Source: a virus. Taken from it: 47,445 bases of DNA. The position numbers and the translations under genes were made by a program. The stretch spans positions 1 to 47,445 of the IMG/VR virus record IMGVR_UViG_3300043219_000109; one strand, 5' to 3'. Below are positions 1-47,445 of this stretch, in pieces (position 1 is the stretch's first letter; each line of letters opens with the position of its first letter). The notes under the pieces were generated by a model. It did not search any database, was not told the origin of the DNA, and saw only the letters and a program-made list of their open reading frames with translations.

Positions 1-127
1 ATTGCCATTAGTTTCATAAGTGCCTCCATGATTTTCTTGAATTTATTCTATTAACAGTACATCTTGCAATGTTAAAATCTTTTGCAATTGTAATACTCTT
101 TTCGCCATTGTCTTTTCTTCTCCGTAT
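1..127. repeat. Terminal direct repeat, left copy
   Basis: Bases 1..127 are identical to 47319..47445. An exact repeat of 127, a common maximum assembly k-mer length, is what an assembler leaves when a circular or circularly permuted molecule is written as a linear contig. It lies inside the HNH gene and the start of a 40-codon gene, so it does not look like a biological terminal repeat. The true unit length is 47,318 bp. Confidence 0.95.
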
Positions 128-502
128 TTCAATAACATCTTTCTTTTTAAGTTTTGACCAATGATGTTTTTCGCCCTGGCATAAATTGTGTAATCCTGCA
201 TTGTACCCATGAATAGTATTCTCTTGTGCTGTTACCCATTCCAGATTTTCTAACCTGTTGTCTGTTTTTATACCATTAATATGATTAACTTGTGGCTTGT
301 TTTCTGGATTAGAAATAAATGCTGTTGCTATTATACGATGAATCAATAAGTTATGATGTTTTGTATTTTTTCTTAAAGTCACATAGTAATAACCTACTCT
401 TCTGATATGGCACTTCATAATGTGTTTTTTACCATTCTTTTTTGATACTATATTAAAATTATTATCAATATAGTATCCTTTGTATCCTAATATTTTAATC
501 AT
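14..502 (-). CDS. HNH homing endonuclease (NUMOD4-HNH-HTH type)
   Basis: This 162-residue protein has the layout of free-standing phage homing endonucleases. An N-terminal NUMOD4-like strand region lies at about residues 1-50, an HNH core at about 54-92 (His55, His74, Asn82, Asn86, with the typical VNHINGIK and ENLEW motifs), and a C-terminal helix-turn-helix at about 121-158. Such proteins cut DNA at a homing site and spread their own gene. Its ATG at 502..500 overlaps the stop of the 34-residue gene before it, and its TGA overlaps the ATG of the 40-residue gene after it, so it is woven into the operon and not visibly inserted in an intron. The gene crosses the window junction. Confidence 0.9.
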   Translation of the reverse strand: MIKILGYKGYYIDNNFNIVSKKNGKKHIMKCHIRRVGYYYVTLRKNTKHHNLLIHRIIATAFISNPENKPQVNHINGIKTDNRLENLEWVTAQENTIHGYNAGLHNLCQGEKHHWSKLKKKDVIEIRRRKDNGEKSITIAKDFNIARCTVNRINSRKSWRHL

Positions 503-599
503 TTTTATGACTACCTAACATAAATGCTCCATATGCAAATATTGTCATTATTACTATAACAACACCTATTATTATTTTAGTTATTAATATTAATTCCAT
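495..599 (-). CDS. Small single-span membrane protein (34 aa)
   Basis: A 34-codon reading frame encodes one long hydrophobic stretch (ILITKIIIGVVIVIMTIFAY) followed by a short polar tail ending in HKND. It overlaps the upstream gene by 10 nt and the HNH gene start by 8 nt, which suggests translational coupling. Function is not recognisable; similar small membrane peptides fill several gaps in this genome. Confidence 0.6.
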   Translation of the reverse strand: MELILITKIIIGVVIVIMTIFAYGAFMLGSHKND

Positions 600-913
600 G
601 TTCCATCCCCTTTTCTAAATGCCATTACCCAACTATTTAAATCTTCTTCCCAAGTTGCGTAATCTGTATCAAGGAACTCTATGTATGAATCCCCTCTATC
701 TGTTACTATCCTAACGTTAGACCCTACAACCTCCCCATGTTCGTTGTATATGTCTCTAGGGTAGATTTCTGAATCAATGTAGACTTTCGTATTGTCAATC
801 CAGAAATGTGTGTCTGGTGTTGCTTCACTGGCTTTGTTGTATCCAGCCTGATAACAGAATACCCCTATGTATATTATTAAAAACATTCCTACTGTAAAAT
901 CTACTAATTTCAT
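590..913 (-). CDS. Membrane-anchored hypothetical protein (107 aa)
   Basis: Residues 5-25 form a hydrophobic N-terminal anchor, followed by a charged, beta-rich soluble domain with many acidic residues and Trp (WIDN, YATWEED). The start overlaps the stop of the upstream 210-residue gene (ATGA-like). I recognise no family. The topology suggests a soluble domain tethered to the inner membrane. Confidence 0.8.
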   Translation of the reverse strand: MKLVDFTVGMFLIIYIGVFCYQAGYNKASEATPDTHFWIDNTKVYIDSEIYPRDIYNEHGEVVGSNVRIVTDRGDSYIEFLDTDYATWEEDLNSWVMAFRKGDGTWN

Positions 914-1542
914 ATCTCTTCTCCATTATGTCTTATTACTTGAAAACCGTTTATCTTTGCTTTATGATATCCAGTGCCTAATGATGATAGTTTAGCTAAT
1001 GCACATTTAAGAATTACCCTTGCTTCTTCTGCTGTCTGGTTTAAATATTCCTTGTTGTTATTAAGGTTTGTTAAATTATAGTATGCTGAGTTTTTAGGCT
1101 TTCTAATTATCTCTACATCTACCCCATTTATAGAACATGATACTAACCCTCTGACATTCTTTTTAAGATGATAATCAGATATCCCAATATCGCTGCAAAC
1201 TTCTTCTAATGAATAGTTAACATCTTTTATCCTAAAAATAAGCTTGAAAGATTTAGGTCTACTTTCTTGTTTTACACCATTAGAAAATATAAACTTCTTT
1301 CTACCGTGCCTCTTCTCTATTATTACTGATGGTCTGTTGTTTTCTAAATGCAACAGACTTTTATCATTATTTTTAGTGTTTTTAACATAAAACTTAATCT
1401 TCTGCTGATCTACCTTCATGCTAAAGAATCCAACACTTAACCCTATGCTTTTAAGTTCATCAAGCTTATTGTCATTTATTCCATACCAATGTTTAAATGT
1501 TTCATCAGTTACAATTTGACTATCACAATACATTTTAATCAT
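910..1542 (-). CDS. Hypothetical protein with two repeated C-terminal modules (210 aa)
   Basis: I do not recognise the family. Two consecutive stretches, about residues 98-148 and 155-207, each contain helical segments followed by the same closing pattern, INGVDVEIIR in the first and INGFQVIRHNG in the second. This suggests a tandem duplicated small domain, possibly nucleic-acid binding. The protein is basic. It sits directly after the 69-residue zinc protein in the same operon and before the membrane-anchored protein. Confidence 0.75.
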   Translation of the reverse strand: MIKMYCDSQIVTDETFKHWYGINDNKLDELKSIGLSVGFFSMKVDQQKIKFYVKNTKNNDKSLLHLENNRPSVIIEKRHGRKKFIFSNGVKQESRPKSFKLIFRIKDVNYSLEEVCSDIGISDYHLKKNVRGLVSCSINGVDVEIIRKPKNSAYYNLTNLNNNKEYLNQTAEEARVILKCALAKLSSLGTGYHKAKINGFQVIRHNGEEI

Positions 1543-1752
1543 CTAATCCTCCAATATACTTTTTATATATCTATCTCTCTTGTAGTGATAAGTACAAAAC
1601 CCTTTAGCATGATATTTTTTATTGCAGTTATTTATCTTGCATTTCTTAGGATAATGTTTGCCTGATCTCTGTTGTTGATAATGTTTACTACATAACTCTT
1701 TAGCTACAGGAACACAATAACAACCATCTATTTCACATTGGGATTGAAACAT
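1543..1752 (-). CDS. Double zinc-knuckle small protein (69 aa)
   Basis: Two consecutive copies of a Cys/His unit are visible: CEIDGC...LCSKHY at about residues 6-24 and CKINNC...FCTYHY at about 38-57, each with spacing C-x4-C-x(n)-C-x2-H. This repeat type is common in phage zinc proteins of unknown role and in the zinc-binding part of some HNH-associated proteins, but no HNH catalytic motif is present. The protein is strongly basic, so nucleic-acid binding is likely. Its start overlaps the end of the upstream 72-residue gene by 25 nt. Confidence 0.8.
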   Translation of the reverse strand: MFQSQCEIDGCYCVPVAKELCSKHYQQQRSGKHYPKKCKINNCNKKYHAKGFCTYHYKRDRYIKSILED

Positions 1753-1946
1753 TTTTTCTCCTTGCCGTAAATCAATTCTGTATCTGATAGCATTGTTAAC
1801 TCTTCAAATGTAACCCTGTTATGTGTATTCTTGTTATACCAGGTATCAACGTCAACTCTGACATATCTACGCCTGATCTTGAATATGAACTTACTTGTTT
1901 CTAGTATTACCTCGTCGTCGCTTATTGTTTTGACTCTTACTTCCAT
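1728..1946 (-). CDS. Hypothetical protein (72 aa)
   Basis: A small protein with alternating hydrophobic and charged strands (SKFIFKIRRRYVRVDV), compatible with a small beta-barrel. No family is recognised. It overlaps the 55-residue gene upstream by 56 nt and the zinc-knuckle gene downstream by 25 nt, a tight arrangement typical of this block. Confidence 0.7.
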   Translation of the reverse strand: MEVRVKTISDDEVILETSKFIFKIRRRYVRVDVDTWYNKNTHNRVTFEELTMLSDTELIYGKEKKCFNPNVK

Positions 1947-2058
1947 TTTTTACATCTCCAATTACATTCTTGGTTATATGTGATCTTGTTAGGACTATGC
2001 TGAACTTTTCGTCTGGTGTTAGCCCTGGTAGATCCTCGGTGCTAATTCTTTTACTCAT
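1891..2058 (-). CDS. Small basic protein (55 aa)
   Basis: The ATG at 2058..2056 lies inside the last codons of the XRE-type gene and is preceded by GAGG at a good distance. The first 30 residues (STEDLPGLTPDEKFS) look folded, and the C-terminus is very basic (KRRRGNTRNK). Function is unknown; the tail could bind nucleic acid. It is shorter than usual annotation cut-offs and overlaps the next gene by 56 nt. Confidence 0.55.
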   Translation of the reverse strand: MSKRISTEDLPGLTPDEKFSIVLTRSHITKNVIGDVKNGSKSQNNKRRRGNTRNK

Positions 2059-2245
2059 CGGATGCCTCACATAAATCAGACATCATAAAGACTGCCCTTA
2101 ATCGTGTATATGTGGAAAGTTTCATGTCTCTAATATTCTCATCCTCCCACTTTTGAACCGTTCTAATATGAACCTTAACTAATCCAGCAAGTTGCTTTTG
2201 TGTTAATCCTCTTGCCTCTCTTTCTTTTTTTACATCTATAATCAT
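2051..2245 (-). CDS. XRE-family helix-turn-helix regulator (64 aa)
   Basis: Residues 5-37 form a Cro/CI-type helix-turn-helix (EREARGLTQKQLAGL, then HIRTVQKWE). The ATG at 2245 is chosen because GAGGAG precedes it by five bases; the longer frame back to 2308 lacks a ribosome site and would overlap the zinc-ribbon gene. At 64 residues it is a bare DNA-binding domain, as in Cro. It is the second gene behind the 2568-2596 promoter, so it may regulate this early operon. Confidence 0.85.
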   Translation of the reverse strand: MIIDVKKEREARGLTQKQLAGLVKVHIRTVQKWEDENIRDMKLSTYTRLRAVFMMSDLCEASDE

Positions 2246-2397
2246 TAGTACTCCTCGTTTAAGTAATCTAAACTTTCTACTATATCTCTTTCTATTTCCA
2301 TTTGGCATTCAGAACACCATGAACCATCGTAATCTTCCATTTCAAATAACTCGTTTGCGTTAAACTCTTCTCCACAACCTCTACATAAATCATCCAT
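2245..2397 (-). CDS. Zinc-ribbon micro-protein (50 aa)
   Basis: Two CxxC knuckles (CRGC at residues 5-8, CSEC at about 28-31) form a zinc ribbon, followed by an acidic helix. The start has a GGAG ribosome site. The stop codon overlaps the ATG of the XRE regulator (TAATG), so the two are coupled. It is the first gene of the operon driven from 2568-2596. The partner is unknown. Confidence 0.7.
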   Translation of the reverse strand: MDDLCRGCGEEFNANELFEMEDYDGSWCSECQMEIERDIVESLDYLNEEY

Positions 2398-2560
2398 TTT
2401 TATCTCCTAACCTTGAAGGAAGCCCGACAGACCTTAATATGTTCCTTCTCTCCTAGCACCTGACTGAATTGAACAGACATTAACCAAATCACAGATACAC
2501 TCTTTCAAGAGGTTTACACTGCTAAGGTGCTTTGTTTTTATTATCCCTTTCCTATACTGT
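2398..2560 (-). other. Untranslated leader of the 2397-to-46803 operon
   Basis: About 160 bases lie between the predicted transcription start near 2561 and the first start codon. They hold a hairpin with a 7-bp stem (2415-2421 with 2442-2448) just before the ribosome site. I see no reading frame and no clear similarity to the two longer leaders elsewhere in the genome. Confidence 0.5.
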
Positions 2561-2567
2561 TGTTTTA

Positions 2568-2596
2568 ACTATATGCCTCTAAGGGCGTACTGTCAA
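2568..2596 (-). promoter_or_regulatory. Sigma-70 promoter of the zinc-ribbon/XRE/HNH operon
   Basis: On the minus strand TTGACA (2596-2591) is followed by a 17-bp spacer and TATAGT (2573-2568). It lies directly behind the terminator at 2599-2645, so the two transcription units are cleanly separated. Confidence 0.85.
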
Positions 2597-2598
2597 AC

Positions 2599-2645
2599 AA
2601 AAAAATAGTTTTAGAGGAATTATTTTACTAACCCCAATAAAACTA
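2599..2645 (-). terminator. Rho-independent terminator of the recombination operon
   Basis: On the minus strand a perfect 8-bp stem TAGTTTTA/TAAAACTA, with an inner GGGG/TTCC pairing, is followed by seven T residues. It starts 13 bases after the RusA-like gene stop and ends three bases before the next promoter. Confidence 0.75.
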
Positions 2646-2657
2646 CTTAACAAACCA

Positions 2658-3032
2658 CTATACAAACTTGAATTCTATATAGTTTTCTTCTGCCATACCA
2701 CCAAACTCTACAGTATAACCTTGATAACGGGTGTAATCATCATCTTTAATAACTCCACGTTGTACCAGGTGATCCAGGATAAACTTATTTGCTACGCTCT
2801 CAAGGTTGCTTAGATCCCGTCTACGCTTATCTTTAAAGTATAGAGTGAAATGGATCTTAAATGTTTCCGGTACTTTGAATTGATACTGTAATAAATATTC
2901 ATATACTTGCTTTTTAATCTTGTTAGACGTTTGATAATGCCAGTTACGATAGTTATTAAGATTAAGTGATGTTCTTTTCTTAGATGATACACTCCAGCCA
3001 TTGAGAGGGAGTGTATAAGTTTTAGGTATCAA
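2658..3032 (-). CDS. rusA: RusA-like Holliday-junction resolvase
   Basis: The 124-residue length and the motif RRDLSNLESVANKFILDHL, followed by VIKDDDY, match the RusA endodeoxyribonuclease family. In that family an aspartate in the RD-x-x-N element (here Asp73 and Asn76) and a downstream Asp pair (here about Asp97-Asp99) bind the metal. RusA resolves four-way junctions made during phage recombination and replication. The gene follows SSB and ERF in one operon and its start overlaps the SSB stop, which supports a recombination role. It is the last gene before the terminator at 2599-2645. Confidence 0.85.
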   Translation of the reverse strand: MIPKTYTLPLNGWSVSSKKRTSLNLNNYRNWHYQTSNKIKKQVYEYLLQYQFKVPETFKIHFTLYFKDKRRRDLSNLESVANKFILDHLVQRGVIKDDDYTRYQGYTVEFGGMAEENYIEFKFV

Positions 3033-3475
3033 AATGGTATATCTTTATCTGTGTTTCCATAGTTACCATTATTGCCTTGATAAGATGGTTTATTATTGTT
3101 ATTACCATTACTATTATTATTTTGGTAGTTACCCTGGTTAGACTCTTGTTTTTTACCACCAAGCAATTGAATGTTGTTAGCCATGATTACAACTCTCGAC
3201 CGCTTCTGTCCATCACTTTCCCATCTATCTTGTTTTAAAGATCCTAATACTGCTATCTTAATTCCTTTCTGTAGATACTGGTTTAATGATTCTCCACGCT
3301 TACCCCATAATGATACATCGAAAAAACTAGCTTCCTCTGTCCATTGATCGCCTTTTTTAACTGATCTATTCACAGCAATTGTCAAACCTGTTATTGCTGT
3401 TCCAGAATTAGTGTACTTTAATTCGGCGTCTTTTACTAAATTACCTATGATTGTTAAATTGTTGATATCTTCCAT
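3029..3475 (-). CDS. ssb: Single-stranded DNA-binding protein
   Basis: Residues 1-110 are a bacterial-type OB fold, starting with the typical NNLTIIGNLVKDAELKYT and containing FFDVSLWGKRGE and LGSLKQDRWE. Residues 113-142 form a low-complexity Asn/Gln/Gly linker. The C-terminus ends in DKDIPF, the conserved acidic tip that recruits SSB partner proteins. The protein would coat single-stranded DNA during replication and ERF-mediated annealing. It lies between the ERF gene and the RusA gene, with an AGGAGG-type ribosome site. Confidence 0.97.
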   Translation of the reverse strand: MEDINNLTIIGNLVKDAELKYTNSGTAITGLTIAVNRSVKKGDQWTEEASFFDVSLWGKRGESLNQYLQKGIKIAVLGSLKQDRWESDGQKRSRVVIMANNIQLLGGKKQESNQGNYQNNNSNGNNNNKPSYQGNNGNYGNTDKDIPF

Positions 3476-3493
3476 TATGATATCCTCCTATTG

Positions 3494-3793
3494 TTATCTA
3501 ATTATTATATCTTCTATTATCTTTTCTATCAACGCTTGTGCTTCTATTGGGTTACTAGCTCTATTGATTAAAACTGAGCTGTTGCACTTATCACAAGTCA
3601 ATACCATCATATCATGGTGATACATAACTTTACGCCCGTACTCTGATATGTTGTGTTTACTGGCGCTTATACGGTGGGCAAGCTGTAAACTACTAGATCC
3701 GAACCGTTTACCGCATACCTCGCAGCAATAGTTATTATCTTGTATCCGTTGATGCTTGGATTCGTCTGCTTCTATCTTTTCAAGGTTGGTCAA
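3494..3793 (-). CDS. HNH-like zinc protein (99 aa)
   Basis: CEVC at about residues 24-27, LQLAHRI at about 36-42, a His pair at about 58-59 and CDKC at about 67-70 give the CxxC-H-H-CxxC pattern of compact HNH proteins used in phage recombination modules. The first catalytic position is AHR where most HNH enzymes have DH or HH, so nuclease activity is plausible but unproven. Translation starts at a TTG that overlaps the preceding stop (TTGA) and follows GTGAGGA. Confidence 0.75.
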   Translation of the reverse strand: MTNLEKIEADESKHQRIQDNNYCCEVCGKRFGSSSLQLAHRISASKHNISEYGRKVMYHHDMMVLTCDKCNSSVLINRASNPIEAQALIEKIIEDIIIR

Positions 3794-4029
3794 TCCTCAC
3801 CCCCATATTTAATAAACTCAATATCTGTCATTTCCTCATAACTATCAGCTGTATTAAATATATCCTCTAAACACCAGCGAACAGGCTGGTTATGAGCTAC
3901 AAGGAAGTAATCAGCGTCAAGTAAGTAAGCTGCTGTTGTCTCGTTTGCTTTATAGCCTAAATATATAGTGTGGTCTATTACTGCAAGGTTAAACATTTTG
4001 TTGGTTACTCTTATTTTAATATCTTTCAT
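3790..4029 (-). CDS. Hypothetical protein (79 aa)
   Basis: A small acidic protein (IRVTNKMFNLAVIDHTIYLG, WCLEDIFN) inside the recombination operon. No family is recognised. It begins one base after the 60-residue gene and its stop is shared with the TTG start of the HNH-like gene. Confidence 0.7.
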   Translation of the reverse strand: MKDIKIRVTNKMFNLAVIDHTIYLGYKANETTAAYLLDADYFLVAHNQPVRWCLEDIFNTADSYEEMTDIEFIKYGGED

Positions 4030-4030
4030 T

Positions 4031-4213
4031 CTATTCTCCTAGTTTCAACATATCTAATTCTGTTAGATCTTCGATCTTTGCATCTCTGTAAATTCTAAAG
4101 GTTGTTGTTGACATATCTCTCCAATCAGTATGTTGATTATCCTCTTCAACCTGTACAATTAACTTTTTATTAAACCCTATCCTGACTCTAATCTTCCCTG
4201 TTAATTCACTCAT
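4031..4213 (-). CDS. Hypothetical protein (60 aa)
   Basis: A short beta-rich protein (KIRVRIGFNKKLIVQVEED) with no recognisable family. It is positioned between the 160-residue gene and the 79-residue gene with intergenic gaps under 10 bases, so it is a normal member of the recombination operon. Confidence 0.65.
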   Translation of the reverse strand: MSELTGKIRVRIGFNKKLIVQVEEDNQHTDWRDMSTTTFRIYRDAKIEDLTELDMLKLGE

Positions 4214-4221
4214 TATCTCTC

Positions 4222-4704
4222 CTACATTTCATGGGTTATTTTTTGTACCCAGGATAATACTTTTTGATTGTTAGTCATAGACAATCTTATTTCAGTTAAT
4301 AAAGTATCTAGTGCTAAACTCTTTTGTTTCTTAGTCATATCAGTCCAGCTTCTAGGCTCTATTGATACATTATTAATATTAAAATCTGCATCAATGTTTG
4401 CTTTAAGCTCCTCAGTAGTCTTATAGTAATTTGACTTGTAGATATAATATTCTGGTTTATTATCACACCCTGATAATTTGTAATAGTTCCTAAGTTTCTC
4501 GTAGCTTCTAATGTCGCTGCCGTTAGCCGAAAACTCACCAGATAAAAACCATTCTCTAATCAAGGCGTGAAATGATCTTCTTATTCTATCGTGTTTAGAT
4601 TCCACTTCTATATTGACCCTAACAAAAGGCTCATCTTTGTGCTGCTCAATCCATTCTTTAAGCAACACATCAGCAAGACCTTTCTTTATGTAGAACTCAG
4701 GCAT
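4222..4704 (-). CDS. Hypothetical recombination-operon protein (160 aa)
   Basis: Length and position (immediately after ERF, with overlapping start and stop) resemble NinB-type accessory recombination proteins. The segment SFHALIREWFLSGEFS near residues 44-59 and the Tyr-rich centre are compatible with such a fold, but I cannot confirm the family. The C-terminus is helical with a WTDMTKKQKSLALD segment. Confidence 0.7.
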   Translation of the reverse strand: MPEFYIKKGLADVLLKEWIEQHKDEPFVRVNIEVESKHDRIRRSFHALIREWFLSGEFSANGSDIRSYEKLRNYYKLSGCDNKPEYYIYKSNYYKTTEELKANIDADFNINNVSIEPRSWTDMTKKQKSLALDTLLTEIRLSMTNNQKVLSWVQKITHEM

Positions 4705-5341
4705 TTAAAGAACCATACTCTTTTATTAGTTCATCTATTAAGTATTGATTAGGCAATAAAGATTTATCATTTAATGCTTTTTTCATATCCTGTAGTTCTA
4801 TTGACTCGGCAAATCTTGGACTAGTTATATAAGACCTTACTATATTAGATGTAATCTCTGTTACTACTGATTTAGGATCTACCTTTGTAACAGGTTTATC
4901 ATTAACATTCTGTTTAGGTCTATTGTTAGCATTCTCTTGATGTTCGTTTGTATCTGCATCCTTAGAGTCATCAATTGCAAATAAACCATTCAATGCATAC
5001 TTACGAGCGTAAGAACTTGCTGAGCCTGTTATTTGGGCTTCATTCATACCCTTTTGACTCTCTGGTTCCCTTGCAAATGCTGTTGCTTCTGCAATTACTT
5101 GCATTGATTCCCCTGCTAAATCCTTCATTATGCCGTTTAGTGTAGCAGTTGATTTGACATATATACGGTTACCTACCATAACAATATCGTCAGTCAATAT
5201 AACACTGCATTCATATTTCTTTAATGGTGCTTTTAACCCTTCAAGAATATCTTCACAGCTTCTATAGTTGTATTTACCAAAATTGTTACGTTGATTTTTA
5301 GGTGCTTTTAATTCCTCTTGTATTTTACTTAATATATCCAT
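4697..5341 (-). CDS. erf: ERF-family single-strand annealing recombinase
   Basis: The start MDILSKIQEELKAPKNQ, followed by NNFGKYNYRSCEDILEGLKAPL and the central ITGSASSYARKYALNGLFAIDD segment, is the hallmark of the ERF superfamily (P22 Erf and Sak relatives). These proteins form rings that anneal complementary single strands. After about residue 130 the protein becomes Asn/Lys-rich linker and then a short C-terminal domain that could bind the SSB tail. It starts at a TAATG overlap with the zinc-ribbon gene upstream. With SSB and RusA it makes a complete annealing and resolution set. Confidence 0.9.
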   Translation of the reverse strand: MDILSKIQEELKAPKNQRNNFGKYNYRSCEDILEGLKAPLKKYECSVILTDDIVMVGNRIYVKSTATLNGIMKDLAGESMQVIAEATAFAREPESQKGMNEAQITGSASSYARKYALNGLFAIDDSKDADTNEHQENANNRPKQNVNDKPVTKVDPKSVVTEITSNIVRSYITSPRFAESIELQDMKKALNDKSLLPNQYLIDELIKEYGSLNA

Positions 5342-5520
5342 TAAAATAATTCTCCTATTAAATTAGTTCCGCATTGCATACAATAACCATTTTTCAATAG
5401 TTCCTCGTAAGTTTGTACCTTTGAACAGTGAAAGCAAGTTACCTCACCCTCTAAAGGTCTAGTCTCCAGAGTATCTGTTTGCTTTGTATCCTCTATCTTG
5501 ATCTTTTTGTCTTGGTTCAT
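5341..5520 (-). CDS. Zinc-ribbon small protein (59 aa)
   Basis: A polar N-terminus is followed by a zinc ribbon: CFHC at about residues 29-32 and CMQC at about 47-50. The start has a very strong GGAGGAG ribosome site. The frame overlaps the preceding gene by 62 nt and its TAA shares a base with the ERF start codon. Function is unknown; coupling to ERF suggests the same pathway. Confidence 0.7.
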   Translation of the reverse strand: MNQDKKIKIEDTKQTDTLETRPLEGEVTCFHCSKVQTYEELLKNGYCMQCGTNLIGELF

Positions 5521-5767
5521 ATTTCTCCTCCAACTCTTTTATTCTCTGTCGTTGCTTTGCTATAGTTATGTTTAATTCTGCTCTAGTATTCATTTGACCT
5601 GATTGATAAGCGTCTGTTAAATGATTATCAATACACTGTTTAATCTTCTTTTGAGCGTTCTTATCATCGCCCCATTTAAATACTTCAACCAACTCATTAT
5701 ATCTTGAGGTTAATCTCTCATCATTGATATATGGTTTGTCTGGTGTTGGTATTATCTCTATATCCAT
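5459..5767 (-). CDS. Hypothetical protein (102 aa)
   Basis: The C-terminal half is a charged helix (TIAKQRQRIKELEEKYEPRQ), likely a coiled coil. The N-terminus contains LTSRYNELVEVFKWGDDKNA. No family is recognised. It is the second gene of the recombination operon and overlaps both neighbours. Confidence 0.7.
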   Translation of the reverse strand: MDIEIIPTPDKPYINDERLTSRYNELVEVFKWGDDKNAQKKIKQCIDNHLTDAYQSGQMNTRAELNITIAKQRQRIKELEEKYEPRQKDQDRGYKANRYSGD

Positions 5768-5946
5768 TATTTAATTCCTACTGGTGATTGTGAAGAATAA
5801 ACCTTTCCGTACTTTTTTGACTCAAAAGATATTTTTATTAAACCTTCTGCCATTGCTAACTCAATATTAGTATCACCCCAACCATTCATTTTAAGCATAT
5901 CATAAACACGCCCCATTATGTCTTTTTCTAAATTAGTATCTTCCAT
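5767..5946 (-). CDS. Hypothetical protein (59 aa)
   Basis: This is the first gene behind the promoter at 5965-5993, with AGGAG upstream and a stop that overlaps the next ATG (TAATG). The protein is a helical 59-mer (VYDMLKMNGWGDTNIELAMA). Function is unknown. It was below common length cut-offs. Confidence 0.65.
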   Translation of the reverse strand: MEDTNLEKDIMGRVYDMLKMNGWGDTNIELAMAEGLIKISFESKKYGKVYSSQSPVGIK

Positions 5947-5964
5947 CTCTTAACTCCTGCCTTA

Positions 5965-5993
5965 ATATTATACTTACAAAGTTTTTATGTCAA
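5965..5993 (-). promoter_or_regulatory. Promoter of the recombination operon
   Basis: Minus strand TTGACA (5993-5988) with TAATAT (5970-5965) at 17 bp; a better-matching TATAAT sits two bases closer at 15 bp. The pair is divergent from the plus promoter at 6019-6047, 25 bp away. Confidence 0.7.
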
Positions 5994-6018
5994 GTAAAAT
6001 AAAAGAAATATAAAGAAC

Positions 6019-6047
6019 TTGACCGAATTGCAAATAAGGTGTACATT
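6019..6047 (+). promoter_or_regulatory. Leaderless promoter of the HTH gene at 6054
   Basis: TTGACC (6019-6024), a 17-bp spacer and TACATT (6042-6047) are followed by only six bases before ATG at 6054. The start of transcription should fall on or next to the initiation codon, giving a leaderless mRNA. Confidence 0.7.
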
Positions 6048-6053
6048 GAAAGC

Positions 6054-6221
6054 ATGAAAGATTTAATGAGTAAAAAAGAAGTAGCAAACTACTTTGGTGT
6101 ATCTACAAAAACAATAGAGAACTGGGTAGAAAAGAAGGGTCTAATAGAAACTAGAGTTGTTGGTATTATTAGATATAAAAGAGAGGATGTAGTGAAGTTT
6201 ATAGAAGAGGGGAACGCATGA
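6054..6221 (+). CDS. MerR/excisionase-type HTH protein (55 aa)
   Basis: Residues 5-52 form a winged helix-turn-helix (SKKEVANYFGVSTKTIENWV, then a basic wing GIIRYKREDVVKFIEE), the fold of phage excisionases and small MerR-like regulators. The frame extends upstream to a GTG at 6039, but ATG 6054 is placed exactly where transcription should begin. No Shine-Dalgarno site precedes ATG 6054 at a usable distance. As first gene of a divergent unit it may control the recombination operon. No integrase is present, so an excision role is unlikely. Confidence 0.8.
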   Translation: MKDLMSKKEVANYFGVSTKTIENWVEKKGLIETRVVGIIRYKREDVVKFIEEGNA

Positions 6222-6997
6222 AGATAATAGATGTACATACGGATAATGCTGAAAGCTGTGTTGGATGCATCGGAGAGGGCAATAACTCAGATGAAAAGAA
6301 TTGTGATGCATTATGTTTAAAATACAATGGTGATCCTAAATATAATTGTGGTGACCACTCAACAATATTTAAAGAGGAGAAAGAAGTGAAGCTTGATTTT
6401 AGTGGTATTAGTACGGAAGAGTTAAGATATGCAATCGAGGGATACAGGAAAGGTGAAAATCTTCCATGCCGCGGTATTATGTGTCTAGATAACAGATGCC
6501 CTTTTAGTAACAGTGTTACTGGTAACGGTCATTGTAAATCTAGACGTGATGCAGAATTACATTACGAACTATTCAAAGAAGAATTAAACAGAAGGGAGAA
6601 AGATATGAATGAAATGCCAACACTTGAAGCAGGAATGATAGTAGAGTTAGATAATAATGATACAGGATATTTAGGTAGATACCTTTACATTAATGATGGC
6701 TGGATGATTAAAGATTTACACTCATGGATGAACTTAGAAGATTCTGAAACTATAATTACAAAAGTTTTTAGTGTTTATATTAAAAGTAATAGTGGATGTA
6801 ACTATAATACAATTGGTGATGAAAACAATCATAAACTCATCTGGTCAAGAAAATCAGACAACGATATAAAGATAGAACAATTACAAAAAAAGTTTGAATC
6901 AATGGAGACAGAATATAATAATGGAATGAAAAGTGTTGTTAAGATTAGTGATGATATGGCTTCTATTAAAAGAGATATGGAGAATCTAAAAGCATGA
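6218..6997 (+). CDS. Fused Cys-rich multi-domain protein (259 aa)
   Basis: Three blocks are joined in frame. Residues 1-55 are Cys-rich (CVGC, CDALC, CGDH). Residues 57-126 form a second Cys module (CRGIMC, CPF, HCKSRRD). Residues 130-212 are a beta-rich domain (LEAGMIVEL, WMIKDLHSW) of a kind often found as a stand-alone small phage protein. A coiled coil ends it (about 218-259). Each junction carries a complete internal start: GAGGAG with GTG at 6386 and AGGGAG with ATG at 6605. Three former genes have probably lost their stop codons, and shorter products may still be made. No enzymatic motif is seen. Confidence 0.8.
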   Translation: MKIIDVHTDNAESCVGCIGEGNNSDEKNCDALCLKYNGDPKYNCGDHSTIFKEEKEVKLDFSGISTEELRYAIEGYRKGENLPCRGIMCLDNRCPFSNSVTGNGHCKSRRDAELHYELFKEELNRREKDMNEMPTLEAGMIVELDNNDTGYLGRYLYINDGWMIKDLHSWMNLEDSETIITKVFSVYIKSNSGCNYNTIGDENNHKLIWSRKSDNDIKIEQLQKKFESMETEYNNGMKSVVKISDDMASIKRDMENLKA

Positions 6998-7158
6998 ATA
7001 AAGAATATGAAAGAGTAAGCGACAAAGAGCTTAACGGTCAACATAAGTGTGCAGCTTGTGAAATAACACAGCAATGTATTTGTAATATTGATTTTCAGAA
7101 AGCCGAGGGGATGGGGGATTGTTCCAAGGGATATCACTATAAAAAGGTGGAAAAATGA
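6994..7158 (+). CDS. Cys-rich small protein (54 aa)
   Basis: ATG 6994 overlaps the previous stop (ATGA) and the TGA overlaps the next ATG. Six cysteines (CAAC, CICN and neighbours, DCSKGYH) suggest a bound metal. The Cys spacing recalls the first block of the fused 259-residue protein upstream, so the two may be related. Function is unknown. Confidence 0.65.
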   Translation: MNKEYERVSDKELNGQHKCAACEITQQCICNIDFQKAEGMGDCSKGYHYKKVEK

Positions 7159-7673
7159 CAGCAAGGCAAATAGCAGACATAGCCGGATGCTCTGACAATA
7201 CTGTTAGGAAAATAGCAAATCAATTGTTTCCAAACAAGAGAGCTGAAAAAAGAGGAATGGCAAAAGATTACCAGGAAGTAGAATGTTACAAAATAATGGA
7301 CAAGCTACCTAAGAGAAATAATGTTGAACTCAAAACTGAGGTCAATAATGATGTGGCTATGCAAACTATGCAAATGTTTAAAATGATGATGGATCAACAA
7401 CAAATATTTATGACAACAATGTTGAATGAGATTAAAGGTATATCTAAACCACAATTATCTATTGAGGCACCAAAAGAGGATTACTTTTCTTTACTTGCTT
7501 ATTGCTCTTTACATAAGATTAAAACAAATAGATCTGAATTGGCAATGCACGGTCGAGAGTTGAGAAAGATGGTACTTAGTAATGATATGGAATTAAGAAA
7601 GATACCTGATGAGAGATATGGAGAAGTTAATAGCTACCCTGTTGAAATCTTAGATGAGTATTTCACAGTATAA
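7155..7673 (+). CDS. Phage antirepressor-like HTH protein (172 aa)
   Basis: Residues 3-25 are a helix-turn-helix (ARQIADIAGCSDNTVRKIA). The middle is Met/Gln-rich and helical (about 65-100). The last 65 residues (about 108-172, DYFSLLAYCSLHKI ... YPVEILDEYF) match the conserved C-terminal segment found in phage antirepressor and Rha-associated regulators. A role in turning host or phage genes on or off is likely. It is the fourth gene of the divergent plus-strand unit. Confidence 0.75.
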   Translation: MTARQIADIAGCSDNTVRKIANQLFPNKRAEKRGMAKDYQEVECYKIMDKLPKRNNVELKTEVNNDVAMQTMQMFKMMMDQQQIFMTTMLNEIKGISKPQLSIEAPKEDYFSLLAYCSLHKIKTNRSELAMHGRELRKMVLSNDMELRKIPDERYGEVNSYPVEILDEYFTV

Positions 7674-7696
7674 TTGATTACTTAATGGAGGATTGA

Positions 7697-7876
7697 ATGA
7701 GCGATAATAATAGTAGAAGTGGTGGTTTAGGATTTTTTAGTGTATTGCAAATAGTTTTTATTATACTGAAATTAGTTGGCAGTATAACATGGACATGGGG
7801 ATGGGTATTAGCTCCTACGTGGATAAGTATAATATTTGTCATATTAGTAATAATAGTATTGGTATTGATAAATTAA
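7697..7876 (+). CDS. Tmemb_185A-like small membrane protein (59 aa)
   Basis: Two hydrophobic spans flank a Trp-rich loop (ITWTWGWVLAPTWI). The pattern FxxxLQIVFIILKLVG plus TWxWxWVLAPxWI is that of the small phage proteins annotated as transmembrane Fragile-X-F-associated (TMEM185A-like). They are widespread in Gram-negative phages and their role is unknown. A GGAGG site precedes the ATG. Confidence 0.75.
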   Translation: MSDNNSRSGGLGFFSVLQIVFIILKLVGSITWTWGWVLAPTWISIIFVILVIIVLVLIN

Positions 7877-7890
7877 TTAAGGAGGATTGA

Positions 7891-8067
7891 ATGAAGAAAA
7901 TAATTATTATGGTAACAATACAAGTTGTATTGTTAAAAATATCATGTGTTCTACTTAATGTAGATGTGGATTTAAAATCTATAAAATATTGGTATATAGG
8001 TGCATTATGTGCTTTTACAATTTCAGGCTTGTTCAATTCATACTCAAAAAAGGAGATAGAAGATTGA
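7891..8067 (+). CDS. Small membrane protein (58 aa)
   Basis: Two hydrophobic spans (about residues 3-22 and 33-48) with a short acidic connector and a charged tail (KKEIED). It has a GGAGG ribosome site, and its TGA overlaps the TTG start of the next gene. No family is recognised. Confidence 0.65.
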   Translation: MKKIIIMVTIQVVLLKISCVLLNVDVDLKSIKYWYIGALCAFTISGLFNSYSKKEIED

Positions 8068-8402
8068 TAGATTTAAATAAACAAACAAAGATAGCTAGAG
8101 AGAACGCTATAAGACGATGTATTCCATTAGATGATAGATCCATTCTAAGACACTTGCAAAGTGAAGTAATAGAGCTTATCACAGCCGAACCAATGAAGAA
8201 TACCAACGACTTAAAGCGTATAGCTAACGAGAGAGATGATATAAGGTTTCTATATAAATATGCTGGACATATCAAAGATACTGAAATAGGTGAAGCTGTA
8301 GACGTTTTAATAAATACGCTAACCTATCTATCTAATAAGAATATAGATGTTGAATCAGCGTTTATGATAGGTCAAAGAGTTAATTCACTAAGAAAGGATT
8401 AA
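8064..8402 (+). CDS. MazG-like all-alpha NTP pyrophosphohydrolase
   Basis: I choose TTG at 8064 because AGGAG lies eight bases before it and it overlaps the previous stop. The 112-residue product shows the paired motifs of the MazG/dUTPase-like all-alpha family: EVIEL (Glu34, Glu37) and EIGEAVDVLIN (Glu77, Asp80), which bind the metal-nucleotide complex. Phage members hydrolyse NTPs or alarmones to keep nucleotide pools favourable. It ends convergently with the lysis cassette, overlapping the opposite stop by four bases. Confidence 0.7.
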   Translation: MIDLNKQTKIARENAIRRCIPLDDRSILRHLQSEVIELITAEPMKNTNDLKRIANERDDIRFLYKYAGHIKDTEIGEAVDVLINTLTYLSNKNIDVESAFMIGQRVNSLRKD

Positions 8403-8761
8403 ACGTTAGCATAATATAAAGCTAATGATATGGACATACCGATAACGATACCCTGGAAGAAATTATATATCTTTGTCAGTATTGTTTCGGTATGTTGCAC
8501 CTTCAAGGATTTCTCTTGTTTCTCTATCAATATCTGATCTAGTGCCGTTATTTCTTCTGAGATCTCCTGCTTTTTCTTCAATAGACTCAATGTCGTTGTT
8601 AATTCCGATATCGTTGCTTTGTCTTCTGCTGTTATTCTTTCCGAGTTCGTCTGTAGTTCTAGTAATCTTTTGTATGCCTGATCCGTTAGGACTCTTTCTG
8701 CATAACAAGTAGATAACAAAGAGAATAACAATAACACTAATAATAATAATCGCTTTAACAT
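8399..8761 (-). CDS. Putative unimolecular spanin (120 aa)
   Basis: The N-terminus is a secretion signal (MLKRLLLLVLLLFSLLSTC). Cys19 could serve as a lipidation site, although the residue before it is Thr, which is a poor lipobox. A long charged coiled coil follows (about 25-92), and a transmembrane span lies at the C-terminus (about 97-117). Outer-membrane anchor, coiled coil and C-terminal span is the architecture of u-spanins such as T1 gp11, which fuse inner and outer membranes at lysis. Its start is four bases downstream of the start of the overlapping 100-residue gene, and holin-like and endolysin-like genes lie just upstream. Confidence 0.6.
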   Translation of the reverse strand: MLKRLLLLVLLLFSLLSTCYAERVLTDQAYKRLLELQTNSERITAEDKATISELTTTLSLLKKKQEISEEITALDQILIEKQEKSLKVQHTETILTKIYNFFQGIVIGMSISLALYYANV

Positions 8762-8765
8762 ACAT
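8463..8765 (-). CDS. Overlapping membrane-anchored lysis protein (i-spanin-like, 100 aa)
   Basis: An N-terminal span (about residues 4-21) is followed by a polar, charged and probably helical domain (IESIEEKAGDLRR), the topology of an inner-membrane spanin subunit. The ATG at 8765 has GGAGG five bases upstream. Almost the whole gene lies inside the 120-residue gene in another frame, recalling Rz/Rz1 nesting. Which of the two frames is the functional spanin cannot be settled from sequence alone; both start from one ribosome site. Confidence 0.5.
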   Translation of the reverse strand: MYVKAIIIISVIVILFVIYLLCRKSPNGSGIQKITRTTDELGKNNSRRQSNDIGINNDIESIEEKAGDLRRNNGTRSDIDRETREILEGATYRNNTDKDI

Positions 8766-8963
8766 CTACGCCTCCAGCTTCTTAGATACTGTTTTACCAG
8801 TAATTGCAAGCCCTAATTCACCCAATACCAAGGCAACACCATTAGCATCAAGTTTGCTAGCTATAGCAAGACCTATTCCTGTACACAATGCCACTGACAC
8901 TATCATAAGAGTGATTAATCTGGTTAGTGATGCATTTCCATTATCTTCATTTAATAAGCTCAT
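8766..8963 (-). CDS. Putative holin (65 aa)
   Basis: Two hydrophobic segments (about residues 16-34 and 41-56) joined by a short turn (KLDANG), with a polar N-terminus and a basic C-terminus (KTVSKKLEA), match small class II holins. It lies between another small membrane gene and the spanin-like pair. Its stop is next to the spanin ATG, and the spanin ribosome site lies within its last codons. Confidence 0.6.
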   Translation of the reverse strand: MSLLNEDNGNASLTRLITLMIVSVALCTGIGLAIASKLDANGVALVLGELGLAITGKTVSKKLEA

Positions 8964-9145
8964 TGTATAAATCCCTCGCCATCCCAGTTGTATAATTTAA
9001 ATAAGATAAATAACCATACAAACTCTATTGCAGATACTACAATATTTAAAACTATTACAGGACAAAACACCCATAAACTAACCACTATTACAACAGCTAA
9101 CACCATTAATAATATAATCCACCATGATCCATTTTTACTCTTCAT
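8960..9145 (-). CDS. Small two-span membrane protein, holin or antiholin candidate (61 aa)
   Basis: Two long hydrophobic stretches (about 8-26 and 28-50) rich in Trp and Val, with a short acidic tail. Its stop overlaps the start of the 65-residue putative holin, so the two are made together. A holin/antiholin or two-component holin pair is possible, but nothing in sequence says which is which. Confidence 0.6.
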   Translation of the reverse strand: MKSKNGSWWIILLMVLAVVIVVSLWVFCPVIVLNIVVSAIEFVWLFILFKLYNWDGEGFIQ

Positions 9146-9170
9146 TTGTATTCTCCTCTCTTTTCTTCAC

Positions 9171-9593
9171 TCATAATAGTTTAAATATCCTTTTTGATTG
9201 CAGCACATAACCTGATTGAGTTCTACCCATTGGATTATACGCAATGTTTCCTCTACCATCTCCAACTACAAAATGTTTACCCCATTCATACTTAAGGCAA
9301 AGTATTTCTATTTCATCCCGGGTACATTTATATTTAGGAGGATCGTGTCTGTCATTGTATTTAACTTTTAAACCTAGATGGTTGAATATCTTTTCTGATG
9401 AGTTGATAAACGCTCTGTATGTCTGATTGTTTTCAATGTATCCAAGTCCTACGCATTCAGTAAAGATACGACCCAATGTCACCGTTGACAATTGTAGTCC
9501 GGTATACTTATTTACCAGGAACATGATACTCATGAAGTAACAGCCGAAGCCGTTAATGTCTTTGTTTAATCTTCTGTCTGTTTGTAAAATCAT
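9171..9593 (-). CDS. Papain-like cysteine peptidase, candidate endolysin (140 aa)
   Basis: The segment NGFGCYFMSIMFLVNKY near residues 14-30 looks like the catalytic-Cys helix of C39/papain-like enzymes. GKHFVVGDGRGNIAYNPMG near 105-123 supplies a His and a downstream Asp/Asn. Clan CA phage enzymes of this type often cleave peptidoglycan cross-bridges or stems. No signal peptide is visible, so release would need the holin. The position inside the lysis cassette supports the endolysin assignment; a non-lytic peptidase cannot be excluded. Confidence 0.6.
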   Translation of the reverse strand: MILQTDRRLNKDINGFGCYFMSIMFLVNKYTGLQLSTVTLGRIFTECVGLGYIENNQTYRAFINSSEKIFNHLGLKVKYNDRHDPPKYKCTRDEIEILCLKYEWGKHFVVGDGRGNIAYNPMGRTQSGYVLQSKRIFKLL

Positions 9594-9611
9594 AGTGTTC
9601 GACTCCTATGT

Positions 9612-9920
9612 CTATTTATTTATGCTTTGATCCGTTAACCTATCAACGGAAAATATCAATCTTTCTAGGTTTACATTTATTCCTGCAACACTAACTTTAA
9701 TTTCAATATTATCATCAGAATTACTTTCAATATCAATTTTGTTTTCGCTTATATCTGAAGTGTTATATATAATCAGTTCAGAGTTTTTATTGATCTTATT
9801 CTCAATTTTATTATATGCCGTGGCTCCCTGCCAAACTACTACAGCTAATACAATAATATTTGCGAATGAAAGTATAACCCTCGTTTTATCATTAATTAGC
9901 ATTTTATCTATACTCTCCAT
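9612..9920 (-). CDS. Membrane-anchored coiled-coil protein, first gene of lysis operon (102 aa)
   Basis: Residues 15-34 form a membrane span, then a long Asn/Ile/Glu-rich helical domain with heptad-like spacing (NKIENKINKNSELI) and a closing helix VNLERLIFSVDRLTDQ. The arrangement recalls small lysis-associated proteins of the XhlA or i-spanin kind, but I cannot assign a family. GGAGG lies four bases before the ATG, immediately after the terminator at 9932-9967. Confidence 0.6.
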   Translation of the reverse strand: MESIDKMLINDKTRVILSFANIIVLAVVVWQGATAYNKIENKINKNSELIIYNTSDISENKIDIESNSDDNIEIKVSVAGINVNLERLIFSVDRLTDQSINK

Positions 9921-9931
9921 AGAGCCTCCAT

Positions 9932-9967
9932 AAAAGAAAGACCCGAATAACCTTAGCTATCCGAGCC
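9932..9967 (-). terminator. Terminator/attenuator ahead of the lysis operon
   Basis: On the minus strand a 12-bp stem (9956-9967 with 9940-9951, including G-T pairs), a TAAG loop and the T-rich run TTTCTTTT follow. It lies about 33 bases after the predicted start of the promoter at 10007-10036 and just before the first lysis gene, so it can act on both the upstream unit and this promoter. Confidence 0.8.
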
Positions 9968-10006
9968 ATAATGTCGAACAACTAATGCTATCATAAATTT
10001 AATTTG

Positions 10007-10036
10007 ATTATACACTATATGTAGTGCTATTGTCCA
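10007..10036 (-). promoter_or_regulatory. Promoter of the lysis operon with palindromic spacer
   Basis: Minus strand TGGACA (10036-10031), an 18-bp spacer and TATAAT (10012-10007). The spacer holds the inverted repeat CACTA-CATA-TAGTG, a likely operator. The predicted start is near 10000, so the first structure transcribed is the terminator at 9967-9932. Confidence 0.65.
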
Positions 10037-10037
10037 T

Positions 10038-10838
10038 TTATACCGATGTGAACAGCCATTTACCAAATTGAGCATCGTTTATTTGTATACTCTTGTCATC
10101 TGATCCGGTAATCCTATCATGATAATCATCTTTTACAGCTTTTATTTTACGTCTAACTGTTGAGGGTGCTATATTTAAGCTAAGTGTTTTTGATATTCTT
10201 TCATAGTTATAGCCTCTACAGTATAGCTTTAATATGGCTTTCTCTTCCTGGTTAATTCCAATTGCATCTATATTGGTTTTCTGGTCTAGCTTCTTCTGTA
10301 AAAGTTTCTTTTCAAGTTCTTTTATTTTCCTATAAATCAATATATAGAATATTACGTAAATTACAAAATAAGCAAATACAAGATTTATAGTTGTGTTAAA
10401 ACTAAGGTCATTCAGATATGAATTAATAGATATGGTAATTATTGTGATTATTGAAACTATTGGCGCGTAATAAATCTTACCTACCAATAAAAAGGAGAAA
10501 GCATAAAATATAGCTCCTGCATAATTACCGGTTTCTTCATTAAGCGTTGCACTAAATATCCCTATAATTAAAAAACAAATAGAGAATATCATTTTCTTAT
10601 TGAGAATTAGTAATAGTAAGGATATAACAAAAAGAGGTATTGTGTGAGTTAGTATTCTTGATAAATCCATACATTCAAAAATACCTCTTATTAAATTAAA
10701 GGATGCAATAACAAAGACTACACCCGATATTATTTTATTATATATTCCACCATCCGTAGACGGTAACACCTTCTTCAACGGCTGCAATGTCTTCATCCAA
10801 CATCTGACTTGTAAGAATAGCTTTTTCATCTTCATATA
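10038..10838 (-). CDS. Membrane-anchored LuxR/sigma-r4-type HTH regulator (~266 aa)
   Basis: Six or so hydrophobic segments fill residues 34-168. A charged helix (IKELEKKLLQKKLDQK) then leads to a C-terminal helix-turn-helix at about 196-240 (EEKAILKLYCRGYNYERISK, then PSTVRRKIKAV), similar to LuxR or sigma region 4 domains. This is the layout of a membrane-tethered transcription factor, unusual for a phage. ATG 10838 is chosen for the GGAG six bases upstream; it overlaps the preceding gene by about 100 nt, so a later start remains possible. It could sense membrane state and control the lysis promoter directly downstream. Confidence 0.75.
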   Translation of the reverse strand, partial: YMKMKKLFLQVRCWMKTLQPLKKVLPSTDGGIYNKIISGVVFVIASFNLIRGIFECMDLSRILTHTIPLFVISLLLLILNKKMIFSICFLIIGIFSATLNEETGNYAGAIFYAFSFLLVGKIYYAPIVSIITIITISINSYLNDLSFNTTINLVFAYFVIYVIFYILIYRKIKELEKKLLQKKLDQKTNIDAIGINQEEKAILKLYCRGYNYERISKTLSLNIAPSTVRRKIKAVKDDYHDRITGSDDKSIQINDAQFGKWLFTSV

Positions 10839-11058
10839 CTTCTCCATGTGCAAACTCTCTATGTCTTAGATTTGCTAAAGAACGAACTAAAACCCGTCTT
10901 CTATGAGTTGGATAGTCCATTGATACGGCTCGAGATGTGTTGTCCTCGTACGCCTCTTTTTTGTATCTCTCAGGGTTATTAACCTCTATGTTGTGTGTTC
11001 GGTTATCCTCTTCTAGTGTAATCTTTGCCAGGTATTCCGGTAATGTCATTCGTTCCAA
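10738..11058 (-). CDS. Hypothetical protein (106 aa)
   Basis: Translation probably begins at TTG 11058, five bases after AGGAG, or at ATG 11049. The protein is charged, with an Arg-rich centre (THRRRVLVRSLANLRHRE) and an acidic C-terminal helix (SQMLDEDIAAVEEGVTVYGW). No family is recognised. It is directly behind the promoter at 11083-11111 and overlaps the membrane-HTH gene. Confidence 0.75.
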   Translation of the reverse strand: MERMTLPEYLAKITLEEDNRTHNIEVNNPERYKKEAYEDNTSRAVSMDYPTHRRRVLVRSLANLRHREFAHGEVYEDEKAILTSQMLDEDIAAVEEGVTVYGWWNI

Positions 11059-11082
11059 TGTATGCTCCTATTATTTTTTTAG

Positions 11083-11111
11083 AGTATAACATGGGTTAAG
11101 GGGTTAGTCTA
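11083..11111 (-). promoter_or_regulatory. Promoter of the membrane-HTH operon
   Basis: Minus strand TAGACT (11111-11106), 17-bp spacer, TATACT (11088-11083) with an extended -10 TGT just before it. Confidence 0.6.
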
Positions 11112-11122
11112 TCTATCAGGTT

Positions 11123-11236
11123 TTACCCTAAATTAAAAAATCCCGTTGCATCCATAATTACAACCATAACAACTATTCCAAATACAAAACCAATGATTAC
11201 ATGCATAATATCTATAAACCTATTTCCGTCTTTCAT
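11123..11236 (-). CDS. Small membrane protein (37 aa)
   Basis: A start with AAGGAG six bases upstream is followed by one hydrophobic span (HVIIGFVFGIVVMVVIM). Function is unknown. It is the last gene of the transcript that begins near 12534. Confidence 0.6.
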   Translation of the reverse strand: MKDGNRFIDIMHVIIGFVFGIVVMVVIMDATGFFNLG

Positions 11237-11256
11237 TCTATTCTCCTTTATATTAC

Positions 11257-11403
11257 TTATTTATTTTTAATATCTCTGTTTATTTGTAGTCTAAGCATTT
11301 TATATTCAATCCTACTCATATCGATTGTTACCCTAGCCATATCGTAATCATCGCTTATATTCTTTGCTTCTGATCTAAACAATTCTTCTTTTATTATCTT
11401 CAT
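11257..11403 (-). CDS. Small charged helical protein (48 aa)
   Basis: GGAGAGAAT precedes the ATG. The 48 residues are mostly helical and charged (IIKEELFRSEAKNISDDYD, IEYKMLRLQINRDIKNK). No family is recognised. Spacing to neighbours is about 20 bases on each side, like the rest of this operon. Confidence 0.6.
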   Translation of the reverse strand: MKIIKEELFRSEAKNISDDYDMARVTIDMSRIEYKMLRLQINRDIKNK

Positions 11404-11429
11404 ATTCTCTCCTTTCAATCTAAACCTAT

Positions 11430-11633
11430 TTACATTTTATTTATTGTGAAATCTTCATAATTCAATCTATGCCAATTGTCATTATTTGTACTGTCTTTCT
11501 TATACATGTTTATTTCAAAAGTATCATCTCTCATGCAAATTGATAATTTATTGCCTTCTGCTGTTTGTAATGTAAATCCACCATAAACCTCTTTTAGAAT
11601 AAATCCATAATCTTCATCTACTTCTAACTTCAT
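11430..11633 (-). CDS. Hypothetical protein (67 aa)
   Basis: A small beta-rich protein (YGFILKEVYGGFTLQT, FEINMYKKDST) preceded by AAGGAGT. No family is recognised. It belongs to the 12090-11123 accessory operon. Confidence 0.7.
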   Translation of the reverse strand: MKLEVDEDYGFILKEVYGGFTLQTAEGNKLSICMRDDTFEINMYKKDSTNNDNWHRLNYEDFTINKM

Positions 11634-11726
11634 ATACTATTACTCCTTTATATATTAATACTTATTAACTACTAAATACTATATTCTTGTTGGTGATTAG
11701 GGTACACCTAGTTTAATCACTCTTAA

Positions 11727-11999
11727 TTAATATGTGTCATCTTCCCATTCAAATACTAATTCTTCACCATCATATATCTTTAAGTCTGAAAACTCCCATT
11801 CAAAAGAACTTACTTTTATTGCCTCTTGTGGTGTAACTTCTGATTTATATATATCTTCACTAGATCCTCCAAAACTTGCCTCAAATCTATACATGCCTGT
11901 TAATTCAAAACATTTGTAATAAAATGAATACTTGTAATACCTACAAAACTTTAATTCTACATCACCAAATTTTTTAACTACTTCTTCTTTTGTTAACAT
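11727..11999 (-). CDS. Hypothetical protein (90 aa)
   Basis: ATG 11999 is preferred over an upstream ATG because AAGGAG lies six bases before it. The sequence starts with a helix (LTKEEVVKKFGDVELKF), continues Tyr/Phe-rich (YYKYSFYYKCFELTG) and ends acidic (EELVFEWEDDTY). No family is recognised. Confidence 0.7.
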   Translation of the reverse strand: MLTKEEVVKKFGDVELKFCRYYKYSFYYKCFELTGMYRFEASFGGSSEDIYKSEVTPQEAIKVSSFEWEFSDLKIYDGEELVFEWEDDTY

Positions 12000-12009
12000 T
12001 CTATTCTCC

Positions 12010-12090
12010 TTATACATAAGCTATTATTACAGCTATAAATAAACCAACACAAACACCGTTTAAAAACATAGTAATATTTGTATTCTTCAT
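12010..12090 (-). CDS. Membrane micro-protein (26 aa)
   Basis: AGGAGAT precedes the ATG by five bases. The 26 residues are nearly all one hydrophobic helix (TMFLNGVCVGLFIAVIIAYV). It is the first securely translated gene after the long leader. Confidence 0.5.
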   Translation of the reverse strand: MKNTNITMFLNGVCVGLFIAVIIAYV

Positions 12091-12123
12091 ATCTATCTCC
12101 TATAAAAATAATTAATAATACAA

Positions 12124-12207
12124 TCAGTACCAGCCATATATACTAACTATTACTTTTACAATCATGTAGAGCATACTACCTAAAACACCAGCAAGAATTA
12201 GGAACAC
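12124..12207 (-). CDS. Possible membrane micro-protein (27 aa)
   Basis: A GTG-initiated frame of 28 codons encodes one hydrophobic segment (FLILAGVLGSMLYMIVKVIV). No well-spaced ribosome site precedes the GTG. It begins six bases after the conserved hairpin at 12213-12231, so it may only be translated under special conditions, or not at all. Confidence 0.3.
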   Translation of the reverse strand: MFLILAGVLGSMLYMIVKVIVSIYGWY

Positions 12208-12212
12208 CCCAA

Positions 12213-12334
12213 AAGCTATTTAATTTAGCTTAATCGGCTTGACGGTTATCAATAGAACCTCACTATATTAACTTTGGCATACTTATTGGTCTAATTCCCT
12301 TGCGGTAGGCTCACCACCTCATACTCACCTGTTT
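12213..12334 (-). ncRNA. Structured leader RNA element A
   Basis: This lies in a ~440-nt leader (predicted start near 12534, first secure gene at 12090). It shares with 46421-46534 an identical 18-base box (12317-12334), the block AAGCCGAT (12240-12233) and a closing hairpin (12213-12231) with the same seven-base loop AATTAAA. Its stem differs from that of the other copy by compensating changes. Upstream in the leader a perfect 9-bp long-range stem joins 12466-12474 and 12398-12406. No reading frame is conserved between the copies, so a structured RNA is the best explanation. Confidence 0.6.
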
Positions 12335-12540
12335 CCATGTTTAGTGTCCCGTCTTATATACTACCCAGACAGTCAAAGGGTATAAATAGAAAAAAGCTAT
12401 ATTAACCTCTCTTCTTTATGCTATCACCCATAAACACCGCCACTACTTAATAAACGATTAGAAAAGTTAATATAACTCTCTGTATTTTAAAGTAGCTCTG
12501 TTGTCATTGTATAGAGGTGATAAATCTCTTTGACCCTTAA

Positions 12541-12569
12541 ATTATACTATTGATATTAAAAATAGTAAA
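12541..12569 (-). promoter_or_regulatory. Promoter of leader-A operon
   Basis: Minus strand TTTACT (12569-12564), 17-bp spacer, perfect TATAAT (12546-12541). It is divergent from the plus promoter at 12617-12646. Confidence 0.65.
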
Positions 12570-12616
12570 CCTTTGTGTAGTGGTTTTGATATGTTATGAT
12601 TTTATTATTATATTGC

Positions 12617-12646
12617 TTGACTGTCTTATGATATTCGTATTAGAAT
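12617..12646 (+). promoter_or_regulatory. Promoter of the 12672-14112 island
   Basis: TTGACT (12617-12622), 18-bp spacer, TAGAAT (12641-12646). Transcription should start near 12653, leaving a short leader with AAGGAG before ATG 12672. Confidence 0.65.
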
Positions 12647-12671
12647 GATATTAGATTATTAAGGAGATATT

Positions 12672-12902
12672 ATGACTATAAAAGTAACAGAGAGAACAGA
12701 AGAGATTATTAAGTTTGTAAAATCTAGAATGGGAGACATTAGCAATGTTAGAGCTGTAGATTTTTTAGCTACCAACTATTTAGAGCATCTTTTTATTATA
12801 TATCAAGATAGCAAAATAGAGAAAGATGATGAATGGAGAATGAATGCTAAAAATGAGTTTTTTGAGTTCTTAGAAAAAATAAACTATAAGCCATTAGGTT
12901 AA
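12672..12902 (+). CDS. Hypothetical protein (76 aa)
   Basis: First gene of a plus-strand island, with AAGGAG before the ATG. It is a helical, charged protein (TERTEEIIKFVKSRMGDI) with no recognised family. Position behind a divergent promoter is where the other islands carry regulators, but no HTH is evident here. Confidence 0.7.
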   Translation: MTIKVTERTEEIIKFVKSRMGDISNVRAVDFLATNYLEHLFIIYQDSKIEKDDEWRMNAKNEFFEFLEKINYKPLG

Positions 12903-12917
12903 AGGGGTAATAATAAT

Positions 12918-13007
12918 ATGTTAGAATTAATTATAGGGACGGTTTTGTGTTTAATATTGACTATCGTTTTGGGTATTTTTCCGAGAGTAATGGCAGTATT
13001 TTTTTAA
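12918..13007 (+). CDS. Membrane micro-protein (29 aa)
   Basis: A short frame that is almost entirely hydrophobic (LELIIGTVLCLILTIVLGIF). Its TAA shares a base with the ATG of the next gene (TAATG), which supports translation as a coupled pair. Only a weak ribosome site (GGGGT) precedes it. Confidence 0.5.
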   Translation: MLELIIGTVLCLILTIVLGIFPRVMAVFF

Positions 13008-13216
13008 TGATTTTATCAACTCTTTGTGGATTGGTTACATTTGTAGGGATAGTTCTTGTTATGACATTTGGTTTTTCTTGGAAATCATCTCAACATAAAG
13101 CTAATATAATAAATAGAGAATATGGCACTAATTATACAAAAGAAGAAATATTCTATGCTAAAGGTGTAATTGAAACTATACAACAGATAGATAGAACAAG
13201 AATAGATATTCAATAG
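13007..13216 (+). CDS. Membrane protein with conserved NREYGTNYT tail (69 aa)
   Basis: I choose ATG 13007 because it overlaps the stop of the micro-gene before it. One N-terminal span (about residues 4-24) is followed by a conserved soluble tail: IINREYGTNYTKEEIFYAKG and then QIDRTRIDI. This tail is familiar from small membrane proteins in many unrelated phages, whose role is not established. Confidence 0.7.
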   Translation: MILSTLCGLVTFVGIVLVMTFGFSWKSSQHKANIINREYGTNYTKEEIFYAKGVIETIQQIDRTRIDIQ

Positions 13217-13294
13217 ATTGTACAGCCCTCTAAGGAGGGTATAAGGGATAAGTTAACCTATGAGTTAACAGTATAAGCGTATAAGGAGAAGAGA

Positions 13295-13447
13295 GTGAAT
13301 AAACATTATGTATTGGTAAATGATAAGATAGTTGGGATTAGGCGTGGATTTCCTAAGTATTGTTTTAGGCAATTATCAAATGGTGCAACGGAATCATATA
13401 AAATGATTAAATCTAAAAGAACATTAATAATAAATAATAGGAGATAG
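13295..13447 (+). CDS. Small basic protein (50 aa)
   Basis: A GTG start follows AAGGAGAAGAGA. The 50 residues are basic (IRRGFPKYCFRQLSNG, ending in NNRR). No family is recognised. A GC-rich hairpin (CCCTC...GAGGG type) lies in the gap before it, at about 13226-13242. Confidence 0.6.
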   Translation: MNKHYVLVNDKIVGIRRGFPKYCFRQLSNGATESYKMIKSKRTLIINNRR

Positions 13448-13448
13448 T

Positions 13449-13619
13449 ATGAGTAAAATAACAGTAATTGAACATAAAGTTAAGTACGACAACACGGAGA
13501 TATTTAAAGTAAACGCTGAATATTTTAAATTAACAGATAAAAAGAAGATTGAGTTATTAGGATTAATGAAAGATTGGATTAATGATCAACTATATACTGA
13601 ATTAGATCAATTTGTTTAA
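13449..13619 (+). CDS. Hypothetical protein (56 aa)
   Basis: AGGAGATAGT precedes the ATG and actually lies in the last codons of the previous gene. It is a small helical protein (TDKKKIELLGLMKDWINDQ). No family is recognised. Confidence 0.6.
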   Translation: MSKITVIEHKVKYDNTEIFKVNAEYFKLTDKKKIELLGLMKDWINDQLYTELDQFV

Positions 13620-13632
13620 ATAGGAGTATAAG

Positions 13633-13803
13633 ATGAAGAGATGGAGACTATTAAATAAGAAGCGTAATATAGATAAGCTAAAGAAAGATTTTAATGTTAT
13701 GAATGATAGATTTATGTTAGAGTTTAACATTAGAGAAATAGTTAAACAGGAATTATTATCAGCTACAAATAGTTTAAGAGTTGGAATATATAGAGAAGAA
13801 TAA
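13633..13803 (+). CDS. Small basic helical protein (56 aa)
   Basis: AGGAG precedes the ATG. The N-terminus is strongly basic (MKRWRLLNKKRNIDKLKK), then a helical segment (IREIVKQELLSATNSLRVG). Nucleic-acid binding is possible; nothing more can be said. Confidence 0.6.
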   Translation: MKRWRLLNKKRNIDKLKKDFNVMNDRFMLEFNIREIVKQELLSATNSLRVGIYREE

Positions 13804-13818
13804 TTTGGAGGAGAGAGA

Positions 13819-14112
13819 ATGAAAGTATTGATTATATTAGTTGTGTTGTTTATGGGGTGTGCTTTGGATCAGGAGTATTACGATTATGGCAAATGGAAAG
13901 GGCTGAGTTCTTTTACTTTTGTAGATGACAATATACTTATAGAGAGTAATAGCACGTCTAATAAATATGAATACAAAATTATATCTAGATTTATTTATAT
14001 TGAAAATAACAATGATTGGATATCGTTATATAGAATACATCAATGGACAAAGGATACTCTTATTGTCAGGGAAGAATCAACGTACATATATCATACGTTG
14101 ATTAAATATTAA
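13819..14112 (+). CDS. Phage-encoded lipoprotein (97 aa)
   Basis: Residues 1-14 are a short signal sequence ending in a lipobox-like LFMGC, so Cys14 would be lipidated. The mature domain is beta-rich with many Tyr, Ile and Thr residues (YEYKIISRFIYIENNNDW). Small phage lipoproteins often mask the receptor or block superinfection (T5 Llp is the best-known case); I infer that as a possibility only. It ends convergently with the tail-fibre gene, overlapping by four bases with no terminator between. Confidence 0.7.
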   Translation: MKVLIILVVLFMGCALDQEYYDYGKWKGLSSFTFVDDNILIESNSTSNKYEYKIISRFIYIENNNDWISLYRIHQWTKDTLIVREESTYIYHTLIKY

Positions 14113-15080
14113 TACTTCCAATATGTAACAGTCCCTCCCGTTGCAGAGTCAAAGTTGATAACAACATTTGTTCCATCTGAATATACTGAACCACCACCAG
14201 CACTTGATGACATACTTGTAATCCTATCAGCTCCATGAAGTATATTTATGATTCCAGATGAAGGGTTTGTTGTGACAGTATAATTATATTGCCCTCTAGG
14301 GATAGTAGTGTTTGTTGTCCATGTACCACTTGTAGGTGTAGTAGTAGGGTTTATACCTACATTTAAGCTTAAATTATCTTCATCAAGTGTTGCAAGGGCT
14401 TTCGTTGTTGCATTGTTTTGAGTGTCAAATATATATGAAGAAAAACTAGCACTCCCTAGATTTTTAGCTGTAAACCTACTTGCTCCTGCTTCATGGTCTA
14501 CTGTAGTCAATGCATTTGAATCAACAGTTCTTACAACACTTAATTTATTAAGGAATAATCCATCTTCTTTTAATGTTGCTAATGTTTTGACAGTTGAATT
14601 ATTTTCAGTTTGGAATAAGTATGAAGAATAACTAGCACCTCCTAGATTCTTAGCGATAAATCTACTTGCCCCTGCTTCGTGATCCAACGTTGTTAGCGCG
14701 TTTGAATCAGCAGTTCTTACAACACTAAAAGTATTATTAAGACTCATACCAGTTTCATACATAGTTGCAATAGTTATTACACTCGCACCTTTTGAAGATT
14801 TAAAAGAATATTCACCATAAACCGATCCTGTTCCTTCTCTTGACTCAAAAGCCGTTAAGCCTCCACCCGCTTGAATAGAAAAACCTTGGTTAGTTTGCTC
14901 TGATCTATTAATAATGAATTGAGGTGATACACCTGTTGATTCTATTGTTTTTACATTAAAAAATGTAGCATCTTGATTACGTATATAATCTAAATTATTG
15001 TTTATAGCGTTTGCATCAGCAAAACCCCAACCATCACCAGCCCCGTAGTTTTCTTGTGGAACTATCCATGAAGCACCCAT
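14109..15080 (-). CDS. Tail fibre protein with internal repeats (323 aa)
   Basis: The N-terminus (GDGWGFADANAINNNLDYIRNQ) resembles attachment segments of short fibres. Residues 119-180 and 181-242 are two near-identical copies of a 62-residue unit (SVVRTxDSNALTTxDHEAGA...). A degenerate earlier copy may occupy about 66-118. The C-terminal ~70 residues are Gly/Ser/Thr-rich beta (GQYNYTVTT, SSAGGGSVYSDGTNV). It is the last gene of the structural operon, where host-recognition proteins usually lie. Confidence 0.75.
   Translation of the reverse strand: MGASWIVPQENYGAGDGWGFADANAINNNLDYIRNQDATFFNVKTIESTGVSPQFIINRSEQTNQGFSIQAGGGLTAFESREGTGSVYGEYSFKSSKGASVITIATMYETGMSLNNTFSVVRTADSNALTTLDHEAGASRFIAKNLGGASYSSYLFQTENNSTVKTLATLKEDGLFLNKLSVVRTVDSNALTTVDHEAGASRFTAKNLGSASFSSYIFDTQNNATTKALATLDEDNLSLNVGINPTTTPTSGTWTTNTTIPRGQYNYTVTTNPSSGIINILHGADRITSMSSSAGGGSVYSDGTNVVINFDSATGGTVTYWKY
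14355..14726 (-). repeat. Tandem 186-bp coding repeat in the fibre gene
   Basis: Two adjacent 186-bp copies (14541-14726 and 14355-14540) encode the 62-residue fibre unit. DNA differences are mostly at third positions, so the copies are under protein-level selection. Confidence 0.85.
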
Positions 15081-17165
15081 TTAAACCCTTCCTTTTAGTG
15101 TGACACCAGAGCCACCATTGTATGATATATCCTGAGATATTACCTTGTATTCTTTACTTGTATATAAATCTGTTACTGTTATTGTATCACCTAATTCTAT
15201 CACAGGATTACCACCTACATCAAACGATAGGTTTAAATCACGTTGTGCATCTTTAAAGCTTGCAAGTGAATCGTCTGCAATATCTTCTGCTAATACTTTA
15301 TTCTGCAAAAATCTATTCTCAGGATATCTAAACGCAACCACTCCATTCTCTTCAATAGAGGTTGTATCTGTTCTATTAACGGCCTTTTGCCCTGCTACCG
15401 TAAAAGTAGATCCTGTTGCTTTAAGCTCGAATGTTTCCGGTGTTCCGTTTGCGTTTGTTACTTCTACAACTGAACCCCATGAATAAGGAGCGTATCCGGT
15501 AACCGTAACCCCTGGAGATGGTGGGAAAACTTCTATATCAGATGAAGGATAAGCGTTTTGTATTTCTACAGGCGCAGTATTAAAAGTAATAGTATAGCTT
15601 TGTACTTTTGTTACTGCTGTTCCTGATGGTAATGTTGCATCTGTTCCAGATAATAATGAGACTGTTATTGTGTTAGTAATTATAGTGTTTATTCTATATT
15701 TTGCACTTCCAACAATAATACTATCACTTGTAGCAAATCCCGATGCTGAAACTAATACCATTGAAAATGTTCCTACAGTATAACCACTTGAAAGAGTTGT
15801 GTTTGCTCCAGCTTCAATATCTTCGGGATCTGTTGACCCTGTTTCGTATACCACCTCATTAACGTTTTCAACTACCGGAGAAGTTATTACAGTTATATTA
15901 TTAACTACGTTTCCATAAGCTGGTTGATTGTCCTTATCAGAGTAATCATCACGTGTAAATGTTTGAACACTTGAACCGCTGAAATTATCTAGCTTCTTAA
16001 CATAGATTAATTTATCTCTACCCACGTATACCGTAGCGTTACAGCCCTCCGCAAGCAATTCTAATGCTCTTCTATGACTTTCGCCCTGCATCCATCCTAC
16101 AGGTACTATATAGTCACTGCCGTTAAGATCTGTGTCTATATCATATTCTGTATTTGCTAACCCTGCATCATTTAGTACAGTTTCAAACCAATCAGAGAAA
16201 GTATCCCCTTTAATGACATCAGTAGTTATATTAGTCTGTGTTAGTAAATTAAGTCTATCTCTTGCTGTAGTTGTAGCTTCTACGCTCTTTTCGGGTACAT
16301 CCCACTCTGTTGTCCATCCGGTAAACATTGGTTGATATTCTATTCCTGATGCAGTGTCTACGCCTAAGTATATTTCAACTAGTGCGTTAGGCTTAACAAG
16401 ACCATTTAAACGACTTGTTATATTATTAGCATCAAAGGGTCTACCGTTAGCATTAGATAGGCACACGGTAGCTTGTGAGGAAGATATAGCACCCGTAGGG
16501 ATGAATCCATCGTTAGATATTTCCCTTTCCTCTATAACGCTCCAATTACATAATATTTCATCTGTATACTCTTCTATTACCTGTGTCGTAAACTCTGCTA
16601 CTTTAACAACTGTATTAGGTTCACTCCATTTAGTTATGTTAAGAACTACTTTATCTATATCTGATATCTGAGTAAAAGTATATTGTACCTCTGTTAATGC
16701 GTTTCCTGTCTCTGTCACTGTGTGTATTAATGACACACCATCATAAAACTTAATAGTATAGTCAACACCGTACTCTATAAGTTTACTGTCAAAAGCTACA
16801 AAAGCCCCTGATACTTTACGCGATGAATAATCCACTTGACCTGTTGCATCAATAACCCCTGATCCATCGGCTCGACTTGCAGACCACCAACCATGTTCGT
16901 TGAAGTTGGCGCTCTCTTCTGTTGATGCACATAGTTTGAAAGATCCATCAAGGATAAATTGCCCGTCTAGTTCTCCCCATTTATGAGTCATAATAGTACG
17001 ACCGTTAACCATCTGATTAGGATATGATATATAATTATTATCAGCACTTGATCCGGTTATTGTTGGATCTAATAAAGGATCTGTATAATTGATTACTACT
17101 TTACTGAATAGCTTTCTTATAGGTGAGTTAATTTTAGTTTGATACTCTGCACTTGTACTTAACAT
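15081..17165 (-). CDS. Tail tip / baseplate hub protein (694 aa)
   Basis: A large beta-rich protein directly after the 126-residue tail gene. Residues about 225-320 (LVEIYLGVD..., MFTGWTTEWDVPEKSVEATT, ARDRLNLL) look like the hub domain of siphophage tail-tip proteins. Later segments are Ser/Thr-rich insertion domains and a C-terminal GDTITVTDLYTSKEYKVISQ motif, typical of the hub-fold closing strand. It should form the central tail tip that bears the fibre encoded next. Confidence 0.75.
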   Translation of the reverse strand: MLSTSAEYQTKINSPIRKLFSKVVINYTDPLLDPTITGSSADNNYISYPNQMVNGRTIMTHKWGELDGQFILDGSFKLCASTEESANFNEHGWWSASRADGSGVIDATGQVDYSSRKVSGAFVAFDSKLIEYGVDYTIKFYDGVSLIHTVTETGNALTEVQYTFTQISDIDKVVLNITKWSEPNTVVKVAEFTTQVIEEYTDEILCNWSVIEEREISNDGFIPTGAISSSQATVCLSNANGRPFDANNITSRLNGLVKPNALVEIYLGVDTASGIEYQPMFTGWTTEWDVPEKSVEATTTARDRLNLLTQTNITTDVIKGDTFSDWFETVLNDAGLANTEYDIDTDLNGSDYIVPVGWMQGESHRRALELLAEGCNATVYVGRDKLIYVKKLDNFSGSSVQTFTRDDYSDKDNQPAYGNVVNNITVITSPVVENVNEVVYETGSTDPEDIEAGANTTLSSGYTVGTFSMVLVSASGFATSDSIIVGSAKYRINTIITNTITVSLLSGTDATLPSGTAVTKVQSYTITFNTAPVEIQNAYPSSDIEVFPPSPGVTVTGYAPYSWGSVVEVTNANGTPETFELKATGSTFTVAGQKAVNRTDTTSIEENGVVAFRYPENRFLQNKVLAEDIADDSLASFKDAQRDLNLSFDVGGNPVIELGDTITVTDLYTSKEYKVISQDISYNGGSGVTLKGRV

Positions 17166-17545
17166 TATGTCTCCTGCATCGTTATTGTTATCGCATTACT
17201 ATAGTATACATCTTTCTGGATTAATGATCCTTGTGTTGGTGGTTGCATGAATACCTCTACCGTTGTTTCTGCTCCGGCTTCATCTGTGAATATGTAACTA
17301 AGGAAAGATCCGGTTAGTTGTAGAGCATATATTGCCTTTAGAGCGTCAAAGTCTGTCTCTGACATTACACCCCATGAGATAGAAAAGTTTTGTTTAGTTC
17401 CTATTACATCGACTTTCAATGAACCGTTTGCAGATTCACCCGATACAAACTTAAATGTATCTTGACCACCATCATTGATTCGTGACTCTGTAGGTAGTGT
17501 TGACTCTGCACCTGATAGCCCTAGTTTTAATATCTGTACTGCCAT
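17165..17545 (-). CDS. Distal-tail-like minor protein (126 aa)
   Basis: A 126-residue beta-rich protein between the tape-measure and tail-tip genes. That position is usual for a distal tail protein or tip adaptor, although it is shorter than the SPP1 gp19.1 (Dit) family. Start and stop overlap its neighbours by one base each. Segments FSISWGVMSETDFDALKAIY and NAITITMQE are visible strands and helix. The function is inferred from position. Confidence 0.6.
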   Translation of the reverse strand: MAVQILKLGLSGAESTLPTESRINDGGQDTFKFVSGESANGSLKVDVIGTKQNFSISWGVMSETDFDALKAIYALQLTGSFLSYIFTDEAGAETTVEVFMQPPTQGSLIQKDVYYSNAITITMQET

Positions 17546-19920
17546 TATACTTTCGCTCCTAATCTTTGATCTTCTTTAACTGATGACGGTCTTAATTTCC
17601 TAGCAAAGTCATCTAAGTCTCTCTTTGAGAATATGCCGTTACCGTTAAGGTTTATTATTGTTCCACCACCTGATCCTATTTTTGATGCAATCCGTGTTGC
17701 TAATTCTTCTATTAATGGAGATCCCTTTGCCCCCATGCCTAATAATACGTCCCCTTTGTCTTCACCTGCAATAATAGATGTTGCCCCCGTTACAGTTCCA
17801 CCTCTAGCAAATGCTGGTCTTGGTGGTTCGGGCTGGCTTGTTATTGCTGCTATTTGTGCTAACCCTGCTACTCCTGCTGCTATTGCCAACGGTGGGAACA
17901 ATAATAAATTAGAAACTGCAACAGCTGTGTTAACCGCCACTTGCAAAGCTGCCAATGCTTTATTTGCTTTAAACTGAGCCAATTCTATTTCATATTTCTC
18001 TTGTGCTAAATCTTTTTCTATCTGGTCTATACTATCAGCCCTTTCCTGTCTTGAAGTTACAGCTAAATCATCAAGGCGCAATAATTCTGCGGAGTTATCT
18101 AAATCTCTTTGTAATTCATCTGCCGTTTGTATGCTATCTTCGTCACCTATTGCAATTAAATCTGCTATTTTTGCTGTTGTTTCAATTATAGACCTTTCTA
18201 AATCTTCCGTTGATAGTGCGTCTTTAAATGAACTTAATGCCGCTTCTTGTTCTGTTTCAAGAGCTAAAGCAGCTATCCTAGCATCTGCTACACGTTGTAA
18301 ATCAGCTATTTCACCATCCGCTAGACTGCTGGATATTTGCAGTATACTGTTTGCCACACTAAGAGCATTATTTATTAATTCATTTCTTAGAGCTTCTTTA
18401 TCGTCTTTTAATTTCTTAGCGTCTTCTAATTCTTTGTCTGATAAAGCTTCTGTCAACTCAAAAACAGCGTTATTATTTGCATTTTCTTTGGCTAGCCTAT
18501 CTGCAAAATCTGCTTCTCTGGTTGCTCTTTCTTCGTCTAATATTGTTTGTTTTTCAGCCTGTAATAATTTTATAGCTTGCAACTGTTTCGACTGTTGATC
18601 GTCAGTTAAACCCTCTAGATTATTTAATATTGCAATTTCTTCGTCTATAACTTCTATTTTTGCCTTACTTGCTTTTATTATATTGTCTATCAAAACAAGA
18701 TTATTTTTAAGTTGTTTTTCTTCTATTTTTTGTTGCTGCTCTTTATCTTGGTCTGATATTTTTCTTTCTGCATCAGATTTAGCTTTGTCATCTGCTGCTT
18801 TCTTTTCTTCTAATGCTAAAGCTTCAATTGTTTTGATTTGTCTATTTAAAGAATCTAACTTAATCTTATTTTGTGCTATAGCTTTCCCTACTAAAGAGTT
18901 TGCTTTATCTTCCTGAGATATAACTATTCCAGCTTTTAATAATTCAGCATCTTTAAGGGCAAGGCTTACTTTTTGATTCTTTATTGTTTCTTCTATTAAT
19001 TCCTGTTTGCTTTTAAGTGACAATAACTCTTGTTGTCTTGTTGCTTCCCCAGCTTCTAACGCTCTTTCTGCTTCTCTAAGGTTGTTTATTTCCCTTATAT
19101 AGTCAGCTAGTTTACCTGTTAACTCTCCAAATATAGAACTTACACTTGTAGCTGTTGGTAATAACGTCCTACCTAGTTCTACCTGTAAATCCTTAACTGC
19201 TGCTTCTGCTGCTCTTGTCTTGTTGGCGAACCCGTCAGAAGTTCTAATATAATCACCCTGTGCGTCACCTGTTTGTTGTAGTATTAATGTAAATGTTGCT
19301 TGTGCTTTGGCAAGTTTACCAGCTTGTCCTGTTAACTTGTCTTGTCCTGTTCTAACTAATTCCTGTTTAATATCTACATCAAGTAGAGAAACACCTAATT
19401 CGGACAGTCCGTCTTTGTTTCCTAATACTGACTTTGTTAAGATCCTTGATACTCTTTCTGCTCCACCAACTACATTGTTATATGATGCAAGGTCAACCGC
19501 TAACTCCTGGATCTCATTACTGAAATCCAATGCTCCTGTAGCTGTAGCACCAAAACCCTTCAATAAATCTCCAGTATCACCAAGTAGTTTCTCTGATTCC
19601 TGTCTAGCGAGTCCATAAGTTTTCGCTAATGCTTCCGCTGTTTCTGCTGCTTTGGTTTCAATACCCTCGAATGCTGTGTTAAACTTTGCGTTTGCTTCTT
19701 CTGCGTCACTAGCTGCTTGGATAGAGGCGTCAGCTATTTGACCAATCTTTGCAACTAATGCAGCTACGGCAACACCAGCAACCAGACCTTTAATCGTTTG
19801 AGTAGTTTTCTTGATGCCTTTTTCAACACCTTCAGTTTTCTTTTTAGTGTCCTGTATTGCTTTATCAAACTGTTTTGTTTGAGCTACTATACTTACAACT
19901 AAGTCAGCTAGGTTTGCCAT
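17545..19920 (-). CDS. Tape measure protein (791 aa)
   Basis: The longest gene in the genome. Residues 1-50 form a basic N-terminal helix, an Ala/Gly hydrophobic helix follows (GLVAGVAVAALVAKI), and the middle (about 260-640) is an almost unbroken Lys/Glu/Leu coiled coil. A hydrophobic region lies at about 680-720 (VNTAVAVSNLLLFPPLAIA). The architecture is that of tape-measure proteins, whose length sets tail length. 791 residues would predict a tail of roughly 110-120 nm at 1.5 angstrom per residue (inference). It follows the tail chaperones, as usual. Confidence 0.9.
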   Translation of the reverse strand: MANLADLVVSIVAQTKQFDKAIQDTKKKTEGVEKGIKKTTQTIKGLVAGVAVAALVAKIGQIADASIQAASDAEEANAKFNTAFEGIETKAAETAEALAKTYGLARQESEKLLGDTGDLLKGFGATATGALDFSNEIQELAVDLASYNNVVGGAERVSRILTKSVLGNKDGLSELGVSLLDVDIKQELVRTGQDKLTGQAGKLAKAQATFTLILQQTGDAQGDYIRTSDGFANKTRAAEAAVKDLQVELGRTLLPTATSVSSIFGELTGKLADYIREINNLREAERALEAGEATRQQELLSLKSKQELIEETIKNQKVSLALKDAELLKAGIVISQEDKANSLVGKAIAQNKIKLDSLNRQIKTIEALALEEKKAADDKAKSDAERKISDQDKEQQQKIEEKQLKNNLVLIDNIIKASKAKIEVIDEEIAILNNLEGLTDDQQSKQLQAIKLLQAEKQTILDEERATREADFADRLAKENANNNAVFELTEALSDKELEDAKKLKDDKEALRNELINNALSVANSILQISSSLADGEIADLQRVADARIAALALETEQEAALSSFKDALSTEDLERSIIETTAKIADLIAIGDEDSIQTADELQRDLDNSAELLRLDDLAVTSRQERADSIDQIEKDLAQEKYEIELAQFKANKALAALQVAVNTAVAVSNLLLFPPLAIAAGVAGLAQIAAITSQPEPPRPAFARGGTVTGATSIIAGEDKGDVLLGMGAKGSPLIEELATRIASKIGSGGGTIINLNGNGIFSKRDLDDFARKLRPSSVKEDQRLGAKV

Positions 19921-20125
19921 TTATACTTGCCCCCGATTCCTTCATTATTCTCTCGAATGTGTCAGCGTCGCTTTCACCGTTTTTGTTATCACTTTGACCC
20001 CTGTCATACCAGTTCGGGAATTGTAAATCCTGCCACATTGCAATAATTATGCTTGGTGGTCTGGTATAGAGTTGGTCAATTCCTCTACTATCCCCTTGAC
20101 TGATGTCTGTAATAATTCCAAACAT
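19904..20125 (-). CDS. Tail assembly chaperone, frameshifted C-terminal part
   Basis: This 73-residue frame overlaps the end of the 200-residue chaperone gene in the -1 frame and runs into the tape-measure start, the classic gpG/gpGT geometry. The -1 frame stays open upstream of 20125 back through two candidate slippery sites: an A AAG GGG heptamer (20191-20197) and a run of nine A (20215-20223), both read on the minus strand. It is therefore probably expressed only as an extension of the upstream protein. Confidence 0.65.
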   Translation of the reverse strand: MFGIITDISQGDSRGIDQLYTRPPSIIIAMWQDLQFPNWYDRGQSDNKNGESDADTFERIMKESGASINGKPS

Positions 20126-20649
20126 TTCTCGGGATTTAAGTTTGTTTTCTTTTCTAGCTCTTGCACCATCTCGTCCAGTAGATCCAGAATCCCCTTTTGT
20201 CTCTCTATATCTTCTTTTTTTTTACCTGTAAGAATTATAGAAATCCAATCCTCAAACTTTTCATACTGATCTTTATTAAGAGTCTTGAATAATCGAACTC
20301 TCAGCAAGTATCTTTTTATATATTCCAGACAAGCTTTGATAAAAGAATATCTACGCTTTAAAACGATGAAATCCTGTCTCATAAGATATAATCCTATTTC
20401 TTCTATCATCTTTTTTATCTGTTTGTTTTTCTTTTTAGTATTCAATGCTATTGCAAAGGTAGCTCTTTCGTAATCATCTTTTACGGCTTTAACTTGCTCT
20501 TGCTCTTTTTCATTTAAAGTTATCTCTTCAGCTATAGTTGTATTCCATATCTCGGAAGCAATATCAATCCTACCCTGGGATACATTGGAAATATCTAGTT
20601 TTTTATTCCCCAACCATAAATATTTAAAGGGTTCATTATGTCCGTTCAT
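20047..20649 (-). CDS. Tail assembly chaperone G-like (200 aa)
   Basis: ATG 20649 is chosen for its AGGAGAAC site; the longer frame reads through the terminator hairpin. The protein is helical and charged, with length and position (between tail tube and tape measure) of a lambda gpG-type chaperone. Such chaperones bind the tape measure during tail assembly. Frameshifting near its end should append the 73-residue frame. Confidence 0.7.
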   Translation of the reverse strand: MNGHNEPFKYLWLGNKKLDISNVSQGRIDIASEIWNTTIAEEITLNEKEQEQVKAVKDDYERATFAIALNTKKKNKQIKKMIEEIGLYLMRQDFIVLKRRYSFIKACLEYIKRYLLRVRLFKTLNKDQYEKFEDWISIILTGKKKEDIERQKGILDLLDEMVQELEKKTNLNPEKCLELLQTSVKGIVEELTNSIPDHQA

Positions 20650-20659
20650 TTGTTCTCCT

Positions 20660-20695
20660 AAAAGTGACCCAGCCGGAGAACGCCAACCGAGCCAC
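20660..20695 (-). terminator. Attenuator after the tail-tube gene
   Basis: A 13-bp stem with several G-T pairs (20683-20695 with 20664-20676) and a six-base loop is followed on the minus strand by TTTT, which runs into the AGGAG of the chaperone gene. It lies 13 bases after the tail-tube stop. Such leaky terminators raise tail-tube mRNA over downstream genes. Confidence 0.75.
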
Positions 20696-20707
20696 AAAAA
20701 TAATAAA

Positions 20708-21352
20708 TTATGCTGGCACTTCTACTGTTTCGACTCTCTCGAATAAGTTACCAGATCCATCTGTAATAGTTGCATCTTCATCACCTTTCATAGTGAATGG
20801 ATATTTCATTATAGGATTTCCGTCTTTGTCTGCTGTATAAGTGATATTCTCACCTGTTTGAAATACAGTTTTAAAGAAGGTTGTTGTCATAACCCTAAGA
20901 ATCTTATCACCCAATGCGAACGTTACAGGGTTAGCCGATGGAGTTGTTACCCAGTCTGCTACATCTTGAGCCGTTGCAAATGCTTCTGTCTTGTTTACAG
21001 CTTTAATGATTACAGCCTTTTGAGCTACTTTACCACCAGATCCTAATCGTCTTTCACCTGTTACGGCACTAGTTGTGAAATCATCAATTTCACCACGTAG
21101 CTGACTAATTAATGACAGTTTGTAAGTCCACAATGTACCACTTACGTCTATGTCTTGATCTGCGATACCATCAAGTGCTATTGGTTTAACCCCGTTATCC
21201 GGTGTTCCATCAAGAGGCGTAATGTTTTCAGCGTATGCGAAACTTTCCCCTATCCCTAGACTTGTAAATGATGTATCCCCATAATCAGAGATGAACATTT
21301 CAACACTTCCGAGCCTTTGGTCTTCTGTGTACTGTACTGCGCCTTGTCCCAC
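20708..21352 (-). CDS. Major tail (tube) protein
   Basis: A 214-residue beta-rich protein located between the tail terminator and the chaperones, followed by an attenuator, which is where an abundant tail-tube subunit is expected. It starts with GQGAVQYTEDQRLGSVEMF and has segments typical of tube proteins (VMTTTFFKTVFQTGENITYT). No direct family match can be stated from memory, so the call rests on position, length and fold type. Confidence 0.75.
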   Translation of the reverse strand: MGQGAVQYTEDQRLGSVEMFISDYGDTSFTSLGIGESFAYAENITPLDGTPDNGVKPIALDGIADQDIDVSGTLWTYKLSLISQLRGEIDDFTTSAVTGERRLGSGGKVAQKAVIIKAVNKTEAFATAQDVADWVTTPSANPVTFALGDKILRVMTTTFFKTVFQTGENITYTADKDGNPIMKYPFTMKGDEDATITDGSGNLFERVETVEVPA

Positions 21353-21363
21353 AATAACGCCTC

Positions 21364-21765
21364 CTAATTAAAAATATTTACTATCCGTATCTCTACGGGT
21401 GTGTTTGTTTCGTTTCCTGATGGGGAAGTAATAGATATTAATATCTTTGCTGTTGTTCTGGCTTGATATCCATTAATTCCACTATCACACTGGTTTAATT
21501 CTTTAACTATCGTCTTTGCTAATAGATAAGAATCCCTCTTTTTCTCTGCATAACAATTACACAAGAAAGTATCATCGTTAAGAAAGTTCTCTGTTATTCC
21601 TGTATCTGGAGATATAACCAAAGCTGGTAAACTCGTTTCCGTTTCCTCTAAAGTATCGTAAGCTATCAAAGGAATGGATGTTCCATTATAGACACTTATT
21701 AATGCGGTTATAGTTGAGTTACTTTGCAATATAGCTCTTAAGGTTGTATACGGATCATTTGCCAA
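21364..21765 (-). CDS. Tail terminator / completion protein (133 aa)
   Basis: The 133-residue length, a start of the kind DPYTTLRAILQSNSTITAL, the central LPALVISPDTG and the closing strand VEIRIVNIF fit the lambda gpU/SPP1 gp17-like tail-terminator group. It overlaps the gp10-like gene upstream and precedes the tail-tube gene, the standard order. Confidence 0.7.
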   Translation of the reverse strand: MANDPYTTLRAILQSNSTITALISVYNGTSIPLIAYDTLEETETSLPALVISPDTGITENFLNDDTFLCNCYAEKKRDSYLLAKTIVKELNQCDSGINGYQARTTAKILISITSPSGNETNTPVEIRIVNIFN

Positions 21766-22177
21766 GTGCTTTATTCTCCTCTGAAATAAAGATTTTCTCT
21801 ATTTTATCTATATTCTCTTTTAATGCAGGACGCATATATGGCTGTGGCTTTTGTCCTACTGTTCTAATAAAACCAAACTTAGGATGTTTATACACCCATG
21901 GAGTTGTTCGACCACCACCACCTTCTGCAAATCTACCAGTTCCAAACTCAACATAAGCTGCATAATCCATATTAGTTGATACGGTTTCAGTCAACTTAGA
22001 TCTATCAAGCTCTTTAACTATAGACCCTCTTAATATTCCATCATCTTCAGGAACTTTTAATCTAGCCGAAGTTTTAACAATAGACCCTGATCTAATCAAA
22101 GCTTTAATTGTTCCAGCGTTAACATTCTTTATTACGTTATCACCATTCCATGTAAGTTCTGTATCTACATTAGCCAT
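21755..22177 (-). CDS. HK97 gp10-like head-tail joining protein (140 aa)
   Basis: The segments LRGSIVKEL, AAYVEFGTGRF and a C-terminal GQKPQPYMRPAL are the conserved motifs of the HK97 gp10 family, which joins the head to the tail. The ATG at 22177 has no ribosome site at normal distance; it lies five bases after a TATAAT box, so this mRNA may be leaderless in addition to read-through from the main operon. Confidence 0.9.
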   Translation of the reverse strand: MANVDTELTWNGDNVIKNVNAGTIKALIRSGSIVKTSARLKVPEDDGILRGSIVKELDRSKLTETVSTNMDYAAYVEFGTGRFAEGGGGRTTPWVYKHPKFGFIRTVGQKPQPYMRPALKENIDKIEKIFISEENKALGK

Positions 22178-22182
22178 GCGTA

Positions 22183-22211
22183 ATTATACCCCACAAACGT
22201 TAAGTAATCAA
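22183..22211 (-). promoter_or_regulatory. Internal late promoter, leaderless for gp10-like gene
   Basis: Minus strand TTGATT (22211-22206), 17-bp spacer, perfect TATAAT (22188-22183), and then only five bases before ATG 22177. Two CTTAAC half-sites in direct orientation flank the -35 (22219-22214 and 22204-22199), matching the operator motif at the scaffold promoter. Confidence 0.55.
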
Positions 22212-22214
22212 ATG

Positions 22215-22415
22215 TTAAGCTTTCTTAGGTTTGCTATCCTCTTTAACTCTCGCTTTGATAGTCTCTTCAAGCTTATTATCGTTAAACTCTTTTAATTGAG
22301 TCTGTGATAATTGCTGTATACTGAAAAACAATTGACCCGTCTTTCCTGTTGTTCCTTCTGATAAAAACTGTAATACTTGCTCTACCATTTCAATAGGTAA
22401 TCTTACTTCTTTCAT
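22215..22415 (-). CDS. Hypothetical protein (66 aa)
   Basis: A helical protein (LPIEMVEQVLQFLSEGTTGK) with a Lys/Glu-rich tail, in the head-tail gene block. Small helical proteins starting with an RLPxELxxxVLxxL pattern are common in this position in other phages, but their role is unknown. Confidence 0.65.
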   Translation of the reverse strand: MKEVRLPIEMVEQVLQFLSEGTTGKTGQLFFSIQQLSQTQLKEFNDNKLEETIKARVKEDSKPKKA

Positions 22416-22472
22416 TTCGTTCTCCTAAATGCTTTATCCGGTTTAATTGGGAGTCACCGGAAACCCCACGAT

Positions 22473-22631
22473 TTATTTATCGTCTGATTTCTTTTTCTTA
22501 GTCTTAACCTCTTCAATCGGGTTAAACTGCTTGTATATCTCTGGGAGTTCTACAATCCCTTGAGCGTTACATTTATAGGTTATCTTGCCTATCTTTACGT
22601 TGGTCTTTGGTATTGGTTTATGTTTATACAT
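22473..22631 (-). CDS. Small basic protein (52 aa)
   Basis: GGAGG precedes the ATG by five bases. The protein starts with a short strand-rich domain (VKIGKITYKCNAQGIVELP) and ends in a very basic tail (EVKTKKKKSDDK). Function is unknown; it sits between the 621-residue structural gene and the 66-residue gene. Confidence 0.6.
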   Translation of the reverse strand: MYKHKPIPKTNVKIGKITYKCNAQGIVELPEIYKQFNPIEEVKTKKKKSDDK

Positions 22632-22641
22632 TAGTCCTCCA

Positions 22642-24507
22642 TTATTTTGCTACCCATGCGCCATTCTCATAAAACTCAAATATGTTTGTTGAAGTGTTAT
22701 ATATTATCCATCCATTAACAGGAGATAACGCATCCCGTTGTGTTGTTGTATATTGTGGTGCTGTAAACACTCCAGAGCTTCCAGAAGATCCACCAGCTAC
22801 ATTGTTTGGTATAGTTCCACGAAGGTCTAAATAACCAACTCCTGCATTGTAGGTGAATGCACCGCCCGAAGGTCTTACTGTATATCGACCTATTAAAAAG
22901 CCAACACCCTTAAACTCTGTAGGGATTTGATAGTTAGTGAAGTTGTTTCTATCTTCAATTGCTACGTCTTCGGTGTTATATCCATCAGAAGGAAGGTTGA
23001 CCATTAGGTGATCTGGTTCTCCTGTTTTATTAGCGACTCCCCAAACCACTATATTAGACCATTGGTTATTCCATGTTAAACCTGTTGAATAATCAGTTAT
23101 GTCGTTTAAGTTTGTAGTGTTTCTATATGGTGTTACTGAATCGTTGACAACGTGTATTTCATCACCTGTCGCCATATTTTGGGCTGGTATGTCTTGTTTA
23201 TGTACTTGCCAAACCTTTCCGGCTGTGATTGATATATACATATTAGTCGGTGTTCCTGCTAAAGTAGAAAGTATTCCAGAGTCCCATTCAGCATTTAAAG
23301 CCCTTAACCTTTCAGCTATGTGCATTATATGCCCGTTATCATCTTCTTTCTTGATATGATCGTTTATGTTTTGGTTTCTAATAGCTCCATCGTTCATAGT
23401 TATTGTTTCATCAAACACACCTACCACTGCAATTTTGGCATGTTCAGTAGTTGGAAACTCTGTTGTGCTTGTCTGTAATGTCAAAGTAGCTTTATCAATA
23501 AACACATAATTCAATTGTATAACTGACGCTGTCCCTGGAATTAGTGCTAATGTTTTTGGAACCGTTGTAACGTCTAAGGTATCAAATCCACTTGAAAACA
23601 ACATTGTTAAATCATTCGATGGGAAAGCTTGGTTTGTTAGTGTTCCAAGTATTGTTGCACCGTCTGACGTTACTCTAAAGTCAAAAGTTTCTCTTATAGC
23701 TCCATCCCATCCATCGTTAAAAGTGTCGTATATATCCGTAGTAACTGAAACTATTATCTGTCCGTTTGGTGCTGCTGCTTGGTTATAGTTACCACCCATA
23801 GATATAGAATAATCTGGAAACTCTGGTTTTATATGTGTCAAACTTCCTGTACCGTCTGCTGATAGCCATAATTGTGACCCTGCTGGAGTTCCAGAAGTAT
23901 CACCACCTGTCAGTTTTGTTATATTCTTAACTGAACAACCAAACTCTCCATCTTTAATCAATTCACATGAAACTGATAATGTACCCTGGGTTAATTCCCA
24001 TTGACTAGCGTCTGCTAAATCAGGAGTAACATGTAGCTTACCACCAATATTAACAGCACTCTTTAAGTGTAAAACCTTAAAAGGCTCTATATCAAAACCA
24101 GTATCATTGTAATACCGGATAATATTAGCGTCTGAAAGATCCCAATTTAAACCGTCTTGGTGTGGAGATGTTGTTGTTTGTGTTCCTGTTGTGTTTGTAT
24201 ATGCTAAGTTATTAAATAAAAGCCTATCACCTATTTCAATATCTTCTGATCCGTTATACCAATCGCTCCATGTTGTCCAATTGACAATACTTCCTGCATC
24301 TTCTGACCATTTGACTTTAATAGGCGTTAATTCCCATGTAGAACCGTCTGAATAATATACACCTCTTGGATATTTAGGGAAGAAAGCTCTATCTGGATTC
24401 TTTACAAACCATAATTGCCCCTCACTAGCCACCACGTTTGGTAGCTCTGCAAAAGTATTTACTGCACCTTTTATTATTGGGGATGTCCCTCCACCTGTCC
24501 ACGGCAT
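22642..24507 (-). CDS. Structural protein, head-fibre or tail-fibre-like (621 aa)
   Basis: A long beta-rich, Thr/Gly/Asn-rich protein. The C-terminus (TAPQYTTTQRDALSPVNGWI, then IYNTSTNIFEFYENGAW) is the widespread phage structural ending seen on fibres and decoration proteins. The N-terminus has repeated FAELPN/GQLWFVKN-type strands used for particle attachment. It is encoded among connector genes, not at the tail end, so a head fibre or collar appendage is as likely as a tail fibre. ATG 24507 overlaps the previous stop (TGATG) and follows AAGGAG. Confidence 0.7.
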   Translation of the reverse strand: MPWTGGGTSPIIKGAVNTFAELPNVVASEGQLWFVKNPDRAFFPKYPRGVYYSDGSTWELTPIKVKWSEDAGSIVNWTTWSDWYNGSEDIEIGDRLLFNNLAYTNTTGTQTTTSPHQDGLNWDLSDANIIRYYNDTGFDIEPFKVLHLKSAVNIGGKLHVTPDLADASQWELTQGTLSVSCELIKDGEFGCSVKNITKLTGGDTSGTPAGSQLWLSADGTGSLTHIKPEFPDYSISMGGNYNQAAAPNGQIIVSVTTDIYDTFNDGWDGAIRETFDFRVTSDGATILGTLTNQAFPSNDLTMLFSSGFDTLDVTTVPKTLALIPGTASVIQLNYVFIDKATLTLQTSTTEFPTTEHAKIAVVGVFDETITMNDGAIRNQNINDHIKKEDDNGHIMHIAERLRALNAEWDSGILSTLAGTPTNMYISITAGKVWQVHKQDIPAQNMATGDEIHVVNDSVTPYRNTTNLNDITDYSTGLTWNNQWSNIVVWGVANKTGEPDHLMVNLPSDGYNTEDVAIEDRNNFTNYQIPTEFKGVGFLIGRYTVRPSGGAFTYNAGVGYLDLRGTIPNNVAGGSSGSSGVFTAPQYTTTQRDALSPVNGWIIYNTSTNIFEFYENGAWVAK

Positions 24508-24791
24508 CAAGAAACTCCTTGTTTTAGAAGTTCTATATCAAAAGAAGTTAGCAATCCTATTGCTTCAATACTTGCTATCTCTTTACTATATAATGCTTCG
24601 TAAGGCGAATTGATTTGCATTCTTGGAGTTAATTGTGTTGATCCATCCATAAACTTAACAGTTATTTGGCCTGATCCTGTTGTTACATAAACAGCAAAAC
24701 CACGTATATTAAGAGCTTTTGTATCGTATGGATAACTGTCTGATTCTGTAATAGAGCCAACAGTGATTGCTTTAAATGTTCTTACTGCCAT
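24507..24791 (-). CDS. Hypothetical structural-region protein (94 aa)
   Basis: A beta-rich 94-residue protein (GFAVYVTTGSGQITVKFMDG) ending in a helix, compatible with a small decoration or attachment domain. It is translationally coupled to the 621-residue structural protein. No family is recognised. Confidence 0.7.
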   Translation of the reverse strand: MAVRTFKAITVGSITESDSYPYDTKALNIRGFAVYVTTGSGQITVKFMDGSTQLTPRMQINSPYEALYSKEIASIEAIGLLTSFDIELLKQGVS

Positions 24792-24829
24792 TAAGTCCCT
24801 CTTTTAATTAAATATTGTTCGACATTTAA

Positions 24830-25189
24830 TTAATTTTCTACTATATCTATTATTACAGCCTCGTTTTTATTCAAGGGATTAGTTTCTGTAACCATTCTAT
24901 ACGGTTTATCTGTTGCGTCTGCCGTTGTTAAATATAAAGTCATTGTTTCATCTATTGTTGTTGTAACTTTTAACGGATCTAATATAACTTGGCCACTAGC
25001 AGCCTTTTGTATCTGTTGCCTGGAGTTCTTTTCCGAAGCTGATAACTCGTAAAATATTCCTGCTCCGGTGTATGCTGTAATCTCAGGGTATTCCATTTCG
25101 TATGTTTCTGGATTTTGAACCGGAGTACCTAGCTTTTTAATAACTATAGTAGCGTTTTCATCCTCTCGGAACTCATCATACATGCTCAT
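24830..25189 (-). CDS. Head-closure / stopper-like connector (119 aa)
   Basis: Position directly after the adaptor gene, a length of 119 residues and beta-rich segments (ATIVIKKLGTPVQNPETYEM, TLYLTTADATDKPYRMV) suggest a head-completion protein of the SPP1 gp16 or HK97 gp7 kind. The assignment is positional; no single motif proves it. Confidence 0.6.
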   Translation of the reverse strand: MSMYDEFREDENATIVIKKLGTPVQNPETYEMEYPEITAYTGAGIFYELSASEKNSRQQIQKAASGQVILDPLKVTTTIDETMTLYLTTADATDKPYRMVTETNPLNKNEAVIIDIVEN

Positions 25190-25797
25190 TAATGGCCACT
25201 CATATACGTTGGTAATGCTTCAACAAACCAGTTAGGCATACCATAAGTTTTATTTACTGTACTATCTGCATAAGTTACGCTTAAAGGTGGTAATGATTTT
25301 GATTTAAGTCTGTTTTGTGGTAATGCTGTCGATGTTCCTGTAATTAAATATTGTACACCCTTTGCAATAATATCATGATAACCGATGTTTATACCTATGA
25401 ATAACTCTTGTAATCCGTCTAAGGTTGCGACCTGGTTAATCTTTATTGCTGGTACTGTGTACTGTGTACCTGATAGCGTTACATAGCTGCCATTATAGTA
25501 TAACTCTTCTATATAAGATTCTGCTGTTATACCATCACCCTCGATCTGATCGGCAACGTTTACAAACTCTTGTATATCTTCAAGGGTATATTGATTGATT
25601 GAATTATTTACACTTGTTATAGTTGCTATCTTTGAACCACTAATTAGTGTTGCTGATATCTGCATATTGAAATTATTACCTGATATCTGTTTAACTTTAG
25701 CGTCAATTATTGGAAGTTTAGCGTCAATTTGAGTATCAAGAGAGTTGTCTAAAATACCTAATTGTGCCTTAACCTGATCCCTTGTTATTACTCTCAT
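25189..25797 (-). CDS. Head-tail adaptor protein (202 aa)
   Basis: The N-terminal helices (RVITRDQVKAQLGILDNSLD, KLPIIDAKVKQISGNNFN) match the pattern of portal-binding adaptors of the HK97 gp6/SPP1 gp15 group, which begin with a DDxLL-like helix pair. The rest is beta-rich, longer than the usual ~100 residues, so an inserted domain is likely. It overlaps the head-closure gene by one base. Confidence 0.65.
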   Translation of the reverse strand: MRVITRDQVKAQLGILDNSLDTQIDAKLPIIDAKVKQISGNNFNMQISATLISGSKIATITSVNNSINQYTLEDIQEFVNVADQIEGDGITAESYIEELYYNGSYVTLSGTQYTVPAIKINQVATLDGLQELFIGINIGYHDIIAKGVQYLITGTSTALPQNRLKSKSLPPLSVTYADSTVNKTYGMPNWFVEALPTYMSGH

Positions 25798-25798
25798 C

Positions 25799-26113
25799 TT
25801 ATAGTCCTAATTCTTTTCTTAATCGATCTTCTTTCCATCTCTTAATAGTTGACGGTGCTTCTTTCCTGTCTGGACTTTCTAAGGCCATTTGTAAAAGTTG
25901 TTCAAATGAATAATCATCTTGTTTTATATTTAAATCTTCTGCTTTCACATGTTCGTTTGTTTCTGTTTCAACTAAAATAGTCTCGTCTTTGTTCTCTTCT
26001 GTTGCTTCTGGAAGATCTTTGAAACTCTCTACTTTTTTAATATCACACCTTGATATGTGTATCTTGTAAACTCTCTCTGAATAATTAACGTTACACTTTG
26101 GACACTTCACATT
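25799..26113 (-). CDS. Zinc-finger connector-region protein (104 aa)
   Basis: I choose GTG 26113, after GAGGAGAAC, over the longer frame that would include the terminator. The protein opens with a zinc motif (CPKC at residues 3-6, then H and C near 19 and 23), has an acidic linker, and closes with a basic helical segment (LQMALESPDRKEAPSTIKRW). Similar Zn-plus-helix proteins occur next to coat genes in other phages; function is unknown. Confidence 0.65.
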   Translation of the reverse strand, partial: NVKCPKCNVNYSERVYKIHISRCDIKKVESFKDLPEATEENKDETILVETETNEHVKAEDLNIKQDDYSFEQLLQMALESPDRKEAPSTIKRWKEDRLRKELGL

Positions 26114-26123
26114 GTTCTCCTCT

Positions 26124-26148
26124 AAAAAAGCCCCCAATTAAGGAGGCT
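26124..26148 (-). terminator. Attenuator after the coat gene
   Basis: On the minus strand AGCCTCC/GGGGGCT forms a 7-bp stem (one T-G pair) with loop TTAATT, followed by six T. It starts six bases after the coat protein stop and so favours coat protein mRNA. Confidence 0.8.
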
Positions 26149-26153
26149 ATTAT

Positions 26154-27296
26154 TTAACCTAGTACCCTTACGGCTAAGTCTGGCATTGTTGCCTGTACAC
26201 CAAACAGATAATCAAATCTGATAATGTTTGTATTAGTGTTAATATCAAAGCCTTTTGTTACTGTGATAGTTAACCCATGAGCCGTTGCTTTTGCTGAATC
26301 TGCTCCGCCAATTGCTCCCTCTAAAGGTGCTGATGCTAAAGTAAACGCTTCTTTCTGAAACATTAAGTTAGGAACATGCGCTGTAGCTGATACATCCGCA
26401 AATGTTACGGCTACACTAGTCATTGCACCGAACGCTACTGGTAACGCTGGATAAATAGCTACTGTTACAACACCGGAAGATGCTGCTAAAGTATCGGCTG
26501 TAACTGTATACTGCTCACTGTCAAGAGTAAAAATATCACCCTCTAAAAGCGTTGCTGTAGATGTTACTGCTGCACTTGTTAATACAATAGATGTTGCCCC
26601 TGCTGCTCCAGTTGTAATAGTTACATCTGCTAAAGCTGAGTATAGACCCGCTGTATGTAAAGGAACCTGGTTGTCTGCTGCTAACATCATACCCATTACT
26701 CTACCTAAAGCTGCATCTCTCAATGCTGAGTTAGTACCGGACTTATCAACTTCCACTAAAGAATCTAATACAAGAAACTTTGCTTCTGCTGTGTTATCCA
26801 TAACAAACGCTCTATTGTCTCTAGGTGCTCTATGATCTTGTAAGATCTTTCTAGAGTTTGCGATATCTGCTAATGCGTCTGGAGTTGTACCAGATACACC
26901 ATAGAAATAAGGTACTTTCTTGTATAAGTTAAGACACTCAAGGTTTACAGCTTCTGCAATTGCGTTAACTGCTGGCTGTACTACAAGTCTCTGTAAATCA
27001 TCCATATTAAGAGTTGCCTCTTTAGATGTCCAGGCTCTTGGTACAGTTACAATATTATCAAGTGTAATATCAACTTTAGTTTCAGCGAAATCAATATAAG
27101 AAGATGAAATATCTCCAGATCCATCAATTGCTGTTACTCTCGCTGGTCTTACAACCTGGATAGTATCCCCTTTTTTTGCCGAAAACTGTGAATCATATTT
27201 ACCAGTAGTAATCAGTGGTAAAAATGCAATGTTGTCCATCAGTAACGGCAACGCCATGTCTGCAATCTTTTGCATTGTAATAAATGTATTAGACAT
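26154..27296 (-). CDS. Major capsid (coat) protein, P22-like
   Basis: A 380-residue protein following a scaffold gene. The N-terminus (ADMALPLLMDNIAFLPLITT, then GDTIQVVRPARVTAIDG) and the strand FAETKVDITLDNIVTVPRAW are characteristic of the P22 coat/gp5 group of HK97-fold proteins. Residues about 225-295 form a Thr/Ala-rich insertion-type domain. It carries an attenuator behind it, as expected for the most abundant structural protein. Confidence 0.85.
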   Translation of the reverse strand: MSNTFITMQKIADMALPLLMDNIAFLPLITTGKYDSQFSAKKGDTIQVVRPARVTAIDGSGDISSSYIDFAETKVDITLDNIVTVPRAWTSKEATLNMDDLQRLVVQPAVNAIAEAVNLECLNLYKKVPYFYGVSGTTPDALADIANSRKILQDHRAPRDNRAFVMDNTAEAKFLVLDSLVEVDKSGTNSALRDAALGRVMGMMLAADNQVPLHTAGLYSALADVTITTGAAGATSIVLTSAAVTSTATLLEGDIFTLDSEQYTVTADTLAASSGVVTVAIYPALPVAFGAMTSVAVTFADVSATAHVPNLMFQKEAFTLASAPLEGAIGGADSAKATAHGLTITVTKGFDINTNTNIIRFDYLFGVQATMPDLAVRVLG

Positions 27297-27339
27297 TTAA
27301 GTCCCTCCTATAAGTTTAGGTGGAACTTGTCCACCGTTA

Positions 27340-27969
27340 TTACTTGTTCATCCAATCGGTATTTATTCCCTTCCAATTGTCCCTCTCTACTGGATCATCA
27401 CCTTTCTCTGGATCACCAGTGTTATATTTACCCTTTAAAGCTAATTCGATTTTAGTCTTTGTAATCTCTGCAATCCGTTCATTAAGCTTTACAAACTGCT
27501 CAACTCCCTTTTCACCCATGTTTACAAAGTGCTGTAAATCTTCTGCTTTAAAGCCATTATCTACTGCTTTAATCTTGTCGAATGTAGAAATTAGCTCTTT
27601 CTCTAGCTTGCCTGTTGCTGCCAATGTTTCTTGACTAGCTTTATACTCTGCAAACTCTCTTGCTACTTTATCCGCTTTTGTTTCTTCTGGATTAAGCTCT
27701 GCAATAATCTTTTGTCGCTCGGAACTTATTAAACTCGGTAAATCGTTTGTAGAAAAGTTTGTCTTGTATGTTTCGACACCCTTTGAAATACCACTGTCAA
27801 ACGCACTGTTTAAGAATGCATGATCTCGTATAAACTTAACCGCTGACTCTTTGTCGTTGATTCCGCTTAATGGATCTTTAACAAACCCTGTAAATGCTGT
27901 TTCTACTGCTGATAAATCAGCCCCTTCGCTCGCAATTGTCTTAATCACGTTTAATAATTCTTCGTCCAT
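27340..27969 (-). CDS. Scaffolding protein (209 aa)
   Basis: A helical, highly charged protein just upstream of the coat gene. It contains a central coiled coil (REFAEYKASQETLAATGKLEKE) and a helical C-terminal part that would contact the coat (ERIAEITKTKIELALKGKYN). Scaffolds direct procapsid assembly and then leave. It is the first gene behind the strong promoter at 28020-28048, with AGGGGAATTC before the ATG. Confidence 0.8.
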   Translation of the reverse strand: MDEELLNVIKTIASEGADLSAVETAFTGFVKDPLSGINDKESAVKFIRDHAFLNSAFDSGISKGVETYKTNFSTNDLPSLISSERQKIIAELNPEETKADKVAREFAEYKASQETLAATGKLEKELISTFDKIKAVDNGFKAEDLQHFVNMGEKGVEQFVKLNERIAEITKTKIELALKGKYNTGDPEKGDDPVERDNWKGINTDWMNK

Positions 27970-28019
27970 GAATTCCCCTGTGTTAGTGCCGTAGCCCCAA
28001 CTTAGTTAATTTAACTATA

Positions 28020-28048
28020 ATTATACCTTAACAAGTGTTAAGTGTCAA
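28020..28048 (-). promoter_or_regulatory. Perfect sigma-70 promoter of the capsid-tail operon
   Basis: Minus strand TTGACA (28048-28043), 17-bp spacer, TATAAT (28025-28020): no mismatch to the consensus. So strong a promoter without control would be costly, and the spacer is indeed filled by a palindrome (see next entry). Confidence 0.92.
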
Positions 28049-28070
28049 ATACTGCTTAAAATCTGTTAAG
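28027..28070. promoter_or_regulatory. Operator pair at the capsid promoter
   Basis: The spacer is the perfect palindrome CTTAACA-AG-TGTTAAG (28027-28042). A second copy with 13 of 16 bases identical (CTTAAAATCTGTTAAG, 28055-28070) lies 28 bp upstream, next to the -35. A dimeric regulator bound to both would block this promoter. Confidence 0.65.
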
Positions 28071-28086
28071 TAGTTTATTTGGACAT

Positions 28087-28111
28087 AAAAAAAGACCACC
28101 GTTAAGTGATC
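28087..28111 (-). terminator. Rho-independent terminator of the 29870-28135 operon
   Basis: On the minus strand GATCAC/GTGGTC (6 bp) with loop TTAACG is followed by seven T. It separates the Rha-led early unit from the capsid operon. Confidence 0.85.
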
Positions 28112-28134
28112 CGTATATCTGTCTAATAGAGTAT

Positions 28135-28362
28135 CTATTGTTTATCTGTTTTAAACAATCTGTTGTATTCCTCTATCCGTTTACCTGCAAAGTTAAGTGG
28201 TTGGTCATCATGCCATTCTCCTATCTCAGCCTCTTTTATATCCATAACGGTAGGATTAAGCGACCAATTAGGATATCTTTGATTCTCTATTAAAGACGTT
28301 ATTTCTTCAATATCTTGTGTATCCTCATCTATAATTAATAACTCAACTTTGTATACTTTCAT
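28135..28362 (-). CDS. Hypothetical protein (75 aa)
   Basis: A small protein (KVYKVELLIIDEDTQDIEEI ... IKEAEIGEWHDDQPLN) of a type often found in phage early regions, with a first strand, an acidic helix and a conserved EWxDDxPLN element. Role unknown. AAGGAG precedes the ATG; it is the last gene before the terminator. Confidence 0.7.
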   Translation of the reverse strand: MKVYKVELLIIDEDTQDIEEITSLIENQRYPNWSLNPTVMDIKEAEIGEWHDDQPLNFAGKRIEEYNRLFKTDKQ

Positions 28363-28372
28363 TCTATTCTCC

Positions 28373-28669
28373 TTATACGTTATTATTTATTCTCTTCCAA
28401 TATCTTTCTTCGTTTAAATAATACTCATTTTCTAGTTTCATTATAGCACTTATAGTCAATATTTCTTCTCTAGGTGTAATTTCATTACTTAACCGATGAA
28501 AACATAGTGTATTATTGTTCCAGTATCCATCTTTTAGTCGTTCACAATCATCTTCTGAAAGAACCCTATCTGCATATATAAATCCTTCTTTAAATTCTTT
28601 TCTCCAACACATAGCTATTATATTCATCCAATTAGGATTTTTTTTCAATTCATCTAATTCATTTATCAT
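28373..28669 (-). CDS. Hypothetical protein (98 aa)
   Basis: ATG 28669 is chosen for the GGAGAGG site; an upstream ATG at 28684 has none. The protein is charged with several Trp residues (NWMNIIAMCWRKEF, DGYWNNNTLCF). No family is recognised. Confidence 0.65.
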   Translation of the reverse strand: MINELDELKKNPNWMNIIAMCWRKEFKEGFIYADRVLSEDDCERLKDGYWNNNTLCFHRLSNEITPREEILTISAIMKLENEYYLNEERYWKRINNNV

Positions 28670-28683
28670 ATCCTCTCCTTTCA

Positions 28684-28917
28684 TTATAAACCTATTAACT
28701 CGTCTAATCCTTTTTCATATTCATGCTCTATAGATTTTACTCTTTCATTAAGATATTTCATTTCTCTTTGATAGTTAGCTTTTAATCTATCTCTTTGAAT
28801 CTCTAATTGATTAATCTTTAATGGTAAATCAGAAAGGATACATGTTAACCTTGTCTTGTAATCTAATTCATTAAACTTCATCTTTGTAAATGCTTTGTCA
28901 TTGTTGTCTAAACTCAT
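28684..28917 (-). CDS. Coiled-coil protein (77 aa)
   Basis: After a short N-terminal part, residues 30-75 form an amphipathic charged helix (LKINQLEIQRDRLKANYQRE). It probably dimerises. Function is unknown; GGAGAACG precedes the ATG. Confidence 0.65.
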   Translation of the reverse strand: MSLDNNDKAFTKMKFNELDYKTRLTCILSDLPLKINQLEIQRDRLKANYQREMKYLNERVKSIEHEYEKGLDELIGL

Positions 28918-28962
28918 TACGTTCTCCTTAACCTTCTAACCCTAGTATTGGGCTTTGTCCTA

Positions 28963-29235
28963 TTATCTCTTAATTCCCATGTTATGTAATATCTTATCCA
29001 TTTCTTCGGGTGTAACTTCTCTTTCTGGTACAGCATTATCCCAATTTAATGTTTTAAGTTCCTCTAAAGTCTCTTTGTCAAACTCAAATGATAATCCACA
29101 ACCAACTCTATGAAAATGATCTACTTTGTTAGGGTCACAAATAAAGCCCGTCTTTGTCTTTGTCATTCTACCCATTGTATTGCAGTCACAGCAATAAGGT
29201 GCATAATTAATATTCTCTCTTAATTTATCTATCAT
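28963..29235 (-). CDS. Zinc-binding small protein (90 aa)
   Basis: CCDC at about residues 15-18 and a distant Cys/His group (CDPN, HFHRVGCG) suggest a zinc ribbon with a long insert. The layout PYCCDCNTMGRM is mirrored by PYCLNCSTMWRL in the 73-residue protein at 39884-40105, so the two appear to be distant paralogs. Its start overlaps the stop of the Rha-like gene. Confidence 0.7.
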   Translation of the reverse strand: MIDKLRENINYAPYCCDCNTMGRMTKTKTGFICDPNKVDHFHRVGCGLSFEFDKETLEELKTLNWDNAVPEREVTPEEMDKILHNMGIKR

Positions 29236-29870
29236 CCTATCTCCTTAACTTTAAACAACGGCTCTAATACAGACTTTATCTCACTATGCTGTTTCTGTAA
29301 TTCTAACATACCTTTAACTAATGTTTCGGCTGTTGCTATCCTCTCACGCATCTCTACGGGTAATGTCTTTCTGTAATCTCCCTTGCCTCCTGTTGATTTC
29401 TTCCAGTCTTGATAGTCCTTCTTAATACCTAAGAACTTGTATACCATTAATGTATAAGTAGAGAATCCGTGATTGTGCATTCTCTCTTGTTCTCCTGACT
29501 CTTCTACGGCATCGGTTAGGGACTTTCTAACCTGTTTAGATATTGCACTAACAACAACCTGCTTATTGATAAAGTCTTTCATTATCATAAAGTCACTAAT
29601 CAATTTAATTCTTAGTTCATCAGTTCTTTTTCTACTTCTTGTATAAGTCAATAACAATAGTATTTGTGGCTCCGTTAATTCTGCAATCTTTTGAGGTCTG
29701 CCTGTTTTGGGTTTATGGGTTTCAAACCGAACAACTCCAAACACCTCTAGTTTAGCTTTATGTGATTCTAAAAGCTCCATTAAATATGTATGCTTCTGCT
29801 CAAACTCTTCTGCTATCCTACGTGTACTAACTGTAGGCTCTTTATATTTGTACTCTACTAAACTATTCAT
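29232..29870 (-). CDS. Rha-family phage regulator, copy 1 (212 aa)
   Basis: Residues 9-100 match the Rha domain: VSTRRIAEEFEQKHTYLMEL, then VVRFET, then ELTEPQILLLLTYTRSRK. The C-terminal ~105 residues (RKSLTDAVEESGEQERMHNHG ... SVLEPLFKVKEIG) are clearly homologous to the protein at 40792-41442. Rha-type proteins are phage regulators implicated in host or immunity control. ATG 29870 has no ribosome site and lies seven bases after the -10 box, implying a leaderless message. It is divergent from the 29970 island. Confidence 0.85.
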   Translation of the reverse strand: MNSLVEYKYKEPTVSTRRIAEEFEQKHTYLMELLESHKAKLEVFGVVRFETHKPKTGRPQKIAELTEPQILLLLTYTRSRKRTDELRIKLISDFMIMKDFINKQVVVSAISKQVRKSLTDAVEESGEQERMHNHGFSTYTLMVYKFLGIKKDYQDWKKSTGGKGDYRKTLPVEMRERIATAETLVKGMLELQKQHSEIKSVLEPLFKVKEIG

Positions 29871-29877
29871 ACTTATT

Positions 29878-29906
29878 AGTTTATATGGCTTGACCTATAA
29901 AGTCAA
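29878..29906 (-). promoter_or_regulatory. Leaderless promoter of Rha copy 1
   Basis: Minus strand TTGACT (29906-29901), 17-bp spacer, TAAACT (29883-29878), then seven bases to ATG 29870. It overlaps the opposing promoter at 29890-29918, and the two -35 boxes form the inverted repeat TTGAC-N7-GTCAA, so only one polymerase can bind at a time. Confidence 0.65.
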
Positions 29907-29918
29907 CTTGTTTATACT
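29890..29918 (+). promoter_or_regulatory. Promoter of the 29970-31523 island
   Basis: TTGACC (29890-29895), 17-bp spacer, TATACT (29913-29918). Transcription should begin near 29925, giving an ordinary leader with AAGGAG before ATG 29970. It physically overlaps the Rha promoter on the other strand. Confidence 0.75.
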
Positions 29919-29969
29919 GTAAAGCATAAGAAAGTTTATCATTTCAAGTGACTAACTAAGGAGATAAAA

Positions 29970-30185
29970 ATGAGAGATTACAATAATAAAACAAACGGAG
30001 AGAGAACAAAAGAAGATTTACACAATATGTTGGAGGATGTTGTTAATGAATTAGATTTATCAGATTCTATGATAATTACACACGGACAATGCGGAACTGC
30101 ACCAGCGGAACTAGTTAGATTAGTATTAGAACAAAAGGACTTACAGATATCAGCATTAAGTCATGGTATGAAAATGATAGGCTAG
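29970..30185 (+). CDS. Hypothetical protein (71 aa)
   Basis: First gene of the island, AAGGAG before the ATG. It is a helical, acidic protein (TKEDLHNMLEDVVNELDLSD) with a conserved-looking HGQCGTAPAELVRLVLEQKD element. No family is recognised. Confidence 0.7.
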   Translation: MRDYNNKTNGERTKEDLHNMLEDVVNELDLSDSMIITHGQCGTAPAELVRLVLEQKDLQISALSHGMKMIG

Positions 30186-30214
30186 TGATTAAGGGTATAA
30201 AGGAGAGAGAATAG

Positions 30215-30475
30215 ATGAAGGTAATAGGGATAATTGGATCTGGGAAAGTTGGTAGTTCTATAATAAAAAAAGTTATGGTATCTGAGGAAGTATCTATAAA
30301 ACAATTAACTATAGATAAATTAAGAGTGCAGTTTGAAATGTTTAGTAAAACAAGAACTTGTAACCATGACATGACCCTTGATACTATGGGAGAATACAGA
30401 AACCCAAACAGGGAAGTTGCATGGCAATACTATAAACAATCTGCAATATTTAATAAAATCATTAAGGGAAGTTAA
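30215..30475 (+). CDS. Hypothetical protein (86 aa)
   Basis: The start KVIGIIGSGKVGSSIIKKV looks like the first turn of a Rossmann fold, but the protein is far too short for one. From residue 38 on, FEMFSKTRTCNHDM and PNREVAWQYYKQSAI resemble a widespread short phage protein of unknown function. The N-terminal likeness may therefore be chance. Confidence 0.65.
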   Translation: MKVIGIIGSGKVGSSIIKKVMVSEEVSIKQLTIDKLRVQFEMFSKTRTCNHDMTLDTMGEYRNPNREVAWQYYKQSAIFNKIIKGS

Positions 30476-30511
30476 CAGTATCAAATCTTATAACAAGATT
30501 AAGGAGAGATA

Positions 30512-30700
30512 ATGACTACGAGAGATTTATATAATAGAATAGCAGATCTAGAAGAAGAGTTGAAAGACAAAGAAGAAAGATTAGAATGGGAATTAAAGAT
30601 AGTTATTGAATCTAGAGATAACCACTACAACACTATAAAGACATATTTAAACGATAATTTATTTAACAGACTAAAGAAAGCTTTTAAGGGCAAACTTTAA
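30512..30700 (+). CDS. Coiled-coil small protein (62 aa)
   Basis: AAGGAGAG precedes the ATG. The first 30 residues form a heptad helix (LYNRIADLEEELKDKEERLE) and the C-terminus is basic (RLKKAFKGKL). Function is unknown. A GC-rich hairpin (CCCTC...GAGGG, about 30714-30730) follows in the gap. Confidence 0.6.
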   Translation: MTTRDLYNRIADLEEELKDKEERLEWELKIVIESRDNHYNTIKTYLNDNLFNRLKKAFKGKL

Positions 30701-30744
30701 ATAACATCAATAGCCCTCTTAACCGAGGGTTTAAGGATAGAGAG

Positions 30745-30984
30745 ATGATAAAATACTATAGACCACATAGAGGATCATTAGCCGATGCAATGAAAGAATG
30801 TAATCAGATTGCAGGGATTCAAGATATTATAGACAGATACCCAGAGTACGGTAACATAACAATTAAAAAAGAGAGTACGTATGATATTAGAATATTATGG
30901 GACACTCACTATGTATTAGCTGATATGGGAGAGTATAAGCAACAATGTATTGGGATGTGTAACTTTTATGAGGAGAATAAATGA
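30745..30984 (+). CDS. Hypothetical protein (79 aa)
   Basis: Starts KYYRPHRGSLADAMKECN, a motif common in small phage and prophage proteins in which the first 15-20 residues (YRPxRGxLxDAM) are conserved. The rest has WDTHYVLADMGEYKQQC. Role unknown. Its stop overlaps the next start. Confidence 0.7.
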   Translation: MIKYYRPHRGSLADAMKECNQIAGIQDIIDRYPEYGNITIKKESTYDIRILWDTHYVLADMGEYKQQCIGMCNFYEENK

Positions 30985-31307
30985 TAAAAAGATATAACAT
31001 AGATCAAAGTATGTCAGATGAAGAAGAAGTAGAAACAGACGAAGCATATTTTAATGATACTTGGTGTAAGCATGAGGATGTTGAAAAGGTAGAGAATGAG
31101 TTATTAGAGTCATACAAGTCTATAAAAGAGAATCATAGCGCTCCAATTGAACTAGAGCAACAAGAGTATTGTATACATTGTGGAAGATCCGAAGAGTTTA
31201 CATATAGTCCAGAAAACCCCGAGTGTGAGTATAGGGGATGGTGGATAATTCATGATAAAGATTGCATAGTTAATAAAGCTATTGAATATATTAAAGAGCA
31301 TAGTTAA
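30981..31307 (+). CDS. Ea22-like accessory protein with Cys pair (108 aa)
   Basis: An acidic N-terminus leads into a coiled-coil helix (EDVEKVENELLESYKSIKE), then a CIHCG knuckle and a C-terminal IIHDKDCIVNKAIEYIKEH. The closing segment matches IHSEDCPVSKAEKYLKGL at the end of the 96-residue protein at 45195-45485, so both belong to one paralogous set of phage early proteins. Function is unknown. Confidence 0.7.
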   Translation: MIKRYNIDQSMSDEEEVETDEAYFNDTWCKHEDVEKVENELLESYKSIKENHSAPIELEQQEYCIHCGRSEEFTYSPENPECEYRGWWIIHDKDCIVNKAIEYIKEHS

Positions 31308-31322
31308 TAAAGGAGAGAGATA

Positions 31323-31523
31323 ATGAAGAACTGGATTGATATGAACGATAAAGAGAGAAACGAACACTTAAGGACTCTTGGAGGGTGTGGTAATTGTAGT
31401 CACTGGTGTACTGACTACAATGAAATGAAAGGCTCAGATATTGGGTGTGTATTTCTTGGTCATAATAAGCCTAGATATCAGGTATATGATAATGGTTGTG
31501 AATATATATTGCCAGTTAAATAA
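31323..31523 (+). CDS. Cys-rich small protein (66 aa)
   Basis: CGNCSHWC at about residues 22-29, a later CVF and a C-terminal CEYI suggest a metal site. The motif GCGNCSHWC resembles the C-C-GNC motif of the proteins at 39609 and 44639. It is the last gene of the island. Confidence 0.65.
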   Translation: MKNWIDMNDKERNEHLRTLGGCGNCSHWCTDYNEMKGSDIGCVFLGHNKPRYQVYDNGCEYILPVK

Positions 31524-31551
31524 AAAAGCCCGACATATGACTATATCAGGC
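31521..31551 (-). terminator. Strong terminator of the tRNA-RtcB-portal-MuF operon
   Basis: On the minus strand GCCTGATATA/TATGTCGGGC forms a 10-bp stem with tetraloop GTCA, followed by six T. It follows the MuF-like gene by about 90 bases and abuts the end of the convergent plus-strand island. Confidence 0.88.
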
Positions 31552-31563
31552 AGGAGATAGAAA

Positions 31564-31599
31564 CCATAAGCGATATAATAATCTATCATAAGCTTATGG
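31564..31599. other. Inverted repeat between convergent operons
   Basis: CCATAAGC (31564-31571) pairs perfectly with GCTTATGG (31592-31599), with an inner GATA/TATC pairing. It lacks a T-run on either side, so it is not a standard terminator. It would be transcribed from the minus strand as the 3' end of the portal-MuF message. Confidence 0.6.
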
Positions 31600-31643
31600 C
31601 GAAAGATAATTGATAGTATACTTTATATTGGGGTTTGTCAAAC

Positions 31644-32645
31644 TTACTTAATACCTAACCACTGCCCATAAATGTTGTGAGTTAAATCATGATCTTTAGC
31701 CCACGTTTTAAAATCAGTATATGGGATTATTTCATTCTTACCTGTTTGTGGATTCCTAGCTATCATTGTTTCTTGTGGATATTCTGGATCTTCATTAGTA
31801 GTAAAACATTTACAATTTATATCATACTCAGCAACACCGGATTGCTTTATTCTGGCTGTTATGTTTTGAGGGTATTGGAATTGACCTTGTTTATTAGCTT
31901 CTTGGCCGTTCATTGATACAGATTGATTTCTTGCTGTATTTGAAAATGTCACATGATATATTAATTTACTCTCAACTATATCTTGAGAATTAATCCAAAG
32001 ATCAGTTTCAGCATTCTCTCTCATTCTTAATATCTCGGTACGCAGGATTCTCTGTGTTTGTGCAAACTGTTTTTTTCTATCAACTGCATCATCCACCCAC
32101 TTACCAGCACTATCACGAAACCCAATAGCAATATCCATATCTTTATTTATGTTCCGTAATGATAGGCCACGCTGCACACCTGATACTATTATATCCTCTA
32201 GCTGTGCGATGTTTAAATTACGACCGGTTGTCATCTTTGATTTATTCATTAGCTTACTTAGTGCGTAATCCCTAGCCTCTTTGAATTGCTTATCTGTATA
32301 TCCTGGTAGATCGAAGTCAAACCCTTTTGCAATACCTGTATTCTCTACGCTAAACTTAGCTTGAAAGTATGCAGTGTTATATTCTTCTGTATACACCTTT
32401 TTAGAGAATGCATCCCGTTTAACATAGTCCGGTCTTATTGTTTCACTAAACTCTTTTTGGAAGTCTGTTGCTCTTGTCCCAGTGTTAAAGTAATTACGAT
32501 CCTTTCCGGCTTTATCTGTTACGCTCTTTGATACTGATCTAGACTTATCCCGTATAGCTTCATATATTGCAACTATACGGTCAAGGATTAAAGTATCTCT
32601 TAAGAGTTGTTCGGATTGTATTTCTTTATCATTCTTATTCGCCAT
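31644..32645 (-). CDS. MuF-like minor head protein (333 aa)
   Basis: Encoded right after the portal with overlapping start and stop. The second half has the MuF/SPP1 gp7 signature: TQRILRTEILRMRENAETDL, YHVTFSNTARNQSVSMNGQ and the CKCFTTNEDPEYP ending. Such proteins enter the procapsid with the portal and help genome ejection or packaging. Residues 1-150 are a helical N-terminal domain. Confidence 0.85.
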   Translation of the reverse strand: MANKNDKEIQSEQLLRDTLILDRIVAIYEAIRDKSRSVSKSVTDKAGKDRNYFNTGTRATDFQKEFSETIRPDYVKRDAFSKKVYTEEYNTAYFQAKFSVENTGIAKGFDFDLPGYTDKQFKEARDYALSKLMNKSKMTTGRNLNIAQLEDIIVSGVQRGLSLRNINKDMDIAIGFRDSAGKWVDDAVDRKKQFAQTQRILRTEILRMRENAETDLWINSQDIVESKLIYHVTFSNTARNQSVSMNGQEANKQGQFQYPQNITARIKQSGVAEYDINCKCFTTNEDPEYPQETMIARNPQTGKNEIIPYTDFKTWAKDHDLTHNIYGQWLGIK

Positions 32646-34131
32646 CTAAATCAAGGCTCTCTTCAATATTATCATCTTCACTGGCTAAAGCTTCAATCCG
32701 TGCCTTTTGTTCTTCTGTAGTTAATTTTAACCATTCAGCTCTGTCTATCTTTAATGCATCTGCTATTAACTGAGCAGGAACTTTATTACCAGAATCAAGA
32801 GCTAACACAAATAATTCAAGTAGTTGTTTGTCCGGCGCTTCTTCAAGTCTGTCAAGTTCCTCTTTAACATTAGGGATAATATTCTTAGGGAATAGTCTTA
32901 GATATGCCTCATCTGATATATTGCCTTTAAGTTTTAATGCAAGTTCTACTTTAGCAGCTTCATCTATAGGCAAGTTCCGTTTATGTGTGATCTTAATTTT
33001 AATATCTGCTACATAACTATATGAGGATTCTAAAATATCATTGATTAGTTCGATACGTTTATTAATCCCTTGATCGAAATATGTATCAATTTGACTCGCC
33101 TTAAACTCCATTCCGATTAACTTGTAAGCTATAGCAACACCGGATTGCGCACCTCCTGCAAAGGATTCTGCTGTCATATCAGGTATTTTAATTGACTTAT
33201 GAAATAGCCTTTCTAACCTGTCAGCTAAAGCGTTGTAAAATGTTTCTATTCCACCAAGATTCTTTTCAAGATACTCAGGCCAAGACTTCTTATCGTCTCC
33301 TAAGTTCTGGAAGATTCCCATTGAGCTTATTTTATCTGCCATCTCTTTAGTCACAAGTCCAGGCATTAACAATTTCATTGCATTAAACCGATCTATCTCG
33401 TTGGTGGATTTACTTATCAAATCGTCGTGAGCGTCTATGATAGGCTTCTCCGCATCAAATAGAGAGAATGTATGTCTATTGATTGGGTAGATTGCTAGAG
33501 GTACTGTCTTGTACGGATATTCAGTTGTTCCCTCTATGCCTTTATCAACATCAATCTTGTATTCTTCTGATTCTTTGACTCTAATATAATGTGTTACAAA
33601 TAAAGGCTCGTATACATCTGCATGATCTGTCTCTCCGGTCTTCCAATATCTAATTGCATGGGATAACTCAGGTTTTAAGCTGCTGGTAAATATAGGAACT
33701 ATTTCAAGTGCTGAGACTATCTTATACTCTGGAGTAACTGTTTTAAGTTCTGTTATATCATCAGAAGTCCAAAATAATTCATATGCTACACCTTGAGTTA
33801 ATGACTCTTCGTATAGTTCTGCGGTTTCAAGATCTGTTTTGTTATGTTCAAATATAGATAGTGACAACTTTTCATACTCGGTTTTCTGTTCTGTGGTAAC
33901 ACCATCGTCAAGTATTTTGACGGTAGTATCTCCAGCCCTTCCGGCATACCCTGACAAATCAGTTACCGCCATCTTAGCTAATGGTATCGGTATTCTGTTA
34001 TCAGGATCTTTCTTGACCGGATCTGTTAATATCTTAGGGTTCTTGCCATGAGCGTAAGCAAAGTTAGATTTATAGTGACCGTGTGTCTTGTCTAATGATT
34101 CTTTTATTTTCTTTATATCAGTACTGTCCAT
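32635..34131 (-). CDS. Portal protein, SPP1 gp6-like
   Basis: A 498-residue protein with the acidic, helical layout of SPP1 gp6-type portals. It has NRIPIPLAKMAVTDLSGYAG near residues 42-61, ELFWTSDDITELK in the middle, a stem region SGVAIAYKLIGMEFKASQID and an acidic C-terminus (EEQKARIEALASEDDNIEES). The dodecameric portal is the DNA channel and docks the terminase. It is followed by the MuF-like gene, the usual pairing. Confidence 0.88.
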   Translation of the reverse strand: MDSTDIKKIKESLDKTHGHYKSNFAYAHGKNPKILTDPVKKDPDNRIPIPLAKMAVTDLSGYAGRAGDTTVKILDDGVTTEQKTEYEKLSLSIFEHNKTDLETAELYEESLTQGVAYELFWTSDDITELKTVTPEYKIVSALEIVPIFTSSLKPELSHAIRYWKTGETDHADVYEPLFVTHYIRVKESEEYKIDVDKGIEGTTEYPYKTVPLAIYPINRHTFSLFDAEKPIIDAHDDLISKSTNEIDRFNAMKLLMPGLVTKEMADKISSMGIFQNLGDDKKSWPEYLEKNLGGIETFYNALADRLERLFHKSIKIPDMTAESFAGGAQSGVAIAYKLIGMEFKASQIDTYFDQGINKRIELINDILESSYSYVADIKIKITHKRNLPIDEAAKVELALKLKGNISDEAYLRLFPKNIIPNVKEELDRLEEAPDKQLLELFVLALDSGNKVPAQLIADALKIDRAEWLKLTTEEQKARIEALASEDDNIEESLDLDGE

Positions 34132-34176
34132 GTCGTTATTTTACCACATGAACAGTATATTATCAACTTATAGTAA

Positions 34177-35388
34177 TTAAGCCTTAAAATTATACACTGG
34201 TTTTACACGATGCAATATTTCAACTGATTCAGATAGATACTTTTCTACCTCGTTATGATCCTTGTATGCCATTGGAGATTCGTCAAGAGTTGACTCTAAT
34301 ACACATGATGAATATATATCTTTCATAGAATCCCTAAACTCTTCAATATCAACCTCTCTCTTTGCTTGTGAACGTGACATTGTTCTACCTGCTCCGTGTG
34401 GTGCTGAATTGTTCCAATCTGGATTACCTTTACCTTTACCAATAATTAGACCGTCTCGCATGTTCCATGGAATAACAACTAACTCGTCTTTATGTGCAGA
34501 GATAGCACCCTTTCTAACAATATTATCTTTAAGATCTATATAGTTATGTATAGACTCTATTGTTAGTAAAACTTTAGTATTCAAGAAGTCAATAATATTA
34601 TTAGCCATTATCTGTCTGCTTCTGCTCGCATACCTTTGCGCTACTTGCATATGCTTTAAATAGTCTTTAGCTAATTGACCTTCAAGATATTCTAATCCAT
34701 CTCTTTTATGTTTTATAACTTTAGATCTCTTTTTAAGCTTCTCAATTTCTATTTGTATCTGTTTACCTTTTTTATCTCTTTTTATATTCTCTATAAGAGT
34801 TTTCATTTCAGTTTCAGATATAGAAGCTAATGAATATTTCTCAGCTATTTTTTGATGGTACTTAGCAATTTGTAAACCAAAGTTTCTTGATCCAGAATGA
34901 AGAGTAAGCCATAAATCATTATTCTCATCTTGTCCGATTTCTATAAAATGATTACCACCACCAAGAGAGCCAACCGACCTTAAAGCTCTTGTATTATCTA
35001 GCCCTATTTCTTTACATACATCTTTTATATCACATTCCAAGGTTTTCCCAATCTCTTGCTGTTTAGTGTTCATATGGAAACCAGACGGGATATTGTTTTT
35101 TACAAACTCGTCCAATTCTTTAAAATTGATTTCTTTTGAATCTATCTTCAACGATAGCATACCACAGCCAATATCAACCCCTACAACGTTAGGCATAACT
35201 TTATCTGATAACTCGACTGTAGTACCTATAACAGCCCCAGAACCAGCGTGTATATCTGGCATGAATCTAGTTTTACAACCTTTAAATGCTGGATTATTTA
35301 AAAAACCGTATACCTGACTAATTGCTGATTGTTCTACATAGTCCGTAAATATTTTACAATCTGTAAACTCTCCCTTTAATTCCATTCT
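34177..35388 (-). CDS. rtcB: RtcB-family RNA ligase (3'-phosphate / 5'-OH)
   Basis: About 403 residues from ATG 35388 (AAGGAG six bases upstream). Signature residues are present: VGVDIGCGM (metal-binding Cys74), GGGNHF (His about 146), LHSGSRNFG (His about 163) and APHGAGRTMSRSQAK near residue 330, whose His is the guanylylated nucleophile. RtcB joins 2',3'-cyclic phosphate or 3'-phosphate ends to 5'-OH ends with GTP and Mn2+, repairing cleaved tRNAs. The residue 190-240 segment is a Lys-rich coiled coil. It is in one transcript with six phage tRNAs and the portal gene, so tRNA repair against anticodon nucleases is a likely role. Some phages carry RtcB, but next to structural genes it is unusual. 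Confidence 0.93.
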   Translation of the reverse strand, partial: RMELKGEFTDCKIFTDYVEQSAISQVYGFLNNPAFKGCKTRFMPDIHAGSGAVIGTTVELSDKVMPNVVGVDIGCGMLSLKIDSKEINFKELDEFVKNNIPSGFHMNTKQQEIGKTLECDIKDVCKEIGLDNTRALRSVGSLGGGNHFIEIGQDENNDLWLTLHSGSRNFGLQIAKYHQKIAEKYSLASISETEMKTLIENIKRDKKGKQIQIEIEKLKKRSKVIKHKRDGLEYLEGQLAKDYLKHMQVAQRYASRSRQIMANNIIDFLNTKVLLTIESIHNYIDLKDNIVRKGAISAHKDELVVIPWNMRDGLIIGKGKGNPDWNNSAPHGAGRTMSRSQAKREVDIEEFRDSMKDIYSSCVLESTLDESPMAYKDHNEVEKYLSESVEILHRVKPVYNFKA

Positions 35389-35545
35389 ATTCTCCTTTGT
35401 GATTTTCATAATAATACTTTAATGCGTTAAGAATTATATTACCTTTTGTGTCTTTATGATCTGATTTAATTTTGTAATAGTATTTGTCAATATCTGTTTT
35501 CTGTTGATTAGTTTGCATTCGTACTTGCATAGGCGTGACTTCCAT
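35387..35545 (-). CDS. Small basic protein between tRNA-Ser and rtcB (52 aa)
   Basis: ATG 35545, with TAGGAG five bases upstream, is chosen; a longer frame would run into tRNA-Ser. The 52 residues are helical (TDIDKYYYKIKSDHKDTKGN) with Tyr and Lys rich stretches. The stop overlaps the rtcB start, suggesting coupled translation and perhaps a shared RNA-related function. No family is recognised. Confidence 0.65.
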   Translation of the reverse strand: MEVTPMQVRMQTNQQKTDIDKYYYKIKSDHKDTKGNIILNALKYYYENHKGE

Positions 35546-35556
35546 AAAAACTCCTA

Positions 35557-35638
35557 CGGAAGATAAAAGAATCGAACTCTCACGCTTACACGTGGCGACT
35601 GTTTTCAAGACAGATTATCCCCATGGATGCTATCTTCC
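35557..35638 (-). tRNA. tRNA-Ser(UGA)
   Basis: A 7-bp acceptor stem GGAAGAT/ATCTTCC, anticodon loop CTTGAAA (anticodon TGA at 35607-35605), a long variable arm with ACG/CGT-type pairing and T-loop TTCGATT. The long extra arm fits serine. No CCA is encoded. Confidence 0.85.
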
Positions 35639-35644
35639 ATTATA

Positions 35645-35714
35645 TCAGAATGGTAGGAATCGAACCTACATGACAACGCGTCCAAGGCGAGCCGTTACCG
35701 TTATTCACATTCTG
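35645..35714 (-). tRNA. tRNA-Pro(UGG), degenerate
   Basis: Acceptor CAGAATG/CATTCTG pairs perfectly and the T arm GTAGG-TTCGATT-CCTAC is standard. The anticodon loop CTTGGAC gives UGG. The anticodon stem has only three good pairs (CGC/GCG) and the D arm is short, so this gene is the least canonical of the six. Confidence 0.65.
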
Positions 35715-35719
35715 TTTAA

Positions 35720-35791
35720 AGTTCCCTGTAGGATTTGAACCTACGACCATTTACTTAACAGGCAAACGCTCTACCACTGAGCTAAGGAAAC
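35720..35791 (-). tRNA. tRNA-Asn(GUU)
   Basis: Acceptor GTTTCCT/AGGGAAC (one T-G pair), D arm AGCTCAGTGGTAGAGC, anticodon stem TTTGC/GTAAA around loop CTGTTAA, T arm GTAGG-TTCAAAT-CCTAC. No encoded CCA. Confidence 0.92.
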
Positions 35792-35796
35792 ATAAG

Positions 35797-35868
35797 AGCG
35801 TCTAACCGGAATCGAACCGATGCAACCAGATTACAAAACTGGGACTCTACCAACTGAGCTATAGACGC
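35797..35868 (-). tRNA. tRNA-Thr(UGU)
   Basis: Acceptor GCGTCTA/TAGACGC, D arm AGCTCAGTTGGTAGAGT, anticodon loop TTTGTAA (UGU), T arm ATCGG-TTCGATT-CCGGT. No encoded CCA. Confidence 0.92.
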
Positions 35869-35873
35869 AAATA

Positions 35874-35945
35874 TTAAGGAGGCAGGAATTGAACCCACAT
35901 ACACAAGCTTATGAGACTTGCTGCTTACCTATCGCTCACTCCTTA
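35874..35945 (-). tRNA. tRNA-Met(CAU)
   Basis: Acceptor TAAGGAG/CTCCTTA, anticodon stem CAAGT/GCTTG around CTCATAA (CAU), T arm GTGGG-TTCAATT-CCTGC. A CAU anticodon could also be a lysidine-modified Ile tRNA; sequence alone does not settle it. The first pair is T-A, so it is not an obvious initiator. Confidence 0.88.
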
Positions 35946-35951
35946 AAGTAC

Positions 35952-36020
35952 ATCGACGCTAGGAATTGAACCTAGATACTGTGATTCAAAGTCACATATC
36001 CTACCATTAGATTACGTCGA
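35952..36020 (-). tRNA. tRNA-Gln(UUG)
   Basis: Acceptor TCGACGT/GCGTCGA, short D arm TCTAATGGTAGGA, anticodon stem TGTGA/TCACA around CTTTGAA (UUG), T arm CTAGG-TTCAATT-CCTAG. It is the first tRNA of the array, about six bases from the predicted transcription start. Confidence 0.9.
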
Positions 36021-36032
36021 AACGTTAATATA

Positions 36033-36061
36033 ACTATATATCCATGTTTAATATTTGTCAA
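36033..36061 (-). promoter_or_regulatory. Promoter of the tRNA-RtcB-portal operon
   Basis: Minus strand TTGACA (36061-36056), 17-bp spacer, TATAGT (36038-36033). The start of transcription should be near 36026, just ahead of tRNA-Gln. It lies right behind the terminase large-subunit stop. Confidence 0.88.
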
Positions 36062-36087
36062 TACATGTAAATACTTTTTAACTAATG

Positions 36088-37371
36088 TCAAATACCTAAG
36101 TCATAGTCGGCCATTTCTATCTCTCCTACTCCTGTTCGTAGTGGTTCAAGTCCGTATCGTATACCATCTATGTAATGATTATTCTTATCAACTATATCTG
36201 TTAACACTTGATTCGTTACTTTGTCAACTTTATATGAGTATAATTTGAACTCTTCAATCACACCTTTACACCGTGGATTAATGATTACATCAAAGTTCTT
36301 AATAAAAGAGATCCCGTCTTCAATAGACTTTTTCCCCTTCTTAGCTCCACGTATTTTAAATCCTTCATTCTTCATGTGGCTTATTAACTCAGGTCGTGCG
36401 TTATCTGCTATTATGTCAAAGTCTCTAACCCTTGGCACTTGGTCATACCATGCAGGGGTGTCTTTTATTTCACACCCAACTTTATCAATACCATAATCAA
36501 TATATAGTTTCAGATTATCCATATCAGCCCACATTCTAGTTAGCGTATTAGGATCTTGACTAAATCCCCAGTCCGCACCAAAAAACCAAGCTGTTGAATC
36601 TGGAAGAGTAAAGTCTTTAATAGTGTAGCAACCTTTTAATATTTGAGCCTCACTGTATTCTCTACAGTTCCCTTCCCATATCCAATCGTATTTGTCAGGA
36701 TCACGTTCTCTACAACGTTCCATTTCTCTACGCAATACATTAGGAAAGAAAGGATTATCATAATAGTTAACCTTCTCTCTTATCAATCCTTCAAATGTTT
36801 CAGAATCAATATACTCTTTATATACAGGGTTTTCTTTCTTGTCTGGATTAAGAGTAAATATAAGTATAGACGCTTCATTAAGGTCTAGATCTTCTTTTCT
36901 GATTGTTGGTACTACATCGTCTAAAGATTCCTGAGAGGTGTTCTCTGATTCCTCACCCCATAGAATATCAATACCTTCTAATGATTTAATCTCTTTAATA
37001 TTATGATGTAATCCATAAAATAGAAACTCTGATCCTGTTTTAATGTGCCTTATTACTGCTACCTGGCAGTCAAACTCTTTTTCTAACTTAAATCGTTTTA
37101 TAGTATCTTCTATTAACTTTTTTGAACTATCTTTTATATTCTTCTGAAACTCTCTAGTACATAAGACTCTATATTTACGCTTCCTGGTAATAAATACAAG
37201 AAACATAGCAACAGCCCAACTCTTTCCAGAACCACGACCACCATAATAAATATAGAATCTATTCTTTAATCCCTCTTCTATCATGGAGAACATAACAGAA
37301 AACTTATTTGAGATCTTTCTTATTGCTAATTCTATTATGACTTCTACTAAATCAATCTTTGGAAGCTGCAA
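36088..37371 (-). CDS. terL: Terminase large subunit (Terminase_3 type)
   Basis: ATPase: Walker A GGRGSGKS at residues 44-51, Walker B ILWGEES at about 136-142. Nuclease: FFGADWGFSQDPN near 265, DNARPE near 320 and DGIRYGLE near 405 supply the acidic RNase H-fold residues. The 427-residue length is typical of the PBSX/SPP1-like group, which mostly package by headful. Translation starts at TTG 37371 (GAGG upstream) inside the small-subunit gene. Confidence 0.95.
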   Translation of the reverse strand: MQLPKIDLVEVIIELAIRKISNKFSVMFSMIEEGLKNRFYIYYGGRGSGKSWAVAMFLVFITRKRKYRVLCTREFQKNIKDSSKKLIEDTIKRFKLEKEFDCQVAVIRHIKTGSEFLFYGLHHNIKEIKSLEGIDILWGEESENTSQESLDDVVPTIRKEDLDLNEASILIFTLNPDKKENPVYKEYIDSETFEGLIREKVNYYDNPFFPNVLRREMERCRERDPDKYDWIWEGNCREYSEAQILKGCYTIKDFTLPDSTAWFFGADWGFSQDPNTLTRMWADMDNLKLYIDYGIDKVGCEIKDTPAWYDQVPRVRDFDIIADNARPELISHMKNEGFKIRGAKKGKKSIEDGISFIKNFDVIINPRCKGVIEEFKLYSYKVDKVTNQVLTDIVDKNNHYIDGIRYGLEPLRTGVGEIEMADYDLGI

Positions 37372-37816
37372 CTATCGCCTCTAATGTTTTAGTGTCTAAT
37401 TTATTGTAATCTATTCCAACCTTGTCACCATCTTTATTAAGTGTAGTTAAATTAATATCTTTATTCTCATTATTAACCCCTAAATATTTACTCAATTGGT
37501 CTGTAGCTTTTAATATATCCTGGGTTTTCCATTTAGGTTTTTCAGTCTCTTCTGTAAACTCATAAAAAGCTATTTCATACCATTTATCTAATAGCTTACT
37601 GGTAAGCTCTCCCTTGCCCTGTAGAAGCTCTGTTACCCTTTCTTGTATATATTCCTTGATATAGGGTTTACTATAGTTCTCTGAGCCTTGTTGCGCTGGG
37701 TAATTGCAATCAGGATAAGCCACCTCTGTAGCCTTTAATTTACTGAATCCATTAGACAAATATTCATTAGCCCATAGTAATTGAGTATCATTTAATTCAA
37801 GTTCTTTATCATCCAT
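37352..37816 (-). CDS. terS: Terminase small subunit
   Basis: A 154-residue protein overlapping terL by 20 nt. The N-terminal helix-turn-helix (LNDTQLLWANEYLSNGFSK, then ATEVAYPDCNYPAQQGSENY, KPYIKEYIQERV) is the DNA-recognition domain of Terminase_2-type small subunits. It is followed by a central oligomerisation region and an acidic linker. It should recognise the packaging start site. Confidence 0.92.
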   Translation of the reverse strand: MDDKELELNDTQLLWANEYLSNGFSKLKATEVAYPDCNYPAQQGSENYSKPYIKEYIQERVTELLQGKGELTSKLLDKWYEIAFYEFTEETEKPKWKTQDILKATDQLSKYLGVNNENKDINLTTLNKDGDKVGIDYNKLDTKTLEAIVAASKD

Positions 37817-38072
37817 TACTTTCTAAGCTCCTTTGATCGTCTGCCAATATTCCTTTCTTCTCTAAAATATCAAGCCATTTATTTAATATTTCAGAAGTAA
37901 ATAAATCACCCATTACAAAAGTATTTTCCCCAAAAAAACTATTAAGGCTCTCGACTTTAGGTAATATAAACCCTGTATCATAATTTGTGCTATATTGCTT
38001 TAAACATGGATAATCTTTCAATACATCATTATAGTTTTCACCGATATTATATACTTTGTGTCTATATGCCAT
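37809..38072 (-). CDS. Hypothetical protein upstream of terS (87 aa)
   Basis: An 87-residue protein with aromatic N-terminal half (KQYSTNYDTGFILPKVES) and a helical C-terminus (ILNKWLDILEKKGILADDQR). It overlaps terS by eight bases. No family is recognised; a packaging accessory role would be inferred from position only. Confidence 0.7.
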   Translation of the reverse strand: MAYRHKVYNIGENYNDVLKDYPCLKQYSTNYDTGFILPKVESLNSFFGENTFVMGDLFTSEILNKWLDILEKKGILADDQRSLESNG

Positions 38073-38271
38073 TGTTTACCTCTTGTATGCCTAGATTTTT
38101 CATTGCTTCTATATCAAAAGTAATTGCATTAGTTAGCAGTGTTGACACTTTTTCTACTGATGGATTATTGAATGTACTTAAATCGTAACACATCTTGTCT
38201 ATATCTGGTTTTAACTTAATGAGCAATCTTTTATATTTATCATCTCGTTTCTTTCTTTGTCTTTTGTTCAT
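38062..38271 (-). CDS. Small basic protein (69 aa)
   Basis: The first 24 residues are very basic (NKRQRKKRDDKYKRLLIKLK), followed by a helical domain (VEKVSTLLTNAITFDIEAMK). Nucleic-acid binding is plausible. It overlaps both neighbours by a few bases. Confidence 0.65.
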   Translation of the reverse strand: MNKRQRKKRDDKYKRLLIKLKPDIDKMCYDLSTFNNPSVEKVSTLLTNAITFDIEAMKNLGIQEVNNGI

Positions 38272-38465
38272 ACTATTATATTCCTATAGCTGTTTACAAA
38301 CATCTGGTTAAGTCTATCCTGACAAGCCTTTCTAATCTTGTCTCCTGGAAACTCTACACCGAAAGATCGGAGTGATTTAGTGTCACCTAATCCATCCATT
38401 AAACCACTTCTCCCCATTAGTGTCATAAAATCTGGTTTATATTCGTCTTGTATATCCTTATTCAT
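38268..38465 (-). CDS. Hypothetical protein (65 aa)
   Basis: A small protein (DFMTLMGRSGLMDGLGDTKS, then DRLNQMFVNSYRNIIV) whose stop overlaps the next start. No family is recognised. Confidence 0.65.
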   Translation of the reverse strand: MNKDIQDEYKPDFMTLMGRSGLMDGLGDTKSLRSFGVEFPGDKIRKACQDRLNQMFVNSYRNIIV

Positions 38466-38468
38466 TTA

Positions 38469-38660
38469 TTACCCCTTAAATCTTCCATGCTCTACTGCTT
38501 TTAGTCTCTCTTCTAGCTCTATGTTTTTATTGGTTAGCTCCTGGATCTTGTCAGTAAAGAATGCTAATAAATGTATCGCTTTACTTTCAAAGGTATCCTC
38601 GCAACCTTCTGAATACTTAGTTATTTCATCTTGTATGTCTTGGCTTGTATATTCTGTCAT
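38469..38660 (-). CDS. Coiled-coil small protein (63 aa)
   Basis: Acidic helical protein with a C-terminal heptad helix (IQELTNKNIELEERLKAVEH). Likely dimeric. Function unknown; it lies in the operon leading into the terminase genes. Confidence 0.65.
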   Translation of the reverse strand: MTEYTSQDIQDEITKYSEGCEDTFESKAIHLLAFFTDKIQELTNKNIELEERLKAVEHGRFKG

Positions 38661-38669
38661 ATTATCACC

Positions 38670-39224
38670 TTAAATCCTCTCGTTCCAAACATCTATAGAT
38701 ACCATTTGTTCTGGTGTTAACTTGGTACAATTCTCTAAATAAACATAATTGCTATTCTGAGTTATTATACTTTCATCATAATTGTATAATTCATCTGCAT
38801 CTATTCTACCAACCTTAAATATTTCTATAGTGGGAGTATTACAGTAGTTATGTCTTACCCAATCACCTACTTTTATTTTATTAGTATCTTCCTTTAATCT
38901 ATAACGGTATTTACCGCCAGAATTAATTACACATGGTATTATTTCTATCCTACAGTTTTTTGCTCTTCCAAAATCACACCATTCATTACCACCGTAAAAA
39001 CCTTCTATCTCTATATCATCTCTTGTAAAAAACTTCGATGGTAAATTGTCTATGTCTAAATCTTTCCATTGTTTGCCGTCAGGTGCTACCATATGATATC
39101 TTGGTTCGCTTTTATTCTCTACTTTCTCTATCCAATCATCAAGCCTTGAAATATTTCTCCATAAAGCGTTTATACTTTCATCTGTTGTTGGCTTGTAATC
39201 CATTCCCATACTTCCTGCACTCAC
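38670..39224 (-). CDS. Hypothetical protein, first gene of terminase operon (184 aa)
   Basis: GTG 39224 is used, six bases after AAGGAG. Residues about 45-115 contain DGKQWKDLDIDNLPSKFF and IEIIPCVINSGGKYRYRL, beta-rich. GDWVRHNYCNTPTIEIFKVG at about 132-151 resembles an SH3-like barrel. This second half looks like small phage proteins that regulate by unknown means. No confident family. Confidence 0.7.
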   Translation of the reverse strand: MSAGSMGMDYKPTTDESINALWRNISRLDDWIEKVENKSEPRYHMVAPDGKQWKDLDIDNLPSKFFTRDDIEIEGFYGGNEWCDFGRAKNCRIEIIPCVINSGGKYRYRLKEDTNKIKVGDWVRHNYCNTPTIEIFKVGRIDADELYNYDESIITQNSNYVYLENCTKLTPEQMVSIDVWNERI

Positions 39225-39240
39225 TCTGTTCTCCTTCTTA

Positions 39241-39269
39241 AGTATACCATATCTATATTATACTATCAA
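39241..39269 (-). promoter_or_regulatory. Promoter of the terminase operon
   Basis: Minus strand TTGATA (39269-39264), 17-bp spacer, TATACT (39246-39241) preceded by an extended -10 TGG. Transcription should start about 10 bases before the GTG at 39224, with AAGGAG in the short leader. It overlaps the 3' end of the 28-codon gene at 39253. Confidence 0.75.
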
Positions 39270-39339
39270 ATAACCACTTGATTTTAGTCTTGTGACAATT
39301 AGCTTTGCATTTAGTACATACTTTTTTCTTGCAAGTCAT
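39253..39339 (-). CDS. Cys/Lys micro-protein (28 aa)
   Basis: GGAGTG precedes the ATG. The 28 residues hold four Cys and one His in a compact pattern (CKKKVCTKCKANCHK), enough for a mini zinc knuckle. It lies at the end of the Rha-2 operon and its last codons contain the next promoter. Too short to be sure that it is translated. Confidence 0.45.
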   Translation of the reverse strand: MTCKKKVCTKCKANCHKTKIKWLFDSII

Positions 39340-39341
39340 AT

Positions 39342-39602
39342 CTATTCACTCCCCTTTGCTATCTGATCCGCTGTGCATTGATCGCAGTTTAAACCGTCAC
39401 AATGCTCATGGATATATTTGTAGTTTACTTCATATCCTAATCTCTCTGGACAATAATCTTTATTTGATTTAATAAGTCTCTTTGTTAGATCTTCTATTAT
39501 TGATTGGGCTTCATCGTATTTGACATATTGACCGTCTTTATGTTCAATCATATCCTCAATATCATAATAATGTATCATATCGTTAAAGTTGTATCTCTTC
39601 AT
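39342..39602 (-). CDS. Ea22-like accessory protein (86 aa)
   Basis: Begins KRYNFNDMIHYYDIEDMIEH, a pattern shared with 44914-45198 and 30981-31307 (KRYD/KRFD starts), then a helix and a terminal HCDGLNCDQCTADQ Cys motif. It belongs to the genome's family of short Cys-tailed early proteins. Role unknown. Confidence 0.65.
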   Translation of the reverse strand: MKRYNFNDMIHYYDIEDMIEHKDGQYVKYDEAQSIIEDLTKRLIKSNKDYCPERLGYEVNYKYIHEHCDGLNCDQCTADQIAKGSE

Positions 39603-39608
39603 ATATCC

Positions 39609-39884
39609 CTACTCCTTGATCTTGTATAAAGTTGTCATTATCCAATAGTATTTATATCCTTCAAGCTTTCCAATACATGGGATAGTACATTTTAAAGGAC
39701 ACTCATTATTACCTTCCATGCCTAAATCTTCAAGGTCACAATTACCACAACACTTCATACTCTCTATTTTGTCCTCTAAGGATTGGATATATAAATCTAC
39801 TCTCAATAAATCCCCATATCCTAATAATAAATCTTCACAGGCATCTATTGGATCTTTTAATAATCTTCCTATCTCTCTATTCAT
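39609..39884 (-). CDS. Cys-motif accessory protein (91 aa)
   Basis: A helical N-terminus is followed by CCGNCDLEDLGMEGNNECPL at about residues 45-64 and a CxxxxC pair. The CCGNC motif recurs at 44639-44917 (CCGNCKNVDYDGG), showing paralogy. Such CCGNC proteins are found in many phages without known function. Confidence 0.65.
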   Translation of the reverse strand: MNREIGRLLKDPIDACEDLLLGYGDLLRVDLYIQSLEDKIESMKCCGNCDLEDLGMEGNNECPLKCTIPCIGKLEGYKYYWIMTTLYKIKE

Positions 39885-40105
39885 TATCTATCTCCCTTAA
39901 ACCAAGGTTTCCCGTTAACCTCTTTAAATTTAATCAGAGATTCTTCGGCAATTTTAAAACTTTTCCCACATACTTTGCATTTAGCCCCGCATGGTGTCCG
40001 TGATAATCTCCACATAGTACTACAATTCAAGCAATATGGCATATAGTCAGGCTCTCCATTATACCACTTGCTATCTAAAGAAAACACTGCCTCTTTTTCT
40101 GTCAT
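39884..40105 (-). CDS. Zinc-ribbon protein (73 aa)
   Basis: ATG 40105 is chosen for the AAGGAGAGAGGG before it. The pattern PYCLNCSTMWRLSRTPCGAK, then CKVCGKSF, forms a four-Cys zinc ribbon. It is related to the 90-residue protein at 28963-29235. Function unknown. Confidence 0.7.
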   Translation of the reverse strand: MTEKEAVFSLDSKWYNGEPDYMPYCLNCSTMWRLSRTPCGAKCKVCGKSFKIAEESLIKFKEVNGKPWFKGDR

Positions 40106-40121
40106 CCCTCTCTCCTTTGGG

Positions 40122-40394
40122 TTATACCTGTTCATATGTCGTGTGGAAAATATCAGGTTTACATGGATAACATTCACCCTTAACACCCTTAATTATATAA
40201 TCCCCTATGTCAGCGTTCATTTTCCCTTCTAAGGTAAAGATTTTTAACCCATCGGTTAGAACTAAATTATGCAGCTTGTTAACACTCCAATCCTTTACAG
40301 AGTGATGTCTCCCCGTAAAGTTAAAAATCTCTTTTGTATTTGTTCCATTCCATTCTATCGCTTCAATAATTACTGGTTTCTTTCTATACCGCAT
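40122..40394 (-). CDS. Widespread phage protein with MRYRKKPV start (90 aa)
   Basis: ATG 40394, after GAGGGAGATAAG, gives the familiar start MRYRKKPVIIEAIEWNG and the familiar end GDYIIKGVKGECYPCKPDIF. These two blocks define a very common short phage/prophage protein whose function has not been established. The longer upstream frame lacks a ribosome site. Confidence 0.85.
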   Translation of the reverse strand: MRYRKKPVIIEAIEWNGTNTKEIFNFTGRHHSVKDWSVNKLHNLVLTDGLKIFTLEGKMNADIGDYIIKGVKGECYPCKPDIFHTTYEQV

Positions 40395-40435
40395 CTTATC
40401 TCCCTCTATTGGTTTTATTAGACTCTCTGATAGTT

Positions 40436-40612
40436 CTACACCACAACACCATGATCTTGATTCCATACTTTAACCTTCTCAGCAAAATATTTTGATCGCT
40501 TATCTTGTCTATTAATTGCCATAGGAGTTTCTTTTTGTTTATATTCCTCATAAAATAAATCTATAGGTGTTGTAAAGCCTATAATTATTGTTGCAAATAT
40601 TATTGTTATCAT
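40436..40612 (-). CDS. Small protein with signal-like N-terminus (58 aa)
   Basis: GGAGG precedes the ATG. Residues 1-17 are hydrophobic (ITIIFATIIIGFTTPI) and could be a membrane anchor or short signal; the rest is charged (YEEYKQKETPMAINRQDKRS). No family is recognised. Confidence 0.6.
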   Translation of the reverse strand: MITIIFATIIIGFTTPIDLFYEEYKQKETPMAINRQDKRSKYFAEKVKVWNQDHGVVV

Positions 40613-40795
40613 TTACGCCTCCAATCCCAATAACTCAACGCCATTTATCTTTAAACTCTTTAATGTTCTAAAATCAGTATGATTCATTCTACATCTTTCA
40701 TCATCTTCTACATAGCTTAACTCTTCATTTACAAAATCTAAATCTGTAACAATGTATTCTTTATCACAACATTTACAAATCATTATTGCATTCAT
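40613..40795 (-). CDS. Zinc-knuckle small protein (60 aa)
   Basis: CKCC at residues 7-10 and one later Cys, then an acidic helical part. Its ATG overlaps the stop of the Rha-2 gene, and an AAGGAG lies upstream. Function unknown. Confidence 0.65.
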   Translation of the reverse strand: MNAIMICKCCDKEYIVTDLDFVNEELSYVEDDERCRMNHTDFRTLKSLKINGVELLGLEA

Positions 40796-41442
40796 TTTAA
40801 CTCCTTAATAGTAAATAGTGGTTCTAATACGGATTTAATATCTGAATATTCTTTTTCCATTTCTAACATAGGTTTAATAAGACTTTCTGCTAAATCGATT
40901 CTTTTTATATCTTCCACAGATGCCCAATCCTCTCTGAATCTATTAGGCTTTACTTTCAATTCTTTACATTCTGTTTTGTAATCCTTGAAATCCTCAGTCA
41001 ATCCAGTTAAAGAATAAACCAACCGTGTAAAGTTACTATATCCTTTACCATGCATACGTTCGTTTTCTCCACTCTCTTCTATTGCATCTGTTAAAGTCTT
41101 TCTTGTTTGGATTCCTACAAGTCGAACAAGGTCTTTTGAGTTGATATGTTCACGCATTTTAAAGAACTCTTTAACTAATTGCTTTTTAAACTCAATAGCC
41201 TTTTCATTGTTCCTTAATAATGTTGCAAGAAATGTTGCTTGTTGCTCATTCAATATTGCAACTTTAATGTTTTGTCCACTATCAGAAGATGTGATTCTAA
41301 ATCGCACCTTTCCAAAATCCTCTAAATCTTTTTTATACACTGAACACATTCTATATATAGATCTATGCTGTACATCAAACCCCATAGCCATATCATAAGA
41401 ATAAATTACTGGTACATTTCTTTCTAATTTTATTATTTCCAT
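40792..41442 (-). CDS. Rha-family phage regulator, copy 2 (216 aa)
   Basis: N-terminal Rha-like domain (about residues 10-100: VPVIYSYDMAMGFDVQHRSI, GKVRFRI, LNEQQATFLATLLRNNEK). The C-terminal domain (RKTLTDAIEESGENERMHGKG ... SVLEPLFTIKELK) is homologous to 29232-29870. ATG 41442 is chosen because the -10 box lies five bases upstream, so the transcript would be leaderless; ATG 41457 lies inside the promoter spacer. As with copy 1, it is divergent from a plus-strand island and heads a block of small early genes. Confidence 0.85.
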   Translation of the reverse strand: MEIIKLERNVPVIYSYDMAMGFDVQHRSIYRMCSVYKKDLEDFGKVRFRITSSDSGQNIKVAILNEQQATFLATLLRNNEKAIEFKKQLVKEFFKMREHINSKDLVRLVGIQTRKTLTDAIEESGENERMHGKGYSNFTRLVYSLTGLTEDFKDYKTECKELKVKPNRFREDWASVEDIKRIDLAESLIKPMLEMEKEYSDIKSVLEPLFTIKELK

Positions 41443-41447
41443 AATTA

Positions 41448-41476
41448 AAGATATCATTTGTTTGTATTCTTGTCAA
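41448..41476 (-). promoter_or_regulatory. Leaderless promoter of Rha copy 2
   Basis: Minus strand TTGACA (41476-41471), 17-bp spacer, TATCTT (41453-41448), then five bases to ATG 41442. Divergent from the plus promoter at 41485-41513, eight bases away. Confidence 0.65.
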
Positions 41477-41484
41477 CTATATGC

Positions 41485-41513
41485 TTGCAATATGTTATAG
41501 TTAATGTTATATT
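41485..41513 (+). promoter_or_regulatory. Promoter of the tRNA-like RNA and 41661 island
   Basis: TTGCAA (41485-41490), 17-bp spacer, TATATT (41508-41513). The expected start, six to seven bases on, coincides with the 5' end of the folded RNA at 41520. Confidence 0.65.
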
Positions 41514-41519
41514 GATTAT

Positions 41520-41640
41520 AGGTAAGAAACATTTTGGTGATGTTACTAGAAAGAACCAACACGAAGCATGCATAAGCGTTGGGTGATATAACTAGGACTG
41601 CTGTCATGCAGTAAAGCCCGTTCGATTCGGGACTTACTTA
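41520..41640 (+). ncRNA. tRNA-like structured RNA (121 nt)
   Basis: The ends pair as a 7-bp acceptor-like stem (AGGTAAG with CTTACTT, one G-T). A D-arm-like hairpin ACAT-TTTGGTG-ATGT follows, and the 3' side carries a T-arm-like CCCG-TTCGATT-CGGG. Between them are a long arm with CCAAC/GTTGG around a 17-base loop and a hairpin ACTGC-TGTCAT-GCAGT. It is not a normal tRNA: there is no seven-base anticodon loop on a five-pair stem, and it is about 45 bases too long. It is the 5' leader of the 41661 island or a separate small RNA. Confidence 0.55.
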
Positions 41641-41660
41641 TTTATATTAAGGAGATAATA

Positions 41661-42032
41661 ATGAGAGAGATTAAATTTAGAGTATGGGATTCTGGAATAC
41701 CAAAAGACTTAAATGAGTGTATGGATGAGGATACAGAGATAACAGGTAATTATGTTGATTGGGATTACGTTAAAAAATCTGATTATTTAATTGATGGTCT
41801 TGATGGTAAATATCCTATAGAACAATTTACAGGAATAAAAGATAAGAACGGTAAAGAGATTTATGAAGGAGATATTATTTATCTTGCTGGCGTAGGTCAT
41901 GCGACAGTTTTATATTGTGATGAAATAGCTAGTTTCGTTTTTATGCATGATGATATAAATTGGCAATATTGGGAGATCTTAGAGGATAAAGATTCACTTG
42001 AAATATTAGGACACATTCACGACAAGATTTAA
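41661..42032 (+). CDS. YopX-family protein, copy 1 (123 aa)
   Basis: The start MREIKFRVWD, the QFTGIKDKNGKEIYEGDIIY centre and the LEILGHIHDK end define the YopX family of phage proteins, which have an SH3-like barrel and no known biochemical role. AAGGAG precedes the ATG. A shorter paralog lies at 45735-46085. Confidence 0.95.
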   Translation: MREIKFRVWDSGIPKDLNECMDEDTEITGNYVDWDYVKKSDYLIDGLDGKYPIEQFTGIKDKNGKEIYEGDIIYLAGVGHATVLYCDEIASFVFMHDDINWQYWEILEDKDSLEILGHIHDKI

Positions 42033-42072
42033 CCTTATGTTATTATTATCTTATATTAAAGAGGAGAACGGA

Positions 42073-42288
42073 ATGAAAATATTAAAAATGACATCAATGT
42101 GTAATAATGATTTTGTAGCTGACATGATATGCGAGCATTGTGGTAGAGAGGTTGAATTAACAACTGGATATAATGACGGGTTTTATCATGATTATGTTAT
42201 CCCTGCTATGTTGTGTAAGGGATGTAATAAAAATAGACATGGTGGATCTGAGACAGAACACCCTATGGCTGGAGTTATGACAATTTAA
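42073..42288 (+). CDS. Zinc-binding small protein (71 aa)
   Basis: ATG 42073 is chosen for GAGGAG before it. CEHC at about residues 21-24 and CKGC at about 49-52 form a zinc ribbon, with a conserved-looking YNDGFYHDYVIPAMLC between. No family is recognised. Confidence 0.7.
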   Translation: MKILKMTSMCNNDFVADMICEHCGREVELTTGYNDGFYHDYVIPAMLCKGCNKNRHGGSETEHPMAGVMTI

Positions 42289-42326
42289 CATTATGATATT
42301 ATTAAAGTATATAAGGAGAATAGAGA

Positions 42327-42473
42327 ATGGGTAAAGGTCAAAGAATTGATTTAATGATTGAGAGACATATTGGATTAGGTATCAGATGGACAACTAAATG
42401 GACTTATGCTTTTGAGCTATCAATTAGCATATTATGTTTTACATTTATATTTGGATTTGGTGATAAGCAATAA
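42327..42473 (+). CDS. Small membrane protein (48 aa)
   Basis: AAGGAG precedes the ATG. A basic N-terminal half (IERHIGLGIRWTTKW) is followed by one hydrophobic span (LSISILCFTFIFGFG). Function unknown. It is the last gene of the island. Confidence 0.65.
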   Translation: MGKGQRIDLMIERHIGLGIRWTTKWTYAFELSISILCFTFIFGFGDKQ

Positions 42474-42568
42474 TAATTGTGTTTGGGTTATCACTATATA
42501 GCAAGTGATAGTTATGGATCTATCAGTTACAGGTGTAATTAAGATTAGTCTTTCTTGCTGTTTTTATA

Positions 42569-42592
42569 GCCCTCAGTTAAGAGGGCTTTTTT
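42569..42592 (+). terminator. Rho-independent terminator of the 41661 island
   Basis: GCCCTC/GAGGGC with loop AGTTAA and six T. It is preceded by an untranslated ~95-base stretch that holds another hairpin (TATCACT at 42489-42495 with AGTGATA at 42504-42510). Confidence 0.92.
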
Positions 42593-42606
42593 ATGCCCTT
42601 ATATAT

Positions 42607-42759
42607 TCAATTCCCCTGCTTACCCTGCATATGCCCTAATAATTCACTTCGCAATATATTCAATGTTTTCCTATAATCTTTCAATTCTAATTCAGCAACT
42701 TTTACTCTGTTTTCGTATCTAGTTATTGACTCATTTAACTCTGACTGTCTTACATCCAT
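42607..42759 (-). CDS. Coiled-coil small protein (50 aa)
   Basis: A charged helical 50-mer (LNESITRYENRVKVAELELK, then RKTLNILRSELLG). It overlaps the preceding gene by 10 bases and is the last gene of the leader-B operon. Function unknown. Confidence 0.6.
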   Translation of the reverse strand: MDVRQSELNESITRYENRVKVAELELKDYRKTLNILRSELLGHMQGKQGN

Positions 42760-43025
42760 TTAACTATTTTCTCCTCTTTAATAATTGGTTTAAAATTATT
42801 TGCTAATTCTTTAAATCTTTTTATGGTTATTTCTACACCATCTAATGCAAATACTTCCGGCTTTCTATCTGACTGTAAAGCAAAGTTTAAGTGACCTAAA
42901 CATACATAGTTTTTGCCAGCCATAATGCTAGAATCACACCCACATTTTACCATAGATCTTGACTTGTTGTTATACCCTTCATAGTCACATTTACCAGTAT
43001 TATTATTTAATTTATATTTCACCAT
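42750..43025 (-). CDS. Cys-rich hypothetical protein (91 aa)
   Basis: Cys and His residues at CDYEGY, MVKCGCDSS and YVCLGHLNF suggest a zinc site in the first half. The second half is a helix (EITIKRFKELANNFKPIIKE). It is coupled to the gene before it by ATGGTGA overlap. No family is recognised. Confidence 0.65.
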   Translation of the reverse strand: MVKYKLNNNTGKCDYEGYNNKSRSMVKCGCDSSIMAGKNYVCLGHLNFALQSDRKPEVFALDGVEITIKRFKELANNFKPIIKEEKIVKWM

Positions 43026-43171
43026 ATACCCCTTAACATTCTCTTTGCTCTATGACACCATATGCTCTTAGGAATCCTATTAACCCCCATTGATATAACA
43101 TATACTTTCATCCTGGCATATCTCATGCACCTTGTTTCTTCTTTCTTGCGCTGCCTCTTATTTGACACCAT
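43019..43171 (-). CDS. Small basic protein (50 aa)
   Basis: A frame of 50 codons with strongly basic product (SNKRQRKKEETRCMRYARMK, then RAKRMLRGIW). Its TGA overlaps the start region of the following gene and its start overlaps the coiled-coil gene by 13 bases. The ribosome site (AAGGGAAT) is weaker than its neighbours'. Nucleic-acid binding is possible. Confidence 0.5.
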   Translation of the reverse strand: MVSNKRQRKKEETRCMRYARMKVYVISMGVNRIPKSIWCHRAKRMLRGIW

Positions 43172-43460
43172 AATTCCCTTTAAGATCGTGAATACTGTTT
43201 TCTAGGTTCTTTATCCTACTGTCTCGCCTCTTAGTTCTTTGATTTGCTTGGCTAATAGCTCCTCTAAGCGTTTTGTTATCCTCTTCGGTACATTCTAACG
43301 TTTTAAGCTTTTCGAGCGCCGTACGGTGTTTCTCGGTCAATCCGTTATAGTTTGCACTTAGTTTGCTATACTTAGCGTTTAGTGTTGCTATCTCGTTAAC
43401 TTGCTGCTGATTCCGTTGTAAATTGTCTAGTGTTTTTGGTGTGTTCCATGATTTAATCAT
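43158..43460 (-). CDS. Coiled-coil protein (100 aa)
   Basis: Nearly the whole length is a heptad-bearing helix (LDNLQRNQQQVNEIATLNAK, LENSIHDLKGNYG) with a Cys near residue 57. Function unknown; similar helical proteins accompany replication genes in many phages. Confidence 0.65.
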   Translation of the reverse strand: MIKSWNTPKTLDNLQRNQQQVNEIATLNAKYSKLSANYNGLTEKHRTALEKLKTLECTEEDNKTLRGAISQANQRTKRRDSRIKNLENSIHDLKGNYGVK

Positions 43461-43642
43461 CTTCTGTACCCCTCACGCATTGTCATATCAACAAACTTTT
43501 CTAATTGTTTCTCTAACCATTTAGTGTATCTGTATAATCTCATGTATTCATTATCAGTGCAGCTATACTCACATAAATCTTCACTACCTAATGACCTAGT
43601 GTACTCTAGTTCAAACTCTTTGTGTGTTGGTATATATCCCAT
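43457..43642 (-). CDS. Hypothetical protein (61 aa)
   Basis: A short protein with acidic first half and aromatic/basic second half (MRLYRYTKWLE). Its stop overlaps the start of the coiled-coil gene. No family is recognised. Confidence 0.65.
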   Translation of the reverse strand: MGYIPTHKEFELEYTRSLGSEDLCEYSCTDNEYMRLYRYTKWLEKQLEKFVDMTMREGYRR

Positions 43643-43667
43643 TGTTATCTCCTATCCTCTAAACCTA

Positions 43668-43925
43668 TCATGGTAAATATTCGTCATATTCTTGTGATAT
43701 AGCACTCATTGCATTGTTGATTAAATGAATATCATCACTTCTGCGTTCTTCATGTCCTGCATTGTTTATGCTATCAGATAACTTTCTAAGAGTATCATAA
43801 TGTTGTGCATTTTCAACTCCTTTAATATCTTGTGATACCTCTTCCAAAAAACTTTCCATAGCCTTTAACAGTTCATAACTACCATCATGCTTTTTACATA
43901 AATCATACAATTCTTTTTCTCTCAT
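43668..43925 (-). CDS. Helical hypothetical protein (85 aa)
   Basis: An all-helical, acidic protein (YDLCKKHDGSYELLKAMESF, then HLINNAMSAISQEYDEY). It is the gene after the replication-type protein. No family is recognised. Confidence 0.65.
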   Translation of the reverse strand: MREKELYDLCKKHDGSYELLKAMESFLEEVSQDIKGVENAQHYDTLRKLSDSINNAGHEERRSDDIHLINNAMSAISQEYDEYLP

Positions 43926-43940
43926 ACTCTCTCCCTTTAA

Positions 43941-44450
43941 TTATACCCGTTTAATTTTAATCTCACCCATTATATTTTTAGGATCAAAATGTGTATATTC
44001 CTCTGGATGTAGTTTCATTTGTTCTTCCCTATTCCACTTATTAGTATTAGTTGGTTTCTTCTCACTAACTTTAACTACATAATCTTTAGGCTCAAATAAC
44101 CCTGTCCAGCCACTATTAACCGATTGGTCTACAATTGCTATTGCTTTTCGCTTACTGCCGTTAGATAGCTTGTTAAGGTTAGTTATAGCACCTTTTATAG
44201 CTCGGTCGGTGTTGCTTGCTTTCTTCTTAATCCTAATAGTAGTGTATTCTTTCCAGACAATTTGAAAGTCTTCATCGTTAAAGAATTGTAAATCACTGCT
44301 TGGACAATACTTTTCTGATTTCGGCTTTGGTAATGTCTTTTGTGACTCTTGTAAACCGTTTATTATCATATCTTTCATTATATCCATTTCTTTTTGGAAC
44401 CTGTCTAGTTTTCTTAGTAGTACTTTCTCTAATTCTGTTAGCTCTTTCAC
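43941..44450 (-). CDS. Replication initiator/loader-like protein (169 aa)
   Basis: GTG 44450 follows AAAGGAA. A helical N-terminus is followed, at about residues 52-118, by a domain with the sequence style WKEYTTIRIKKKASNTDRAI ... NLNKLSNGSKRKAIAIVDQS, NSGWTGLFEP. This is the C-terminal helicase-loader/initiator accessory domain found in many phage replication proteins, where AIxIVExSIxNGWxGLF is the conserved core. The usual N-terminal winged helix is absent, so it may work with the overlapping protein encoded at 44293-44613. Confidence 0.75.
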   Translation of the reverse strand: MKELTELEKVLLRKLDRFQKEMDIMKDMIINGLQESQKTLPKPKSEKYCPSSDLQFFNDEDFQIVWKEYTTIRIKKKASNTDRAIKGAITNLNKLSNGSKRKAIAIVDQSVNSGWTGLFEPKDYVVKVSEKKPTNTNKWNREEQMKLHPEEYTHFDPKNIMGEIKIKRV

Positions 44451-44613
44451 TTTCCTTTAACCTACTGTTTTTTAATATCCATGTATATAAATATTCTTTA
44501 GCATTAAATTGTGTACAAGGTCTTAAAGTTATTGTACTCGCTAAACTTACAAATCTTTTATAGGGTATATCTAATGTCTTAGTATAACCCTTACGGAATA
44601 ACCAGCTTTTCAT
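44293..44613 (-). CDS. Hypothetical protein overlapping the replication gene (106 aa)
   Basis: The unique N-terminal ~55 residues (GYTKTLDIPYKRFVSLASTI, then FNAKEYLYTWILKN) look folded. The overlapping C-terminal half is basic and low in hydrophobics (STTKKTRQVPKRNGYN), as expected of the shadow frame of the replication gene. The ATG lies in the loop of a 10-bp hairpin. It may supply the missing N-terminal part of the replication function, but this is inference. Confidence 0.5.
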   Translation of the reverse strand: MKSWLFRKGYTKTLDIPYKRFVSLASTITLRPCTQFNAKEYLYTWILKNSRLKESERANRIRESTTKKTRQVPKRNGYNERYDNKRFTRVTKDITKAEIRKVLSKQ

Positions 44614-44631
44614 ATCTCTGTAAAGCTGGTT
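44600..44631 (-). promoter_or_regulatory. Hairpin around the start codon at 44613
   Basis: A perfect 10-bp inverted repeat (44622-44631 with 44600-44609) places AGAGAT and the ATG in its 12-base loop. Folding could limit or time translation initiation. Confidence 0.6.
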
Positions 44632-44638
44632 ATCTATT

Positions 44639-44917
44639 TTAGTTATTATCAGCTTGTAATCCCCTGAGTTTGTTTACCACATTATCGCTAGGTGTCCAGT
44701 TTTTACAAACATCATAAGTACTTATACAAACGTTCTTTTCCATTTGTATACCTCCATCATAATCAACATTCTTACAATTCCCACAACATTCAAGAGATTT
44801 ATTTATCCTCTCAGAGTTTAATAATTGCTCTTTAAGACTTTTTATTAAGTCAAAGGTATCATTAAAACTACTAATAGCAAGTGTCCGTTTTAAATGGTTT
44901 TCATCTTTTCTGGTCAT
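44639..44917 (-). CDS. CCGNC-motif accessory protein (92 aa)
   Basis: A helical N-terminus, then CCGNCKNVDYDGG and a later CISTYDVCKNW, the same four-Cys plan as the protein at 39609-39884. It belongs to a paralogous set of short Cys proteins in this genome. Function unknown. Confidence 0.7.
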   Translation of the reverse strand: MTRKDENHLKRTLAISSFNDTFDLIKSLKEQLLNSERINKSLECCGNCKNVDYDGGIQMEKNVCISTYDVCKNWTPSDNVVNKLRGLQADNN

Positions 44918-45198
44918 CCTAACTCCTTTAAATACGCGTCTGCTTTATCTCTCATCCTTTTATATACACCTGATGCTTCAAATATTAAACATCCATAAGA
45001 TTCTATTAATAGGGCATGAAGTCCTTTAATAATCTCTTCATTGTTTATCTGGATATTTTCAGAAAGTAACAACTGTTTTCTGTTAAGTTCTAAAGAGTGA
45101 TCCCTCATCTTAAGGCTGTTTTCTAAACGTTTTACATCTTCATAATTACAGTAAATACCGTTTACGTGCTCTGCTCCATCTCTATCAAATCTTTTCAT
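44914..45198 (-). CDS. Coiled-coil accessory protein (94 aa)
   Basis: Starts KRFDRDGAEHVNGIYCNYED, like the KRYN start at 39342-39602, followed by a long helix (LENSLKMRDHSLELNRKQLL) and a helical C-terminus. It overlaps its neighbour by four bases. Ea22-like early protein of unknown function. Confidence 0.7.
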   Translation of the reverse strand: MKRFDRDGAEHVNGIYCNYEDVKRLENSLKMRDHSLELNRKQLLLSENIQINNEEIIKGLHALLIESYGCLIFEASGVYKRMRDKADAYLKELG

Positions 45199-45485
45199 TT
45201 TAACCCCTTTAAATATTTTTCAGCTTTACTTACTGGACAATCTTCTGAATGGATATCTTCTTCTTTACAATGAATACATGTTTTATATATATCTAGATAT
45301 GAAACATCTTTAATCAATGCTTGATAAGCCTCTTTTAGTTGTAACTCTAAAAACAATAGTTCTCTTTGGTTGTTAATAAGCTCTTCTTTGGTGTCATCAA
45401 AATAATCATCTTCACATATACCACATGCTTTAATTTTCTTATTTATTTCTAGCTCTTCATAAATTTCTTCGTCTTCTTTATTCAC
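45195..45485 (-). CDS. Ea22-like accessory protein with Cys pair (96 aa)
   Basis: An acidic helical first part with CGIC, then a coiled coil (LLFLELQLKEAYQALIKDVS), then CIHCKEED and the closing IHSEDCPVSKAEKYLKGLK. The ending matches that of 30981-31307. Function unknown. Confidence 0.7.
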   Translation of the reverse strand: MNKEDEEIYEELEINKKIKACGICEDDYFDDTKEELINNQRELLFLELQLKEAYQALIKDVSYLDIYKTCIHCKEEDIHSEDCPVSKAEKYLKGLK

Positions 45486-45738
45486 TTATTTGCCCCTCCC
45501 AATTGTCTGTCATTGACGGCTCGTAATCTTCATCTGATCTAATACATGTCAAGCAAGGATTAACGCAAGCCTTATCTATATCTTTATAACAATTATGACA
45601 GTTTCTTAAATTAAAGCTCTTTGATCTTAATGTTATAACCTCTTCAATAACGCATTGTATCTCTTTGTCAAATGCACCACTACCAGACCATGAACCACCT
45701 TGACAACATAAATTTTCTAATGCTTCATTTATATTCAT
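45478..45738 (-). CDS. Cys-rich accessory protein (86 aa)
   Basis: Opens with INEALENLCCQGGSWSGSGA and ends with CHNCYKDIDKACVNPCLTC, so at least four Cys cluster near residues 48-65. It overlaps the YopX-like gene and the next gene by a few bases. No family is recognised. Confidence 0.65.
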   Translation of the reverse strand: MNINEALENLCCQGGSWSGSGAFDKEIQCVIEEVITLRSKSFNLRNCHNCYKDIDKACVNPCLTCIRSDEDYEPSMTDNWEGQISE

Positions 45739-46085
45739 TTTATCCCCTCATAAATATTACCACAACGCTCTATTTCATTGATAAACTCTGTTATATTTTT
45801 TAGAGGTGCAAACGAACCTAATATTTTATAACAAAACATACCCTCTTTGAATTGTATTTCATAAAAATCTTTATATCCTTTCTGTCTGAAATAATCGCCT
45901 TCATAAAGACGGAATCCTTCACTATCCCAAACCCCTGTAAATTGCATCATAGGCGTGCTAAAATCACCGTCAAAGATTGACATCATACTACCAGCAATGT
46001 ATTGATCTTTCTTTGCTTTACTGTTATCAAAGTAAACCATTTCCTTATTAGCTTCGTGCCATGCTCTAAAATAAAAATCTCTCAT
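45735..46085 (-). CDS. YopX-family protein, copy 2 (116 aa)
   Basis: MRDFYFRAWHEANKEMVYF, the MMQFTGVWDSEGFRLYEGD centre and the CGNIYEG end are the YopX layout, clearly homologous to 41661-42032 but divergent. Having two YopX genes on opposite strands fits the duplicated early-region plan of this phage. Confidence 0.88.
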   Translation of the reverse strand: MRDFYFRAWHEANKEMVYFDNSKAKKDQYIAGSMMSIFDGDFSTPMMQFTGVWDSEGFRLYEGDYFRQKGYKDFYEIQFKEGMFCYKILGSFAPLKNITEFINEIERCGNIYEGIK

Positions 46086-46288
46086 TGTTTCCCCTCTATT
46101 AGTTCTATAGTTAAAGGTGTTACTTCTACAGTATCTTTAAACTCATTCCCATACTCATCTTCCCATTCGTCAATAATATAAGATTTACCGTCTTTCTCGA
46201 ATGATTCACCAATTACCTTATCACCTGAAAAGTAATGATTACCATTCCATTTAACTATACCAATGTATTTTTCTTTCTCATCCTTCAT
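46082..46288 (-). CDS. Hypothetical protein (68 aa)
   Basis: First gene after leader B. A small beta-rich acidic protein (YIGIVKWNGNHYFSGDKVIG, then DTVEVTPLTIELIEGK). Its ribosome site (GGAGG, about nine bases upstream) is at the end of the leader RNA. No family is recognised. Confidence 0.7.
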   Translation of the reverse strand: MKDEKEKYIGIVKWNGNHYFSGDKVIGESFEKDGKSYIIDEWEDEYGNEFKDTVEVTPLTIELIEGKQ

Positions 46289-46420
46289 TTAGTACCTCCA
46301 TACTATTAAAAGTATTCACCTTAACTAGTACCTGTCATTATAGACATATCTCAACTAGCTAGTAGTTTAGCAGACATCCTACTCTTTTATGACCTGAACT
46401 TAAAAGGTAGACTACTCTAA

Positions 46421-46534
46421 GAATTATTTAATTTAACTCTATCGGCTTGGTTCTTTTGGTGCTACAACCCTGACATATTGCTCAAACTAATTTACACATT
46501 CGCGCTAGGTCGTTCGCCTCATACTCACCTGTTT
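46421..46534 (-). ncRNA. Structured leader RNA element B
   Basis: Homolog of 12213-12334. The identical 18-base box lies at 46517-46534, AAGCCGAT at 46448-46441, and the closing hairpin GAGTTA-AATTAAA-TAATTC at 46421-46439. In element A the same stem is AAGCTA/TAGCTT, so three of six pairs changed with pairing kept. It is part of a ~470-nt leader (start near 46759, first gene 46288), whose 5' half also has a long-range stem (46721-46728 with 46662-46669). No open frame of note lies in 46289-46802. Confidence 0.6.
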
Positions 46535-46765
46535 GTTTGATTTACAGTCTAACCATAGAAAACACTGATTAGGAAAGATATTGAAGAAGAGTTATAGATA
46601 AGTCTCATTAATTAAAACAAGACTTTCTACGCTTCTCTTTCACCACGAAAGATAATCAGATGACTTCAGGTATCCGATTTAAAAGCGTACAAAGTCTTAA
46701 AGATATGTACATTGAATGTTCTGAAGTCTGTCTAAATATCAGGCTGGTTAATTCCTAATAAAATA

Positions 46766-46794
46766 AATGTATCATGAAATGCGTATAAAATCAA
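46766..46794 (-). promoter_or_regulatory. Promoter of leader-B operon
   Basis: Minus strand TTGATT (46794-46789), 17-bp spacer, TACATT (46771-46766). The only gene-free stretch large enough for the leader follows it. Confidence 0.6.
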
Positions 46795-46802
46795 GCTAGT
46801 TG

Positions 46803-47216
46803 TTAGTGGAAAGATAAGGTATTGCAATCATAGTCAAATAATTTATTCTTGTTTCTATGGTTGCAAGATTCTTGTGCTTCCTCTTCTGATGCAAATATAT
46901 TTATCTCATTGTGTACAGTCCCAGATCCAATACCTGTTTCATCAAGCATATATTGACGCTCTATTTTCCCTCTGAATGTTTCCTGATACCTAACTTGACC
47001 TATGAATGAAGCCCCTGTAACTGACCATTCCCTTACCTTTTCGCTCCATTGATAACCATAACCGTTACACTCTGGACACATGGCTGTTTTATCTGTACCA
47101 ATAATACTAACCCTTCCTGAGTGATTGCATAATTCACAATAATTTTTATGACTCTCATATGACATATTTATATAATAAACCTCTTGTCTTAAATCGTATT
47201 TAATTTCTATTGTCAT
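46803..47216 (-). CDS. DnaJ-type zinc-ribbon protein (137 aa)
   Basis: CELC at about residues 27-30 and CPECNGYGYQW at about 47-57 form a CxxC-CxxCxGxG zinc site like the repeats of DnaJ, followed by a beta-rich domain and an acidic helix (SEEEAQESC). It may bind protein or nucleic acid. It is the last gene of the operon that begins at 2397 and crosses the circle junction. Confidence 0.75.
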   Translation of the reverse strand: MTIEIKYDLRQEVYYINMSYESHKNYCELCNHSGRVSIIGTDKTAMCPECNGYGYQWSEKVREWSVTGASFIGQVRYQETFRGKIERQYMLDETGIGSGTVHNEINIFASEEEAQESCNHRNKNKLFDYDCNTLSFH

Positions 47217-47335
47217 TTATTCATCTCCTTATAGTGTTCTTCACAAGTCTTTTCATTGTTAAAATTAGGATAGTTCCTAAATACTACTGTTATGATTATT
47301 CCTGCTATTAAGCATATTATTGCCATTAGTTTCAT
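47213..47335 (-). CDS. Small membrane protein (40 aa)
   Basis: The ATG (47335..47333, equal to 17..15) overlaps the HNH stop and the TGA overlaps the next ATG. Residues 3-19 are hydrophobic (LMAIICLIAGIIITVVF), followed by a polar tail (CEEHYKEMNK). It is only complete when the circle is closed. Confidence 0.6.
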   Translation of the reverse strand: MKLMAIICLIAGIIITVVFRNYPNFNNEKTCEEHYKEMNK

Positions 47336-47445
47336 AAGTGCCTCCATGATTTTCTTGAATTTATTCTATTAACAGTACATCTTGCAATGTTAAAATCTTT
47401 TGCAATTGTAATACTCTTTTCGCCATTGTCTTTTCTTCTCCGTAT
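47319..47445. repeat. Terminal direct repeat, right copy
   Basis: Identical to 1..127; see the left copy. It contains the 3' end of the HNH gene and the start of the 40-codon membrane-protein gene. Confidence 0.95.

Follow-up and report, generated by a model that had tools for sequence, protein, structure and literature searches.

Genomic context of the two leaders

The window analysed here is the whole stretch of 47,445 nucleotides of the virus record IMGVR_UViG_3300043219_000109. Its two longest non-coding gaps, of 654 and 514 nt, contain leaders referred to hereafter as leader A and leader B, each carrying one copy (copy A and copy B) of the element described below on the minus strand (Table 1). 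Leader A heads a leftward operon containing SSB, Erf, RusA and HNH proteins. It runs into a previously unlisted ORF (12010-12090) that codes for a small, hydrophobic product, MKNTNITMFLNGVCVGLFIAVIIAYV, and has a good ribosome site. Leader B heads an operon containing an O-like replication protein. These contents do not fit the label of "accessory operons" given in the first-pass annotation of this DNA.

The ends of the record are identical over 127 bp (1-127 and 47319-47445), hence the phage genome is complete and circular (or terminally redundant), with a size of ~47.3 kb. Across the junction, leaders A and B therefore both point leftward. The genome is 89% coding and has a phage gene content that includes an SPP1-type portal, a P22-type coat, four tRNAs and an RtcB ligase. 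The best match of the terminase is ~44% identical, and no close phage relative was found through the terminase, portal, coat, Erf, tail and leader-adjacent proteins. The RtcB RNA ligase gene adjoins the four tRNA genes (Asn, Thr, Met, Gln; 34177-36022), a neighbourhood that suggests phage tRNA repair. A tail-region gene (14109-15080) contains a 186-nt tandem duplication (14361-14732, 74% identical). Two paralogous pairs were also observed, coding for pRha-type regulators (29232-29870 and 40792-41457) and for YopX-like (phrog_98) proteins (41661-42032 and 45735-46085).

Table 1. Positions of the leaders, the core element and the neighbouring predicted signals
Feature	Copy or leader	Positions	Strand	Description
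Leader	A	12091..12534	-	non-coding, from predicted transcription start to first small ORF; within the 654-nt gap
Leader	B	46289..46759	-	non-coding, ahead of ORF 46082-46288; within the 514-nt gap
Homologous core	A	12200..12345	-	from the A-vs-B alignment
Homologous core	B	46408..46545	-	from the A-vs-B alignment
Invariant 18-nt box, AAACAGGTGAGTATGAGG	A	12317..12334	-	5' strand of extended hairpin
Invariant 18-nt box, AAACAGGTGAGTATGAGG	B	46517..46534	-	identical 18-mer
Extended hairpin	A	12270..12333	-	GUAU/GUAU, 4x4 loop, UGGU/ACCA, CC[GCAA]GG
Extended hairpin	B	46466..46533	-	GUAU/AUAU, 4x4 loop, CGAA/UUUG, GCGC[GAAU]GUGU
AAGCCGAT block	A	12233-12240	-	
AAGCCGAT block	B	46441-46448	-	
Terminal hairpin	A	12213-12231	-	AAGCTA-AATTAAA-TAGCTT
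Terminal hairpin	B	46421-46439	-	GAGTTA-AATTAAA-TAATTC
5' folded domain	A	12370..12510 (about)	-	120-nt windows z -3.3 to -3.4; no sequence homology to B
5' domain, three-way junction	B	46620..46700	-	-30 kcal/mol; z -5.4, z -5.1 in sliding scan
Promoter-like site	A	12541..12569	-	TTTACT-17-TATAAT, consensus scan 10/12
Intrinsic-terminator-like hairpin with U tail	A	9940..9967	-	between two genes of leader A's operon

Extent of the homology between leaders

Local alignment of A with B scored 66, against 31.8 +- 4.5 in dinucleotide shuffles of which none in 1,000 did as well, and the longest word common to both is 18 nt long (shuffle maximum 14). Judged by alignment, the homology of A and B is real and beyond chance. 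The first-pass annotation had described two homologous leaders of ~450 nt, which is too strong because the homologous stretch is limited to a core of 130-145 nt. The 5' halves of the leaders show no similarity (127/500 shuffles align as well), that of the 3' halves is marginal (19-36/500), and none is detectable in the spacer between the extended hairpin and CAAGCCGAU.

Within the core, the 18-nt box is identical in both leaders, as had been noted, and occurs only twice in the genome even when 3 mismatches are allowed; no third copy of the element was found in the window. The block common to both leaders, given as AAGCCGAT, is indeed present and in fact reads CAAGCCGAT. The distances from the box to the terminal hairpin, 86 (A) and 78 (B) bases, were likewise correct. 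The box is situated ~200-225 nt past the predicted transcription starts, and the core ends with the terminal hairpin 122 (A) and 132 (B) nt ahead of the first ORF.

No reading frame is conserved between the leaders, in agreement with the first-pass annotation. Each box could nevertheless be read as a ribosome site and start codon (AGGUGA-GU-AUG-AGG) of a translated minigene, coding for the peptide MRW in A and MRRTT in B and acting through attenuation or tRNA sequestration. AGGUGA could base-pair with the 16S rRNA 3' terminus, and AGGTGANNATG is found within the window only at the two boxes, for 0.47 occurrences expected. However, the two peptides differ in length and sequence, the genes of this phage favour GGAG/GAGG (60/100) while GGTG is rare (4/100), and the second hairpin is left unexplained. 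A minigene at this place is highly improbable.

Strand-specific structure of the core

Consensus folding (Alifold) was run on an A/B alignment built from sequence alone, comprising two sequences from one genome. The consensus fold has an energy of -12.7 kcal/mol vs -4.2 +- 2.3 in column shuffles (z -3.64, 2/2000) and is still exceptional when dinucleotide content is nearly held (z -3.16, 1/250 shuffles). The antisense strand gives z +0.95. Some sub-tests were weaker (4/250, 5/250 and 7/250). The asymmetry between sense and antisense, together with the G-U pairs of the sense strand, argues for an RNA made from the operon strand and not for a DNA palindrome. Two-sequence folding, one of the two computational checks put forward in the first-pass annotation, thus yielded a strand-specific structure.

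Most of the structural signal comes from the extended hairpin and not from the terminal one. The 18-nt box forms the 5' strand of the extended hairpin, whose 4x4 internal loop has GAGG facing AUAA or AGCA. Its middle stem, UGGU/ACCA in A vs CGAA/UUUG in B, has double changes in 3/4 pairs, the remaining one being a G-C to G-U change. Segments of 64 nt (A) and 68 nt (B), folded in isolation, adopt the extended-hairpin shape with 10 shared pairs, a number reached in 7/250 shuffles. The terminal hairpin, on which the proposal of a covarying RNA had been founded, has the AATTAAA loop in both copies and keeps 6/6 pairs, three of them changed (two double changes and one G-C to G-U), as described earlier; taken alone it is marginal (24/500 shuffles). 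The proposal itself stands, and is better supported than was then known, since there is another covarying hairpin, to which the box belongs, and only the sense strand carries the signal. In total, 19/19 pairs form in both copies, 6 of them with changes on both sides; when the partners are shifted by 1-3 columns, 0-1 remain.

Folding energies by themselves are ordinary for the core (z near 0) and not unusual for the whole leaders (z -0.69 and -0.41), within which competing folds are predicted. The HK022 put pair was tried as a positive control, but its alignment recovered a palindrome and not the put pair, so it does not serve as one. As modelled, the element is a real, strand-specific, covarying two-copy RNA, its structure being based on two sequences and its P-value moderate.

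Its presence in two copies in one genome, and the fact that the terminal hairpin is also a dyad, could alternatively be accounted for by what is left of a duplicated gene or of a mobile element, or by a DNA site such as an origin or operator, with no function at the RNA level. In another virus (L020), one coding gene contains both the box and AAGCCGAT, similarly spaced, which would fit this alternative; this match lies in an open gene (TGEYEVE), lacks the hairpin and was rejected as a relative, being most likely a coincidence. Conservation in the two leaders is blocky, with 18 identical positions beside a chance-level spacer, unlike what neutral decay would leave, no frame is open, and the signal resides on one strand with G-U pairs. 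A remnant or DNA site without RNA function is unlikely.

Leader 5' domains, promoters and terminators

Upstream of the core, each leader has a folded 5' domain of its own (Table 1), and the long-range stems reported in the first-pass annotation fall inside these domains. Stronger z-scores exist elsewhere in the genome, some of them at terminators. The three-way junction is present only in B; by eye, two of its loops could kiss (UACC/GGUG), and it has no Rfam match. A hammerhead was considered for this junction and rejected, as no CUGANGA core was seen by eye and no Rfam family matched.

Both leaders had been said to follow predicted promoters. For A this is borne out by a site scoring 10/12; for B, nothing reached the scan threshold, and the one weak site was read by eye (TTGATT-17-TACATT, extended -10). 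In this AT-rich DNA, sequences resembling promoters are no more frequent than chance would give. The genome shows no overall excess of terminator-like sites, no intrinsic terminator was found at the 3' end of either leader, and neither a terminator nor an arm sequestering a ribosome site adjoins the core.

These observations bear on the idea that the leaders accumulate as independent structured small RNAs acting in trans. The stability of the 5' domains (z -5.4 in B, -3.3 in A) and the length of the non-coding gaps are in its favour, but no terminator would define a 3' end and both leaders continue directly into the ribosome binding sites of the next genes, which makes separate small RNAs improbable.

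Three other non-coding places were noted. At 9921-10037, a promoter (TGGACA-18-TATAAT) is followed ~40 nt on by an intrinsic-terminator hairpin, possibly constituting a short RNA gene or an operon terminator. A 349-nt non-coding gap at 2309-2657 precedes an HTH/CII-like gene (2051-2308); it folds stably (z -4), has a promoter close to consensus (TTGACA-17-TATAGT) and is unlike leaders A and B. A 13-bp inverted repeat at 44597-44634, near the O-like replication gene, has the second strongest z-score of the genome (about -7) and is a possible replication origin or operator.

Search for relatives

At the curated threshold, the only Rfam matches within the window are the four tRNAs; at E up to 10, nothing plausible matched the leaders, the sub-threshold hits being implausible. 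Four patterns searched in IMG/VR yielded no relative. Among the matches listed for the gapped and hairpin patterns, all are attributable to chance, and the best other stem has 5/6 pairs. The exact 16-mer of the box has many matches in IMG/VR and GTDB genomes, which were set aside as those inspected read as protein-coding. Covariance models detected no relative over 66 viral records and 78 further loci, one match (G006) falling in a coding region, and blastn detected none among annotated phages. In HK022, a covariance model (R2) run with filters off gave a best score of 12.2 bits (E 0.42), inside the repressor gene.

No relative was found either in ~1,450 bacterial genomes, drawn in samples around Clostridiaceae, Ornithinibacillus, Sulfurovum and Veillonella (with possible overlap, and with stricter filters), though this negative is weak. 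Three model matches in Clostridia (28-30 bits) were rejected on their alignments, which lie in or across open genes and miss the box structure.

The covariance-model search of phage genomes and Rfam, the other check put forward in the first-pass annotation, thus returned no relative. A new RNA family would have members in several genomes with the pairing retained, and here there are two members in one genome, so that speaking of a phage RNA family was premature. The element is an orphan, with no copy outside this genome in the collections searched.

Possible role in transcription elongation

The element probably controls the transcription of two early gene blocks. Our tentative preference, at less than even confidence, is that A and B are diverged copies of a new orphan cis-acting leader RNA that most likely acts on elongation, as put or nut do. 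An elongation-acting cis element would fit the two diverged copies, their matched positions, the lack of an expression platform by the core and the placement ahead of recombination and replication genes. The core would be transcribed as part of two early-operon 5' leaders, that of the recombination genes (SSB, Erf, RusA, HNH) and that of the O-like replication gene. Once made, the folded core would be recognized either by RNA polymerase itself, as for HK022 put, or by a phage or host protein, as for lambda nut, and the elongating complex would then resist pausing and termination. Both early blocks could in this way be read to their ends and switched together. The invariant unpaired boxes may serve as contact sites, and the stems, conserved in shape and not in sequence, as a scaffold. 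The plausible intrinsic terminator between genes of A's operon (Table 1) speaks for antitermination. Among the early proteins scanned, many are orphans and none matches a PHROG antiterminator.

As antitermination is deduced from anatomy, the main rival is a conventional cis-regulatory leader, in which a phage or host protein or a ligand would bind the core and control translation or premature termination of both operons in parallel, like ribosomal-protein leaders and riboswitches. The presence of a structured core in both 5' leaders of the phage, at a similar distance from the first ORF, would also fit this rival. It is nonetheless somewhat doubtful, given that the core has neither a terminator nor a ribosome-site-sequestering arm beside it, stands >120 nt from the start codon and has no match in Rfam.

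A stronger form of the elongation reading, namely a put-like RNA that alone makes RNA polymerase resistant to termination and that evolved with another fold, in an unrelated phage, independently of lambdoid put, is quite unlikely. To our knowledge, HK022 and its relatives are the main source of phage RNAs known to act on RNA polymerase with no dedicated protein. If true, a second, unrelated protein-free RNA design would mean that this solution arises repeatedly, and would offer a fresh handle on RNA control of elongation. Even as an ordinary regulatory leader, the element is a defined and testable structured RNA in a lineage without close relatives, and its two diverged copies in one genome provide a built-in replicate.

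Comparison with known systems

Riboswitches and ribosomal-protein leaders share with the element a structured 5' leader and covarying stems; the element differs from them in having no Rfam match and no expression platform seen by the core.

The nut sites of phage lambda occur as two copies in early leaders, each consisting of a linear boxA closely followed by a boxB hairpin with an A-rich loop, and they use an N-type arginine-rich antiterminator encoded in an early operon. The present element resembles them by its two early-leader copies and by the combination of a conserved linear box with a hairpin whose loop is A-rich. In contrast to the single-stranded boxA, its box is 18 nt long, takes part in a hairpin and is separated by 78-86 nt from the second one, and no N-like protein was recognized among the early proteins scanned. 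Box spacing and pairing thus place it outside nut.

The put RNAs of phage HK022 suppress pausing and termination via the zinc-binding domain of RNA polymerase. HK022 also has its erf and O genes in the early region. putL and putR are two similar RNAs of ~70 nt, each made of two stem-loops, located behind the early promoters and suppressing termination without a dedicated protein, putR lying ~270 nt from its start site (PMC9378689). The element differs from put in its sequence, with no model match in HK022, in its host phage, which is unrelated, in its size, with a core of 130-145 nt vs ~70 nt, and in its hairpins, which a spacer separates whereas the put stem-loops are adjacent; by sequence, size and hairpin spacing it is not a put RNA. 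The two systems nevertheless have in common two similar RNAs per genome with two stem-loops each, one copy in each of two early operon leaders (behind promoters that are here predicted), a comparable position (box ~200-225 nt from the predicted starts vs ~270 nt for putR), and a location in the leaders of recombination (erf) and replication (O) operons.
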